Shown here piece by piece: positions 1 through 64,000 of a DNA stretch of 64,000 nt. Source of the stretch: Theileria orientalis strain Shintoku. Its lineage: Eukaryota > Apicomplexa > Aconoidasida > Piroplasmida > Theileriidae. The first letter of the stretch is position 1; each line of letters opens with the position of its first letter. A program made the translations under genes and the position numbers. The notes below the pieces were generated by a model. The model saw only the letters and a program-made list of their open reading frames with translations. It was not told the origin of the DNA and did not search any database. The DNA lies in assembly GCF_000740895.1 (NCBI RefSeq), contig NC_025262.1, forward strand, positions 1,852,001 to 1,916,000, in the 5' to 3' direction.

Positions 1-2005
1 GAAATTGAACACTAAAGTAGGGGAAATCTAAGTTAACCAATCCTTCTAGACTGTTGTCGTTTGCGTTTTCAAATAATGTACACCATCTGCTGGCACCTAA
101 AATGAGCATTAGAACCATGAATTGTAGGAGATAGCGGCAGTATTCACAATACTATACTGTTATATATGTGACTGCTAAATATCGTATCTGTGTATCTGTG
201 ACTGCTAAATAGCGTATCTGTGTATCTGACTGTTCAATAGACAACAGTACCTTGGTTGGGATCTTTGACCAACATGTACCTGTGCGACTGCGAGGTCGCG
301 TAGCATTTGTATGTCCTCAAATCAATGCAGGGCTGGTTGGCTCCATAGTTACCCTTGTGCATCTTGACGCACTTGTAGCCGCCGGCTAAGCCCAGTAGCA
401 GATTTCCGAGACATACACCAAATATCGGCTTCCCCTTCGCCAAAACCTTCCTGACCACCTTCACGACTTCTGTGTAGTTGTTCGGGTTGCCCGGCCCGTT
501 GCCCAGGAAGAGCCCGTCGTAGTCGAACACGCTGAAGTCACAGTTGTAGGGGACGACCAGCACCCTCACGTTGTTCGGACAGTTGTTGAGCAGGCTCCTC
601 AGGATGCTGTTTTTGAGGCCGAAGTTGACTACGACCAGCAGCCTAAGCCCCTCCACCTTTGTCGCAAGGCCGTCGAGGCTTTCCGAGAGGCCGGTGAGGC
701 TCTCTGACAGGACGTTAAGGCTGTCCGACAGGCCCACGAGGGCCGTCGTGTGATTCGTGAAGTCCACGTTGTTCAGGTATAGCTTGTGAAAGTCAACCTT
801 TTTCAGGTCTCCGGCCACCTTCGTCAGGTCGTTGAGGTCGAACTTGTACCTGACGACCACTCTGCTGAACGTGTTCGCCGTCGATGCGTGCGGGAAGAAG
901 GAGTAGTAGTGCGTGGGCAGCGTGGGCAGCAGCTCGTCCAGCTTCTTTGTGGACGGGTCGAAGAATGTTCCCGGCGACATCAGGTCCTTGTACATGCTGC
1001 CCAGGCCTACAAGGGCCGCCATGCTGTTTGGCCCTGATGACCCGTGCAGCCCGTTAAGCACTCTTAGGCTTGGGCTGTTGTGCCCGTCCACTCCGTTTGG
1101 CCTCTGGTACAGGGGTGTCTTGTGCAGAATGATCTTTCCCAGCGTCGTGCCGTACGTCGTCAGGTGCTTCGTCAGCGCTCTCGTGTCTACGCAGGCCATT
1201 GCGAGCACCTTTTTTGTCTTCAGGAAGGTCGAAAAGGTCTCCACTGCCAACCAGTGACTCGGCTTAAAGGTATAGTTACACACAACCAGACCCCGTAGGT
1301 ACGTGTGATTGCTCTCGAAGAATTTCAGAAGTCCGTATTCGTCCTGTTAATTGTCATTTAAGTTCATGGACTATTATCTACCGCTGATACTTGTGTCAAA
1401 TAACTAGCTATGTCCGTAACGTTATCTAAGTAGCTATGTGCAGGCGCGTATATAACTGTAAGTCGCTACGTAAAAGATACGAGCATGTGTGAGGGTACGC
1501 CAATGTTTCCAATTTCTGGGTACGTCAACACTAGGATCTGGCCGGCATAGTTTGCGTCAGTCACTGACTCTGCGTAGCCTAACATACTAGTCGAGAAGAC
1601 GACTTCACCGCTCGTTTCCAAGTTTCCATTCGGGCTCGTCGTTGCGTTCGTGGCCACGTTCGGACTCGACCCCCCGTCGTAACCGAATGAGTATCCGTGG
1701 AACACGCGTCCGTCTTCCAGGACTAGCGTGGCCGGCGGTCCGTAAAGGTCTAATAAAGCGGTTAGGGTGTAAGGTATATAGCTGGGTCTCCTATTTACTT
1801 CTACTTCTACGTGTGGTATTCTTGCTGTACTTGCTTAATATGTATCGTATACACTTGCTACATGACCACTCTCCGCGTATCAGCCTTATATATAGCGAAT
1901 ACTTAGACGGAGAATGTGCAGTAGAAACTCGTATAAATACGAAATACTTATGTAAATACATAAAAGCCAATTACCGTTTGGGCGCCATGAAACGTTTGCC
2001 GACAT
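1..2005 (-). CDS. CPSII: Carbamoyl-phosphate synthase II, glutaminase (small-subunit) part, 5' end of gene, partial
   Basis: First step of de novo pyrimidine synthesis in the cytosol: glutamine, bicarbonate and ATP give carbamoyl phosphate. My model is complement(<1..96, 251..1343, 1499..1806, 1975..2005), with all phases closing. The first exon reads [10 protein letters not shown]. The CarA N-domain follows, with [19 protein letters not shown] and [18 protein letters not shown], then the class I glutamine amidotransferase domain with GNGPGNPN and the nucleophile-elbow Cys in [20 protein letters not shown] and, in the last visible exon, FPYFSVQF precede the catalytic His/Glu, which lie off the left edge. 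Apicomplexan CPSII fuses this part to the large synthetase subunit, so most of the gene is outside the window. An insertion rich in Leu, Ser and Asp (about residues 240-340) separates the two domains. Confidence 0.93.
168..227. repeat. 30-bp tandem duplication in a CPSII intron
   Basis: Two adjacent 30-base copies (168-197 and 198-227) differ at one base (ATATCG versus ATAGCG). They fill most of the intron at 97-250 of the CPSII gene, and a few bases of a third copy follow. The repeat lies between the splice sites and should not affect the protein. Confidence 0.85.
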
Positions 2006-3574
2006 CGTTAATCAGTTCAAATCGACGTGAGTGAAAAAAGGTTTCTGGTAGACTAAGAATAGAAAGCAACGGTAAAATACGAAAAGGTAGTGCGGATTGA
2101 AGCAATTGACGGTTGCTTAAGTGACCTATAATTCAGAAAACGTGCGAGTGAAGATTGGGAAAGTGTTATACACTGAAGGCTGCGGGAATTGGTTGGGAGA
2201 ATAATTGATAGGGATCAAAAGTCAGGCTAATATGACACCTCAGTTAAAAATAATTGTCATACCAACTTCCATGGTAAATTGCACTCAAAAAAAATATTAT
2301 TTCAACTTAAAGTATAAAAATGTCGAAGTGATAGCCTTAAAAATTAAGAGGAGTCAAGATGCACACGACAAGCCAGAAAAAAGCCTCTAAAAACCTCAAA
2401 AAATTCAAAGTGAAAGGGAACGTGACCACAACGGCACATGGACAAATAAGTAACACACAATGTACATGGAATAAGTAGCTATTAACGAAGAAAGTGGCTT
2501 AGAGCAGGTAGGGAGCAGCACCACAATTGATTCTATGCAATAAATTACAAGCACTGATAAATCAGATTAAGGGGGTCTTCGGTGTAAGCACTATCGATAT
2601 ATTTAGGTCTATGTCAGTATAGAGAACGAGTATTATACAATTGAGAGTGTGCCAAATCAGATAGCGAGGCGGTACCAAATAATTTAAATCACAACTGACA
2701 AAAAGTTCAGTGTGAGACAATAACTAGTCAATAATCGACAAATAAGAGCTATTTGCCGAAATTTAACAGTGTCGTATTGTACGGTGAAATGATACAATAA
2801 TAAATAAAAAATTAAAACTGAGTCTAGTGGTGTAATACCCAATTTGTAAACAGGTAGTATTCCCAATATTAAACGTAGAAGCCTTAATGTAAATTTTATG
2901 TTCGAATATATCTGTTGTTTGTATTTATATGCAGTTGTCAGTCATATGAAAATCCTAATGTGTGATTTTGTTTATGACTATTTGTTCAATGTATAGTAGA
3001 TTTGAAAATAATCACTAACTCAAAATTAACATCGGTTGGCCACAAAACCCAGTACCCTAAATATAGTTGTCAGTTGAACGTAGATAAATTTGTAATATTG
3101 ATCTATAAGTTTACTAGTTCACCCCTCACATCACATCTACTCTGTTATGAAATATTAACTATTGTATCATAGCTAACACAATAAGCAAATATAAATAATA
3201 AACTAACGAAAGGATTCGATTTTCTAATTAGTCAATTTTTGTTTTTTGCCCGAAATTTGCTCAAAAAACAATCAGGAGCTCGAGGGTTAACTTTATTGTT
3301 GTTAAGGGTTTAGATCGACAGTACAGGGATTAAAGACATAATTACACTCCTCTAAAATTACTGCTACGTATTTATAGGCTATTATAGAGACCTAAGGTCG
3401 CCTATAGTTGCCCTGTATGAAAAATACGTAAAGTTTTAAGAAAAAACGCAAATAGAACATAGTTTTATATACCCAGGGTTGTAAATTATTGAAATTATTG
3501 TTAAATAACCCGGATCGTTGCATATACGACCGGTAAAGTAACGGCTAGTTTTATGGTAAAATTTGGGTGATAAG
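2006..3574. other. Intergenic region between CPSII and GSK3 (divergent promoters)
   Basis: The region separates two divergently transcribed genes and must hold both promoters. It is AT-rich, and the only open frames are short (60 codons or so) and resemble nothing. I see no RNA gene, repeat or defined promoter motif. Confidence 0.6.
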
Positions 3575-5282
3575 ATGTTACCAGAGGAGAATAACAGTGA
3601 TCATGAAGGTTGGTATAATTTAAATAAAATAGTCGGCAATGGCTCCTTCGGTATAGTACACGAAGCGTTCGTGCTAAAAACGAACGAAAGGGTGGCAATC
3701 AAGAAGGTCCTCCAGGTAATTTTATTCATAACATAGAAATTGTCTAAGCTTCTATGTCAGTGGAACACTTTAGTAGTTAAGTAGGTAATTAGAAATAAGT
3801 AAATGGCAAAAATAACGATTAAACAGGATCCGAGATATAAAAACAGAGAGCTCAGCATCATGAAGGAACTGGGACACCCGAACGTAGTGAAGCTCCGCGA
3901 CTACTACTACACAATAGAATCGACATCACCCGAAAACAACCAGGATAAACCCGAAGAGGAGGATCGCAAGTACCTTAACCTGGTCATGGAGTACATACCA
4001 GAGACGGTGCACAGAGTGACCCGCTGCTACTTCAAGAGCCTCGGGTTCATGCCAATTAACCTGATTCGCATTTACGCATTCCAGCTGTGTCGCGCGTTTG
4101 GATATATTCACTCACTCAATATATGCCACAGGGACCTCAAGCCTCACAACCTGTTGGTGGATCCGCTCACAAACGTTCTAAAGCTGTGCGACTTCGGAAG
4201 CGCCAAGAAGCTGGTAAAGGGTGACTGGAGCGTATCGTACATTTGCAGTCGCTTTTACAGAGCCCCTGAGCTCATGCTCGGCTCCAACGAGTACACGACT
4301 GCCATCGACTCCTGGTCAATTGGATGCGTTCTTTCAGAGCTAATACTGGGAAGGCCACTGTTCTGCGGGGACACCTCAATAGATCAACTAGTGAAGATTA
4401 TTCAGATTCTCGGTAGGTGCTATACATTTTCATTAATAATATATAATACTCTGAGGAACCCAGTACTACCATGTGGTTTGTATGGCTAAGCACTTACAGA
4501 AAGCAATCTACCATTAACAGTTGTAATAGTGTTACTGGTTGTAGTATTATTTGTAGTATTAGTACTGGCTAGTTATTTGGTAATACTAGTATTATTAGTC
4601 GCAAGTACTAGTCGTATTAGTAATAGTTGTATCCTCGCGACTATTCGCAGTAGTAATCGTAACAGTAGTGTAATGAGATTTGCAGGCACTCCTACCCTGG
4701 CTGAAATGAAAGCCATGAACCCCGAATACAACAACATCAACTTCCCAAACCTGCGCGGAGTGGAACTGTCAACTGTGTTTCCGAAGAACACTGACCCGCG
4801 TTTCGTGGACATCGTGTCGCAGTTCCTTCAGTACGACCCGAGATTAAGGTTGAAGCCACTGGACGCTTTGACGCATCCGTTTTTCACAGACCTCTTCGAG
4901 TCAACTCAGGTCGAGAGGACGCACGGTACGTTTGCTGTTACTAGTACTAGTGATACCAGTTACACTAATAACAATAGTTATCACAGTACATATACTAACA
5001 ATGACGATACAAGAACAATAACTTACTAACTATTAAATTAACAATATCAGCGACACTGACTATACCATAACTAACATTACCTATCATAACAATACCATTA
5101 CTAACGACAACATCAATAAATATGGCTTAGGCAACTCTAATAACGGTACTGGCAACTCGAGGGACGACAACATCGTTGACCTGATAAACGTCAACCTGGT
5201 GCCGGAAAACCTGGTCGATTTCACGTACGAGGAGGTCAACTTCATGTCGGCGCAGACGAAACAGTATTTTAATATCATCTAG
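3575..5282 (+). CDS. GSK3: Glycogen synthase kinase 3 (shaggy-type Ser/Thr kinase)
   Basis: CMGC-family protein kinase; GSK3 phosphorylates primed substrates. Model: join(3575..3715, 3827..4412, 4686..4925, 5131..5282), 372 residues, with all phases closing. Visible motifs: glycine loop GNGSFGIV, lysine in VAIKK (about residue 43), HRDLKPHN (about 147), DFGSAK (about 168), activation-loop [12 protein letters not shown] whose Tyr (about 183) matches the autophosphorylated Tyr of GSK3, [20 protein letters not shown], and the family-typical GTPT at the exon 2/3 junction. [12 protein letters not shown] and the [18 protein letters not shown] block complete the lobe. The protein is slightly shorter than animal GSK3 because its N- and C-tails are short. 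The introns are rich in TAGTA/TACTA runs. CDK-like kinases lack the [12 protein letters not shown] loop, so GSK3 is a secure call. Confidence 0.95.
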
Positions 5283-5567
5283 ATGTAGTTATGCGATAGT
5301 TACGCTATACCTGTAGCATGGGTAGTCAGCCACTAGGTAGCGATTACCCACCTATGAGCTGCACACGAGTTTAAATGATAAATTCTATGGTATAATGCCC
5401 AATTTACAATAATAAACGTAACAGTCATGCTAATCCACGTGTATAAAAGTGTATTCCACATGAACACGTGAGAGTCATTGTACCTGTATCGTAACAGTGC
5501 GTTAGTACTACGAATGACAAAGTAGAGAGTTATTGTAAACGTAGAATGACTAAAATACAATAACAGA

Positions 5568-7072
5568 TTATATGATCTTTTCAAGGTCATGTAAATACTC
5601 CAGTGAGTTAGACAGTAACTCTCTAGAAGGTATCTTGTGCTTTGCACCAACTTCATTCTGAAAAATCACATAGTTGTCAGCCACTTTCCAGGGAACAGAC
5701 TCAGGGTCTAAATGTAACATTAGTTTTACAAAGCGTACAGTATCTATAGTGTGTATCTATGGTATCAATGTGTGCAAATGGTATCTATAATCTGTCTATC
5801 GTGTGGATGATATCCATGTGTGCATATGATATCCATGTATGCATATGGTATCTAGAGTATGCATAAGGCATAGTCTGTATATCGTGTGGATGACATCTAG
5901 AGTCTGTATATGGTATCCATGACGTGTACAGTCTTCATATGGAATCCATAGTGTGTATACGTGACGAGTGTGCCAATATACTTTAAATAAACACAAAGCG
6001 TACCCTGTTGCAACTTGTACTGATTGTAGTACGATATGAAGTCCAGAGTTTCCTGAGCGGATATTATTACCAAAATATAGTGTAGTGTATAATGTATTGA
6101 CTAGGTACGTATAAAAGTATATGGACAAATGGATAGCCAAATATGGTGACCTACGTTTCTGTTCTTCAACTTTAGCAAGTTGGACACGTAGTCCAAACTC
6201 AGGTGCCTGTAGCACAGCTCTATTGAAGATGCGATTTTGTTCCTGGCAGTGCTAGCAATGATCTTATAGTACTCAGAGCCACACCTGTCGTGGCAGCGAC
6301 TAGCCGTGCGACCTACTTGTCAGTGTGTAAGCACGTACGTGTATAGTACGCTATGGCGTAGCTATCTAGAGGCGTATCTACATAAACTAGTGGTCAGTGT
6401 GTAGTAGCTAACTGGTTAGCAACGCACCTTGAGGGGGTGTGCCGTCCTGAGTGTCCAACTCTAGCAGCTGATGCAGATTGCCTTCCATCATCAGTCGCTC
6501 GAGGTTGATGACAAAGGCGATCTTGTCATCCTGTTTGACGTCGTTTGGAATTTTCTCAAGAAGCATGTACAGGTCCCCGATTTTATTGTCACTCAGCAGG
6601 TGCAGCATCCACATACTCAGAATCGTGGTCATGTGCTCACTCTTCGGGAGAATCTACAGTGTGTATGTATTGGGCGTACGGAAGTAACTAGTACTAAAAT
6701 GACGGCAATGACCACATATAAGTGTTTATAATACTGTTCACGCTGCATAACTAGTAGCTGTTAGTACTAGTAGTGGCAGAAGTAGCTAATACGTACGTTG
6801 TTCAGGTCAAAGTAGAAGGGCTGCAGTTGTGAGTACAGAGACTTGAAATTCTCAGTATCGTTCGCCTCCAGGAATATTAAAGCAGCTGTTTCTAAGAATG
6901 TTCTGATTTTCAGCAAAGATTCTTTGTCCACATTTGGGTTGGACAGGTTGTAATGGGCTGTAAAGTCCTTGAGCTTGTCAATGAGGAACAAGCAAGTTTC
7001 AAACTTGGTGGATTTAAAGTTCGTTTGATACGCCTTTTGCAGCTGCGATAGGTGTAAGTCAAATTGGTCCAT
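5568..7072 (-). CDS. RPN12: 26S proteasome regulatory subunit RPN12 (PSMD8)
   Basis: Lid subunit of the 19S regulatory particle, needed for lid assembly and ubiquitin-dependent proteolysis. Model: complement(5568..5707, 6004..6052, 6155..6284, 6424..6653, 6797..7072), 274 residues, the same size class as yeast Rpn12. The N-terminal helical repeats contain CLFLIDKLKDFTAHYNLS. Exon 2 has MWMLHLLSDNKIGDLYMLLE and the LERLMMEGNLHQLLE segment that aligns with the family's 'LMEGSYNKV' core. Exon 3 reads ASTARNKIASSIELCYRHLS. The C-terminal PCI/winged-helix end reads WKVADNYVIFQNE and finishes with NSLEYLHDLEKII, like the family's C-terminal helix. The exon 2 donor (C|GTTGCT) is weak but is the only one that keeps frame. 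Confidence 0.88.
5735..5960. repeat. Degenerate minisatellite in the last RPN12 intron
   Basis: The intron at 5708-6003 holds many imperfect copies of a roughly 14-30 base theme based on 'TGGTATCCATGTGTGCATA', with variants such as 'GTGTGGATGATATCCATG'. The copies are strongly diverged, so the array looks old. No coding role is apparent. Confidence 0.7.
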
Positions 7073-7279
7073 TTTATATAATACAAACTAAAAATGTTAG
7101 CAAACAAATGGCCACTGAAGCGACATGGGTAATGTGTGGCTACATTTTGTACAGAAAATTTTCAATACTGTCCTTATTTCATTGTTATAATTGCTGTTTT
7201 GGTTATATTTAATAGTATTCATGCAGTATTAGTTACTTCATAAGCATATTAGTGTATAAATTTTTTTATAAATCTATAT

Positions 7280-7320
7280 GTAGCACCGGCCGGGAAGGCA
7301 CGCGCGACCATGTTGCGTAC
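7280..7320. other. Short GC-rich island in the RPN12 upstream spacer
   Basis: The 291-base spacer between the RPN12 start and the 3' end of the next gene is very AT-rich except for a compact island containing GCACCGGCCGGGAAGGCACG. It is not open-reading coding sequence. It could be a regulatory element or a small structured RNA, but I cannot assign it. Confidence 0.3.
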
Positions 7321-7363
7321 TTAACATTTGTATATTGGTATGTGGTACATATTAGCGGTAAAA

Positions 7364-7843
7364 TCATCGGTTAGATTGCGTGTGCCTTCGACGACTCTTT
7401 GTTGAAGGGTTGGATAACTTCCTGCTCTTGTAAGACTTGTACAGCCTCTTCTTCAGCTCCATTCTCTCAACCTCCACACCATCTACGATACTATAATCAT
7501 CCGCAGCAGTATTAGGAACGCCCGCATCCGTATTTGAGACATCCCCGGAAGCATCATTAGAAGCACTGTAATCTTTCGGCCAGAAAGGTCTGGGATCGGC
7601 GATAGTGTGTGGGTCGAACGTGCCAATTAAAGCGCCATTCAGAAGAGTCGTCGAGTCTTTGTTGAGAGCAGAAGCGAGTATGTTGATTCTACTACTAGAT
7701 GCAGCAGCTGCTGTAGTAGTAGTAGTAACTGTGCGAAAAGCAGTGCTAATTGCAGTAGTAACAGCAGTGTTAATAGTAACAGAGTTAATGGCAAAAACAG
7801 GGGGAATCCTGAGCATAAATTTACCAGCAATACTCCTGATCAT
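7364..7843 (-). CDS. Hypothetical protein, low-complexity N-terminus and basic C-terminus (possibly mitochondrial)
   Basis: I do not recognise the family. The 159-residue frame starts at the ATG at 7843, with an in-frame stop just upstream, and has no intron. The N-terminus MIRSIAGKFMLRIPPVFA is positively charged and lacks acidic residues, followed by Thr/Ala/Ser-rich low complexity. This suits a mitochondrial presequence, but that is inference. The best conserved-looking segments are TFDPHTIADPRPFWPKDYS and the basic end ELKKRLYKSYKSRKLSNPS...KSRRRHTQSNR. It lies 115 bases from the stop of the next gene on the same strand. Confidence 0.6.
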   Translation of the reverse strand: MIRSIAGKFMLRIPPVFAINSVTINTAVTTAISTAFRTVTTTTTAAAASSSRINILASALNKDSTTLLNGALIGTFDPHTIADPRPFWPKDYSASNDASGDVSNTDAGVPNTAADDYSIVDGVEVERMELKKRLYKSYKSRKLSNPSTKSRRRHTQSNR

Positions 7844-7958
7844 TGTCCCAAAGCTACCTGAGTTGAGTGATGTATGGCCCTAAAACGAAAAGGCTAAATA
7901 ATCTGCCAGTATGATGGCTACTGCCAACACCGCCAGCAGAATTAAACTACCCCGAGAA

Positions 7959-9898
7959 TCAACTGTCGCTCCTGCTGCTCCTTTTCGAAAAGACTAATTC
8001 AATGAACTTGAAGTTGAAGTAATAGAGAGAGTAGAGTACGTGCAGAATGAAGAAAACGAACACGAGGACCATGTACACGTACTCAGTGTAGGTCCACAGC
8101 TTCAGGTTATAGGTGCCCGAGAAGGGAAAGCAGGCGATGACGACTGCGAGAACGATGACTGCCTTGTCGAACCAGAATGTGACGCGACTCAGGTTCGTGA
8201 AGGCGATCTCGCGGTTCAGACGCCTCGTCACCACGTCCAGGTTAAAGTCGTTGGTGTACATGAGCTGCTTCTTCCTCAGGTAGTCGTCAGCGTAGTTGAA
8301 GACTGCGTAGAAGAGGAGGAAGTGGATCAGGAAGGGGAATGAGACGTTGACGAAGCAGTTGCGCAGCGGCACTATCTCCTTAAGGCTAGAATTAAGGCGA
8401 TCAGGGCCAGGGCTGCTCCTACTAGGCAGAGCATCGTCGCCACCAGCTGCCTCCGCCCCGCGGAGCTTCGCGTCACCCTGGCCTTCCCCTGCTGCCCCGG
8501 CACCTCCTCCTGAGCTGTTTCCTGCTGCGCCAGCTGCGGCGCTTCCGCCTCCCCCTGCGTTCGCATCGATTTGTATCGGACGGTTGATTATGTACGTGTT
8601 CAGGAGCAGGAACCCTGTGAGCAGGAACACGAAGAGCAGCGACTGCACTAGGATGCAGACCGTGGAGACGTACAGGCTGTCCTTGCGCTTTGCTGAGATG
8701 TTGTAGAAGTACCTGCTGTAGCGTTTACTCGTCGGCGGTGAGCTGAAGTAGTCCTCTATGCCTTCAAGTGGGTCCTCCTTACTGTCGCGGCCGTTTTTAC
8801 TGACTCCTAAAGGCTGTTATCCCAGCTGCAAGCACTCGTATCTACCTACCTAACTTAACAGCACTGCTGGTGATGCCACCTAACTAACTTTCCACCACTA
8901 ATGGTAGTTACACTGTTACTAATAATACCAGCAGCGCTTATACTAACAATTACTGAAAAATAACTAAAACGTACCAAAACTGTTTAACTCTGGGCTGTCA
9001 CTATTCTGGTCGTCCTGTACCTTTTGAATCCTTATATAGTTCCTGTTTAGTTGAACGTCGTCGCTGACGTCGCTTAAGTCGTCTGAGACCGACCCGTTGG
9101 TCAACGAACTGACGTGCGCAGCGAGCGGACTGTTTGACGTTGTACCGTTAAGGCCCCTGGCTGAAGTGCCCGTGACACTGCCGATGGCGCTGTTGAAACT
9201 TGCTAGGGGACGGGGAGGCTGTTGGTCCTCGAAGCTCACCTTCTGGTTCAGCTTTGCAGGGGTCGACTTGCTGTGCTCAGCGCCGGAACCCTTGGCGTGC
9301 TGAGGCAAATTCTGGTAATAATCGACTAGTTTTGAGATGTTACTGCCAACTGCTCCCTTGGGGGTCTGCGCACTTGGGCGAGAGGTGTCTGCCAACCCAG
9401 AGGTAGAATCGCCTGACTCGGGAGCGGGGGCCTTTTTCTTTGAAACTGTCTTGTTGTAGAGCGATTTGAGCAGATAGGTCTCCGCCTGCTTTTGAATATT
9501 TTCAGTGTTAAGGTATTTTTTATACAACGAATCAAACACAGCACCAGCGTCCTCGATATATTTTGACGAGCCTTCGCGCTTGTTAATGCCTAAATCAAGT
9601 ATACAGGTTGTGAGTTAATGTTAATGACTATTGAGGAGCCAAATGGTCAAATAGAATTTAAATAAGTTAACAAGTGGCAATAGTTGCTGTGTAAACAGGA
9701 GCAAATTAACTTTGAGGAGAATAGGGGTATTTAATAATAAAATTTGTGTATGCATGGCAATTTAAACCATAAGAGTCAATTGATATATAAATTAATACTT
9801 AATAATGGCAAGTAGAGAGTGAATAAAGAAACTAATAGAGGGCATAGAAACTAACCTGGAGGTGTTTTTAGCATTTCATATTTTACAGTATCCAACCT
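7959..9898 (-). CDS. Multi-pass membrane protein of unknown function (5' end unresolved)
   Basis: Model: complement(7959..8806, 8975..9589, 9856..<9898), in frame throughout, at least 501 residues. The N-terminal half is cytosolic-looking: LDTVKYEMLKTPPGINKREG, a Lys-rich stretch, then Ser/Pro-rich disorder. The C-terminal part has about four hydrophobic segments: around VSTVCILVQSLLFVFLLTG, NVSFPFLIHFLLFYAVFNY, AVIVLAVVIACFPF and YVYMVLVFVFFILHVLYSLY. A Gly/Ala-rich linker (about 50 residues) lies between the first two. The tail KRSSRSDS is basic. The start codon must be in a further upstream exon, because TAG precedes the 9898 acceptor. The family is not recognised; a nuclear-envelope or ER membrane role is possible but not shown. 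Confidence 0.65.
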
Positions 9899-10395
9899 CT
9901 AAAAACCATGAAATACCACCAATAATTGGCATATGTCCCTTTATTGATGTGACGAGGTTAATTGAAAGGAATTAACATAAATTACACACCAATACGGTCT
10001 AATTAAAGTGAAATAAAAATAATTTACAATAATAACAGAAAATAGCCCTTAGAAATTATTGAAAATAAAAATAGGGTACAATTAGTAGATAAATAATAAT
10101 AAACGAGCCTGAATAAAAAAAATTCCCACACATTCCTCATAAAATTAAATTGTATCCATCGCACTAGTTTTTAACTAAAATTTGCTAACTTCTAATTAAT
10201 TATATACTAACTACCATTAGGTAATATTATCTAGTGGTAATTGGTGTAAAATAACTGTAATAAAGTAATAAAAGCCGCAAGCCGAGAATAAATAATTACA
10301 GTCACCCAGTAAATATAAGAAATAGCCACTGATAAATAATATATACAGTTTAAATAGAGTAAATAAGATTTTGAAATAGATAAAAGATTAAAAAG
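9899..10395. other. AT-rich divergent intergenic region
   Basis: It lies between the membrane-protein gene (-) and the SEC13-like gene (+). It should contain the missing first exon of the former and both promoters. It is strongly AT-rich with A-runs, and I could not fix a start codon or a motif. Confidence 0.5.
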
Positions 10396-11511
10396 ATGGC
10401 ACAATTAGTCCAACCAAATCTATCGCTAAACCTGAACCAATTCTTCCAAAAGCACATTTTGTTGAATGATCTACAGTACGACTACTACTCAAAGTATCTG
10501 GCGGCAGCCTGTAAGTCGCAGGGAGGCTCCGAAGTGGTGATATTGACGAAGGAAGGCAGCCTTCTGAACGTGCTGTCCTACTTCAACACGGAGTACGAAC
10601 CAGTGTTCGTGTCGTGGGCGCCGCCGACGCTCTCAGCCCACACAGGCTACGGGACGAGCCACAGCTCATCGAGCGACAACGTGTTGGTGGTGGTGACCAC
10701 AGAAAACGCACTGTGTATGTACAAAAACAGCAGCAACTGCGTGGGAGCCTGGGACCTGGTGTTCAGAAGCACAGAGCTCAGCAAGTCAATAAGCTGCCTG
10801 GCGACGACAGGAGTGCCAGGAACCGCAGGAGGGAACGTAGACAACCTGCTGGTGGCGCTGGGCTCGCACCTGGGAGTGGTGACAGTGGTGCCGCTTAACA
10901 CACTATCGCTGCCGAACCGTCCAGTGAACCACAGAGAAAACACCCCCCTGGAAAACCACTCAGTAACCGGCTCAGTGGAAACGCTTAACGCACACAACGG
11001 AGGTGTGACAGCATTGGGGTTCAGCAGCCCAGACCCGATGAGCGGAAACAAGCTGATGCTGGCAACAGGAGGACTGGATAACACAGTGAAACTCTGGGAG
11101 TACGAGGATAACTTTATGCTCAAAAAGGTACTAAAGTTGGCGCCTAGCGAAGAGACGTGCACAACATATTTGGGTGACGGTGCTGCGGAAAAGGAAGGCC
11201 ACAGAGCACTGAAGAGAGTGAGCTCGTTGGCCTTCAGCAAGAGGGGAGAGCTGGCAGCAGCAACTGACAGCTCAGTGTACATCTTCGGAAACGCACACGA
11301 CTGGGTGCTCTTCCAAGTGCTGAGCCTGGGGACATCGCACCAGGAAAAAAACGCAGGAGGCCCATCGGGGGCGTTGGAACGACACGGAGAGAGAGGGTTG
11401 GTGCTGTCGTTCAGCAACGACAAGCTGGTGTTAATGAGAGACACAGAGTCGTACGTGCTTAAAAGGTCAGACAAAGGGCTGTTTGAAATGGAATCAAGGC
11501 TGGAACGTTAA
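10396..11511 (+). CDS. SEC13: SEC13-like WD40 protein (COPII coat / nuclear pore scaffold)
   Basis: SEC13 is a six-blade WD40 propeller shared by the COPII outer coat and the Y-complex of the nuclear pore. This intronless 371-residue frame begins with a strong ATG. Matches to the family pattern are HILLNDLQYDYYSKYLAAAC ('H.D.IHDAQ.DYYG..LAT'), VFVSWAPPTLS ('VSWAP'), LNAHNGGVTALGFSSPD ('AH..GVN.VSWAP') and LATGGLDNTVKLWEYED ('GG.D..VKIW'). Insertions between blades make it longer than the usual 300-320 residues. SEH1 is the main alternative. Codon use is relatively GC-rich, which creates a long antisense frame (10647-11474) that I regard as a shadow. Confidence 0.78.
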   Translation: MAQLVQPNLSLNLNQFFQKHILLNDLQYDYYSKYLAAACKSQGGSEVVILTKEGSLLNVLSYFNTEYEPVFVSWAPPTLSAHTGYGTSHSSSSDNVLVVVTTENALCMYKNSSNCVGAWDLVFRSTELSKSISCLATTGVPGTAGGNVDNLLVALGSHLGVVTVVPLNTLSLPNRPVNHRENTPLENHSVTGSVETLNAHNGGVTALGFSSPDPMSGNKLMLATGGLDNTVKLWEYEDNFMLKKVLKLAPSEETCTTYLGDGAAEKEGHRALKRVSSLAFSKRGELAAATDSSVYIFGNAHDWVLFQVLSLGTSHQEKNAGGPSGALERHGERGLVLSFSNDKLVLMRDTESYVLKRSDKGLFEMESRLER

Positions 11512-11870
11512 TATAGTAGACAAGGAGTATGTGTTAGAAAATGAACGCGAGTGTGCAGAAAAAAAGTAATAATGTGTGGAGTAAAACGAGTATGTAATAG
11601 ATATAAATACCAAATATGAATTAATAAATGGGTATTGTTAATATTGGAATCTGAAAATGGAATAAATCGGGGCAAACAGGGATTGAAGTATACTAAGTGT
11701 TGGGGCACTAAGTAAACAAATTATTTTAAAAACTTAATATTTATACACCAATATAGAGGATTCCTAGTAAAAAACTAATATTGCGTGAATTTAAATCAAT
11801 TATATTACATAATTTTGGGAAAAAATACATAAATTAGCTGATTGGAGATTTAACATTTATAACAGCAAAA
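11512..11870. other. AT-rich intergenic spacer
   Basis: It separates two genes on the + strand, so it holds the SEC13-like 3' UTR and the promoter of the MMTAG2-type gene. I see no other feature. Confidence 0.5.
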
Positions 11871-12993
11871 ATGATAGATATTAAGTTGAGTCCGCCAAGA
11901 GAAGGAGCACGAGGAGGAAGGGAACAATTTAAGTGGGAAGATTTGAAGTCACACGACCTCAAAGATAGAGAACACTACCTAGGTAAGTGTCAACTAGGAA
12001 TCTATGGAAGTTAAAGGAAAGATAACAAGTAAATAGATACTAAAGATAGTATAATTGAAGCTAATTTAATAAATAAATAGGACACAGCGTAAAGGTTGGA
12101 TTGCTTGAAAGGAAAAATAAGTTTTATAAACACGATTGGTACCTAAAGAAGGAGTCGCTAGGTCACACAGAAAGTGGTGGAAAAGATGAAAAGTTAGATG
12201 AGCAGGAGCTTACGAGAAGATACGAGGAAGAAATTATGCAAGAGATGCTGTAAGAATAGTAGTTAAGAATATAAATGAGTAAATTACGAATATTGTACAC
12301 ACGTGGTAGTAGTGGACTAATAAAATATTAGTTTATAGCATATATAGGGGAGTGAAGCCTAAGAGACTGATGCTACTGAAATCAAAGCCAACAAACCTGA
12401 AGCAATTAGCACAGCTGTTAAATACAGGGACCAGCACAAATACCAGGGGCAACGGTGGGCAGGTAACAGCGCCAGGCTCAAGGAACGCCCCTAAGAGTAG
12501 GACGGCTTCAAGGGCAAGGTCCAGTTCAGGAAAAAGTTACAGAAGCAGTGATGATGATACCAGTGACAGAAGAAGTAGTGGTAATATTGGCAGAGGAATT
12601 AACGCAAGTAGAAGAGCCAGGAGGAGTAAAAGCAGGAGTAGAAGTAGAAGCAATGGTAGAAGTACAAGCAGTGGTAGAAGTTACGAAGATAGATATTCAA
12701 AAGGTAGACACAGGAGTGGTAAAATGAGAGATAAGTTGTCGAAGAAAAGTACCAGTCACAGGGAAGAAAGGTACACATCTGGACGCAGCAGTAGAGGGAA
12801 AAGAAGTAGATCGCCCAGACAAAGGTCAAGTGGCCACAGCGGAACAACAAGACCAAGTGAAAAGTATAGCAGTAAGCACAGTAGCAGGCACCATGAAAGT
12901 AAACGTGGAGAGGGAGGACGAGAGCATAGAGGCAGAGCTAGAGACCAAGACAGGTCAGGCAACCGGGACAGAGATGGCCACAGGAGAAGGTAG
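11871..12993 (+). CDS. MMTAG2-type (kinase-phosphorylation domain) SR-rich protein
   Basis: Model: join(11871..11982, 12081..12249, 12348..12993), 308 residues, phases closing. The N-terminus carries the MMtag signature: RGGREQFKWEDLKSHDLKDR, EHYLGHS across the first splice junction, then KNKFYKHDWYLKK. An acidic LTRRYEEEIMQEML helix follows. From about residue 120 the protein is disordered and rich in Ser-Arg dipeptides, as in splicing-associated RS proteins, ending with RDRDGHRRR. The family is nuclear and poorly characterised, and a role in pre-mRNA processing is inferred from the RS tail. The two introns are both 98 nt. Confidence 0.82.
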
Positions 12994-13587
12994 ATGCCGC
13001 ATGATAGCATATAGTAGATAGCTCACTGGAATATTAACTTCACGACAGTATTTACTTTATACGTTTAATCTGTTTGAGAAAAGTGTGTATGCTATCTTTC
13101 ATGGACTAGGAGCTTGAGAGTTCAAATTTATATACAACATGTATGATAAACAGATGTAAATTAATGCTTAAAAGTTTAAAATAAGTTACAAAAGTAAACG
13201 TGACGTGAATTGTGTAAAAATAAAGTGTAATGGCAAATGGCGCCAACAATAGCTGAAGTTCTACGGCTGATTTATACTAGTCAACCGAAGACTAGAAATT
13301 GAAAATACAGTGATAAAAATGTCAGTGCTAAATTGTTTAAGTTAAGCATTGGTGCATTTAAAATGATGACTAAAGTGGCAAATTAGGCGCAAATATATGA
13401 ACAAGTGTGTTATCAGTACTATTAATGAAATCTATTAGGTCATTGATACTGGTGATGTGAAATTTGAGTTTAGGGTTTTAATAGATAGCGTCATCGACTA
13501 GAGCGTTGAAGAATAATGATAAACACAAAGTTGCAAAGTTAATATAATTGAATTGGAATAGGGAATCAGTGTGATTGATGGTACGAA
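12994..13587. other. Convergent intergenic region containing one arm of an inverted repeat
   Basis: This lies between the 3' ends of the MMTAG2-type gene (+) and the 707-residue protein gene (-). It is AT-rich and noncoding as far as I can see, apart from the repeat arm at 13506-13563. Confidence 0.6.
13506..13563 (+). repeat. Inverted repeat, left arm (partner 16294-16352)
   Basis: The top strand here, starting TTGAAGAATAATGATAAACA and ending GAATTGGAATAGGG, matches the reverse complement of 16294-16352 with about two mismatches in 58 bases. The arm starts about 25 bases beyond the stop codon of the gene at 13588-15711. Confidence 0.9.
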
Positions 13588-15711
13588 TTAGTGAAGTAAG
13601 GTACCTAGTGCTGAAGTGATAGTTCCGATGTTCGAGTACAGGACGTAGCCGGTCGTGACGCCAACGATTCCGACGCCCGCGCCGCTGCCTAGCAGGCCGC
13701 CGACAAGGGGAGTGATGCCGCCTATTTTACCAGGCATACCCAGGGTAGTGCCTCTAATGGTATTTTTTTCTTCATCGAACTCATACGTACTGTATAGTTT
13801 ACCATAGCCATCTGGAAATTCAGGTTCAATTGGTGGCCATGTACCACCTGATAGATATGGAACTGTTGGAGGGGTATCGTATTTAATATTTAATTTAGGT
13901 TCAACATATTCATTACTGGGCTTTCTATAAACTACATCTTTACTCTCTTCGGAAAAATATATTCTTTCGTCCATGAGGGAAGCAATGTTTTGTGGAGTAT
14001 CAAAATCATCTGGTGTCATTTTTATTTTTGGTTTACCAACGATAGTCCAGCCATTGCCTTTATTGGTGTTTTTCCTTATTTCATACCAGTGAAAATCAAT
14101 AGAATCGCTCTCACTGCTAAAGTTGTATTCAGCAGCTGAAATACAGACCTTGTAATGGTGCATATTAGAATGCTCAAAAACATGGATCTCCTTAACAGAT
14201 TTAAATTTAACATTTTCAAACTTCGTGCCATACACCGATATATAATTGATAGAAAAATAGTTTGAATTTGCTGGACTCATGATGTACCTATTGTGAGTTG
14301 GATGCCTCCTTTGGTACGTAACATTAAAGTTAATTTCACCAACGTTAGTTAATGTTTCCCTACCATAATTGTAAGACTTGTTTAGGGTTGTTACTAACTC
14401 AACATTAAGATTGTAAATTTTAGCCTCTATCATATTGATTATGGGTTTAAAATTGGTAAACAGTCTAGGATCCTCAGATAAGAAGTAACATATTTCATAA
14501 TCAAATCCGTCGCGTTTAGTAAGTTGATACCATACAAATATTTTATCGTGCTTTACTTCGTATACAGCGCACAGAAATAAGGGGGAAGTACTACTTCCAT
14601 GGTGAAAGACGTAAAACCCTAAAACTGAGTAGAATGGTAGGTCAGAAATATTTATTGGAGCTTCGGAACAGTTTAATTTGGAAATTGTAAACCTTCTGCC
14701 TTCATCACTATAACTTAGGCACCTGTATCCTAATTCATGGTGGTCTTGAATTAAAACATTTAGCCCATCATGATCAATCTGACTTACAGCGGCTTCTTCA
14801 AATTCTTCTCCGATACCTATTTCCTTTACTTTACCCATCAGTTGCCCTTTAAGATGTTGTAGTGTTAATAGAAGGAAACTGTTATTTTCTTTATAACCAA
14901 GTAATTTGTCCTGTCTTTTCCATCTATAGTTACCTCCCTCATTAACATAGTATTCTTTTTCCTCACCACTTTTATAAATAATAATTAACAAAGGTAACCT
15001 ATTTTGTTTATCTTCTTTATCATAATAGACATCTATACGATTTATGTATTTGTCAATAATTATCAAGCTTTTAATTATTTTTTTTCTGTAAAGAAATAAG
15101 CTAGTTATCCCATTTTTTGCATTTGATGTGTGTGTATAATACTTAAATTCTTCATTAGTGTGCTCTTCAATTTTTGAAATGGGATATTTAACTGGTGTGT
15201 CACTTTTAAGGAAATCCTTATCTGATTTTTCTAATTCAAAGAATTGGAACATGTCGTGCTTATAAGCCAGTTCCTTCAAGTCATTGAAAACATAAGCGAG
15301 GTGCTCTGCTTTTTTCCACACTCCGCTCTTATCTAGTTTATAATTAATACGCATATCTTTTATTCCATCTTCACTTACATTACCGTTATTTTTTAGAAAT
15401 ATACTCAAGTACAAAGGGGTTTCATTGTATCTGATAAAGTAAACCAGTATGTGATCCATCTCCCTATTATTTAATTCAAAGGGAAATAGATTGAAAGTTT
15501 TAGGTTCTTTATCAATATAATAAATAATTTTACGAATTTTACGGATGTTAGTTATTTCATATCGTACGAATAAATCATTAGGTTCACGGGATAAGCGAAT
15601 AATTGTTTCACCTTTATTGTAAGTGTAATTATCCTCTTTGTAATTGGTAATGTGGAATGTCTCAATATAAAGGGCATCAGCCTCTTCTCTATGAGGAGTC
15701 ATTGTAACCAT
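13588..15711 (-). CDS. Lineage-specific modular protein with C-terminal membrane anchor
   Basis: Single exon of 707 residues from the ATG at 15711. An in-frame TAA lies two codons upstream of it, and no signal peptide is visible. It contains beta-rich modules with a recurring pattern: a Tyr-rich strand, then 'PLL/PLF' and an aromatic 'YY...W' end. Examples are VDVYYDKEDKQNRLPLLIII followed by EYYVNEGGNYRWKR (about residues 226-265), HELGYRCLSYSDE (about 328) and SPLFLCAVYEVKH (about 370). The C-terminus is a Gly-rich hydrophobic segment with GLLGSGAGVGIVGVTTGYVL (about 665-690), probably a membrane anchor. The same module pattern recurs in the 2718-residue protein at 39937-48093. No function is known. 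Codon use is very AT-rich. The missing signal peptide may mean a lost first exon. Confidence 0.75.
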   Translation of the reverse strand: MVTMTPHREEADALYIETFHITNYKEDNYTYNKGETIIRLSREPNDLFVRYEITNIRKIRKIIYYIDKEPKTFNLFPFELNNREMDHILVYFIRYNETPLYLSIFLKNNGNVSEDGIKDMRINYKLDKSGVWKKAEHLAYVFNDLKELAYKHDMFQFFELEKSDKDFLKSDTPVKYPISKIEEHTNEEFKYYTHTSNAKNGITSLFLYRKKIIKSLIIIDKYINRIDVYYDKEDKQNRLPLLIIIYKSGEEKEYYVNEGGNYRWKRQDKLLGYKENNSFLLLTLQHLKGQLMGKVKEIGIGEEFEEAAVSQIDHDGLNVLIQDHHELGYRCLSYSDEGRRFTISKLNCSEAPINISDLPFYSVLGFYVFHHGSSTSPLFLCAVYEVKHDKIFVWYQLTKRDGFDYEICYFLSEDPRLFTNFKPIINMIEAKIYNLNVELVTTLNKSYNYGRETLTNVGEINFNVTYQRRHPTHNRYIMSPANSNYFSINYISVYGTKFENVKFKSVKEIHVFEHSNMHHYKVCISAAEYNFSSESDSIDFHWYEIRKNTNKGNGWTIVGKPKIKMTPDDFDTPQNIASLMDERIYFSEESKDVVYRKPSNEYVEPKLNIKYDTPPTVPYLSGGTWPPIEPEFPDGYGKLYSTYEFDEEKNTIRGTTLGMPGKIGGITPLVGGLLGSGAGVGIVGVTTGYVLYSNIGTITSALGTLLH

Positions 15712-16978
15712 CAATTAATCTAATAAAATTTAACAGTTGATACTTTGAATTGATTATCACTATTCTACCCTCTTTCCAAGGATACCTCTACTTTGTGGTT
15801 ATTGGTCTGCTTTAGGATGCTTGTTTTGACGTCGTTGGCACTATCTATTAAATTCTTAAAAAACGTTCAAATTTCTCAAAAATTCGATAGAATGGTTTAA
15901 ATTTGTAATAACTAATATGTTACCTAGTGAATGCCCATGCTTCCATCCAATAGTGAGTAAAATAGTCATTTCCCCATGGCCATGTGTCACATGATACCTC
16001 CCCACCAAACTCGGTTTAAAATGGTCTAAATGCCCAAAAATCATAGAAATTTCAAGCATTTAGAACATATATCAATATTTTCTACCATTTTAAGTGATCA
16101 GCAGTGAAAGAAGGCTAAAATTCTCCAATTTAATGGTTCCCACATGGCACACTGGAATCATACACAGATGGATCAAAAAATTCCTCATCCTTCCTGGAAT
16201 AAAACCATAGACCGCGTCGACAATATACCCTTTCAAAGCGGGTAAGTATCTCTGGTCAGTGTATCTTCCCTGCTGATACAACGCAAACACATACCCCTAT
16301 TCCAATTCAATTAAATTAACTTTGCAACTTTGTGTTTATCGTTATTCTTCAATATCAAGATCAATTTTCCACACAATACATTAAACATACATTATTTAGT
16401 ATCATAAAAGTTTTCAGGACTTAATTTTAGTCCTTATTGGACACTAATCCAATTTTATATTTTTATTAAGCTTTAAATTAACATTCCACTCTAAGAACCT
16501 ACTCATCTTATTTTATTATAAATATCAGTCAATTTTGTAAAGAACAGTTTATTAATAATAGTTACAATCTTTTCAACTAATAGAATGAAAAATTAAGCTG
16601 ATTTGTTTTATTTATATTTGCCTCTTTTGTATTAAAATCCTTCCATTATGTGTTTTCGGCCTTTATGGCCCTTATATGCTCAGATGATGATTACTTTACT
16701 CATGTTTAATATTTTTTATCTCAATTCTCATTGATTGCCTTATATTGTGCCCCCTACCGGTCTTAGCACTGTCGACAACCAATGTGTATATGTGTATACC
16801 ACTTTAACTGCTACCAAAGAACCTATAACACTTTAATCAACATATTCATGCTGTTACTGGCATCTATTAGTCATCTGTATCTGGTTTTGGTCCTAATGGT
16901 CCCATACACACTTGTACCACTCGACAACTGGCCACCACATAGCTGCGTACTCATATATGTGCATTAAACAAATAAATA
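15712..16978. other. Intergenic region with the second inverted-repeat arm
   Basis: AT-rich spacer upstream of the 707-residue gene and downstream of the hydrolase gene. The only clear structure is the repeat arm at 16294-16352. A minus-strand frame at 16090-16290 has a short protein-like stretch (GRYTDQRYLPALKGYIVDAV), but no start, partner exon or family could be found. Confidence 0.5.
16294..16352 (-). repeat. Inverted repeat, right arm (partner 13506-13563)
   Basis: This is the reverse-complement copy of 13506-13563. Read on the + strand, the bases just before the arm also show weak similarity to the minus-strand bases just before the left arm. That suggests the copied segment was once longer. 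Confidence 0.9.
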
Positions 16979-18755
16979 TTAAAGTTGTTTGAGTGATTTG
17001 ACTTGATTTCTGTTAAGTTTGAGGTACTTGAACAGCGGGTTTGTGTTCAGAATGTAGTCTACTGCGCTAAGGTAGTCTCTGGAGTCGTGGACGCTCAGGT
17101 CGATGTGCCCTGACTTCTTGAACAGGAACAGATTAGGCATCAGACTCGCTCGCTCCAGCTCCTGCTTTAGCATTTCAAGCTTCGTCACGTCGTCCTTCGC
17201 CCCCTGCAGAATGTTCACCTTCTTTCTGATCTCATTCCTCCTCAGGTACTCCGCCAAGTTCAACTTACCCAGGTGCCCATCAAATCTACAAAAATGCCAT
17301 TTCCTCTTACTTCTATGTTAAATAACTAAGTGGCAGCAGTTGTAAGTACGGGGCTATTAGCAAATGTAATTAACCACCAATTAACCAATAATGAGCAAAC
17401 GAAAGTACCTGTTGTTGGTCAACGCCATAAGCTGGTTGTAGTACTTGAAGTCACTCGTGTACTGCTTTATGTTAACTACTGGCGATTCCAGTATTATCAT
17501 GTCGAACTCCACCTTCTTCAGCATTTCCACGTCGCAGTTCTTCTTGAAATAGCATCCTCCGGCGTAATTGCCTTCAAATTGGCCGCACATGTTCCCGCTG
17601 CCATCGTCCACCTGGCCTTCACTTCCACTGTCACCATCAGAAGCAGCATCGGCGCCGCTGCCATCGAGATTACTGCTGTCACTGTGGCCTGAACTGTGTG
17701 CGTTCGGCGACCTTAGCGACAGAATATAATCGTACAACATGAGCGCCGAGAGTGAGCTCACTGACTGTGCGTACACAGTGAAGTTTTTTATGTTGTAGTT
17801 TTTATACAGGTAGCTGATTCCGTCGTACAGGTCTGCCACTCCCTTGAGGCCGATGTTACTTTCGAATGAGTTGTTCATGTTGTCAAAGAGGTTCAACACC
17901 AGCACGTGGTTGTTCTCGAGCGCTCCAACCTAAGGGGACAAATTATCTGCTACCAATATTTAGTGCCAACAGATACTAATACTCGCTGCATGGTTAGTAG
18001 CATGGTTAGTAGCCATGGTTACATAGTCTCAATATAGATAGCTAGCAGTATTAGTCACTATGCAGTTGTACAATTTCATACCTGGTTGAGAACGTTCAGA
18101 AATGGCAGTGACGACTGTAAATTGCCAAACCAGCCGTGCATTAAAATAAATGCGGATTTGGCGTTTTTATTTTGTGATTTTATAAACCAGCATTTGTTAG
18201 GCATTTTACATCCAAAGTTTTTGTTTACATTCACCTGCTAATCAGTTAAACCTAGTTAACTAGGAGAGTAGCTAGACGTTGTCCCAAAAGTACCTGTTGG
18301 TAGTTTATCCCGAATGAGAGTGGCGTGGAGTAATTTGGTATATTAAGTTTACTAAATCAAAGTTAACTTCTATCGCAACCAGCTGTTAAGCTACCAAACG
18401 ATTATCTGACTAGTTAATAATAAGTGCTATTTAGTCCATTAAAGATACCATGTGAGATAGTAGTTGTTGATTTCGGTGTTTAACAGATTCCCGAGTTGTA
18501 TATTAAAGGGGTTTATCAGATAAAAATTAAAAAAGGAGCTCAGCAGGCGATAGCGGACGTACTCATACAGGTGGTTGAAGATCTTCAGCAGAATGTTCTT
18601 GAGGACGTCCTCACTGCTCTTCAGCTCGTTCAGAACCTGCAGACAGATTGTAAGACTGTGTGTATCTGCTTTGTTACCTACGATCGTACCTGTTGCTTAA
18701 ATATATTAGTGCTAAAGTCGTCTTTGAGCTTATTGATTAGGCCATATTTCCTCGT
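16979..18755 (-). CDS. Alpha/beta hydrolase (serine hydrolase fold), 5' end unresolved
   Basis: Model: complement(16979..17285, 17409..17929, 18082..18234, 18294..18351, 18449..18636, 18690..<18755), 430 residues in perfect phase. The first start codon was not found. The order follows the BEM46/S33-type fold: STPLSFGINYQQ before the core, FILMHGWFG (oxyanion His-Gly, about residue 137), nucleophile elbow VYAQSVSSLSAL with Ser at about 211, ILQGAKDDV with the acid Asp at about 362, and KKSGHIDL with the catalytic His at about 390. The elbow lacks the glycines of G-x-S-x-G (it reads A-Q-S-V-S), so catalysis is less certain. A Ser/Asp/Gly-rich insert follows the elbow. The N-terminal 100 residues are helical and not recognised. 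The substrate is unknown; lipid esters or acyl groups are usual for relatives. Confidence 0.82.
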
Positions 18756-19934
18756 CTAAATCCACTATTAACCAACGCCAATTTCTGGCACCTAACTAGC
18801 GAAAACACTAATTTTTACTAATATTTACTAATTGTACGTAATCCGTACGTTTTGGCTGTGTAAAATTCCAGTTTTGAACTTGGGTGTATTGTTAATATTA
18901 ATACAATTAATTGAGACAAGGGTGGTTAAAGTTAGTAGCGATTTGGTTAAATTCATTGTTTTACAGTCCTATATTCATTTACAGGTTGATAAACAGGCAG
19001 GGGCTGGCGAATACTGTGATGAAATTAAATACACACGAAAGATTCTATTGACAGCACCAGAAAATTTACAAATTATCACAGAATAAAATACATATGGAGC
19101 CTAACAAGTACATTTGAAATTTATAACTGAATTTAGGGGAGGACGAGTACATTTAAAACGTTATAAGTAAGGTTGTATGATATTAGGATTCCATTATTGT
19201 GAGGCTAAGATTCCACACGCTGTTAGGGCCTTTATATGTAAATCTATCTTTAAATTAATAAATAACCCATTAATATTTTGGAATAATTTAATAATAAATG
19301 AATATGCTATTAAATTGAGAAGGTAAATCGATTATTCCATAATAATCCATATATTTCATTTGATGCGTGTGTAAATGTTTTTGTGTGTAAATTATACATC
19401 TATTTGTCTATATCCGTGCCGAAAATCATATATGTTCGATATCTATACGTAGATTCAACATAATCTATCCCAATTTGTATAGTTTACGCCTTTATACTGT
19501 CTGTTTATAGTTAAGTTCCTATTGAAATTTTAGATTCCATCAGTTGATGTTGTACATATTATGTTTACAATAGCTTCATGTGTATAGTTTCTATATGTGT
19601 GATCTTTGAACCCTTATTTGTTCACATCATTTCCGAATATGAAATTAAATATGTGTACTGCTTGAATGTGTAAATCATAAATGGCTAGCTGCGGGTAACT
19701 CCATAGTTAATATAGGCCAGGATAATGTAGTGTTGTATTATTTTATACGCATAGCCGTCCAGAGACAGTTGTAAAGTATTTTATGCTTTTTAAAAGTAGA
19801 TAGTAAGTAAGATAAAACATTTTAAGAAATAAATTTAACGCAGATTAAACAATAGATATAGAGTAAAATTCTAGCAAATCTATTTAAATTAATCCGGAAC
19901 TGATTTAAGTAGGATATAACAAAGTAGATTAAAA
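18756..19934. other. Divergent AT-rich intergenic region
   Basis: It should contain the missing start of the hydrolase gene and the promoter of the secreted protein at 19935. An 84-codon plus-strand frame at 18832-19086 has no recognisable content and I treat it as chance. Nothing else is visible. Confidence 0.5.
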
Positions 19935-21848
19935 ATGAATTTTGTTATTTGTCTATTCATTTTGATAGTACCCAGTAGTACTATGCCAATTCATGGCTCG
20001 AAGAATAGCGAAGATAACGCTAGAGATATAACAGAAGATATCAGACGAGTGGTACAAAAAAGACTAGATCTAGCGAATAAACATTACGAAGAAATAAAAA
20101 AGGAATTATATAACGATGAACTTAGTAAATTAAAGGGAGAAGAAGGATTGTCGGAAAAGGAAAATCAATTATTATTAAAGACACTGTTACAACATGAAAA
20201 GGATATGGAGAGATTAAAAATAGAATTAAAAGGGATAAAAAAAGTAGATAAAGAAGAAAAAGATGAAGATGAAGAAGAAGAAGTAAAGAATATATTGAAA
20301 GGTGAGGATGAAAGTAAACAAGAAGGAATAAAAGAGGAAAAAAAGGAAGAAGAAGCAATGGAAACAGAAGAAAAGGAAAAGAATAAGAAATCTGATGAAA
20401 GTGTAGAGCCATTGACGAAACAAATACTAACAGGATTGAAAATACTGGAAGATATGCTGAATGAAGATGAAAATAAAGTATTGGAAGAAAAAGGAGTAGA
20501 AACAAGTATGTTGATGGAAGAAGAATCGACATCAGAAAGAGAACAATTCATGTTAGAACAAGATAAACTGCTAATAGAACAGGAGAGGAAGACAAGAGAA
20601 GAGATAGAAAAATTAATGGAAGAAGACGACGATTACCTATACACAAGTAATAATCAAGCATCACTGGTGGAGAGAATGAACATGTTATACGGATACCCAA
20701 GAGAAGGAACGTCAAAAAAAGAAAAAAAAGAAAAAAAAGAAGAAGGAAGTAAAGGAGAGATTTGGAAGGGATTTAAGGAAAGGTGGAAAAGAGAAGAAGC
20801 GGCAAATAATTTAAGAGGAGATGAGAAAAGTAGCATTATGTTGGAACAGAAGGAAAAAAAACAAGATAAAAAAGAAAAAAAAAAGAAAGATGATGGTAAC
20901 AGAAAAGAAGTTTGTAAGAAGGAACAAGATGAAACGAGAGATTTAAATTATAAGAAGGAATACAAAAATAGAAGAGAAGAAAGTGAAGCCAGAAAAGAAA
21001 TGTCAACACCAGAATTGGAAATAAGTGACCTGTCGAGCGACGAGTCGACAAAAAACCATTTCTCATACATACCAGAAGAAGGAAGGTCGAATTACAACAG
21101 CGATTTGGACAACGACGGAAATCTGGTCATAGACGAAAGCGAAGAAACGGAACACTCGAGTGAAGAAAATTATTGGACATCAGAGTATGATATAAGAACA
21201 GCGAAGAAGGCAAGAGTGGATGACGGAAAAAAAGAAAAAGAAAAGTCAACAATAGAACCGATAAGTAGAAGTAGCGGTTGCAGTAAAAGTGGCAGTAGAA
21301 GTAGAAGTAGTAGTAGTAATGGTAGTAAAAGAAAAAATAAAAGAGGAAAAAAGGATGGAAACAAAAAAGTGACTAAAGTGGAAGAAAAAAAAGACGATAA
21401 CGAAATGGGAAAAAATGCTGGTCTTTTTATAGAAAAAGATAAAGTCAAGGTGGAAGGAAAAGAAACCTGCAAGGCAGAGGCGGCACTGAAGGTAGATATA
21501 ATGCAGATGCAGGAAACAATGAAGGCGCTGGTGGAACTGGGAAAGGAAAGGTTGAAGCTGATAACAGAAAAAAATAACGTAGAGCTGCACATAGAGTGGA
21601 TAAAGGTGGGACTGAACAGAGGAGCCTTTGGAGAGTCACTGCAAAATTACTTTGTGAGAACAATAAAGGAGATGGAAGAAGGAATGAAGATGATGGAGGA
21701 AAGAATAAAGGAGATAGAAGTGGACGAAGGGAGGTTGAGGAGAGAGATGAAGATAATGTACCCCTACGGAGACTACATGATAGTCGACGGAGACCAGCAG
21801 ACAGTAGCGCAGGTGGTGGAAGTGGAGGAAGTGATAGTAATAGAGTAG
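19935..21848 (+). CDS. Secreted Lys/Glu-rich protein, lineage-specific
   Basis: Single exon of 637 residues. The N-terminus MNFVICLFILIVPSSTMPIH is a signal peptide. The body is highly charged and predicted helical or coiled coil, with long Lys/Glu runs (e.g. KEEKDEDEEEEVKN). It also has a Ser/Arg patch followed by KRKNKRGKKDGNKK near residue 475, which resembles a nuclear localisation signal. The last about 130 residues are less repetitive and look folded: IMQMQETMKALVELGKERLK, VELHIEWIKVGLNRGAF, YFVRTIKEMEEGMKMMEERI and YPYGDYMIVDGDQQ. A host-cell-directed role is plausible for a secreted Theileria protein with an NLS-like patch, but that is inference. The coding strand is almost pure purine in places. 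No family was recognised. Confidence 0.75.
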   Translation: MNFVICLFILIVPSSTMPIHGSKNSEDNARDITEDIRRVVQKRLDLANKHYEEIKKELYNDELSKLKGEEGLSEKENQLLLKTLLQHEKDMERLKIELKGIKKVDKEEKDEDEEEEVKNILKGEDESKQEGIKEEKKEEEAMETEEKEKNKKSDESVEPLTKQILTGLKILEDMLNEDENKVLEEKGVETSMLMEEESTSEREQFMLEQDKLLIEQERKTREEIEKLMEEDDDYLYTSNNQASLVERMNMLYGYPREGTSKKEKKEKKEEGSKGEIWKGFKERWKREEAANNLRGDEKSSIMLEQKEKKQDKKEKKKKDDGNRKEVCKKEQDETRDLNYKKEYKNRREESEARKEMSTPELEISDLSSDESTKNHFSYIPEEGRSNYNSDLDNDGNLVIDESEETEHSSEENYWTSEYDIRTAKKARVDDGKKEKEKSTIEPISRSSGCSKSGSRSRSSSSNGSKRKNKRGKKDGNKKVTKVEEKKDDNEMGKNAGLFIEKDKVKVEGKETCKAEAALKVDIMQMQETMKALVELGKERLKLITEKNNVELHIEWIKVGLNRGAFGESLQNYFVRTIKEMEEGMKMMEERIKEIEVDEGRLRREMKIMYPYGDYMIVDGDQQTVAQVVEVEEVIVIE

Positions 21849-21849
21849 T

Positions 21850-22180
21850 ATATGCTATTGAATGTTAGTAGATGTTGGTAGATGACATAGGATGTTGGTG
21901 ATGTTAGAAGATGCTATAGGATGTTGGTAGATGATGGTAGATAATGGTAGAAGACATTGGACGCTGGTTGATGCTATTGAATGTTGGTAGAAGACATTGG
22001 ACGATATTGAATGTTAGTAAATGTTGGTAGATGCTGGTAGATGATATTGGAAGATACAAGATGCTATTAGATGGCATTATATGAAACAAGAAGATACGAA
22101 ATGCAGCCAGAAGATATTGAATGCTATTACAAAATATTGAATGGTACCAGTTGGCAGTATATGCAACTGCTACTGGAAGG
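21850..22180 (+). repeat. Degenerate minisatellite downstream of the secreted K/E-rich gene
   Basis: Immediately after the stop codon come roughly twenty imperfect copies of a short theme related to 'GATGTTGGTAGATGCTATT' and 'GAAGACATTGGACG', all in the same orientation. Spacing is irregular and copies are diverged. No reading frame continues through it, so it is probably 3' UTR or spacer. The rest of the spacer up to 23040 is AT-rich, with a duplicated 'GTTATTTAGTTGCCAAAA' near 22431-22466 and nothing else. Confidence 0.75.
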
Positions 22181-23040
22181 AAGCAGATGCCAATAACTGG
22201 CATCACCTGCCGATAGGCAATCATTTAAAGAAACCTCAAAGAATAGTAAACGTATAATAGATGTGTATAATGTAAGCATACGTAGTAGATGTAGTATAAA
22301 TAACACATTTAACTTAATGTATGGAAATTTTAAAAGTTAAAGCAAAGTGTGTTAAGAAAAAAAGTAAATGTTAAAGAAGAGATTAAATAAGTCAGTAGTG
22401 GATGTACATTAATTGCTTAAAGTACGTAAAGTTATTTAGTTGCCAAAAGTTATTTAGTTGCTAAAAGTGATATAAGTAAGTGCGTTGGTTTAGTAGAATG
22501 TTTAGAGTTTTATGAAACTAGTAGGCAAGTCCATCTTAGCAAGTGGTAAATAGTGAAACCAGATAAAGGTTAAACCAAGCAGGAACAAAAAAGTAAAAAT
22601 AAACAAACAACAAATATAACACCAAAACAATTAAATAAGCCCCTGTCGTCGTCCATGATGATATAAATGTAAACAAATTGATAGTGAATAAAAAGAGTTT
22701 AAAAAGTAAATGATTATTTAAAATTTAAATACAATAGTATTTTAAATAGTAAATGAGTAGTAGATCTAAAATATAATAGCAAGTGATTTATCTAAAATAT
22801 AATGATAAATAAATAAATAAATGATCTGAAAACTAAAAATAAGGAGATAATTGATCTAAAAAATAAATCAGAAACTGTGAATATAGATAAGTGTGAACAT
22901 AGATGGATCAAGACAAAAAATTAAGAGAGTGCTGATTAATAGATTAAAAATGGAAATGAATGTAATATGAATACGAATATAAAAATAAATAAAATAAATG
23001 AATGTAATATGAATGAAATAGATTAGAAATGGAAATGAAT

Positions 23041-23147
23041 ATGAATTTTTTTATCACTTTCAAGATACCGTATCCTTTCTGGATACTCACCGTCTTTATA
23101 AGTCCACACCTCTTTTTTTTCGTACTTAACTTGGGTACATTTTTTTA
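23041..23147 (-). pseudogene. Remnant of a second FAINT (DUF529) domain
   Basis: About 35 codons read on the minus strand: KKCTQVKYEKKEVWTYKDG, then EYPERIRYLESDKKIH. This matches the second FAINT domain of the paralogue at 56768 (KKCTLIKVEDKEVWKYDSS...YPKKINY). It sits 50 bases beyond the stop of the one-domain FAINT gene at 23199-23789, in another frame, with stops between. I read it as debris of a lost C-terminal domain. An unrecognised terminal exon is the alternative. Confidence 0.65.
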
Positions 23148-23198
23148 ATCTTTATTAAATAATATTCATTATTTTTCCATAGTTGTGATGTAATATTA

Positions 23199-23789
23199 TT
23201 ATATTCCTCCTTTCAGTCGTCGATTTAACGCCCAATTAACGTCCTCTTGAGTAACATTTTTTCTAGGTTTACTAGCTGTTTTAGAAGGATCCTTAGCAAG
23301 ATGACTACCTTCAATCCACGGCTTACCCTTAGATTCTCTCTTGAACACTTTTTTGGTATTATTAGGCAGGTGAATTGTAACCTCTTTTTTCTTATTACCC
23401 TTCCCATTCAGAACTACTTTACTGGCATACTCACTAACATTAGTAGTGCTCCAGACAACAGTATCACCTGTTTTTACCGATTTAAAACCGTAGGTATCTT
23501 TGGCGGTATAAGTCACTATCTTGTTATCTTTTTTATAGTTGAATTCGTTAGTTTCAGCTGTAGCCTTAAGGCTAAGTTCAACGCCAGTTTTAGTACCTGA
23601 ACCAGCACCTGCTCCGGTAGTTGTACCACCAGATGTGGGTGTACCGCTAGCTTGTTGGCCTTCATTTGTACCAGCTCCAGAACCTGGACTAGAACTGGCT
23701 GATAAATCAGCGGATTTCACAGGAAACCATTTATCATACGATATTGAATATAGAAACACAAAAAATAAAAATTTGACATAAAGCCTCAT
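23199..23789 (-). CDS. Secreted FAINT (DUF529) domain protein, short
   Basis: Single exon, 196 residues. A signal peptide (MRLYVKFLFFVFLYSISYDK) is followed by a Gly/Ser/Thr-rich linker (SPGSGAGTNEGQQASGTPTS) and one FAINT domain, from about GVELSLKATA to GKPWIE (residues 70-160). The tail KDPSKTASKPRKNVTQEDVN...RRLKGGI is unique. FAINT domains are a Theileria/Babesia module in secreted proteins, many of which reach the host cell; the biochemical role is unknown. The linker and domain are nearly identical to the gene at 56768-57934, whereas the signal peptide and C-terminus differ. A stranded second FAINT domain follows downstream (23041-23147), so this is probably a truncated member. Confidence 0.88.
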   Translation of the reverse strand: MRLYVKFLFFVFLYSISYDKWFPVKSADLSASSSPGSGAGTNEGQQASGTPTSGGTTTGAGAGSGTKTGVELSLKATAETNEFNYKKDNKIVTYTAKDTYGFKSVKTGDTVVWSTTNVSEYASKVVLNGKGNKKKEVTIHLPNNTKKVFKRESKGKPWIEGSHLAKDPSKTASKPRKNVTQEDVNWALNRRLKGGI

Positions 23790-25127
23790 TTAAATCGAGT
23801 GCTTTATTAAATCCATTTTTGTCTGTGTTGACCATTTTAAAACCTTTTAGCTACAGAAATGTGTGTTTTTAAAACTGAGTGTGTAGAGTTCTGATGAATA
23901 ACTGGATAAAAACTACATTATTGTTACACATCGATATTTTACATAACATGAGTTAGATGTGTACGTTTACTAGCTACATTCACATGAATTTTAGTATGGA
24001 ATCCTTAGGAATCCACCTAAAATTCCATAACCATGGGGTTATTTATCACGCTATTTAATTAAACAAATACCATTATTTAATAATTGACAATAAACTTACG
24101 AGAGTTATTTGGGATCTACGTTCACAGGTGGATTCCATAACATTTAGGAGTAATTATAGCCAGATGTGTGAGTAATTTCAAGATACACATTAGATCTATA
24201 AATTGGTCGGTGTGTGTTTTCACTTACACATTTTGCCCAAATTTGGATACAACAGTAGTTACAATTATTTAAACTTGATCCACCAGTTATATAATGGTTT
24301 AATGCCTATATTAATTAGCATACGACATTTACAACTATTCTTGTAAATTTTGAGTTTTACACGATTTAAATGATTATTAGATTAATATATATTGATTTAT
24401 ATTTGCAATTAGTATAATTAATGTTATATAAGATCCTAATTATGTGAACAGAAATGAAGGGTTGATAATTACTTTTTATTAATTAGATTTACTGAATGTG
24501 TAATGTAATTTGACTTTTATGTGAATGGTAGACAAAAATACAGTCGATTGTATATATCGTCAAACACATAATAGATACACGATTTATGTATAGTATAATT
24601 TATATCAAATTAGGCAAAATTAGTGATTAATAGATTAGTAACATGTATTATAGCATTGACACATGAAATTATTATTTTTTGAGATTACCAATATTAAAAA
24701 TTATTGGATACACATTTATGTTATCATGAATCAATGAAGTAGAATAAGTAAAAAAAGACCATTAAAAAGAAAATCCATAGATCAAGCGATCTAAAAAATT
24801 TTTCACGAATTTTCCAACGATATAATTTTCGTTGCAGTTCTAAGAAATTGAAGCAATAATTAAAGAAGAAAATTCTTAAAAGAAAACTGCAGAAAATCCA
24901 GATTTAAATTAATATCATTTGGCTTCATATTATATTATTATTTATGCTTTTTTTTATCCATTTTCTTTACTTAATACAGTATTTAAAGATAAAAAAACTA
25001 GAATAGTTAACTGTTTAGTATCGCATCTATAAAGTTGGAATAAACTGGAAAATAACATTTAGCTATAATTTTATTGTTGACTATTAACACTAATATTAAT
25101 TTGAGGTTGTATTTGTAGCGGAACAAG
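23790..25127. other. AT-rich divergent intergenic region
   Basis: It holds the promoters of the FAINT gene (-) and the surface-protein gene (+). I see no coding potential, tandem repeat or RNA gene. Confidence 0.55.
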
Positions 25128-27407
25128 ATGATAAAATCCCCATTGGCGATTGTGCTAACACTACTTTTAGCAGTGGTAGCACTACTACCGAAGGGTGGTT
25201 ACAGCGATCTTACAACTGGTAGCAGCACATACACATATAAAGAATCTGATGTTGAAGAAATTAAAAAGATGCTGGAAGAGAATGAAAAAACCTTTAACAG
25301 ACTTAGTTATTACAAACATGATATCGAACAAAAACTCGATTTGACAAAAATGTTGTTTGATCGAATTCGTGATACACTTGAGTTGTTGTCTATAGATGAT
25401 TCTGAAATTAAAAAGTTTATTGCTGTTATTAATAACCACATAATGGAGTACAATGGAGTTAAGGAGAGTCTAGAAAAAAAAATCAAATTGTCACATAGTA
25501 ATATTAAATTACTTAAAAGTAAGATAGCAATATTACAGGGGTGTAAATTAAATCATGACAAATTTGACTACATTCATGGTGATTGTAAATGTGAAGAAGG
25601 GTCATCTTCATTAAAGTGCAAAATTGTTATTAGGAAACTTATAAGTATGGATATTAAGTACCAAATGGATCAGGCCAATTTAAATTATGATATGCGTAAA
25701 TTAGATATCATCTGCTCCGGTTTGATAAAAAATATCAAAGGATATATGATGATACCATACAATTATTATAAGGAACATGAAAAGAAGTTAAGCACACGTG
25801 ATTTGACTGCTCTATATAAGAAATATGGAATGTTGATACATCCTGGTAGTTTGACTGCAATCTACGATCCCAGCAAGAAATATGTTATTACTGCTCATAA
25901 GGAAACAAAAAAACCAACTACAGTTGAGACTTCTGCTAGTGATGAGGCAAAAAAAGGCAGTGAAACTACAGTAAAGGGAAGCTCAAGCACTGGTGAAACA
26001 AGTATTTCTGGAAATTTTGGTTCTAAGACAATGTCGGTTGATTTGTCTTCAATACCACCACCACCCCCACTACCACAGTTTGGAAAATCGCATCAGGACC
26101 TGCTTCACAAGAAATTCGATTCATTGGCTTCTGAACTAAGTGCCCGTTTTAAAAAACAAACACCGGGCACAGGTTCAGTCGGGGCCTCAGTCACTACCTT
26201 AACACATCATGGAAAATTAACCCCAGAAAAGCACGCCATTGAGCCATCGACATCGGGCGGTGAGCATAAGACTGTTGTTAGGCACAAAGAAGAAGCGAGT
26301 TCGAGTGAAGAAAAGGAAAATGCACCAGTAACGATACGGACGGAGGTACCAACTCATTCAGCTGCTTTACCAACTGAAGTTTTAATCTCTGGCAAAGAGA
26401 GCGAGGGCGCAGGAGCTAAGCATGCTGAGGCTGCAGAGTTAACGGCAGAAAAGAAAAGAGTTGTTGCGGTTGTCCAACCAGATCAGTTTGTTCTTGTCGG
26501 TCCCACTGAAGGAGAGGAGGAAGAAGATTTATATGAAGATGCTATGAGTGAGTCGTCTGAGTATTTCAAAGAATTACACTTTGATGAAGATGAAGATGAA
26601 GATGAAGTTGAAGAGAAACGAGAAAGCGACCTTTGGACTGAAAAATCCTTTTATGATTCATATTCATCATTGTCGGATTCTTCAAAGTTGAGTGAAGCTG
26701 ATAGCACAGTATATGTTACAGTTGACGACTCTAAAAAACTGTCATCATTTGTCATGGGAGCTGCGGCTAGTTTAGCACGTAAAATGGTATTGCCTATCAT
26801 TTCAGGCATAAAAAATAGGTTGACTAGATCGTTTAGAGGCGAAAAGGACGCCGTACCAGTTATTGAAACCGCTGGGAAAGAAGTAAGTCTTATTAGTCCA
26901 GCCGACACTATCCACAAAGAAAAACCAAATGAGGAAAAGCCAGAAAAAACTGTGGAGGAATTAGACTCCTGGGAACTTGTCGAGGCTCCTACAGAAAATG
27001 AAATTCATTCAGTAGGAGAAGGTGGCGCTAGTTCAGATAGTAGTCCAGCTACACCTGCTACTTCAGTGGAAGATACCAAAAAGGGTAAGCCATTGGAGAC
27101 TGTCGACCTAGATAAAAAAAAGAGTGTTCCTATAAATGCTCAAATAAGAAAGACACATGCCAATACACTTGTAAATAAATTAATACATTTGAGAACATCA
27201 GACTCAAAGGATGCTGAGAAGGCTAGCGAACCAAAGGGGCATGAGCCATCTACTGGAGACAAAAAGAAGGAAAAAACGGACTTGGCAGGCAATACTAAAA
27301 CAACAATGAAAATGACCCTTGTAAAATCTGAACTTAAAGAGGGTGGATTTGCAACAAGTTCCTTAGTGGTGTTGGCGCTTGTATCAATCTACAACGTTAT
27401 AAATTAA
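25128..27407 (+). CDS. Putative surface protein: signal peptide, coiled-coil, acidic disorder, C-terminal hydrophobic tail
   Basis: Single exon of 759 residues. Signal peptide about 1-27 (MIKSPLAIVLTLLLAVVALL). Residues about 35-245 are helical, with one Cys cluster (GCKLNHDKFDY...GDCKCEEGSSSLKCK, residues about 138-168) that could form disulphides. A Thr/Ser/Lys-rich middle carries a proline run (PPPPPLPQF, about 310). An acidic block (EGEEEEDLYEDAMSE, about 461) is followed by further acidic runs. The C-terminus GGFATSSLVVLALVSIYNVI is a short hydrophobic tail without basic residues after it, as for a GPI attachment signal. This layout resembles Theileria sporozoite antigens of the p67/SPAG-1 type in size and shape only. 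I found no sequence motif that proves it. Confidence 0.72.
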   Translation: MIKSPLAIVLTLLLAVVALLPKGGYSDLTTGSSTYTYKESDVEEIKKMLEENEKTFNRLSYYKHDIEQKLDLTKMLFDRIRDTLELLSIDDSEIKKFIAVINNHIMEYNGVKESLEKKIKLSHSNIKLLKSKIAILQGCKLNHDKFDYIHGDCKCEEGSSSLKCKIVIRKLISMDIKYQMDQANLNYDMRKLDIICSGLIKNIKGYMMIPYNYYKEHEKKLSTRDLTALYKKYGMLIHPGSLTAIYDPSKKYVITAHKETKKPTTVETSASDEAKKGSETTVKGSSSTGETSISGNFGSKTMSVDLSSIPPPPPLPQFGKSHQDLLHKKFDSLASELSARFKKQTPGTGSVGASVTTLTHHGKLTPEKHAIEPSTSGGEHKTVVRHKEEASSSEEKENAPVTIRTEVPTHSAALPTEVLISGKESEGAGAKHAEAAELTAEKKRVVAVVQPDQFVLVGPTEGEEEEDLYEDAMSESSEYFKELHFDEDEDEDEVEEKRESDLWTEKSFYDSYSSLSDSSKLSEADSTVYVTVDDSKKLSSFVMGAAASLARKMVLPIISGIKNRLTRSFRGEKDAVPVIETAGKEVSLISPADTIHKEKPNEEKPEKTVEELDSWELVEAPTENEIHSVGEGGASSDSSPATPATSVEDTKKGKPLETVDLDKKKSVPINAQIRKTHANTLVNKLIHLRTSDSKDAEKASEPKGHEPSTGDKKKEKTDLAGNTKTTMKMTLVKSELKEGGFATSSLVVLALVSIYNVIN

Positions 27408-28073
27408 TCTTGATATTGATTAATATAATATGTTTTATGCTTAATTTAGTGTAGATTTATTCAAATAAGCCAGCTGTGATTTTGGCGTGTTGTCTTATTG
27501 TGTGTAGTGCCAGCTTTCATGTAACTTGAGACGAAAGGCATCAAAATCAGTTTAATTTATGTAAAGCTACTTAAAAACAAAAATTACAATTGGCGTAAAT
27601 ATATTATACGAAACCCATAAACAAATGTCTAAATTCGGTTCAGTGAAGTATATCCTTTTTGTCAACCCGGAACAACAAGATTCTATTAATAGCCCGTCAA
27701 TTTAAAAAGATAAATGATAATAATCAACAGAATAAGAATTTGTACAATAATCATAATTACAAACGGGCGGTTTTATCAACAAAAAAGGAGCAATGAAGGA
27801 AAATTTAGACATTACATAATTGGCTCGATACACACAGACTATAAGACGATTTAAAGCTGGTATGGTCACACACTAAAGGGTAAATATGATATTCAGACTA
27901 GATAATCGATAAGAATCGCTATAATGGAAGTTTAAAGGAATAAAAAGTACAGTCGAGTACCTGTACAAATAAGTACATTGGCAGGAATAGAAAATAGGAC
28001 AATAACAGTAATAATAAAGTACAAGCAAGAAAATCACAATCATAAACAAATGTAAATAAATCCTCTAGATAAT
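27408..28073. other. AT-rich intergenic spacer between two secreted-protein genes
   Basis: Both flanking genes are on the + strand. No open frame, repeat or RNA-like structure is evident. Confidence 0.5.
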
Positions 28074-29817
28074 ATGATGAAGTCAATATTCATATTTATA
28101 CTATTTAAATTTATAATTTCCTCTGAAATAGCTGGTTCCTCATCCCCACTCCTAAAACATAAAGATGAAAGTTTAGAACACAAAACTAATTCGTCTGATA
28201 GTTTTTATGATTTGAATGATATTAACACTCATTTAAGTGACACGGATGATTTGGAAGATGATGTTTTAATATTATCTAAGTCTACTTTTATTCACAAAGA
28301 AGAAGATTCCATTTTAACAAGAAGCATCGAGCCTCTTAGTACAACAGAAGAACGCAAATCACTAAAAAGCGCATCAGAAGATAGCAAGAAGGCAGATAAA
28401 GAAGTTCCACTAACCAGCGGCAAAGTAGATTTAAGTAAAAAAGTAATAAAGCCAGTACGTGTACCGATAGATAAGATAGGTACCACCGAGTCTAAGAGAA
28501 GTAAAAAGGAAGATAAAAAACTCAGTGAGTTGATAGACACCGAACTCTTGAGTAAAACTAACCTGAAGGGAAACACATTGCCACTAAAACTATCAAACCA
28601 TTTGATAACAAAACTAACAGAAAATCTAGGATACTTTGCGAAGCATCCAAACAATTTGGTAGATCAGCTGGAGAAATTGTCTAATCAAAAGTTGCCGAAA
28701 GAGTACAAAGGAAAGTTATTGTCGGAGTTAGCAAGGTACAGCAACGAATTGGAACTAATATCGAGTGAAGCAAGCAGTGTAGAACTGACAGATAAAGGTA
28801 CAGTATTGATAGATAGTTGTAAGATGATAATAAATGTTAATAATTAGGTAGTAAAGTAGTATAAGTAGTAGTGGTAATAGTAACATTTAGTATATACAGT
28901 AAAAGCAATAAAAATAAAAATTCGCAGAAACAATAAGTCAAGTAGCGGAAGCGAAGGAGGAGCTGGAAAGCAGATTCGCAGAAATATTAGTGCCAATACT
29001 GGTGCCACTGTTGAAGCCACTGCTGGAAAACATCATAATCAGAGTAACGAGTAAAGATTTCTACATAGATATAAGGGACTTCTTTCAAAACCTGTTCAAA
29101 ATCAAAAGTGACCCTGGCTGGACGTTCTGGAAAGGATTTAAAAGAATATTCTTCGGAAAAACAGACGAGGAGCTGGAAGAATACAGAAAGAAGGAATTAG
29201 ATAAGCTGTTCGTAACATTGAAGGAAAAGTTAGAAGGAGGACTGGTGAGAGACATAGTAGAAGGAGTACTGGGAGAAAAGGAACAAACAGAAGAGGGAAC
29301 AGATAAAGATAAAACATCAAATAAAGTAAGAGACCCAGAAAAGTCACCAAAAGGTGACGGAAAGACTAAGGAAGTTTCAGGAAGAGATAAAGAAAAAACG
29401 CCGTTCCAACCACCAGAAATAAAAGGAAGCACCAACGAAGCAATTAAAAACCGTAAAAAGTTAACAGAAAAGGAAAAGTTAGATAGAGAAGCAGAATTGG
29501 AAGGAATAGACCTAGAAGGATTGTCACCACTGCCAGAGCCATTGACGCCAGAAGAAAAGGAAGCAACAGAAAGAGCAGAAAAGTTGCTCAAAGAAGGAAG
29601 AGTGAAGGAGTACAGAGAGCTGGTAAAGAGATTGAACGACTACTACGAGGAAAAAATAAGGAGAAAGGAAGGAAGTTTGGCAAACAAGGGGCCGAAGGAG
29701 GGAGAGGACAAGTACTACCCGGAGATATTCAAGCACCTGAAAAAGGAAAAGTCGGCCTTTAGGGAGGCGAGTATGCTGTTGGCGCTGGGACTGGGAGTGT
29801 TCTACGCAGTACAATAG
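28074..29817 (+). CDS. Secreted Lys/Glu-rich protein, two exons
   Basis: Model: join(28074..28797, 28928..29817), 537 residues. The splice (AAAG|GTACAG to TTCGCAG|AA) restores frame exactly and gives ELTDKETISQVAEAKEELES. Signal peptide MMKSIFIFILFKFIISSEIA. Exon 1 encodes Ser/Asp/Lys-rich sequence with a helical C-terminal part. Exon 2 encodes an amphipathic or hydrophobic stretch (ILVPILVPLLKPLLENIIIR), a Trp-containing segment SDPGWTFWKGFKRIFFGKTD, charged disorder, a helical KEYRELVKRLNDYYEEKIRR and a hydrophobic end ASMLLALGLGVFYAV. The family was not recognised. The charge profile resembles the gene at 19935. Confidence 0.78.
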
Positions 29818-29999
29818 ACGATAATTTAACTGTAAAATAAAAAATAACAATAGTAATAACAATAATAATAATATTAAGAAGAATATTAAGAAGAATAGTA
29901 ACAGCAATAACAATAACAATAGCTGTACCTTAACAACAATAGCACTAGCAACAATAACAGCAACGCCAACAATAATAATAATAATTGTTAAATAACAGA

Positions 30000-31018
30000 A
30001 TGAGCAACATGATGGTAAGCGTAGCATAAGTACCAGAAGCAATATCAACAATTATGACACATAACTCGTGTTTAGTATGTGCCGAGAGTCGGAGACCACG
30101 TGATAGGCATAATAACGAATAAGAACAACGACTACTACACAGTGAGTAAAATAGTGCAGACACTATTCGCTACTGTTGCTAGTACTAACCGCTAGTTGAC
30201 TACTGCTACTAGTATTATTGTGTAGCTCAGAGATATTAAGAGTGATTGAGTAATTTAGGTAAACATAAACGACCTGTACGAAGGATTCCTACTGTGTATC
30301 GATGGGTTTAGAGGAGCAACAAAGAAAATAAAGCCACAATTGGCACAAGGTATAAACAGTAATAGTAAAAGGATAATAAGATATTAAGTATCAGCTGGTA
30401 CTATAGATAAGTAGAAATAATGAAAGCTATTTAATGATAGGATGACAATGTAACGTAGGAGATGTCGTATTCTGCCAAATACTGTCCATATATAACTACA
30501 ATCTCATCGAGTTAACATGTAAAAACGTGGATGAAATAAAGTCATTCTCAACAAATGAAACGTACTTTGGACACCTGACAAAAGGAATGACGATTAAAAT
30601 ACCACTAACACACTCAAAAATGTAAAAAGTAAAAGTAGATTGAAGTAGCTAGGTAGCCGTCAAGGATGGTAGTTAAGCAGAATCAGAAGTAATAAAGCAT
30701 AATAGTTGACTGTAGACTGTGTAACGATGTGGATAATTATACACTCTCACTATTGAAAGATTACAAGTTTCAAATAGCAGTAGGGTTCAACGGAAAGTAA
30801 ATTTAAAATACAAATTACTCGATAGTTATACATACAGAAACTAGTTACTGAAAACTGTAGTCGTTACAAGACTGATGAAGTATGGCACAAGCATGTGTAG
30901 GTTATGGGTCAATTGTGGAAATAATGACTTGACACTGAAAATATGCCGCTTCATAAAGTTGTCTTACGGATTGAGTCAAGTTCAAATTAATCAGCTGTAT
31001 CATATAATTTTTGCATAA
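30000..31018 (+). CDS. RRP40: Exosome RNA-binding cap subunit RRP40 (EXOSC3)
   Basis: Cap subunit of the RNA exosome that helps feed RNA to the 3'-5' ribonuclease. Model: join(30000..30014, 30076..30141, 30259..30349, 30459..30621, 30716..30796, 30901..31018), 177 residues; all five junctions keep phase. The S1 domain shows YVPRVGDHVIGIITNKNND, FRGATKKIKPQLAQGDVVFC and ELTCK. The KH domain shows YKFQIAVGFNGK joined to LWVN, the family's 'FE...G.NG.IWV' core, and ends with YGLSQVQINQLY. The protein is shorter than yeast or human RRP40 (about 240-275) because the N-terminal domain is reduced to MSNMM. An extra 5' exon may have been missed. RRP4 is the alternative, but the IWV-type KH end favours RRP40. 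Confidence 0.87.
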
Positions 31019-31506
31019 TATAATACAAATAGAAAGTCGCTGTTAAACTATAAGTATATGAGTGAGTATCATAATGCGTATCCATTAACAAATATACTGT
31101 TGAGTGTATACATACAATGTGTGTATAGAGTAGATATGTATGTCTGTATAGAGTAGATGTATATAAAGTGAGTATGTGTGTAATCAAGTGTATATATACA
31201 TGGATTTATATATAAAAACACATATGAATATAAGCAATATATATAAAAGCATAATCATATGAACAATGTGTATATGTATATATGCACATGTATATAATTA
31301 AGACAATACATATGTATATACGTGATGTTGACACAATATTATATTAAATATACATTCAGTAATATTAGAGATAATTAGTTAATAATTTATTAAAATAAAA
31401 ATCCTATGGCCAATTCATATTTTATTTATTTCAGCATTATGACTCTCTTGGTGAAGCGGCATGAAGTATGTCAGTAATGAGAGCTGCAATCCTTATGGCT
31501 TTTCAT
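31019..31506. other. Convergent intergenic region with TATA/GTATA microsatellite-like sequence
   Basis: It lies between the 3' ends of RRP40 and the small membrane-protein gene. From about 31130 to 31340 it is dominated by imperfect TATATA, GTGTATA and CATATG repeats. No gene is seen. Confidence 0.6.
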
Positions 31507-31984
31507 TTAGTTGTTAAAGTATTTATTGTATAAGTAAGTTGAGGTTATATTTATACTAACGCCTAGTATAAGTATAGACCCAATGGCGCCAATAATAGTC
31601 ATCAATCCTAAAAATAATAATAATTAATGAAATTACCTTTCATGCCCGTAATAGTTTCAGAATCCTTAGGTTTATCTTTGGCTAAAATTATATTTAATGA
31701 TCAAGCATATTTATAATAAGAAATACAATATTAGCAGTAATATTATTTGTATCTAACATAATCTTGATAGCATCAGAACACTTACCATTAAAATTCGTTT
31801 CAGATGGTTTAATAACCTTAGTCATGAATTTCCTATGCTTGCTGGGCGGAGAGTTTACATTGGCATCATTACCGTTGCCATGATCTCTGCTGTTCTTCAG
31901 ACCACCATTTTCAGTTTTATCCAATGGATTTTTGAAAAAACTAAAGGACACCTTGGGTTCTCTTTTACCGTTAGATGAATCCAT
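31507..31984 (-). CDS. Small C-terminally anchored membrane protein
   Basis: Model: complement(31507..31607, 31637..31681, 31786..31984), 114 residues, with all phases closing. The second intron is only 29 nt. The N-terminal 80 residues are polar: MDSSNGKREPKVSFSFFKNP, then SPPSKHRKFMTKVIKPSE. A single hydrophobic helix MTIIGAIGSILILGVSINIT is followed by the short tail STYLYNKYFNN. This is the layout of a tail-anchored or single-pass protein. The Lys-rich region before the helix suggests that the N-terminus faces the cytosol. No family was recognised. Confidence 0.72.
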
Positions 31985-32281
31985 GATGATAGTTTCAACT
32001 GTTAGAACGATTTAAACTAAAAGTCACAAATATTGTAATTATTGAGAGCAATGATTTAATATAAAGGGAGCTAAATTAAAACGCAATAGTCTTAATTAAA
32101 ATAATTATAAGATAATTAGTGATTACTGTGAATAATATAATGAGATCTTTAGATGCTAAAACAGTGATCTATACTACTGGCGATTTATATCTATTATTTA
32201 TGCAGAAACATAGGCACGCAAAAATACTAAGGAAACTTAAAATAAATAATCTGCATAGCGCGTATGAATATAATATAAACA
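31985..32281. other. AT-rich spacer
   Basis: Short spacer between two minus-strand genes. No feature is visible apart from general AT richness. Confidence 0.4.
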
Positions 32282-32640
32282 TTAGATTATGTTAACCTCC
32301 ATCATCCCTGATATCCAGTGTATATTTTCCACAAAGTCCAATTGCTGAGGTGCATCCTCATCTGATAATACAATCTTATGTTCGTGTAGTTCCTTATGCT
32401 TAAATATATCTGATTCATTAGATTTTGGCACTTTTCACTCTCTCCATCGTAGTTATCTAGCAACGCATACTTGTACTCCTTGAGTATCTTTAATTTTTTA
32501 TCTATCTCCTCTATTACACTACTGTCTTTTCTGCACAGTTGATCTAACTTTTTGAGCATATATTCATTATATTGTACTGAATAATTATATAAATGTTCAT
32601 AATTTTTATATTTAACATCTAACATTGTAATATTGTCCAT
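32282..32640 (-). CDS. Small helical (coiled-coil) protein, one 29-nt intron
   Basis: Model: complement(32282..32409, 32439..32640), 109 residues. Reading straight through the first frame gives an implausible end. Removing 32410-32438 (GTGAAAAG...AATCAG, 29 nt) joins DNYDGE to NIFKHKELHEHKIVL and gives a sensible C-terminus, SDEDAPQQLDFVENIHWISG. The N-terminal part is helical and charged (YMLKKLDQLCRKDSSVIEEI). The size and helical character recall small complex subunits of splicing or kinetochore machinery, but I cannot name the family. A frameshift instead of a micro-intron is possible. Confidence 0.65.
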
Positions 32641-33336
32641 TTTAGACCAATTTAAAATTTATTATAACTGTAATGTTCTTACTAGTACGATATTAATCTA
32701 TATTACAATACTAACTGTAATATTTTTTTTATTTAAATTCATAATCTAATTTATTTATATTAAAGATGCCTTATTTTTGTTAAATTATTAATTTTATTTG
32801 GAATTATATCTAAATACTTTAAAATTTATACATGCATTTCTCAATGTTAATAATTATTAGATCTATCAATATTTTAATGACTTAACACTTGTAAAAGTAA
32901 GTAAATTTAAATAAATATAAACAATGTTATTATTTATTTATAATAAATTCATATTATATGCTTGTATATTAAAATAAATACACACACACTTATATGTACT
33001 TGTCTATGTTCATATACACAGTACTATATACAAGTATATGTATATACTCAAGTTTACATGTAGCAACTTATTAGTATATGTTACACATAAATACAAATAT
33101 ATTGAAATATACTTATACACAATCAAATACTTTCATTTAAGACTCATTTATTGCTACTATCACATTCTAAAAGTGTATAATACATTTAATCATATTCAAC
33201 GTTTAGCATATGTTATCTTAATTGATTGGCCGTTTATCAAATGGCCTTGAAGGACTAAAAAAATTAAAAATTAGTATAAATTATAGAATTTTTATTAGTA
33301 GCAAATGATACATACTATTTCAAATTTATATACTAA
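32641..33336. other. Very AT-rich intergenic spacer
   Basis: The spacer between two minus-strand genes contains TATA/CATA-rich tracts around 32980-33080. A 70-codon plus-strand frame in it is compositionally trivial. Nothing else is seen. Confidence 0.5.
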
Positions 33337-34713
33337 CTAATTATACGATGTACAACCTTGCAATGCGTAACTCGAGCTATTATCTGAGTCGAAATCTATG
33401 AACGCCACTCTCCTGGGAATGATAACTCTTGCCTCCACGAAGCCGGGCATTTTGTTAAAAACGTTAACAACGTCCAAGTTAGTTACGTTTTCTGGCAAAT
33501 TTTCAACAAAAAGTGTTTTGTTAACGACCTACAGGTTACATGACACACCGGCATAAAAGTCGTAAATACATCAATGTGCGGGTACTATATATGTATCAAC
33601 TAGTGCCTTTTCTACCTATTATTGCCTATAATTAGACTATCCTAATAAATAATAAAGAAATATTATTAAACTCACGTTTTGGGTCCTATAACTGAGTTCG
33701 TTTGCCTTCTTGTGCGCCAACATAACGGCGCGTTCCAAATCAGGGCCACCAGGGGGAACTCCAGAGTTCATATTGGGGGCAGGGAATGTGGGCGGCATTC
33801 CACCGGCGGGAAAGCCGGGGCCCATATTATTTGGCATGCCTGCGTTGAAAGGAGGGAAGCCGCCCATGAGATCAGGGGCCCCGTACCCGGCCATGCCGGC
33901 GCCGTCGAAGCCAGGCATTTCAGGAACCATGTTTCCCGGCGGGAATCCGGGGACGCCGCCCATAGAATGGTCTAGGCCCACTCCTGGCATCATTCCCATT
34001 GGGTTAACGCTTGGAGGAGCCATGGCGGGGTTCGACTGGTAGTAAAGCAACTCCCTCTGCCTGATCCGCCTCGGCTTCATCTTAACACCCTTGCGGTCAC
34101 TGGGAACGTAGGTGCCGTTCATCTTAGATACCAGGTAACTCTTCTCCAAGGCGTAATTTATGTGCATTGCGTGGCCGTAAAGCAGAAAGCCGTTGAACTC
34201 AAACATCGCCTTGGCTGCGTTCTCAATGGTAGAGAAGATAACCCAGGCCTGTCCGCGCCTCCAGAACGACTTCATCAAAATAACGTCAAGGAGCGGGTAC
34301 GCGCTGAAAAGCTCCCTCAGTGCGTTTTCCATAACCTTCGTGTTTACGCGATCGTTCAGGTTCCTAATGTACAGAGTCTGGTTGGGCTCAATCGAGGGGT
34401 CCGACTCCGCCTTTTGCGTGTATATTGGATTTTTGGGCAGCCAGTTCACGGGAATGCTGTTTAGGGTTGATAGGGAAAGTGCGGGCATCTGGTTTAAGTT
34501 CATGGCGGGATTGGGGTTGCCGATCGCGTTATTCGGTGCTGGCAATCCACCGCCAGGAGCGACAAGGGGTGCCATTGGAACCAAATTGGGATCTCCGGGA
34601 ACCATTGGTTGCAAAACTCCATTTACGTCTGTATGCGCAGGGTTAACGCCGTTCGCTTGTGGCACAAAATTAACAGCACCTGCCGTTTGGCCGTTTAATA
34701 AGTGTGAAGACAT
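33337..34713 (-). CDS. U1A/U2B''-type spliceosomal RNA-binding protein
   Basis: Binds U1 and/or U2 snRNA stem-loops as part of the snRNPs. Model: complement(33337..33528, 33676..34713), 409 residues, phase 0 junction. RRM1 has RNP2 TLYIRNLND (about residue 110) and RNP1 RRGQAWVIFS (about 153); the RGQAWVIF form is characteristic of U1A/U2B''. RRM2 is split by the intron: NKTLFVENLPENVTNLDVV, FNKMPGFVEARVI and RRVAFIDFD. That is the typical second RRM, with 'PGF.E.R' and 'AF.eF'. The family is usually 220-280 residues; this one gains an Asn/Pro/Gly-rich N-terminal extension and a Met/Pro/Gly-rich linker between the RRMs. Apicomplexans may use one protein for both snRNPs. Confidence 0.92.
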
Positions 34714-35089
34714 AATACAATACTATCAAAACATCCAATCCATTAAACGGTCTGTAAATGTTCTTTATTCAGCAAGAAACCGCTAAAATATCAATTAACC
34801 TTTAAGTTCAGATAAATTAAGACCATCAAAAATAAAAAACAACCCAAAAAGGAATGAAACAAAAATAACAATCAAGATTCCATGTAAATTTATATAAAAT
34901 TTATAAATATATAAAATTTAATCAATTTATTAATTATAATAAAACAAACCAGACTATAAAACTATTACAAAAGTTGTGTGGTGGATATTTTAACATCTGA
35001 ATCAATTAATCATACTTTTTTGAATAAAATTTATTAATTATTTCCAACACACATTATTGATTTCATATTTAAATATTTTTAAATAGAAA
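34714..35089. other. Divergent AT-rich intergenic region
   Basis: It separates U1A/U2B'' (-) from RED (+), two splicing genes, and should contain both promoters. No motif was recognised. Confidence 0.5.
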
Positions 35090-37031
35090 ATGGGCAGTGA
35101 TAAGTCTGATTTTAAAACCGTAATGGAGAAAGTTGGTATACCGACCAACATATTAAAGAAAAGGTATTTTATAGCCCTCATATAGACAAAATACCCATAA
35201 GTAAACTAAATTCTTCTAAAATACTATTCAATCTATCGTTAAATGACAATTTCTAGATTAAAAACTGATTGAAATGTGTAGGCCTAAGAATTACAAAAGG
35301 AAATTCGTCCCAAATAAACCAGAACCAACGTAAGTACAGCAACATTTCAACTAATTATTAATGTTTTTTAAGTCCTAGACCATTAATAACAAGCTTGTGT
35401 AACAAATGATTATTCAGGGAACCTGACCCAGGGGAAGGAGTGTACAGAAACAGAGCCTTAGAAAGATCGCAGTTAAAAGAAGAATATAGAAAAGTGCAAG
35501 AGGAATATGAGTTGTTTAAGAAGCAGACGGAGGAGGAGTCGCGTTATATGGTAGTTAAAAACCTTAAAATAAAAATTCCCAGGGAGGCGACGAGGAGCAC
35601 ACACACCTAGTTAAGGGACTGGACTATAAACTACTGGAGAAAGTGAAGAGACAACTGGAAACAACGTATCAAAATAGATTAATCACAAATTTAGTATATA
35701 AATAAGAATTAAAACCAGTGTATAAATAAGTTAAGAGTATATAGTAAGGGCAACTAATGGAAACTTAGGGCAAGTGACTCGAAAGACGTAAGAGAGTCTA
35801 AGGAAGATAGGGACTTCTGCTTCACAGAGTTCGGTTTTTACTTCTACAAAAAGTTTTTCTACCACACGAACCTGAATAACGTTAATTTTAATCGCAAATT
35901 GGACCAAACGATAGATTTACTGTCGAAGGTAGGAACACATATATAGATAGTAAGTACTAAGTAACGAAACCAGCCAAAAGTAGCAATAGCATAGTTGATG
36001 CCGTGGAATTTAGCTGAATAAAGTTTATATTTTTGTGAAATGTGGTATTTCTAGGGCTACAAGTTTAAAGCAAATAAAATTTTGAACTTGACTTACAATT
36101 TTAACCTCTCAAACGAGGATTTGCCATCGATAATAATCAACGACAATAGCACTCACAGTAGTGGTAACCTGCTGACGAACAACCTGGAATTGAAAAAGGT
36201 AAACAATTAGAAAACAAATGAATTAAATCAGTTAAATAGACACTGATTAGAGTATAATAGTAGTAATTACAAGTAAAAAGTAAATACAAGTTTGTGGTAT
36301 AATTAGTAGCAATTGGAGATATTTATGTAGGAACTGATAGAGGCATTCAATTGGCACGCTGAAAACAGAAAAAAGAAAAAATCAGAACGACGTATATAGT
36401 AATATGAGTAGAATTAAGACCCACAGAGATAGATAATTTAATATATAAAAGGAAATTAATAAAACAAAGGAAAATTAATTAATGTTTAGTGCCATTTAGA
36501 CCGACGACAGCCACAAATGAACAGGAAAAAGAAGAGGACTCAGAAGATGATATATACCAAAACATAGAAAAGTATAAGCCTGACGAATTTGACGAAGAAA
36601 TAATAACGAGCATAAGTGGAAACAAGGAGTATCTAGAAACAATAAGTGCGCAAGAACAGGAGAGCACATCAGTAAGTGGAGGCATACACAGACCAGGAGA
36701 AAAGGAAAAAGAAGAGGATTCCACAGATATAAAGAGTAGAAAAGAGGGAGAAGAGTACAAAAGTAGAGGTCTAACGTACAAAATACCGGAAAAACTGTTG
36801 AAAAGAAGCAAATTCGTACAAAAACAAGAAGAGAACTTCCAGTCAGACATAGATATGGAAGACTCAGACGAAGAAATAGTTAATAAAAAAAGAAAGAAAA
36901 AAAGAGGAGAAGGAAAGGAGTGGAACCAAATACAAGAAATTATGAAAGAAAAAGAGCTATCAGTAGATGATTATAAAATAAGAACGAATAGTAATAAAAA
37001 GGACAGAAACAAGGAGTTTAAAGTGATATGA
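35090..37031 (+). CDS. RED: RED (IK) spliceosomal B-complex protein
   Basis: RED works with SMU1 in activation of the spliceosome. Model: join(35090..35163, 35282..35329, 35418..35550, 35583..35665, 35769..35928, 36055..36198, 36331..36391, 36490..37031), 414 residues, all seven junctions in phase. The RED_N region is clear: YRNRALERSQ, then RYMGGDEEHTHLVKGLDYKL (residues about 83-102), matching 'FLGGD.EHTHLVKGLDFALLQKVR'. Exon 5 carries DFCFTEFGFYFYKKFFYHTN and exon 8 the acidic DDIYQNIEKYKP typical of the middle of the family. The C-terminus has a basic NLS-like patch (NKKRKKKRGEGKEW). The Arg/Glu/Asp dipeptide repeat that names animal RED is not present, and the protein is shorter than animal RED (about 550). 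Confidence 0.88.
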
Positions 37032-37573
37032 TACGGAATACATTATAAAAATAAGATGAAATAATATAGTTCATAACACATATATAAATTATATGGAAAA
37101 ATAGTTAGTAAAATAGGTAAAGCTTGGGGGGGCCGCAGACTGTGTAAAGGAGGAATCAAAAGAGGAATAATAGAAAAAATAAATAAGAAATTGTATAAAT
37201 ATAAATTAAAACACATAATATTACTATTATAGTATGTTTTAAATAGAAATATTAAAAAAAAGAGATCAAACATTAAATTTTAATAAAATTATAACAATTA
37301 GAAAAATAAAATAGAAGGTATATGACAATAATTTGTATCAAATTAAATCTAATTGAAAAAAATAAGTTTTAATAAAGTAAATTAAAAAAAAAGAATAAAT
37401 AAAAAAGTGATAATTAAAGGAATAAGTGCAATTAAGGAGTGTAAACTAAAATTAAATAAAAGAGGATAAAGTTGTATAATATTATAAATTTTAAATTAGA
37501 ACAATAGGTATTAATGCAATAATTAAATTTAAAAGGATACGAATGGGTGTAAAATAGAAAAACGTGAAAGAAA
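37032..37573. other. AT-rich intergenic spacer with an isolated G-run
   Basis: Spacer between RED and the V-ATPase gene, both +. It is AT-rich throughout except for a seven-G run (CTTGGGGGGGCCGCAGAC) near 37122-37140. No gene is seen. Confidence 0.5.
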
Positions 37574-39737
37574 ATGGAACCGGAAACATTGAACAAGTTG
37601 ATGCAAAAAAATAAAATCAGCTATGAGTTGATAAACCCAGATTACGACGAGTGGCTGAACACAGGAGCGCTGGACGTGGAGTCAGTGGAGCTGCTGAAGC
37701 TGTACGCAAGCCTGAACACACTGGAGAAGGTGGAAATGATAAGGAAAAATGAACTCATATCGAAGATATTCCTCAACGCAACTTACGCAACAGGGCCAGG
37801 ACTGCTGAGAAGTTACTCGCTACAGCACCTGTCGGACATATGCAGAGGTAAGTTTTAACAGCATAACCGACTGACTGACTGCAGTGGACAACGGAATATA
37901 CAACATACTGCTGAAGATACTGGACGGAAGAGACGTGTACTCAATCTACTACGACATAGCGACGCACGAAAAGGATAAAAAAATAGTAGAAAAAACATTA
38001 TATCTGTTAACAGGTAAGAAGACTAGTATTTGTATTGAGAAAGGCAGTAACAGCAGCCTCTGCAGTGACAATGACCGTAACTGGAGTAGATACCGACAGC
38101 GACTGCCAAAGCAGGGTTTAACGCACATATAGGTTTTATCGCATACGGAAACGGCTGCTTCAAGGACGAGGAGGCGGAAAGCGTGGTTAAGCTGATTCTT
38201 AAACTGTCAATAGACAACTACTCGAAGCTGTATTCACTCTCAAACATACTGCAACTAAGTTAGTGAAGTAGATAAACTCATAATAGCAGCTGATAACTGA
38301 CTCAACTGTGTCACAGCGTCGCTGTAGCGAATCCTTAAACAGAAACACTAACCCATCCCAATTCAGAAAAATACCACAATCTGATTGAAAATGAGAACGT
38401 TCTGAGGCTGCTTAAAATTAACCTTGGCAAGGAAAACGCGCCTAACACGCAGTACAAGTGCGTTTTCTGCGTGTGGCTGATATCGAGGAGCGAGGAGTAC
38501 ATCCCGGTTCTACACCGAAACGAGCTTGTCCACCTGCTCTGTACACTACTGTCCTCAACCAAAATTGAAAAGGTAACGTCATTCAGATAAGTATTGACAG
38601 TTACGGCTATTAAGAGCATTGATGTTTCATACGCACGTAGTTTTATCATAAATATTGACATTTATATATATACACACACACATAGATGTGTTCTCCATAC
38701 GGATTTAGATACAGTTATTATTTCACTTACAACAATGTTGACGATTGTATAGGTCATAAGAATATGCATATTGGTTTTTAATAATCTGTTAAAAAATCCA
38801 CAATGTCTGGAGGTGATGGTAGAAATGAACGTAATACAGGTAATAGAAAGTAGAATTTTAGACATTTATGATACTATACATAAACACATGATATATAAGT
38901 GCGATTTTGTACACCTTTTTTTCAAGTTCAGTAACTGGTTTGCATTTACTTTGATTTATACTATTGCCAATATGTATGTAGACCTTGACGCTGCTGGCAT
39001 ACGACAAATGGAACGACAGCGAACTGTACGACAACATACACAAGTTGCACATGCAGCTTGAAAACAAGACGTTTAAGCTGAGGTAAATAGGCCAGGCAAT
39101 ATTTATATACACCTGTTTGAAAGACAGCATCATATCAATATGACATTTTGGTCTTCTATTTACTTTTTGGATTTGATCATAAACTCTTAATGCCAACACT
39201 TTAATCAACCTTTCAGCAACTTTGAAAGATATTGCTCCGAATTGAATTCTGGACAACTCAAGTGGTCAATTTTACACTCAGGTAGCAGTTATTCAAGTAT
39301 TTCAGTTATTGTCATCAAATGAAACTTTATATAAGCCTTCGCACCAATGAGTTGCTAACCAATTTGTTAGAAAAATTTTGGCTCCTTCACAACGAGAAGT
39401 TTGAACACGATGAATTTATAAACATATCCAAACTTGTCGACCTGTTGGACTCTAACGACTCAACCACAGTATCCATCGCATGCTTTGACCTAGGTAATTT
39501 TTCATTTTTTTATTCTTTTAACCTCTTCAACCCTCAAGTCGCTAGCTTTTCCCAATTACTTTTACAGGCGAATTCGCTAGACTATATAGAAACGGGAAAA
39601 AAATTTGCAAGAAATTCAAAGTCAAAGACAAGGTCATGGATTTGATTACGAACAAGGACCGCGATATTGCCAGACAGGCCATGCTGTGCGCGCAGAAGTT
39701 GATGGTACAGCACTGGCAGCAGGTTGCGACCCAGTGA
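37574..39737 (+). CDS. VMA13: V-type H+-ATPase subunit H
   Basis: Regulatory V1 subunit that couples V1 and V0 for acidification of organelles. Model: join(37574..37847, 37885..38013, 38115..38258, 38367..38572, 38753..38839, 38982..39082, 39217..39281, 39371..39493, 39568..39737), 432 residues, with all eight junctions in phase. The N-terminal part is armadillo-like helices. The conserved C-terminal block reads SNFERYCSELNSGQLKWSIL (about residue 315), HSEKFWLLHNEKF, IACFDLGEFARLYRNGKKIC and DIARQAMLCAQKLMVQHWQQ. It matches the family's 'L.W...H.SEKFW', 'HD.GEYVR..P.GK' and 'ALLAVQKLMVHNW'. Length is normal for the family. Confidence 0.92.
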
Positions 39738-39936
39738 CCATCTATCGGCAGTGACCGGCCAGGTTTATCGTGGTCGGGAACCGTGATGTTACGCTTCACT
39801 TACGCTAACTAGGTAGTCGAACTCTGTACTCTCACCCATCCTAACCTCCCAGATCTATGCTTATACAATACTCATTTCTCACCCGTCACACCCACCCTCA
39901 CCACACCCTCACCACACCCTAACCACCCTCACTTAA
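39738..39936. other. Convergent spacer with C-rich (minus-strand G-rich) tract
   Basis: Spacer between the 3' ends of V-ATPase H and the giant modular gene. CCC runs at 39891, 39895, 39906, 39917 and 39926 give five GGG runs on the minus strand. They lie just after the stop codon of the giant gene, within a possible 3' UTR. The motif fits a G-quadruplex consensus. Confidence 0.6.
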
Positions 39937-42900
39937 TCATAGCGCCACCGTCATCCCCGTCACCATCGTCACCAACTTCCAGCCGCTGCCGCCGGCCGCG
40001 CCGAACACGCCCCCGCCCACCAAGTACGCCATTATCGACTCCTCCTGGCAGTTACTATCCGTTTCCATTATCAACGTTTTCTCCGTTTTTGGACCGTACT
40101 CGATGCCCAACGACTTGCGTATCTCGTAGGCCCGTCGTTCTATGAGCTCGCGGAGGTCGATCTCGAGCCCGGGGTAGTTGCGAGGGTAGGCAGGTATGCC
40201 GAGCACCGTTTTTCCCAGTTTGTTTTCTATTTCCCGGGCGTCTCGGGCAAACGCGGCGTCGCGCGCGCACGTTTGTTCGCGGTTTTCGCGCTGTTCCTGG
40301 GAGGTTTGGTCCGTGGTGTGGGTGTGGGTGTTGTTACCGTTATGGGCGGGTTGGGGGCCACCCGTAGCAGCCGCTCCAGGGGGCGGGCACTCGGCGCAGT
40401 TTTCGCTCTGACCGGCGGCCCCGTTCTGGCCGGACTGGGCGGGCTGGGTGCTCGGGGCGTCCTTGCAGCTGTCCCCCGTCCCTGTGCCCGTCCCTGTATT
40501 CGTGTGGCCCGTACTCGTGCCCGTTTGCGCCTGGGCATCGGCACCCGTACCCGTACCAGTCTGACTGGCGGTCATCCGGACCCACTTGAGCCCGGTGGTA
40601 GGCGGCTTCGAGGGCGCCGGGTCGTCCGTGCTAGTGGAGCCGGTGGGTGAGCCGTTCGGGCTGACACTCGCTCCGCCCCCGTTACTACCCGCACTAACCC
40701 CGTTACTGCCGTTACCACCCCCTTCCTGTGGCCCGGAGCACAACCGCCACCACTCGCTCGGCCGGCCCTTGAAGCCGAGCTCGACCACCAGGGGCCAGTT
40801 GTGCGCGCAGTCGTACATGTAGTAGTACGTACACACGGTTTGGAGTTGTTTTTCGGGTGCGTACTTGAAGCAGAACGCCTGGGTAGTGGTGGTGGTACTA
40901 GGGGCGGTGGGCTGAGCGGGGCACTGCCCATTTGACGAGGCCGCCACCGGTACACCCGGACCGTTCCCCTGACCCGCACCCGCACCCTCGGGACAGGGCG
41001 GCTGGGCGTACGTCACCCGGCCCAGCCTAAACCCCTCGTGCTCCGGCTTGTGCGTGTAGCGCCGGTAGCACTGCAGGTCCTGGGTGGTGACGCGCACCCG
41101 AACCGGGTCGGGCGGGTAGTTGTGGGTTAGGTAGGTGTAGTCGTCGGTCGCCGATCCCGTTTGCCCGTTCGTACCTGAGGCGGCTTGGGGGCCGTTCGGG
41201 CCTGACGCGCTTGACGGTTGTTGCCGGCCGTTCGTACCCGCCGAGTCAGCCTGCCCGTGCTTCGGATCCAGTTTCCCGTACGCATCCTTGGTCAGGCGCA
41301 GATAAACGGGGTTCAGGAGCACGGACACCCGGAACAGCTCGGGGAGCAGCGCCGGCGTGTTGAACTTGGGCTCACCCTTCCTGCCCGTTTGTTGGCCCTT
41401 TTCGTCGCACATGCAATTCGTGGACCCGGCGCCCCCCGGGCCGTTGCCCACCCTAACCCACTGCTTGCAGTAGTCCGCCATGCACACGGGCCGGTACGCG
41501 TGTTTGTCGTAGCACAGCATCAGCGGCCGCGGGTCCTCGCCGTAGAAGAACACGTACAAATTGCCCTTACAGGTGGTGTACGACAGCTGTACTGACTGGC
41601 CGTTTTTGCCGGTTTTGCACCCGTTTTTGCCGTTTTTGCACCCGGTTTCGCCGTTACTCGTGGCCTGGCCGGTGCACAACTCGAGGCCCTCCTTTCCGGC
41701 GCCCTGTTTACTACCCTGGGTGTCGCAGGGCTGGCACTTGCCATTGTCGCCCTTTCCACCCGCCTTATCGACCCAGAGGCACAGCACCAGCCCGCCCACC
41801 TGCTCGATGTTGTTGGTGTTAACGAGATCATGTTTGAAACAGCGGTACCCCCCTGGTTGCAGGCCCGGACAGTGCACTTCCTCCACTTGGATCTGGGTGG
41901 TGGTGGGTCCGGACGGTGTTGCAGGTTCGGGCGGGGCTGAGGGTTTACCGTTGTTGTCGCACAGCTTGGCCTGATAACTGGTCTTAAGAGTAACGTGGTG
42001 CATCAACGAGTCCCTAGTGGAGAGGGGCTTGCCGGCTGTAAGGGCGTTGGTGCCTGTTGTCTTAGAGGTTTTTTCGAGTTCATCCGCTTCTTTGGCCACC
42101 TCTTTGAGTATCCTGGTTTTTACGTCGAATAACTGTTTCGCCGCCTTTTGGTTTGAACTCTTGTCGCCCGTGCCGGTATCAAAAACGTCAGTGATTAACC
42201 CGTTCTGGCCGGGCTTGTACTCGGTTGCCACGGGGCGCGTGCTCAGCACGATTTGCAGTTTCTTGCTAATCTTGAACAGTATAGAGTCGAGCTTTTGGGC
42301 CAGCTTGCCACCCGGTTTTGTGTCGGACAAATCTAGAGGGTCTTTGCCGTCGTTTTTCTTGTACAATTTGGTCTCGCGGGGCTCGGACTTCTTCGTGAGC
42401 TCAAAGTATGTATTATAGTAAAAGCACCAGTCAGGGCTCCTGAGCGCGACGAGCAGTGGGTGCTCGTGTTTAGTGTCGCCTTTGTAGTAGAACACGACGA
42501 CCTCGGGGGAAGCTTTGTGTTTGTTGTCGGATTTGTTGACATCGGAGGCTGAAATGCACTTGTATCCATTGCTGTTCGTCCCGTTCAACTTGATACACGT
42601 GTTACTGTTATTGTTACCGTTTTCGCCCTTATTACGGCCGTCATAGTGTATGTTGCCCAGGCGGAACCCGTCCCCTTTACCCGTTATTCCGGCGTGCGTG
42701 TGCGTGTACTTGTTGTAACAGAACGAACCTATTGCGGGTTGTGATGTCACCCTGATCCATATTTTACACCCGTTAAATTTATGTACACAGTAGCATCGGC
42801 AAAATTTCCAATATTTTGATGTTGAATTGGGTACCTGTTTTACGTCGACCGGGTTCAGGAAGTCGCTCACCCCGACCAGCGCCTTTATAAGCGGGCACTT

Positions 42901-45900
42901 GTCGCACGTCCCGGTCGGTGGTGTCTGGGCGCACCCGCATTTCGCCGCGTCCGCCGCTTGTACCTCGGTACACTTGGCCCACTTTTGCTCGTTGTACGCT
43001 GCCATGTCCTTGGCCCGGTACGCCCACCCGTTGTAACACACCAGGAGCGGTCGCGGGTCACTGCAGTAGAAATAAACGCATACCTTGTTCCCGTTATCGG
43101 GGTGGTGGTACTTTACAGAGCCGTTTTGGGCACCGGCCGCATCACCGTTCAGCGTCACCCGTTTGTACTTTCCTCGTTCACCAGTGGGTATCAAGAACTT
43201 CAGTCCGGCTATCAGGTTAATTTGGCACAGGGGCGGCTTAAACGACCCGTTGAGCTTCACCAGCTTGTCCAGGTTGTGCGTCATAGCCTTGAAACCGTAT
43301 TGCTTAACGCACGCACAGGGACCTGTTCCCGCACCCGTTTCTGTCTCGTCCTTAACCGTAATCTCTCTGCCGGTGAGCCGGTTCACGTCGTTGTCGTTGC
43401 CCGGCGATTGCAAACCTGCCTTACCGACGGCCTTTTTGATCTTGTCATCCCCGTACGTGCCACCTATGCACTTCCCGGCCTTCTGTTCCAGCAATATCAC
43501 GGCGGCGTTGAGCAACTGGAAATCGGTTTTCTCGTCCAGTTTTACGGGCGTTTTTGACCCGTTTACCAAACGCCACTGGTACGCGTACCCCGTACTTCCG
43601 GCACCGCCGCCACCCCCTGTACTGGCGCTCGAGAGCACGTAGTACCCGTACTTTTTGTCCGCACTGCCGGTCACCGCCTCGCCGTTCTTTACTGGGCCGT
43701 CCGTGTTCAGCAGCACGATCAGCTGCGGCAACGAGTAACATTTGTCGCTCGTCGAGTAGTAAACGACCACCGTGTTCCACCCACACGTGGTGACCAGGTT
43801 TTTGTGGTTCCCGTTGCCGTTGGGTCCACCGGTGCCTTTAGCGACCTCGATCTTGATCGTGCCATTACCCGTTGTCCCCGCAGCGGCCGGGCTGGCGGAA
43901 CAGGTCTGGCCGTTGCTCAGGGCGGGCCCGTCACACTGGCCGTTGCTCAGGGCGGTCGGGGTCACCCCGTCCTGCGTGATCTCCTTCCCGCAATAGGTTA
44001 AACAGCCTATTCGAAACCCGTTCTTCGTCCTGTGCACGACCTTCACGTAGGCCTTTTGAGCGTCGTCGCCCGTGGGTTTTTTCTCGGTCAGGCACACCCT
44101 GTTGTTGCCCACCGACGTGTCCAAATCCTTCCCCCCGTTGCTCTCGGGGAGGCCGTACCCGGTGCCCGCGCCTGAACTGCCGCCCGAACCGGCCTTGCTG
44201 GCCTTCTCGGGGTCCAGGTCTATACGGTTCAGGCACTCGTTTACCCTGTCCAGTTCGTTGGCGAGTTCTTTGCAGCACGGGCACTCCGGGCCGCACTCGG
44301 CGCCGTCTCCACCCGGTCCATGGGTGCCACAACTAGTGCCAGTGTCGCCTGCCCCTACGCCCGGACAGCACGCGCACCTACACTCGCCTGCCGTTTTGCA
44401 CAGCCCGGGGACGCACACCCACCTCGTAAAGTACTGGTCGCGGTCGCACGGCCTGTAAAACTGCCCGTTATACCGTAGCATCAGCGGGACCGTGTCGGTG
44501 TCCACAGTAGCAGGTTGAACGGCACCATTAGTACCGGCGTAAAAATAGACGTACACGTCGCCCATGCAGCTGTTGTACGTGAGCGGGGTGATGGGTTGGC
44601 CGGGAGAACATGTTGAGGGCGCTCCTGTTACGGCGGAGCAGGTTCCGGCAGTGGGTTCGAGTGGGCAGGTGGCAGCGCTCTGACTGGACAGACACCCACT
44701 GGGACCCACACCCTTGGAGCCGGCCTGGCCCTCCGCCGAATACAGCGGGATCTCCACCACCTTGTCGCCGCCCCCGTTTGCGCCCGCATCGCCGTTCTTG
44801 CCGGGGAGCGTAAAGGCCAGCCCGGCCACCTGGTAGTGGACGGATTTTAGCGCCGTTGACAGGTCGTGCTTGAAGCACTTGTACCCCGATTTAGTTAGTG
44901 CGTCACACCCGGAGCACTCGCAGACCGTGACCTTAAGCTGCCCGTTGTTATCGACGCCGTTTTTAATGGGCGAGAACCCGTTTGAGCTGCTAGTCCCCGG
45001 CTTGGCGTCCTTGCCCACGAGATCGTAACTGTCGCTCGCCTTGTTTTTCTCAAGCTGTATCCGCACCACCTTTTTGAGGCAATAGCGTATCTGGTCCAAG
45101 TAACGGGTGAGGCACCCCGGCTTCGCTAGGTTGGTTTTAGAGCCATTGTCCACTTTCGCCCACTCCAACTTTCCGCCAGACCCGTTGCGCGTTTTTAGGC
45201 GGTAGTACTCCGTCGTGGTGGCGCCGTTCTGCAGCCCGTTAGCCGCCACCTTGGCAAACTGCAGCTCCACCAGCAGCGGATCGCAGTACCCTTTGTCCTC
45301 GTTGTAGTAGTACACGGCGACGGATGTGAGCGGGGCCCACTTATGGGTGGAGGTGTGGTCGCCGTTGCCCTTGTCTGAGCCGTTTCCGTAGTACGTGATG
45401 GAGCCCTGTGGGTCGCCGCTGGACCCGCTGCTAGGACAGTACACGACGTCGCCCAGTCTAAACCCGTTGTTCGTGTTCGCGCTATTGGACCCGTTTCCCG
45501 TGCCGGCCGGCCTGTGGGTGAGCTTCCTGTAGCACCCCGAACTGGCGGTTGTACCATTAACAGGGCAGCACTTGACCTGGACCTGTATTTTGGAGCCCCG
45601 GAACTGGTGGACCTCGTACGTGCACTTCCCGGTGGTTTGGCTACTGGTTGGGGACTGGCAGGTGGCAGTAGCGCCCGCTGCACCTGGTTCACCGGGTTGG
45701 CACGTGGTTTGGCCGGCCTCCCCCCCTGCCGTACCCGGGTGCTGGAACAGGTCGACGGTGTTCAGGAACCCGACCGTCGTCGTGAGCGCCTTAAAAAGCG
45801 CCTTGCATTTCTCGCAGTTCGCACCTGCGCCCTCTGGGCCCCCGTTTGAGCACTCGCACGCGCCCTTGTCACCCAGGTCCACCTTGACCCACGCGCTGAA

Positions 45901-48093
45901 ATACCCGTTCTTATCTTTGGGGCGGTACCAGCATCCCCGGTAGCAGAGTAGTAGTGGCCTAGGGTCGCCCGTGCCTGCTGACCCGCTGGTCCGGCCGCCC
46001 GTACTCGGGACGCCCTTGTAAAACACCACGTACAGCTTGGAGCATATCTGGGCGTTTTGGGTCTTGGAGCAGGTGTGGCCGGTCGTAGAGGTAGTGCAGG
46101 CGGTCGTGCAGGCGGCCGACCCGCCCGAACCCGCGCCCTTGGTGTAGTACAGGTACTGGAGGTATTGGGGGTCCGTTTTCTCTGCGCTGTTGTAAAGGCG
46201 GAGCTCGGCGTACTTCGTTTGGCCGCCACCGCCACCGCCTCCGCCACCCCGCTCGTTGTTCTCCTTGGTGGGCAACAGCAGGCGCAGGCCCGCCGAGCAG
46301 CCCTGGCCCAGTTTGGTATTGACGGCCTGGGAAAAATCGTGCTGTATTACGCAGTACCCGTATTTGGCGAAACATTTGGCGAGGCACGCGCAGACCGAGC
46401 CCGGGTCGCCGTTATCCGTGGGTGCCTCGGTCACCGTTATCTTGGTGCCGTTCCCGTTATCGTTCCCGTTGCCCAGTTTCAGGCGGTTGACTCGTGTTCC
46501 GCGTCCGTTGGGTTGCAACCCCGAAATGGCGCTTTGGATCTGGGAGTCGCCGTACCCGTCCGCAACCCCGTTATGGGCGTTCTTGCAGTTTTTCTCCAGC
46601 AGTATAACAAGCGAGTCAATTATGTCAAACTGGAGCCGTTTGAGCAAGAGGGTGGCCAGGGTTTTGGAGCCGTTCTGCTGGCCGTTCTGGACGCTGGGTT
46701 GGGACCCGTTGACCGTCGCTTTCAGCAGTTTGGTCAGGTTCTGGCCTGTCATTTTTTGTAGCTTTTCGGTGAGGTCCCCGTTCGCGCCGTCCGTCGCGCC
46801 GTTGTTCAACGCCTGTTTTAGCAGTTGTTTTAGCGTTTCGTGCCCGTTATCGCCTGCACCGCTAGAACTGGTGTGCAAACCGATGTCGTCGAGCAGGTTC
46901 TTCAGCACACAGTCACCGTTCGTGCGTCCATCAGCGCCATTCCCACAGGGGAGCTTTACCCAGTAGTACTTATCGGGGCCGTTACCGTTTTTCCGGGCGC
47001 CGTTGGTACTACGGAGGTGCGCGTAGTACTCGGGGTTAGTACTGGCGCCGTTCGTGCTGTTCGCACCGTTCCTGTGCAGTTCCAGGAGCAGCGGGACGTC
47101 CTGGTTGCACGGGGAAGTGGTGGCGGACGGGGGTTCGGCCGGGCACGTACCCTCGCCGGTAGCTGGGGAGCAGGCAGTGGCGCCCGGTTTACACGCGGTA
47201 CCCTCGCTCCCACTAGTACTGGCGGCCGGGCACGCACCTCCACCCGTGCTGGCACCCGCTCCGTTACGCTTAGCTTTGCACCCGAAGTATACGCTTACGC
47301 ACTTGTAGGTCTGGCCCTGTATTTCGGGGAGCTCCTGGGTCTGGGCCTGGGTGCCGTTACCGCCCATGAGCGTCTGGCACCGGTATATTATACAAGCGGG
47401 TTTGCCGGCGTTGTTCCCGTTGCTGTTGCCCCCGTTGCTATTAGTTGGCGCGTGTTTATATCGCGTGAACCCGGCGCCCAGTTTCGGTTCCCCGTTCGCG
47501 CTGGTGCTGGTGTCATCGCCGTTCTTGGTGACCTGGATCTTCCCGCAGTTGTACTTGCAGTTGGTGCCGCCCTCACCGTTGCCCGCACCCGTTGGCCTCT
47601 TCATGATATCGTACGTCAATAACCCGGGTAGAGAATCGTTTTCCTGTAGCAGCGCGCACAGTATCGACTGTTCGTTGTATTCGCACAGGTCCTCTATCTT
47701 TTTGGACGGGCATTGCGTTTTGTCCGTTTCAAAACAGGACATCGGGTAGTACCTGTTCGTGACGCCGTTACTGCGATCATCACCGTTCTTGAATTTAAAT
47801 ACTAGCACCAGCGGCTTTTTGACGGGGTCGTGCTGGTTGTAGTACACGTCCACGCACTCGAGGCAGAGGCACGGATTGCTTATTGAGAGATACTCCCCCT
47901 GTTTTATCTTTCGCGACCCGTTGGATCCCGTCGAGCATTTGAAAACATATATACAACCTCTCCTGGGTGGTTTTAGCGTGTGCTTGCACAGTTTGAACAA
48001 GTTGCAACTGCTGTATGGTTCTTCCTTTACGCAAACTTGGATCCAACCTCTGATATAAAGGACATGTGTCGTGCCCAAACAAATGACCGGCAT
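39937..48093 (-). CDS. Giant GC-rich, Cys-rich modular protein (2718 residues)
   Basis: Single exon of 8.2 kb, much richer in G+C than its AT-rich flanks. At least four tandem units of about 450-540 residues recur. Unit landmarks: (a) GYRCFKHDL-type at about 582, 1071, 1601, 2083; (b) LYVFFYGEDPRPLMLCYDKH-type with 'YRP.D...Y...W' after it; (c) a helical 'LF.....LNPVDL' segment; (d) GFRLGRVTYAQ-type at about 877, 1362, 1809, 2354; (e) VVVFYYKGDTKHEHPLLVAL-type. Segments between landmarks are packed with Asn-Gly dipeptides and Gly/Thr/Ala low complexity. Cys pairs (e.g. CRCACCPG, CPCCKEL) are frequent. The C-terminus YLVGGGVFGAAGGSGWKLV is hydrophobic, like a membrane anchor. The N-terminus (MPVICLGTTHVLYIRGWIQV) is only weakly hydrophobic, so export is unproven. 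It resembles the 707-residue protein at 13588-15711. The function is unknown. Long frames on the other strands here are GC shadows. Confidence 0.82.
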   Translation of the reverse strand: MPVICLGTTHVLYIRGWIQVCVKEEPYSSCNLFKLCKHTLKPPRRGCIYVFKCSTGSNGSRKIKQGEYLSISNPCLCLECVDVYYNQHDPVKKPLVLVFKFKNGDDRSNGVTNRYYPMSCFETDKTQCPSKKIEDLCEYNEQSILCALLQENDSLPGLLTYDIMKRPTGAGNGEGGTNCKYNCGKIQVTKNGDDTSTSANGEPKLGAGFTRYKHAPTNSNGGNSNGNNAGKPACIIYRCQTLMGGNGTQAQTQELPEIQGQTYKCVSVYFGCKAKRNGAGASTGGGACPAASTSGSEGTACKPGATACSPATGEGTCPAEPPSATTSPCNQDVPLLLELHRNGANSTNGASTNPEYYAHLRSTNGARKNGNGPDKYYWVKLPCGNGADGRTNGDCVLKNLLDDIGLHTSSSGAGDNGHETLKQLLKQALNNGATDGANGDLTEKLQKMTGQNLTKLLKATVNGSQPSVQNGQQNGSKTLATLLLKRLQFDIIDSLVILLEKNCKNAHNGVADGYGDSQIQSAISGLQPNGRGTRVNRLKLGNGNDNGNGTKITVTEAPTDNGDPGSVCACLAKCFAKYGYCVIQHDFSQAVNTKLGQGCSAGLRLLLPTKENNERGGGGGGGGGQTKYAELRLYNSAEKTDPQYLQYLYYTKGAGSGGSAACTTACTTSTTGHTCSKTQNAQICSKLYVVFYKGVPSTGGRTSGSAGTGDPRPLLLCYRGCWYRPKDKNGYFSAWVKVDLGDKGACECSNGGPEGAGANCEKCKALFKALTTTVGFLNTVDLFQHPGTAGGEAGQTTCQPGEPGAAGATATCQSPTSSQTTGKCTYEVHQFRGSKIQVQVKCCPVNGTTASSGCYRKLTHRPAGTGNGSNSANTNNGFRLGDVVYCPSSGSSGDPQGSITYYGNGSDKGNGDHTSTHKWAPLTSVAVYYYNEDKGYCDPLLVELQFAKVAANGLQNGATTTEYYRLKTRNGSGGKLEWAKVDNGSKTNLAKPGCLTRYLDQIRYCLKKVVRIQLEKNKASDSYDLVGKDAKPGTSSSNGFSPIKNGVDNNGQLKVTVCECSGCDALTKSGYKCFKHDLSTALKSVHYQVAGLAFTLPGKNGDAGANGGGDKVVEIPLYSAEGQAGSKGVGPSGCLSSQSAATCPLEPTAGTCSAVTGAPSTCSPGQPITPLTYNSCMGDVYVYFYAGTNGAVQPATVDTDTVPLMLRYNGQFYRPCDRDQYFTRWVCVPGLCKTAGECRCACCPGVGAGDTGTSCGTHGPGGDGAECGPECPCCKELANELDRVNECLNRIDLDPEKASKAGSGGSSGAGTGYGLPESNGGKDLDTSVGNNRVCLTEKKPTGDDAQKAYVKVVHRTKNGFRIGCLTYCGKEITQDGVTPTALSNGQCDGPALSNGQTCSASPAAAGTTGNGTIKIEVAKGTGGPNGNGNHKNLVTTCGWNTVVVYYSTSDKCYSLPQLIVLLNTDGPVKNGEAVTGSADKKYGYYVLSSASTGGGGGAGSTGYAYQWRLVNGSKTPVKLDEKTDFQLLNAAVILLEQKAGKCIGGTYGDDKIKKAVGKAGLQSPGNDNDVNRLTGREITVKDETETGAGTGPCACVKQYGFKAMTHNLDKLVKLNGSFKPPLCQINLIAGLKFLIPTGERGKYKRVTLNGDAAGAQNGSVKYHHPDNGNKVCVYFYCSDPRPLLVCYNGWAYRAKDMAAYNEQKWAKCTEVQAADAAKCGCAQTPPTGTCDKCPLIKALVGVSDFLNPVDVKQVPNSTSKYWKFCRCYCVHKFNGCKIWIRVTSQPAIGSFCYNKYTHTHAGITGKGDGFRLGNIHYDGRNKGENGNNNSNTCIKLNGTNSNGYKCISASDVNKSDNKHKASPEVVVFYYKGDTKHEHPLLVALRSPDWCFYYNTYFELTKKSEPRETKLYKKNDGKDPLDLSDTKPGGKLAQKLDSILFKISKKLQIVLSTRPVATEYKPGQNGLITDVFDTGTGDKSSNQKAAKQLFDVKTRILKEVAKEADELEKTSKTTGTNALTAGKPLSTRDSLMHHVTLKTSYQAKLCDNNGKPSAPPEPATPSGPTTTQIQVEEVHCPGLQPGGYRCFKHDLVNTNNIEQVGGLVLCLWVDKAGGKGDNGKCQPCDTQGSKQGAGKEGLELCTGQATSNGETGCKNGKNGCKTGKNGQSVQLSYTTCKGNLYVFFYGEDPRPLMLCYDKHAYRPVCMADYCKQWVRVGNGPGGAGSTNCMCDEKGQQTGRKGEPKFNTPALLPELFRVSVLLNPVYLRLTKDAYGKLDPKHGQADSAGTNGRQQPSSASGPNGPQAASGTNGQTGSATDDYTYLTHNYPPDPVRVRVTTQDLQCYRRYTHKPEHEGFRLGRVTYAQPPCPEGAGAGQGNGPGVPVAASSNGQCPAQPTAPSTTTTTQAFCFKYAPEKQLQTVCTYYYMYDCAHNWPLVVELGFKGRPSEWWRLCSGPQEGGGNGSNGVSAGSNGGGASVSPNGSPTGSTSTDDPAPSKPPTTGLKWVRMTASQTGTGTGADAQAQTGTSTGHTNTGTGTGTGDSCKDAPSTQPAQSGQNGAAGQSENCAECPPPGAAATGGPQPAHNGNNTHTHTTDQTSQEQRENREQTCARDAAFARDAREIENKLGKTVLGIPAYPRNYPGLEIDLRELIERRAYEIRKSLGIEYGPKTEKTLIMETDSNCQEESIMAYLVGGGVFGAAGGSGWKLVTMVTGMTVAL

Positions 48094-50202
48094 GTTGTAT
48101 TACGGTTGTCGTACTGTTGTTATACGACGGCTGGCTGTTATTTGGCGGTTATTTGCCTGTTGTTGTAGTTGGTGGTTGTTTGCGGTTATAGTTGTTTTGT
48201 GTTGATTGGATGGCAACAGTAGATGTATTTTAATGTTTATGTAGTCTAATTTACAATTGCTATATTGCTTATCTGTTTGTTTTTTCAGATGTGTGTGTTT
48301 TATTTTTTTGAAAATTAAAGTTCTTTTGCAATGGGACCGACGAGCTTTAGTTCGTCGGTCCGGCGCAAACACCTTTTTTTAATCACCTCAGTTCAACACA
48401 TTTCTTAAAATAAATGCTATATTAATTATGTGTTATCGATAATAGTTAGCAGGGAATTGTATTATCTATTAACTTATGTAACGCAACGATCTATAAAATC
48501 ACATTTTATCTACATTTTAACACACGTTTACTTTAACGTTTGTATATTTAAAGAAATACTTTTTATATCTAAATTAATTTATTAGATATATATTTAGGCT
48601 GCACACAAATTAACACATTTCGTTAATATCGATGTTTTAGACACTAATTAAAGGACTTATATCAAATTTAACTTCATTAAATACTTTATTAAACTGCATT
48701 ATCAAAATATATTATTCTGAAAAAATGTGTAAAAATGAACAGGATGGGGAAATTCAACTTGATAACTCGAAGTTTAACCACGTTTGATCCAAATCTCAAT
48801 AAATAACTGACGGCGTTAACGATCAATCGGAAACTTTATATAGACAGTGCAAACAGTACTTGCAGATGCCACAAACCTACTATTCAGGTCCAACAAATAA
48901 CGACAAAAAATTACATGCACCGAAATAGCAGCTTTAATGGATCAAATACACTTCAAAAATTACATATATGCCTTCATAAATTTTTTTAATTGATAATTTG
49001 TTAAAATCTCTCGATTGTGTAAAGAGTCTAAAAATTTATGTACGTTTTAATATACCCAACAACAAATTCGTAATTACGTAAAAATTTGAACCAATTTTAA
49101 AAAATTTTTTCAGTCAAAATTAAAAACATTTTTTAAAATTTAGAATAAACCCAATTGTCGAACTTTCGTGTGGCGAAAATTTGATGAATTCAATTTGCTA
49201 TATTACACACCTTAGAATATATCAATCGATTTAATTGACTATTCTTTATAACTTGACAATATTCGTGTCTATTAATACCTAAGAAACACTGGATCTGAAT
49301 GAAAAAAATAAATTTTATAAAGAAAAGTGTTCATAATATGTTTATTGACCCACACTTACAAAATTTAACAAAATTTAAAACAAAAGGAGATACATGTAAA
49401 AACACATTTGTATAATTTAAAATAACACAATTTATAAAACTAGTTTAATACATGTTAATGATTAACAAATCATCGTAATATATGTAAACTTGTTACAGTG
49501 GCTCGGAGAGTATGGTGGGCTAGTAGGGTATAAGACAACGGATAGGGCGGTCAAAATCCGAAAATGAACTGTATAACAATATAAAATAAAAAATGATATA
49601 GACAACAATTTAGGGCGGAACATTCCAAAATTGGGATTCCACTCAGATATGGGCAAAAACACATTTAGGGCCAATTAAAACGACAAATTAGACAGTAGAT
49701 AATTTTATTCGATGATAAAATTGTTTTTAAATTACACACTAATTAAAAGTTTTAACAATTAGACAGTTTAAAACAAATCGCATCCACTGTCTGGCAGGCC
49801 CATTAACGACAATCATATATTATCATAAAAATTGAAATACTGGTGAATATAAACCTAAAACATTATGCATATAACCAATTTATTTAAAAATTACTGAGTA
49901 TTTACAAAATACAATTAAATATTTCACATTTTATTTAGTTAACCCCCATCCCTGAGCGTTTTGAAGGGAAGGGTTTAAGCTTTAAATCAAATGGAAGTTA
50001 ACATCCATAATACACGAAAATGGCTGTTAACAAATGTACAATACATATATCAATGGAATCTTGTGGAATTCAACCATTAACTAATTATTTCAAGCAATAG
50101 TTAAAGTGATACTAGCATCAAAGCTAGTATTATCAATACTATATAATGGTATTGACAATATTGGCGAAAGTATCACGAAACTAATTTAATCTTTAAGCTA
50201 AA
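48094..50202. other. 2.1-kb AT-rich divergent intergenic region
   Basis: It lies between the giant gene (-) and the repeat-containing FAINT gene (+) and must hold both promoters. The first 100 bases upstream of the giant gene are CAA/AAC-rich on its sense strand. A perfect hairpin stands at 48334-48361. The rest is AT-rich without genes. A 70-codon minus frame at 49462-49674 has no support. Confidence 0.6.
48334..48361. other. Perfect GC-rich hairpin upstream of the giant gene
   Basis: GGACCGACGA and TCGTCGGTCC form a 10-bp perfect stem around the 8-base loop GCTTTAGT, in an otherwise AT-rich region about 240 bases before the giant gene's ATG. It could be a cruciform, an RNA hairpin in the 5' UTR or a protein-binding palindrome. 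I cannot decide between these. Confidence 0.75.
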
Positions 50203-53200
50203 ATGAACTCAAGTTCAATATATTATATATTAGTACACTTAGTACTACTAGTTAGAGTAAATGTGGTACTAAGTCATCGCAACCTCAAATCCAGAGAGCC
50301 TCAACACACTACAACGAGTGCCAATGTAAATAATTCAAATAATTCATTGAGTGGACGTGAAACTGTATCAGGTACCTGGCATAGAATACCAACTGAGGAG
50401 TCCTCAGACCACAGAGATATACCACCCAGAAAATCACCAAAAAGACTTCAAGTCACCTCAAATCAAGAACAACGTTATAGATTTAAACGAATGGATAATA
50501 CAGAAAGAAGATATACAACACCTACGAGAATATCATCGCAGCCAGTTGAAGAGAGGCCGTTGCCTAAACCAACTGGAAATACATTGATAGTTTTAGACAT
50601 GGATAAAACACATGACGTGTTTGGATACCAAATATCACGCGAGAGAGATAAAGTCATTTATAGAGCTGATCCATCTTTTTTGTTTCGCCAAGTTAAAAGG
50701 GGGAATGATATACTGTGGAGTTCAAAAAATGACGGCCACTTTCCTTATAAGGTAGTATCCAAACAGAAGTACGGAGATGACGACATAAAAGTATACTTTC
50801 CAAGGCCTCCGAACTTTGAAGAAACTGAAAACGTTGATGTTGTGAGACCACAGAGACCAGCATACGATATGTCAAACGACCCAAATTTCATGTACACACC
50901 CTTTACTCACGAAGAAAGTGTGGGAATACCTCACGAACACTCGCAACCATGGGTTTCCACTCACCGGCCAGAGTACACACACATACCTATGGCCACAGAA
51001 CCCACTCACTTTCAAACCCAGCCAGATTTCATCCAATATCAAATGACACCTAGCTATACACGATTTCCAACGGTACTTGATCAGACTCCCACTCACTTGG
51101 ACCCTGAGTTTACTGCGGTCCCATTGACACCTGATCCAACTCACTCTAAAGTTTCAGGTGACACTAGAGCATTTGATGCTACAGAGCCACATGGTTCATT
51201 TACACACGGTTCAGATCCACGATATCAGGGGAGAGGTCCACCAAGACCTCCTGATCAGCAGTTTGTACATCAAATGACCCCCGAGTATTCTCAAATTCCA
51301 ATGGGACTTGATCAGACTCCCACTCACTTGGACCCTGAGTTTACTGCGGTCCCATTGACTCCTGATCCAACTCACTCTAAAGTTTCAGGTGACACTAGAG
51401 CATTTGATGCTACAGAGCCACATGGATCATTTACACACGGTTCAGATCCACGACATCATGGGAGAGGTTTATCAAGACCTGATCAGCAGTTTGTACATCA
51501 AATGACCCCCGAGTATTCTCAAATTCCAATGGGACTTGATCAGACTCCCACTCACTTGGACCCTGAGTTTACTGCGGTCCCATTGACTCCTGATCCAACT
51601 CACTCTAAAGTTTCAGGTGACACTAGAGCATTTGATGCTACAGAGCCACATGGATCATTTACACACGGTTCAGATCCACGACATCATGGGAGAGGTTTAT
51701 CAAGACCTGATCAGCAGTTTGTACATCAAATGACCCCCGAGTATTCTCAAATTCCAATGGGACTTGATCAGACTCCCACTCACTTGGACCCTGAGTTTAC
51801 TGCGGTCCCATTGACACCTGATCCAACTCACTCTAAAGTTTCAGGTGACACTAGAGCATTTGATGCTACAGAGCCACATGGATCATTTACACACGGTTCA
51901 GATCCACGACATCATGGGAGAGGTTTATCAAGACCTGATCAGCAGTTTGTACATCAAATGACCCCCGAGTATTCTCAAATTCCAATGGGACTTGATCAGA
52001 CTCCCACTCACTTGGACCCTGAGTTTACTGCGGTCCCATTGACTCCTGATCCAACTCACTCTAAAGTTTCAGGTGACACTAGAGCATTTGATGCTACAGA
52101 GCCACATGGATCATTTACACACGGTTCAGATCCACGACATCATGGGAGAGGTTTATCAAGACCTGATCAGCAGTTTGTACATCAAATGACCCCCGAGTAT
52201 TCTCAAATTCCAATGGGACTTGATCAGACTCCCACTCACTTGGACCCTGAGTTTACTGCGGTCCCATTGACACCTGATCCAACTCACTCTAAAGTTTCAG
52301 GTGACACTAGAGCATTTGATGCTACAGAGCCACATGGATCATTTACACACGGTTCAGATCCACGACATCATGGGAGAGGTTTATCAAGACCTGATCAGCA
52401 GTTTGTACATCAAATGACCCCCGAGTATTCTCAAATTCCAATGGGACTTGATCAGACTCCCACTCACTTGGACCCTGAGTTTACTGCGGTCCCATTGACT
52501 CCTGATCCAACTCACTCTAAAGTTTCAGGTGACACTAGAGCATTTGATGCTACAGAGCCACATGGATCATTTACACACGGTTCAGATCCACGACATCATG
52601 GGAGAGGTTTATCAAGACCTGATCAGCAGTTTGTACATCAAATGACCCCCGAGTATTCTCAAATTCCAATGGGACTTGATCAGACTCCCACTCACTTGGA
52701 CCCTGAGTTTACTGCGGTCCCATTGACTCCTGATCCAACTCACTCTAAAGTTTCAGGTGACACTAGAGCATTTGATGCTACAGAGCCACATGGATCATTT
52801 ACACACGGTTCAGATCCACGACATCATGGGAGAGGTTTATCAAGACCTGATCAGCAGTTTGTACATCAAATGACCCCCGAGTATTCTCAAATTCCAATGG
52901 GACTTGATCAGACTCCCACTCACTTGGACCCTGAGTTTACTGCGGTCCCATTGACACCTGATCCAACTCACTCTAAAGTTTCAGGTGACACTAGAGCATT
53001 TGATGCTACAGAGCCACATGGATCATTTACACACGGTTCAGATCCACGACATCATGGGAGAGGTTTATCAAGACCTGATCAGCAGTTTGTACATCAAATG
53101 ACCCCCGAGTATTCTCAAATTCCAATGGGACTTGATCAGACTCCCACTCACTTGGACCCTGAGTTTACTGCGGTCCCATTGACTCCTGATCCAACTCACT

Positions 53201-56148
53201 CTAAAGTTTCAGGTGACACTAGAGCATTTGATGCTACAGAGCCACATGGATCATTTACACACGGTTCAGATCCACGACATCATGGGAGAGGTCCACCAAG
53301 ACCTCCTGATCAGCAGTTTGGACAAGAATTTCAATCTAGAAGTACACATCCTATAGAGCGACTTAGAGAACGTCACAGAATGATTGAAGAAACAGAAAAA
53401 TATAGAGATCACCCAGGTAGACGATTAAGACATTCTGATAGAACACTAATGGCAGGCAGCCAATATCCAATGCCTCCACAGTCCCACCCTATACCAATGG
53501 CACAACCAGTTTCTCAACCGAGTACAACTCCTTTCTATTCAACGCCCTCATCTAGTGCACCAAGTCAGACATTTTATCAGCCTACACCAGTACCGACCTC
53601 TACACCAGCAGCCAAGCAGGTTCCAGACCATATACAGGAGAAACCTGGTGAACCTTCTTCAATCCAACCTGAATCAACAACTAAGGAGGCTGAAAGACAT
53701 GTCCCTGACGATGTAGGCAAAGATCGATTCGGTTCCCTACCGGAAGGAGATTTAAGAGTAACTGATGCACCGCATCCAGATTCCAAGATAATGGTCGATG
53801 CAAGCACTAGTACGGTCAACTACACAGATGCCTCAACACAGTTCCCAGAATGGATGTCAGTTCCAGTACGCGCAATTCAAACAAGTGAAAAGGCAACAAG
53901 TACTTTCGATATTCCAAAAGTCGAACAACCTTCTCCTGAGAGAATCACTTCAAGAGTTCGATCCAGAGATTCAACACGAAAAGAAGAAATTTTACTAGAA
54001 CCAACTCCCGTAGATTCAACACTCAGAGAAGAACTCATAATAAAGCCATCAGTGCCTGAACCGCCCAAAAGACCTGAGCCAACACCTTGTGAAGAACCGA
54101 TTGTAGAGGAAATAAGAACTGACGCACATACTGGTGAAATTGGCTCCGACGAATTTATTTTTATACAAGACATAGGACCCGATGAAGAAGCAGACTTACC
54201 AACTAGACAGATGCCAACCAGGCAAGAACCAATTCGTCAGACCACTGTTGGACGTGAAACAGCACAGGAAACAGTCAGACAAGAAGTAATTAGCGAGCAC
54301 GCACCCAGAGTTCCACCCGAAAGTGTTCATCGTCCAAGTGAACCAGCACCCAGTCAGTTACCTGAGCGCGATGAATTTGTATTTGAGGAAAGACCAAGAG
54401 AACCAACTCCAAGAGAACCACAATCAAGAGAACCACAAACAAGCGTGGATACAGATGTTAACCAACCAGAATCTACGAGAGAGAGTCAACCCAGACCTTC
54501 AACATCTGGAGAAGGAATCAGAAGAACAACCACGTCAGGGGATCGAATCAATATCACGCAGAGCGAAAACGAGATAAGAATAAACACAACTGACCCTGAA
54601 AACGGAAGCTACTCAATAGATATTGACCCGAAAAAGCACGACAAGGTAGTGTTAACATTTGCAAACAATTCAACAGTCTTCGTTCTCGACGGAGCCAACC
54701 ACACTCTGGGTCTGAACCAGGGAGTTGAGCCAGGAAATATTGCATCAGAGAGACTAACGATGCAGAGAGTTTCCCCAGAACCTGTCGGTGGACTCATAGG
54801 TGGCCCAACACCTGTTGACACAGACACCATCCCGGTAACTAAGGACGCAACACCAGACCAAAGAGATCCTGAAGGACGCCCAACTGAACGAAGACCCGAA
54901 AAGTTTACGATTTCTCCAGACGATCTTGTACATCCACCGCCCCCGTACACCACCCCAGGGTTTCCACCCCCTTCATACTTGCCAGAACAACGCGTTATTC
55001 CCGATGATAGGGCCCTTAGAAGATTGACGACACTGTTGGAGTTAACTACAATTAGTAACTTAGCTCAGTTGAGCAGGCCAGCAAGCTACACACCAACGAC
55101 TGATGTCCGTGTTGACCATAACCCACATGATCCTCCGTCTGAAACCACATCACTCAGAGTCCCGGATTCAGACGGCGAGGAAATAACGGCAGCAGCACCA
55201 GAATCTACAACTCCGGCACCAGTTGATCCATTCAGTACACCTTCTGACGAAGGCGAATCCATTACCGGAGACCTTGAGGATTCTTCTGAACAACAACCTC
55301 AACCAAGACCTAGGGCAGACGCAAACGGTAACGGAAGTGGAAGTGGAATTGGAAGATCATCCTCTCCAATTACTATTGCCTTGGAAGAAGACGATAATGA
55401 ATCTGGTAGTGATTTTACCCTCGACCTAAACGCTACTGATACAGACGAAAATATGTGTGAAACCAGGGAAGACTCAACAACAAATGAGTCAACATATACT
55501 TTCAAATCGACTACAAGGTGCACAGAGGTTAGAATTGATCATATTACAATCTGGAAGAAGGGTGATCAAAACTTTAACAAGCCTGGAAATGTAAAGTATA
55601 ACAAATCTTCCAATGTAATTACCATAAGTGACGGCACTACTGGTATTCTCTACAAATTGGTTAATGGTACTTGGCAATTCGATTCTACTGTAACTTATAG
55701 TCAACAGACAAGTACTCCGGCTAAATCCCCTAAGGTTGATCAAAAAAGTGCCGTCACTAAGAATCCTGTTCAACTAAACATAAAGAAAAAGAACTCCACG
55801 GAGGTGTATAATTATGTTAAGGAGAATAAAACTGGAACATACACGGCAAAAGAGGGATTCGGATTCAACAGTGTTGTTTCCTCTGGGTCTCTTTGTTGTC
55901 AATCCAATATTAACATATGGGATGCAAGAGTCAAAGACCAATATGGCAACAAAGTAGTTGTTGACGGTCTTGGTAATAAAAAGAAAACTCTTACCATTCA
56001 CTTTGATGATGATGACAAAAAGATTACATTTAAAAAGGATGACAAGGAATGGATGCAGCACGAAAGTGTTAAAAAAGAAAAGGTTATCGATCCGTCTACA
56101 GATTTATCGGCAACAACAGGCGGAGGCCAATTGGTAACCGTTTCATAA
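50203..56148 (+). CDS. Large secreted FAINT-domain protein with 76-residue tandem repeats (SVSP-like)
   Basis: Single exon, 1981 residues. Signal peptide about 1-24 (MNSSSIYYILVHLVLLVRVN). A FAINT-like domain spans about 126-205 (NTLIVLDMDKTHDVFGYQIS...). Pro/His/Thr-rich linker. Then nine almost identical 76-residue repeats (about 358-1041) beginning MTPEYSQIPMGLDQTPTHLD, preceded by one diverged copy. A Pro/Glu/Arg-rich disordered part follows, with a FAINT-like segment near 1450-1510 (RINTTDPENGSYSIDIDPKK). Two FAINT domains stand at the C-terminus: about 1735-1830 (CTEVRIDHITIWKKGDQNFN) and about 1853-1950 (GTYTAKEGFGFNSVV...GLGNKKKTLTIHF). Signal peptide, Pro-rich low complexity and FAINT domains match Theileria SVSP-type proteins, which are secreted into the host cell. 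The role of the repeats is unknown. Confidence 0.9.
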   Translation: MNSSSIYYILVHLVLLVRVNVVLSHRNLKSREPQHTTTSANVNNSNNSLSGRETVSGTWHRIPTEESSDHRDIPPRKSPKRLQVTSNQEQRYRFKRMDNTERRYTTPTRISSQPVEERPLPKPTGNTLIVLDMDKTHDVFGYQISRERDKVIYRADPSFLFRQVKRGNDILWSSKNDGHFPYKVVSKQKYGDDDIKVYFPRPPNFEETENVDVVRPQRPAYDMSNDPNFMYTPFTHEESVGIPHEHSQPWVSTHRPEYTHIPMATEPTHFQTQPDFIQYQMTPSYTRFPTVLDQTPTHLDPEFTAVPLTPDPTHSKVSGDTRAFDATEPHGSFTHGSDPRYQGRGPPRPPDQQFVHQMTPEYSQIPMGLDQTPTHLDPEFTAVPLTPDPTHSKVSGDTRAFDATEPHGSFTHGSDPRHHGRGLSRPDQQFVHQMTPEYSQIPMGLDQTPTHLDPEFTAVPLTPDPTHSKVSGDTRAFDATEPHGSFTHGSDPRHHGRGLSRPDQQFVHQMTPEYSQIPMGLDQTPTHLDPEFTAVPLTPDPTHSKVSGDTRAFDATEPHGSFTHGSDPRHHGRGLSRPDQQFVHQMTPEYSQIPMGLDQTPTHLDPEFTAVPLTPDPTHSKVSGDTRAFDATEPHGSFTHGSDPRHHGRGLSRPDQQFVHQMTPEYSQIPMGLDQTPTHLDPEFTAVPLTPDPTHSKVSGDTRAFDATEPHGSFTHGSDPRHHGRGLSRPDQQFVHQMTPEYSQIPMGLDQTPTHLDPEFTAVPLTPDPTHSKVSGDTRAFDATEPHGSFTHGSDPRHHGRGLSRPDQQFVHQMTPEYSQIPMGLDQTPTHLDPEFTAVPLTPDPTHSKVSGDTRAFDATEPHGSFTHGSDPRHHGRGLSRPDQQFVHQMTPEYSQIPMGLDQTPTHLDPEFTAVPLTPDPTHSKVSGDTRAFDATEPHGSFTHGSDPRHHGRGLSRPDQQFVHQMTPEYSQIPMGLDQTPTHLDPEFTAVPLTPDPTHSKVSGDTRAFDATEPHGSFTHGSDPRHHGRGPPRPPDQQFGQEFQSRSTHPIERLRERHRMIEETEKYRDHPGRRLRHSDRTLMAGSQYPMPPQSHPIPMAQPVSQPSTTPFYSTPSSSAPSQTFYQPTPVPTSTPAAKQVPDHIQEKPGEPSSIQPESTTKEAERHVPDDVGKDRFGSLPEGDLRVTDAPHPDSKIMVDASTSTVNYTDASTQFPEWMSVPVRAIQTSEKATSTFDIPKVEQPSPERITSRVRSRDSTRKEEILLEPTPVDSTLREELIIKPSVPEPPKRPEPTPCEEPIVEEIRTDAHTGEIGSDEFIFIQDIGPDEEADLPTRQMPTRQEPIRQTTVGRETAQETVRQEVISEHAPRVPPESVHRPSEPAPSQLPERDEFVFEERPREPTPREPQSREPQTSVDTDVNQPESTRESQPRPSTSGEGIRRTTTSGDRINITQSENEIRINTTDPENGSYSIDIDPKKHDKVVLTFANNSTVFVLDGANHTLGLNQGVEPGNIASERLTMQRVSPEPVGGLIGGPTPVDTDTIPVTKDATPDQRDPEGRPTERRPEKFTISPDDLVHPPPPYTTPGFPPPSYLPEQRVIPDDRALRRLTTLLELTTISNLAQLSRPASYTPTTDVRVDHNPHDPPSETTSLRVPDSDGEEITAAAPESTTPAPVDPFSTPSDEGESITGDLEDSSEQQPQPRPRADANGNGSGSGIGRSSSPITIALEEDDNESGSDFTLDLNATDTDENMCETREDSTTNESTYTFKSTTRCTEVRIDHITIWKKGDQNFNKPGNVKYNKSSNVITISDGTTGILYKLVNGTWQFDSTVTYSQQTSTPAKSPKVDQKSAVTKNPVQLNIKKKNSTEVYNYVKENKTGTYTAKEGFGFNSVVSSGSLCCQSNINIWDARVKDQYGNKVVVDGLGNKKKTLTIHFDDDDKKITFKKDDKEWMQHESVKKEKVIDPSTDLSATTGGGQLVTVS
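51274..53326 (+). repeat. 228-bp coding tandem repeat, nine near-identical copies
   Basis: Copies start at 51274 and every 228 bases to 53098. They are nearly identical, with a synonymous T/A difference (TTGACTCC versus TTGACACC) distinguishing copies in the order T,T,A,T,A,T,T,A,T. A more diverged copy precedes at about 51043. The last copy ends with the PPRPPDQQF variant also seen before the first copy. Near identity implies recent expansion or homogenisation, and copy number probably varies between isolates. Confidence 0.95.
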
Positions 56149-56767
56149 TCTGAATTTATTTATAAGGAACTGATTTAAATGCCACAAATGCTAAAGGGAC
56201 TCAATTAGACTAGATGACTAAACAAGATATAGGTGATGGATGTTATAACAATAGATTGTACTCAAGATTTAAGATTTGTACCACAGTTTTAACGTAAAAT
56301 GGATTTAACTGCAAATCTGTTTTATACACTTTACCCTTACTCACTCCAAAGGGCTAATTTATTAAGTAAAACACAGGTACACACTAGTTACAGAATATTT
56401 AGATCTACTTAATTTATTCACTTATTCTCTCGAATGTGTGTGAAACTGCCACAAATTTCTGCTAAAACACGAAGAGCTCTTCGGATCGCTCCATTTATTT
56501 AGGCTTTATTTTATTTATTTCCATTAAGAATTATTAATTCGTTAGCACCCTGCCCCATGGCTATCTTTTTTTCTTAAACCTGGCTGGATATGGCCTGGAT
56601 AAGCAGTGCATCCCTTCTGGAACCATGGAATCTATCTGACTGTCACTCAGAATAATCCTAAGGCCATCGAACAACTAGTTCTGTAAAAGTCGGAACTTTG
56701 TAGTTGATGTGTAAAGAATAGTTGATTACTCGACCAGACGTTAACCATCTGTTACACATCTAACTGA
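56149..56767. other. AT-rich spacer between two FAINT genes
   Basis: It contains the 3' UTR of the large FAINT gene and the promoter of the next one. No gene or repeat is recognised. Confidence 0.5.
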
Positions 56768-57934
56768 ATGAATATATTTAGAGCGGTCAATACTGTTTTG
56801 TATCCACTCTTTATATTCTTGTTGTTCAGTGGACGGAATCTTTTGGAATCCACTGATACATCAGCCGGTTCTACTCCAGGTTCTGGAGCTGGTACAAATG
56901 AAGGCCAACAAGCTAGCGCTACACCCACATCTGGTGGTACAACTCCCGGAACAGATGCTGGTTCAGGTACTAAAACTGGTGTTGAACTTAGTCTTAAGGC
57001 TACAGCTTCTACTGACCAGTTTGATCACAATAAAAATAATAAAATAGTCACTTATACGGCTAAAGATACCTATGGTTTCAAATCGGTTAAAACAGGTGAT
57101 ACTGTTGTCTGGAGCACTACTAATGCCAGTGAGTATGCCAGTAAAGTAGTTCTGAATGGCAAGGGTAATAAGAAAAAAGAGGTTACAATTCACCTGCCTA
57201 ATGGTACAAAAAAGGTGTTTAAGAGAGAAAATAAGGGTAAGCCATGGATTGAACTTAGTCAGGATAATAAAGAAGGTACTTCTACAACTGGAGGTGATGG
57301 ATCCGAGTTTGAACTTAATATTAAATCCAGTGATGACAAATCTGATCCTGATAAATATGATGTTACAACTTCCTTTTCTAAATCCAAAATTTACTCAATA
57401 AAATCAGGTAAAAAATGCACATTGATTAAGGTTGAAGATAAAGAGGTTTGGAAATATGATTCTAGCAAAAATTTTGGCTATCCCAAAAAAATAAACTACA
57501 ATGAGGAACAAAATAAAATTATCATTACCCTCGATGATGGATACTTAGAATACAATAAAAAAAGTGACAAATGGGAGATAAATGAGATTGCTAGTACCAA
57601 AGAGAAATCAAGTACAAATTCCACATCTGGCACTGGCACGGGAACAGGAGGTGGCACTGGAACTGGCACAGGAACTGGAACTGGCACGGGAACAGATGGG
57701 AGTGGTACTCCTGCAAGCAGAGGTGGCACAGGAACACCTGGCAGTGGTACCCCTGAAAGCAGAGATGGCACCTGTACAGGTGGTGGAGGCACACATACAG
57801 GCCGAGGCAGCACTCATACTGGAGGTGGCAATGGAGGTGGTACATCGCCACCCTCTAATGAAAGTAGTGGAACACATACAGGTGGATCTGGTCGAGGCGG
57901 TGGTACTGATCGAACAAGTGGTGGAAGGCATTAA
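56768..57934 (+). CDS. Secreted two-FAINT-domain protein with Gly/Thr-rich tail
   Basis: Single exon, 388 residues. Signal peptide MNIFRAVNTVLYPLFIFLLF. A linker (TPGSGAGTNEGQQASATPTS) and the first FAINT domain (GVELSLKATAS...KGKPWIE, about 75-170) are nearly identical to the gene at 23199-23789. The second FAINT domain (about 185-270) contains FELNIKSSDDKSDPDKYDVT and KKCTLIKVEDKEVWKYDSSK. The rest is Gly/Thr/Ser repeat (GTGTGGGTGTGTGTGTGTGT) with GGGTHTGRGSTHTGGGN motifs. After the TAA the same frame continues with similar composition through another TAA to 58064, so the C-terminus was probably longer once. The signal peptide is unrelated to that of the 23-kb paralogue. Confidence 0.9.
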   Translation: MNIFRAVNTVLYPLFIFLLFSGRNLLESTDTSAGSTPGSGAGTNEGQQASATPTSGGTTPGTDAGSGTKTGVELSLKATASTDQFDHNKNNKIVTYTAKDTYGFKSVKTGDTVVWSTTNASEYASKVVLNGKGNKKKEVTIHLPNGTKKVFKRENKGKPWIELSQDNKEGTSTTGGDGSEFELNIKSSDDKSDPDKYDVTTSFSKSKIYSIKSGKKCTLIKVEDKEVWKYDSSKNFGYPKKINYNEEQNKIIITLDDGYLEYNKKSDKWEINEIASTKEKSSTNSTSGTGTGTGGGTGTGTGTGTGTGTDGSGTPASRGGTGTPGSGTPESRDGTCTGGGGTHTGRGSTHTGGGNGGGTSPPSNESSGTHTGGSGRGGGTDRTSGGRH

Positions 57935-58064
57935 ATTAATGAATCTGGAAGGGGTGGAACCCCTCCAACTAATTCGGCTGACAGTTAATCAGATGGTTCC
58001 ATAACTGACCCTGGTAGGGGATCTGGAGGAAGCAGTTCAAGTGCTGTATCTAAAGAGAATAGGT
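57935..58064 (+). pseudogene. In-frame continuation of the FAINT protein tail beyond stop codons
   Basis: Reading on in frame from the stop at 57932-57934 gives INESGRGGTPPTNSADS, a TAA, then SDGSITDPGRGSGGSSSS and AVSKENR before a final TAA. The Gly/Ser/Thr-rich composition matches the upstream tail. I infer that the original protein ended near 58064 and was shortened by stop codons. Beyond this, up to 58631, the spacer is AT-rich and empty. Confidence 0.55.
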
Positions 58065-58631
58065 AATAATAGTCAATTGGCTTAAACCGTTGTTTTATAA
58101 TAAATCGATTTTTGTTATTTGTCTGTGACAAATATTTTAAACACTATGTTAAAGTGTTAATCATCGGATTTATAATCATTGCAACGTTTATCTGAAAATT
58201 AAGATTTAACGTTGACTCAATTTTGTGACCTTAATACACCCCGAGATTTAATCGGAATAGGATTTTAAAAAAATAATCTATTATAGTCTAATTTATATAC
58301 ATATATCCATGTTTTGCAAATGGGAAAGGGTAAACATGCCTTCTTATAATTTAAGCAAAATTAAAGAACAAAAATATGCTTTTCTTTGATAAAAATTATC
58401 TATACAATTTATAGATTTTGCTTATATAATTTGTTTTAATAATACATAAAATTTCACATTATACAGTAGTATGCGTCCATGGAATATTCATTTTTTTGCT
58501 ATTATGCCAAATGTGTAATGATTCTAAAGTTTAAAGAAAATCAATAAAATGCGATTAATATTAAGTCATCCAAAATACCAAAAATCTCAGCCGTAAATAC
58601 TATGATTAATAAATAATTTTAAGGCACAACA

Positions 58632-60185
58632 TTAGGAGGATTTAGGCTTCTGTTTTATATACTTCTTTATAAACGACTTTATATCCCTCTTTTCTGCATT
58701 CTTTAAAATACGCTCCCTCCTAGTTTTACACCTTAAGCTGGGATCCAGTGGTATTTTTTCCCTATACCGTCTCCTTCGAGAAGTGTGCTTAGTTTTTAAG
58801 AACGGACTATATATATCGTAGGGCGTTTTCCTATTTTTCTTATCAATCTTCGAGTAATATTCTCCGTATACCTTAAATCCGTCCCTTTTAACGGTAAATG
58901 ACCTCCCGTTGCCCAAGTCGACGACTACGGGCTCCGTGGATATCCTCTTAAACAGCTCCTCTTCCTCAGCCTTAGCCTTAAGCAGCATGTCCTTCCAACT
59001 AATGGTTCTTCTATACCTAATAGGGCTATCGGCGCCACTAGCGTTGTCAGCGGAGTTGCCACTATTGCCATGAGAACCGACATCTATGCTACTGTCGTCC
59101 CTAGTATCGACACTGCTGGTAGTCCCATCCCTGCCTAAGCCAGAGATTCTACCATCCAATACACCCTCGGCAGTCCCATTATTGCTAGCGTTCATGCGCT
59201 TGAAAGCTGCCACTCTTCCATGTCTCGACAAAAACCTGTTCATGAAGTAAATATACCTCGGATCGTCCTTGTAATGCTCGTGAACGTACGGCAGTATGTG
59301 AAAGAAGGAGTGCAGTTTGCTGAACCTAAACTCATTCCTGTCCAAGGCGTAGTTGATGTAACGACTGCAGGGGCCCTTGGCGGTGTTTTTTCTAGAGGCG
59401 TACCAGAAGAATCGCAGCCTATTGTCCTTTTTATAATGTGCAAATATGTTGCGCCTGCACTTAACCTTTCTCGCCAGGTCAATGTCATAGTTAAAATTTG
59501 CGTTATCAGGGTCGTTTTCGTACATAAACTTGTGAATCACGTAATAGGGGTTCTTATCCTTCCACATATCAAAGTATATCTTACTCCTAACTGTGCCCTT
59601 TTTCCTAACCTTTTCAGCGTTGTACCGATACCCGTACCTCACTTTCCTACTCATAAACAGAGCCATGTCTTTGAAATTGCCTAATTTACAGTTTCCATTA
59701 ACTTCTCCATAGTAGTCACAGTAGTAATCAGGGGATCTATGGGCGTATTTAGGCCGAAAGTCACCACTATTAGCGATGTAGGCAGAATGGTAATAAAAGC
59801 CACAACTGGGGAACACCAAAGGCGCAGAATTATAATTTCGTACAAAAGACAGCCCTTTTAAATTACTGATTGTTTTTTTGCTATATTTTACATCATTTCT
59901 GGGCGTATTTAGCCCTTTAAAATTGCGATCGGTGGTGTGTTTTTTCCAATTTAACACATAATATGGTACATTAAACTCAAATTTCGATATTTTATAATTT
60001 CCTTCTATATTTAACAAATGTTAATTCAATAATATAATATCAAGTACAATATCTAATGAATAATAGTTATAGGCTAAAATGTGTAAAATACACTTACCGT
60101 GGCAATTAACTCCATTATTAACAAACAATCCACTAAATTTTAAAACAAAAAACAACAGAATCGTTTTTAGAACATGAATATCCAT
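58632..60185 (-). CDS. Secreted Lys/Tyr/Arg-rich protein of unknown function
   Basis: Model: complement(58632..60004, 60098..60185), 486 residues, phase closing. The first exon encodes a signal peptide, MDIHVLKTILLFFVLKFSGL, and the splice gives VNCHEGNYKISKFEFN. The body is unusually rich in Tyr, Lys, Arg and Phe: FYYHSAYIANSGDFRPKYAH, DYYCDYYGEVNGNCKLGNFK, NRLRFFWYASRKNTAKGPCS, and DPRYIYFMNRFLSRHGRVAA. A Ser/Asp/Gly-rich insert (about 310-350) precedes a C-terminal part that is very basic (SRRRRYREKIPLDPSLRCKT, ending KYIKQKPKSS). Few Cys. No family recognised. The high basic charge in a secreted protein could suit nucleic-acid or membrane binding, but that is speculation. Confidence 0.75.
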
Positions 60186-61000
60186 AGAAGGTTGCCATAA
60201 TATTCTTAAATTACATTAAAGGATTCCAAATCACCCAAGATTCCACTATTATTATAAGCACATATCATTACTCAATCTTCAAATTACAACATAAATTAAA
60301 CTTTATTTACAAATATTTTTACGTTTTCCACACATATAATCAATTATAATGATTTATTTTTGTTTATACACATTAATTCATATGATTAGTTTCTCTATCT
60401 ACAGATATTTTTTTTATTACAATTTAAACGAAATATATTTTAATTATTTACTTTATTATGCTATCTATACCTTTATTTATTCCATATATCCATTTATAAG
60501 CATGATTTATCTACACACACTTAAAATCAGTCAAATGCTTTTTGTCTAATTTATCTCTTTAAAACTCATTTGATCTTCCTTAAAATTCCATAAATTTTAA
60601 TCAACGTATGTGTGTATGTATATAAATGATACAAAGCAGTTATTAGTACAAATTCTAAAATTAATAATAAAATAAGTTATTAGCAATCAATATACAAACT
60701 TTATACTATATTAAATATATTACATTATTACAAAGTTTATTTTTCCAAATAGAAGACATGAAAATTTTAAATAGATTAATTTTTAGTGAGTATTCGGCCT
60801 TCTAATCTATAAATCCTTGCCATATAAGATCATTCTAATATTAATAAGCCAACACATTTTAACGTTTTTAAATTTAATATTACCAAAAATACTTGAATAG
60901 ATATATAACTAACACTTTTACTATAATTTTCTATTCTTTTAAATAAAATTTTTTTATATGATGTCGTTTGGCTACCTAAATAGTAGTAAGGACACACAAA
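60186..61000. other. AT-rich divergent intergenic region
   Basis: It lies between the basic secreted-protein gene (-) and the tandem secreted family (+). It is extremely AT-rich. A 66-codon plus-strand frame at 60349-60549 (Tyr/Ile/Phe only) is compositional. No other feature was seen. Confidence 0.5.
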
Positions 61001-61741
61001 ATGTATTTAATTAAAATGAGGATACTGTACTTGTTTATCGTGATTCTTAGCGTCAATTCAGTTAATTTCCACTATAATGAATTAACACCTATAGATTTTC
61101 ATATAGATAAGGATCCACCTCAAGGGATTGATAAAAAGAACACAATCACATGTAACGATGTGTACGAAACATATTCAACGAACGATCCGGAACATAAAAT
61201 AGGAAACGTAATGTTCAATGATAAAATAGTATATGGAGATTCAGATATACTGGACTACCGAAGAGTAATGACCAAAACGAACCGTAACGGAAATAAACTA
61301 TTGATCATTTATAGCATATATAGTAACTCAGGAGATGAAAGGAGAGAAGTGACAGAATTCAAAATGACAATAGGATCAGAAGAGTACATAGAAATGGTGA
61401 GAACGCCAGTGGAATTGGACCTAAAAGAGAAAGTAAATCAAATATATAGACCAATCGTGGAAATAAGGTACCCAAATAAAACGTATTTCAGAGTGTCAAA
61501 AAACCTTAGAGACACATGGGTAATAGGATTAATAAAGTTCGGAGATCTAGTAATAGATGATTCAATATACACAGTAACATATAAAGAAGCAATAATAACA
61601 TTGGAACAAGGAGAAGAATACATATCGATAATGAAAAGAACAAAAGATGGACATAGTATAAGAACAAAGTACCGAATAGTGGAAGAAAATGGAACAGTCC
61701 AACTAAACCAATTGGAAGAAAACATACAAAGACTGTTTTAA
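61001..61741 (+). CDS. Secreted protein, tandem family member 1
   Basis: Single exon, 246 residues. Signal peptide about 1-23 (ATG at 61001; a second ATG at codon 6, MRILYLFIVILSVNSVNF, is an equally good start). Two related halves of about 100 residues are visible: HKIGNVMFNDKIVYGDSDIL in the first and WVIGLIKFGDLVIDDSIYTV in the second. Each has a 'IG.v.fgd.vi..S' strand pattern followed by hydrophobic alternating sequence, so a repeated beta-rich domain is likely. It is a paralogue of the next gene downstream. No TM segment after the signal peptide. The family was not recognised; Theileria-specific secretion is inferred. Confidence 0.78.
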   Translation: MYLIKMRILYLFIVILSVNSVNFHYNELTPIDFHIDKDPPQGIDKKNTITCNDVYETYSTNDPEHKIGNVMFNDKIVYGDSDILDYRRVMTKTNRNGNKLLIIYSIYSNSGDERREVTEFKMTIGSEEYIEMVRTPVELDLKEKVNQIYRPIVEIRYPNKTYFRVSKNLRDTWVIGLIKFGDLVIDDSIYTVTYKEAIITLEQGEEYISIMKRTKDGHSIRTKYRIVEENGTVQLNQLEENIQRLF

Positions 61742-62090
61742 GTCAGAAAAGAAGAAGAAGTAGGCGATACAAAAAATGATATAAAGGTAAACTAGTGAGT
61801 TAAATGAAGCTAATAGAGTAAAAGTAAACATTGACTGATCTAAAGAGAAAGGAAAGGATAGATGACAGAAAACAATTAAAAAAATTAAACAATATCCAAT
61901 CATGGAAGAAAGCTAAAATTGAAAATAATAATAAAAAATTAATGTTTTGGAACATTAGTATGTGTTAGTATCTAATGTGTAAGTGATAAAAATAAAAATA
62001 ATAAGTAAATAAATAAATGAAAATAAATTAGTAGTAAAGACGGTAAAGGGAGCTAGCTAAAAGAAAAAAAATAAAAAAATAAAAATAAAA
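61742..62090. other. A-rich spacer in the tandem family
   Basis: The + strand is very A-rich, with runs such as AAAAAAAATAAAAAAATAAA just before the next start codon. No gene is seen. Confidence 0.5.
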
Positions 62091-62837
62091 ATGGTAATAC
62101 TATACGTAATATGTATAATAATTGGAACTAGAAGCCATAACATAGAGTCAAACAATAGAATATCAGTAAGAATAAACATACCGACAGTGATGCCAAACTG
62201 CGTCAAGTACAGATTCGCACATAACACACAGTGCGGAATATATGAAATAGGACCAGAAGATAGAGAATATTTTAAAATAGGAGCAGTGTACGAGTACGGA
62301 ATACTGGTGTACGAAGATTCAGACATACTGGTGGAAAGAAAAGTATATAAACTGGCGAGATTGTCAATACCAGCAAGCATAATTCAAATAAATAGTAAGT
62401 ATAAAAAATCAGGAAAAATAATAGGAGAAATAATAGAATTGATAAGATTACCACACGAAGATAAGTTTAAAGAAATAGTAAGAAGACCGTTTGAAATAAA
62501 CATAAAGAAAGGATACATAAATAGCCCAGCAGTAAGAGTGACGAGAGACAGAAACAGAGAAAAAGTAAGATATGAAATAAGAAACGAAGATAGACTGAAG
62601 TACATGATAGGAGAAGTGAAGTACGGAAACATAAAAATAGAAAGCTACGTGAACACAGTAACATATAAGACAGTGACGACGTACGAAGACGCACACAGGA
62701 ACATAATAGTGGAAGTACACAAGGTAATGAAGACAGCAGAGTTCATAAGCACTAGATGCATGATGATATTCGATGAACCACCGGAAACAGGGTTCTGCCA
62801 AGAACTGGAAGTAAAAGTGACAAACCTATACCCGTGA
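62091..62837 (+). CDS. Secreted protein, tandem family member 2
   Basis: Single exon, 248 residues, with a short signal-like N-terminus (MVILYVICIIIGTRSHNIES). It aligns by eye with the upstream gene: FKIGAVYEYGILVYEDSDIL corresponds to HKIGNVMFNDKIVYGDSDIL, and YMIGEVKYGNIKIESYVNTV to WVIGLIKFGDLVIDDSIYTV. So both halves of the repeat and their order are conserved. Identity is moderate, so the duplication is not recent. C-terminus CQELEVKVTNLYP. The second half is more GC-rich than the first. Function unknown. Confidence 0.78.
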   Translation: MVILYVICIIIGTRSHNIESNNRISVRINIPTVMPNCVKYRFAHNTQCGIYEIGPEDREYFKIGAVYEYGILVYEDSDILVERKVYKLARLSIPASIIQINSKYKKSGKIIGEIIELIRLPHEDKFKEIVRRPFEINIKKGYINSPAVRVTRDRNREKVRYEIRNEDRLKYMIGEVKYGNIKIESYVNTVTYKTVTTYEDAHRNIIVEVHKVMKTAEFISTRCMMIFDEPPETGFCQELEVKVTNLYP

Positions 62838-63242
62838 AAAAGAAGAAAAGGATGAAAAAAAAAATTAGAAAATAAATAAGAAACAAGGTAAATAAAAGTA
62901 AAAACGGATAAAAGAATAGTAAATAAAAAGGTAAAAAGTAATAAGAAAAAATAAAAAAAAATTAAAAAAAATGAAGGTTAAAATAGATAGGTGTGGATTA
63001 AAAGAATGAAAAAAAAGAAAAAAAAGGTAAAAATAAGTAAATATGAATAAAAATAGATAAATATAAATAAAAATAATAAAAATAAATAAAATCTAATAAT
63101 TAGGAAATGAAGATAGAGCCTTACAATAGTGAAAAAAATAAAAAAATAAAAAAAATTAAAAATAAAAAAGTAAATAAAAAAAGTAAATTAAGAAAAAAAT
63201 TAAGTAAAAAAAAGGTAACATGAAAATGAAAAAAATAAATGA
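62838..63242. other. A-rich spacer with almost no C
   Basis: About 400 bases made mostly of A with scattered T and G (AAAAATAAAAA and AAAAGTAAAT themes) on the + strand. It is the strongest strand asymmetry in the window. It is probably UTR and promoter of the flanking + genes. Confidence 0.6.
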
Positions 63243-64000
63243 ATGAGAAAGATGATAAGAATAATAATAATGATAATAGTGACAATAAAGAAAGTAGGTT
63301 CAGCACCGACGAAAACAATGGATGTGTTTGACGTACTGATGAAGGTGGATTTGGACCTGGGATCACTGCCAATACCGCAAATCATAGAAGTGTACTACCC
63401 AGCAGTGTATGAAACAAACATATTTACAGCGAGAAGACTGGAAGAGGCGTTCTTTGTAATAGAAGGAGTGAAGTACAGTAACATGACAATATACCCGGGA
63501 GCAAAGTCGCTGCTCAACAGAAACGTGTATTACGTAAAGCCAAGACAAGGACTGCACTTCGTGCACATAGCTAGCTTCTACCTGGACCAGCAGAGTAAAA
63601 TGGAGGACCTGGAGTTCTATAAAACGGAGACAATGGAAGGCTTCGTGGAAAACATAAAAAAACTAATAACAGTGGACATCGACGACATGAACAAGATGCC
63701 GCTGACGCTGGAAACGAGGTACGACGGAGATAAAAAAACGGACGTCTTCGTGTCGGACCTCTTCAAGCACTACGTGAAAATAGGAGTTATCAAGTACAAG
63801 GAGCACGTGATCGACGAATTGGTTAACAACGCACTCTACAGGTCGTTCTCATGCACGTACGAGGAGGACGGGAAGCTGAAAGTAAAAGTGCTCTCATTCC
63901 TGAACAACGGAAAAAGAACAGACATAGACTACGAAGTGGACCCGAAAGAGGAAAACGAAAAGGAGGTGGTTAAGCTGATGGGCAAGAAGGTGTATTACCT
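63243..64000 (+). CDS. Secreted protein, tandem family member 3 (partial, runs off right edge)
   Basis: Open from the ATG at 63243 to the end of the window (252 codons). The signal-like N-terminus MRKMIRIIIMIIVTIKKVGS is Ile-rich. The mature part shares the family's pattern, with FFVIEGVKYSNMTIYPGAKS and YVKIGVIKYKEHVIDELVNN as the two 'G.vkY....i' cores. Spacing differs from the first two members, so its membership is less certain. The 3' half is distinctly more GC-rich. It ends at GKKVYY with no stop. Confidence 0.68.
   Translation, partial: MRKMIRIIIMIIVTIKKVGSAPTKTMDVFDVLMKVDLDLGSLPIPQIIEVYYPAVYETNIFTARRLEEAFFVIEGVKYSNMTIYPGAKSLLNRNVYYVKPRQGLHFVHIASFYLDQQSKMEDLEFYKTETMEGFVENIKKLITVDIDDMNKMPLTLETRYDGDKKTDVFVSDLFKHYVKIGVIKYKEHVIDELVNNALYRSFSCTYEEDGKLKVKVLSFLNNGKRTDIDYEVDPKEENEKEVVKLMGKKVYY

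Follow-up and report, generated by a model that had tools for sequence, protein, structure and literature searches.

The most important property of the giant gene described here, and one absent from the first-pass annotation of the same DNA, is the mosaic relationship between its genomic copies. The gene (copy A) lies in a window of 64,000 nucleotides from Theileria orientalis strain Shintoku. Alignments show every copy compared to be a mosaic: copies dispersed over at least three contigs have in-frame tracts of short to kilobase length in common, while A, B and C remain uniform over roughly their first 150 codons and all five copies in their 5' box. We propose, with a probability of roughly 0.55, that copy A is a complete member of a small family of giant Cys-rich proteins which would be host-facing and varied by ectopic gene conversion. 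Taken together, the sequences would describe a family of variants, probably facing the host, in which segmental gene conversion creates the diversity.

The first-pass annotation had placed an uninterrupted frame of 2718 codons at 39937-48093, and these coordinates proved exact. The single frame runs on the minus strand from ATG to TGA (8.2 kb, 2718 aa), and the frame itself together with its paralogues and homologues supports a single-exon gene. Over this interval the three plus-strand frames contain 42, 61 and 106 stops and the remaining two minus frames 86 and 109, and no competing open stretch is longer than 262 codons. The base composition is set off from both flanks, as had been claimed, with a GC per kb of 0.51-0.65 at 40-48 kb; the flanking values are 0.43 and 0.38 in one direction and 0.31 and 0.27 in the other. 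GC at codon positions 1, 2 and 3 is 0.54, 0.50 and 0.75, although high GC3 is not wholly unique to copy A, being 0.56 and 0.62 in two of the seven other window ORFs measured. The description of the product as Cys-rich also stands (4.7% Cys versus 1.0-1.8% in nine AT-rich paralogue fragments), and Gly makes up 12.9% of residues. Asn-Gly dipeptides number 84 in copy A versus 22 expected from composition, 76 of the 84 being encoded as AACGGN (39937-48093, minus strand), and the nine AT-rich fragments have 3-8 each. Nine of the ten four-run G motifs in the window fall within copy A or its 3' flank (39895-47326), a concentration which is in part expected from the high GC.

At least five family copies were identified in T. 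orientalis Shintoku, one on contig C2, two on C3 and two on C4, together with a fragment on C1. Copy A (C3:1891937-1900093) is complete, copy B (C3:1802876-1809442) ends early, copy C (C2:1216756-1224828) is full length without the end of the tail, copy D (C4:1650402 to about 1660960) is annotated as a protein of 3546 residues, copy E (C4:1766515 to about 1772040) is shortened, and fragment F lies at C1:1229552. These counts are lower bounds because the genome search, which listed 21 matches, scored only 16 of its 77 candidates; copy D escaped it and came to light in later comparisons. AT-rich homologues in the genome search have 32-44% identity, and AT-rich distant relatives (L010-L018) are found at contig ends as well as inside contigs. 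All eight database homologues are T. orientalis proteins, hypothetical or uncharacterized, four of them annotated as strain Shintoku, and as the search scored the 7978 candidates sharing most words the eight are not a census. Of two further protein searches, the one with L014 as query returned nothing and the one with the AT-rich alignment retrieved no sequence beyond the alignment's own first row, so that neither gave a hit in another species, but both were insensitive and missed known genomic relatives. The GC-rich family is not described in the available excerpts of PMC10730637, PMC9610513, PMC5921998, PMC9323827, PMC6630957, PMC4066756, PMC4413850, PMC3505731 and PMC11237503, from which these papers are cited throughout, and the 2012 Shintoku genome paper may mention it. 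Thirteen Shintoku hypothetical proteins with one C-terminal membrane helix each have been reported to cluster within but not between genotypes (PMC9323827).

Identity between the copies changes abruptly along the gene. In fifty-codon blocks, A and B are 100% identical in 20 of the 21 blocks of codons 1-1050 and 99.3% identical in the remaining one, their identity is 56-75% at codons 1101-1300, and it is again 100% at 1351-1550, while A and C are 100% identical for 150 codons and 48-99% identical thereafter. At 1384 variable sites among 2094 three-way aligned codons (A, B, C), the longest shared runs were 517 (AB), 39 (AC) and 13 (BC) versus maxima of 52, 7 and 5 in 1000 permutations, and pattern switches numbered 130 versus a permutation minimum of 445; this test assumes exchangeable sites, and strong rate differences would also cluster identity, but hardly to 100% over 3 kb. 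A single-event origin, namely plain recent duplication of A and B, was considered and set aside, as it leaves the inner low-identity tracts unexplained. Misassembly or a recent duplication could account for some of the A-B identity.

A T. orientalis protein record with locus tag MACL (P0005) equals copy E exactly over residues 31-150. Of its 50 windows, copy E is best or tied in 15, and elsewhere A, B, C or D is often better, with 13 of the 50 windows having another Shintoku copy at 90% or more while E is at 60% or less. From this pattern we infer that P0005 represents the copy E locus of a different isolate, which probably belongs to the same genotype; very high nucleotide identity has been described between the Robertson and Shintoku Ikeda isolates (PMC5921998). 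Three AT-rich subtelomeric relatives, L011, L012 and L013 (ends of C2, C4 and C1), share 200-base blocks of 70-100% identity, and the closest pair changes from block to block. These relatives are thus mosaic too, and exchange may be common to dispersed families of this genome in general.

The dN/dS is 0.46 for A-C, A-B and B-C and 0.42-0.47 in three sub-stretches, and on these six comparisons (0.42-0.47) the copies are under coding constraint. GC3 is 0.74-0.75 in A, B and C, 0.75 and 0.63 in pieces of E and 0.69 in fragment F, and the AT-rich relatives have 0.26-0.30 (internal L010, L014 and L016) and 0.35-0.47 (six subtelomeric). This gradient, in which internal relatives are lowest, subtelomeric relatives intermediate and the GC-rich copies highest, fits a recombination-linked bias. 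GC-biased conversion as the sole cause of the high GC is doubtful, since the mosaic subtelomeric relatives reach a GC3 of only 0.35-0.47. Compared with three MACK- or MACJ-tagged proteins, A, C and D have mean identities of 34-40% in best ungapped 30-residue windows, a measure with a floor near 20-25%. The tags presumably denote the Goon Nure and Fish Creek isolates, of other genotypes, and if so 34-40% would be low beside a genome ANI of about 82% (PMC9323827).

Both ends of the gene carry elements common to other copies. A 24-base hairpin box with a 6-base inverted repeat, GTCGTA/TACGAC, lies 13 bases before the ATG (48107-48130, minus strand), and its sequence, CCGTCGTATAACAACAGTACGACA, is carried exactly by A, B, C, D and E (5/5). 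At up to 3 mismatches the 9.01-Mb genome contains just five sites, each before a family start, and none for the reversed box used as control. The box alone is predicted to fold as RNA into a 7-pair hairpin (-7.9 kcal/mol, z -4.46), the z for a 63-base stretch around it is only -1.45 with 16 of 200 shuffles as good, and covariation is uninformative for the hairpin because the box is invariant among copies. Conceivably, the box would act as an expression or recombination anchor. An A/C-rich 5' leader without ATG (48094-48222, minus strand) is common to B (to about 48197) and C (to about 48222); since B and C thus share with A only about 104 and 129 bases upstream of the ATG, whole neighbourhoods are not duplicated. 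Beyond the stop codon, a 3' flank at 39834-39936 (minus strand), including a G-run motif at 39895-39928, is common to copy D with 94% identity over 103 bases.

The protein termini were assessed by eye and by hydropathy in 19-residue windows, with the usual cut-off of 1.4. The N-terminus of copy A reaches at most 1.22, and neither approach makes a signal peptide evident. Two codons upstream of the ATG stands an in-frame TAA. The lack of a splice AG between the two, and of any ATG in the 190-base leaders of copies A, B and C, speaks against a signal-peptide exon further upstream; such an exon might still join inside the first codons, where an AG about 45 bases after the ATG is a possible acceptor. 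The start of the AT-rich L011 looks signal-like by eye (MKNIYTFVSYLLFRFFIQ...), with hydropathy below 1.4 too, and the A, D and E proteins begin Met-x-x-Ile where this start ends (KTICLE), by eye as if the signal had been lost. At the other terminus, a hydrophobic tail (residues 2688-2718; 39940-40032, minus strand) is common to copy D and similar to the tail of another protein, P0009. No window in the copy A tail exceeds 1.4, whereas the P0009 tail reaches 1.62, and the tails of the AT-rich L010, L014 and L016 reach 2.01, 2.02 and 1.44.

At least four composite repeat units with a period of about 450-540 residues had been recognised in the first pass, and this architecture was recovered as four units, 450-545 residues apart and each two-lobed. 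The GFRLG landmark occurs at residues 877, 1359, 1809 and 2354 of copy A (spacing 482, 450 and 545). Lobe 1 extends roughly from a KC..H motif through CMGDVYVYFYG.DPRPLLLCYNG to KWV.V, and lobe 2 from FLNPVDL through CY.KYTH, GFRLG and YYY..D..PLLVEL to YYKL...W. Lobe HMMs were made with rows of AT-rich paralogues only (7 for lobe 1, 6 for lobe 2), cut from an alignment that had included the copy A protein. The lobe 1 HMM matches all four copy A units, one of them in two pieces, with E of 3e-10 to 2e-29, and the lobe 2 HMM all four plus an N-terminal partial (E 8e-7 to 5e-45). The controls were one reversed sequence and 50 shuffles, among which the lowest E was 4e-3 for a domain and 2e-3 for a whole sequence. 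On the minus strand, these matches place the partial lobe 2 at residues 69-123 (47725-47889; E 8e-7), unit 1, with lobe 1 and lobe 2, at 483-1034 (44992-46647), unit 2 at 995-1467 (43693-45111), unit 3 at 1522-1953 (42235-43530) and unit 4 at 2064-2442 (40768-41904). Lobe 1 and lobe 2 resemble each other weakly, with an hhalign probability of 44% versus 2.6% for the reversed control. A structure predicted with moderate confidence for the unit 3 stretch 1556-1965 (11 sequences) is of mixed sheet and helix, and PDB structure comparison of the modelled unit gave no convincing match. Pfam gave no significant match to copy A (up to E 1 only Myosin_N, E 0.53), and PDB sequence searches gave none for the whole protein up to E 0.1 or for the unit profile up to E 1. 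The earlier suggestion of an undescribed surface or adhesion-type family is borne out in part: a large modular family without a name is upheld by the absence of Pfam and PDB matches and by eight of eight unnamed homologues, but the surface or adhesion role is not, with no signal peptide evident and a tail below the cut-off.

A position next to secreted or surface genes, also claimed earlier, holds on one side, where two large ORFs beyond the 5' end of copy A have FAINT domains. The frame at 50203-56148 (plus strand, 1981 aa) has a signal-like start, a C-terminal FAINT domain and about ten near-identical 228-base tandem repeats (98% match, 51065-53324). The frame at 56768-57934 (plus strand) also begins signal-like, contains two FAINT stretches and ends in a tail rich in Gly and Thr, and a further FAINT-domain frame lies at 23199-23789 (minus strand).

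With FAINT genes adjoining copy A, the units might themselves be strongly diverged FAINT domains and the protein an expanded FAINT-family secreted effector. Lobe 2 is collinear with extended FAINT domains across 124 columns, and the hhalign probability in local mode (1.9-3.8%) is slightly above that of reversed controls (0.5-1.3%), but these values are far below significance and in global mode forward was no better than reversed. As the FAINT profile (PF04385) has no match to copy A at E<=1, and a local FAINT HMM reaches only E 0.21 for copy A and 0.083 for the best paralogue piece, we consider this origin unlikely. A chance or non-coding GC-rich frame has the unusual composition and nothing more in its favour, and its probability is negligible in view of the GC pattern by codon position, the dN/dS of 0.46 between copies and the AT-rich homologues at 32-44% identity. 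The at least five genomic copies and the records from other isolates likewise set aside the chance or chimeric frame without homologues for which the first-pass annotation had allowed.

The mosaic itself is open to two other explanations. Duplicated structural proteins might exchange tracts neutrally as dispersed repeats recombine, i.e. concerted evolution without antigenic purpose. The exchange of tracts among AT-rich subtelomeric relatives, a dN/dS below 1 and the discussion of gene conversion for several apicomplexan families (PMC4413850) agree with this, but the copies are not homogenised, tracts of 48-60% standing beside tracts of 100%, and similarity to the MACK/MACJ proteins is low; we regard neutral exchange as possible though on balance doubtful. 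Alternatively, part of the mosaic might be an assembly artefact of near-identical repeats, as the reference was made with Sanger sequencing (PMC9323827) and 3 kb of near-perfect A-B identity is a misassembly-prone stretch. However, flanks differ between loci, the A-C and B-C runs are each beyond permutation, the P0005 record carries a different mosaic, and relatives sit on megabase contigs of other assemblies, all of which makes such an artefact very improbable.

In the preferred reading of a host-facing family varied by conversion, ectopic (segmental) gene conversion would produce the tracts common to dispersed copies, and it would be retained because the host-facing protein thereby varies. 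Since A and D both keep the 5' box and the tail, they could be the expressed forms, and copy C without its tail, the shortened B and E and fragment F could serve as sequence donors. With less confidence, we suggest that the protein may reach the membrane or be exported without a classical signal peptide, as described for VESA1, and that the cysteine-rich two-lobe units may form a variable ectodomain. Biased repair in repeated conversion may have raised GC. Against this reading stand the tail hydropathy below 1.4, the lack of an evident signal peptide, the mosaicism of the AT-rich subtelomeric relatives and the average dN/dS below 1, and about five copies make a small donor pool when B. bovis has 119 ves1 genes (PMC3505731). 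A bolder and rather unlikely version is that T. orientalis has its own antigenic-variation machine, separate from Babesia ves, in which one or two complete expressed genes (A, D) would be rewritten piecewise from shortened donors on other chromosomes, the invariant 5' hairpin box would mark each copy, and conversion-biased repair would have driven the family to 75% GC3; if true, even isolates that share a genotype would have different sets of variants. A small family of giant proteins trading tracts would be a concrete, testable candidate for T. orientalis persistence in cattle. Theileria would then have converged independently on segmental gene conversion, and if GC increases as copies exchange tracts, GC-biased conversion would become testable in an apicomplexan.

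Among known Theileria systems, the SVSP and FAINT families are likewise Theileria-specific and FAINT genes adjoin copy A, but SVSP proteins combine a signal peptide with a FAINT domain, whereas copy A has neither a FAINT match nor an evident signal peptide. The AT-rich relatives at contig ends could, by position alone, belong to the SfiI-subtelomeric family of T. parva and T. annulata, between whose arrays recombination has been suggested (PMC4413850); the GC-rich copies, in contrast, are chromosome-internal. Tpr/Tar resembles the present family as a dispersed, fast-changing Theileria family of variable proteins, but the defining feature of Tpr is a conserved C-terminal region in which five membrane helices are typically predicted (PMC10730637), and by hydropathy no 19-residue window exceeds 1.4 in the C-terminal half of copy A. 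According to the available text of PMC4413850, the large families of Theileria are believed to have no members in the membranes of parasite or host; the same text calls Tar/Tpr predicted integral membrane proteins.

The closest parallel is VESA1 of B. bovis, which is also large and cysteine- and lysine-rich (PMC6630957), and whose genes are also mosaic, in ves from segmental gene conversion (PMC6630957, PMC4066756) and here as historical mosaics only. VESA1 has no evident signal peptide and a hydrophobic C-terminal tail with a transmembrane helix; by hydropathy copy A may be similar, its N-terminus reaching at most 1.22, although its own hydrophobic tail stays below 1.4. No relation in sequence or motif accompanies this likeness, with no VESA profile match up to E 1 and LYWL, the core of the conserved VESA1 motif, absent from 18 of 18 sequences checked. 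The excerpts at hand describe the ves family as absent or unrecognizable in Theileria (PMC6630957) and report no VESA1-like family detected in T. equi (PMC3505731). B. bovis has 119 ves1 genes (PMC3505731) versus about five chromosome-internal copies here, and the GC-rich family is built from repeated two-lobe units. VESA1 genes are often paired on a bidirectional promoter, while the divergent neighbour at 50203, seen for copy A only, is a FAINT gene. VESA1 is exposed on infected red cells and undergoes antigenic switching. Comparisons with Pfam, FAINT, Tpr and PDB yielded no membership, and the best reading by analogy is that the GC-rich family would work like Babesia VESA1 without belonging to it.
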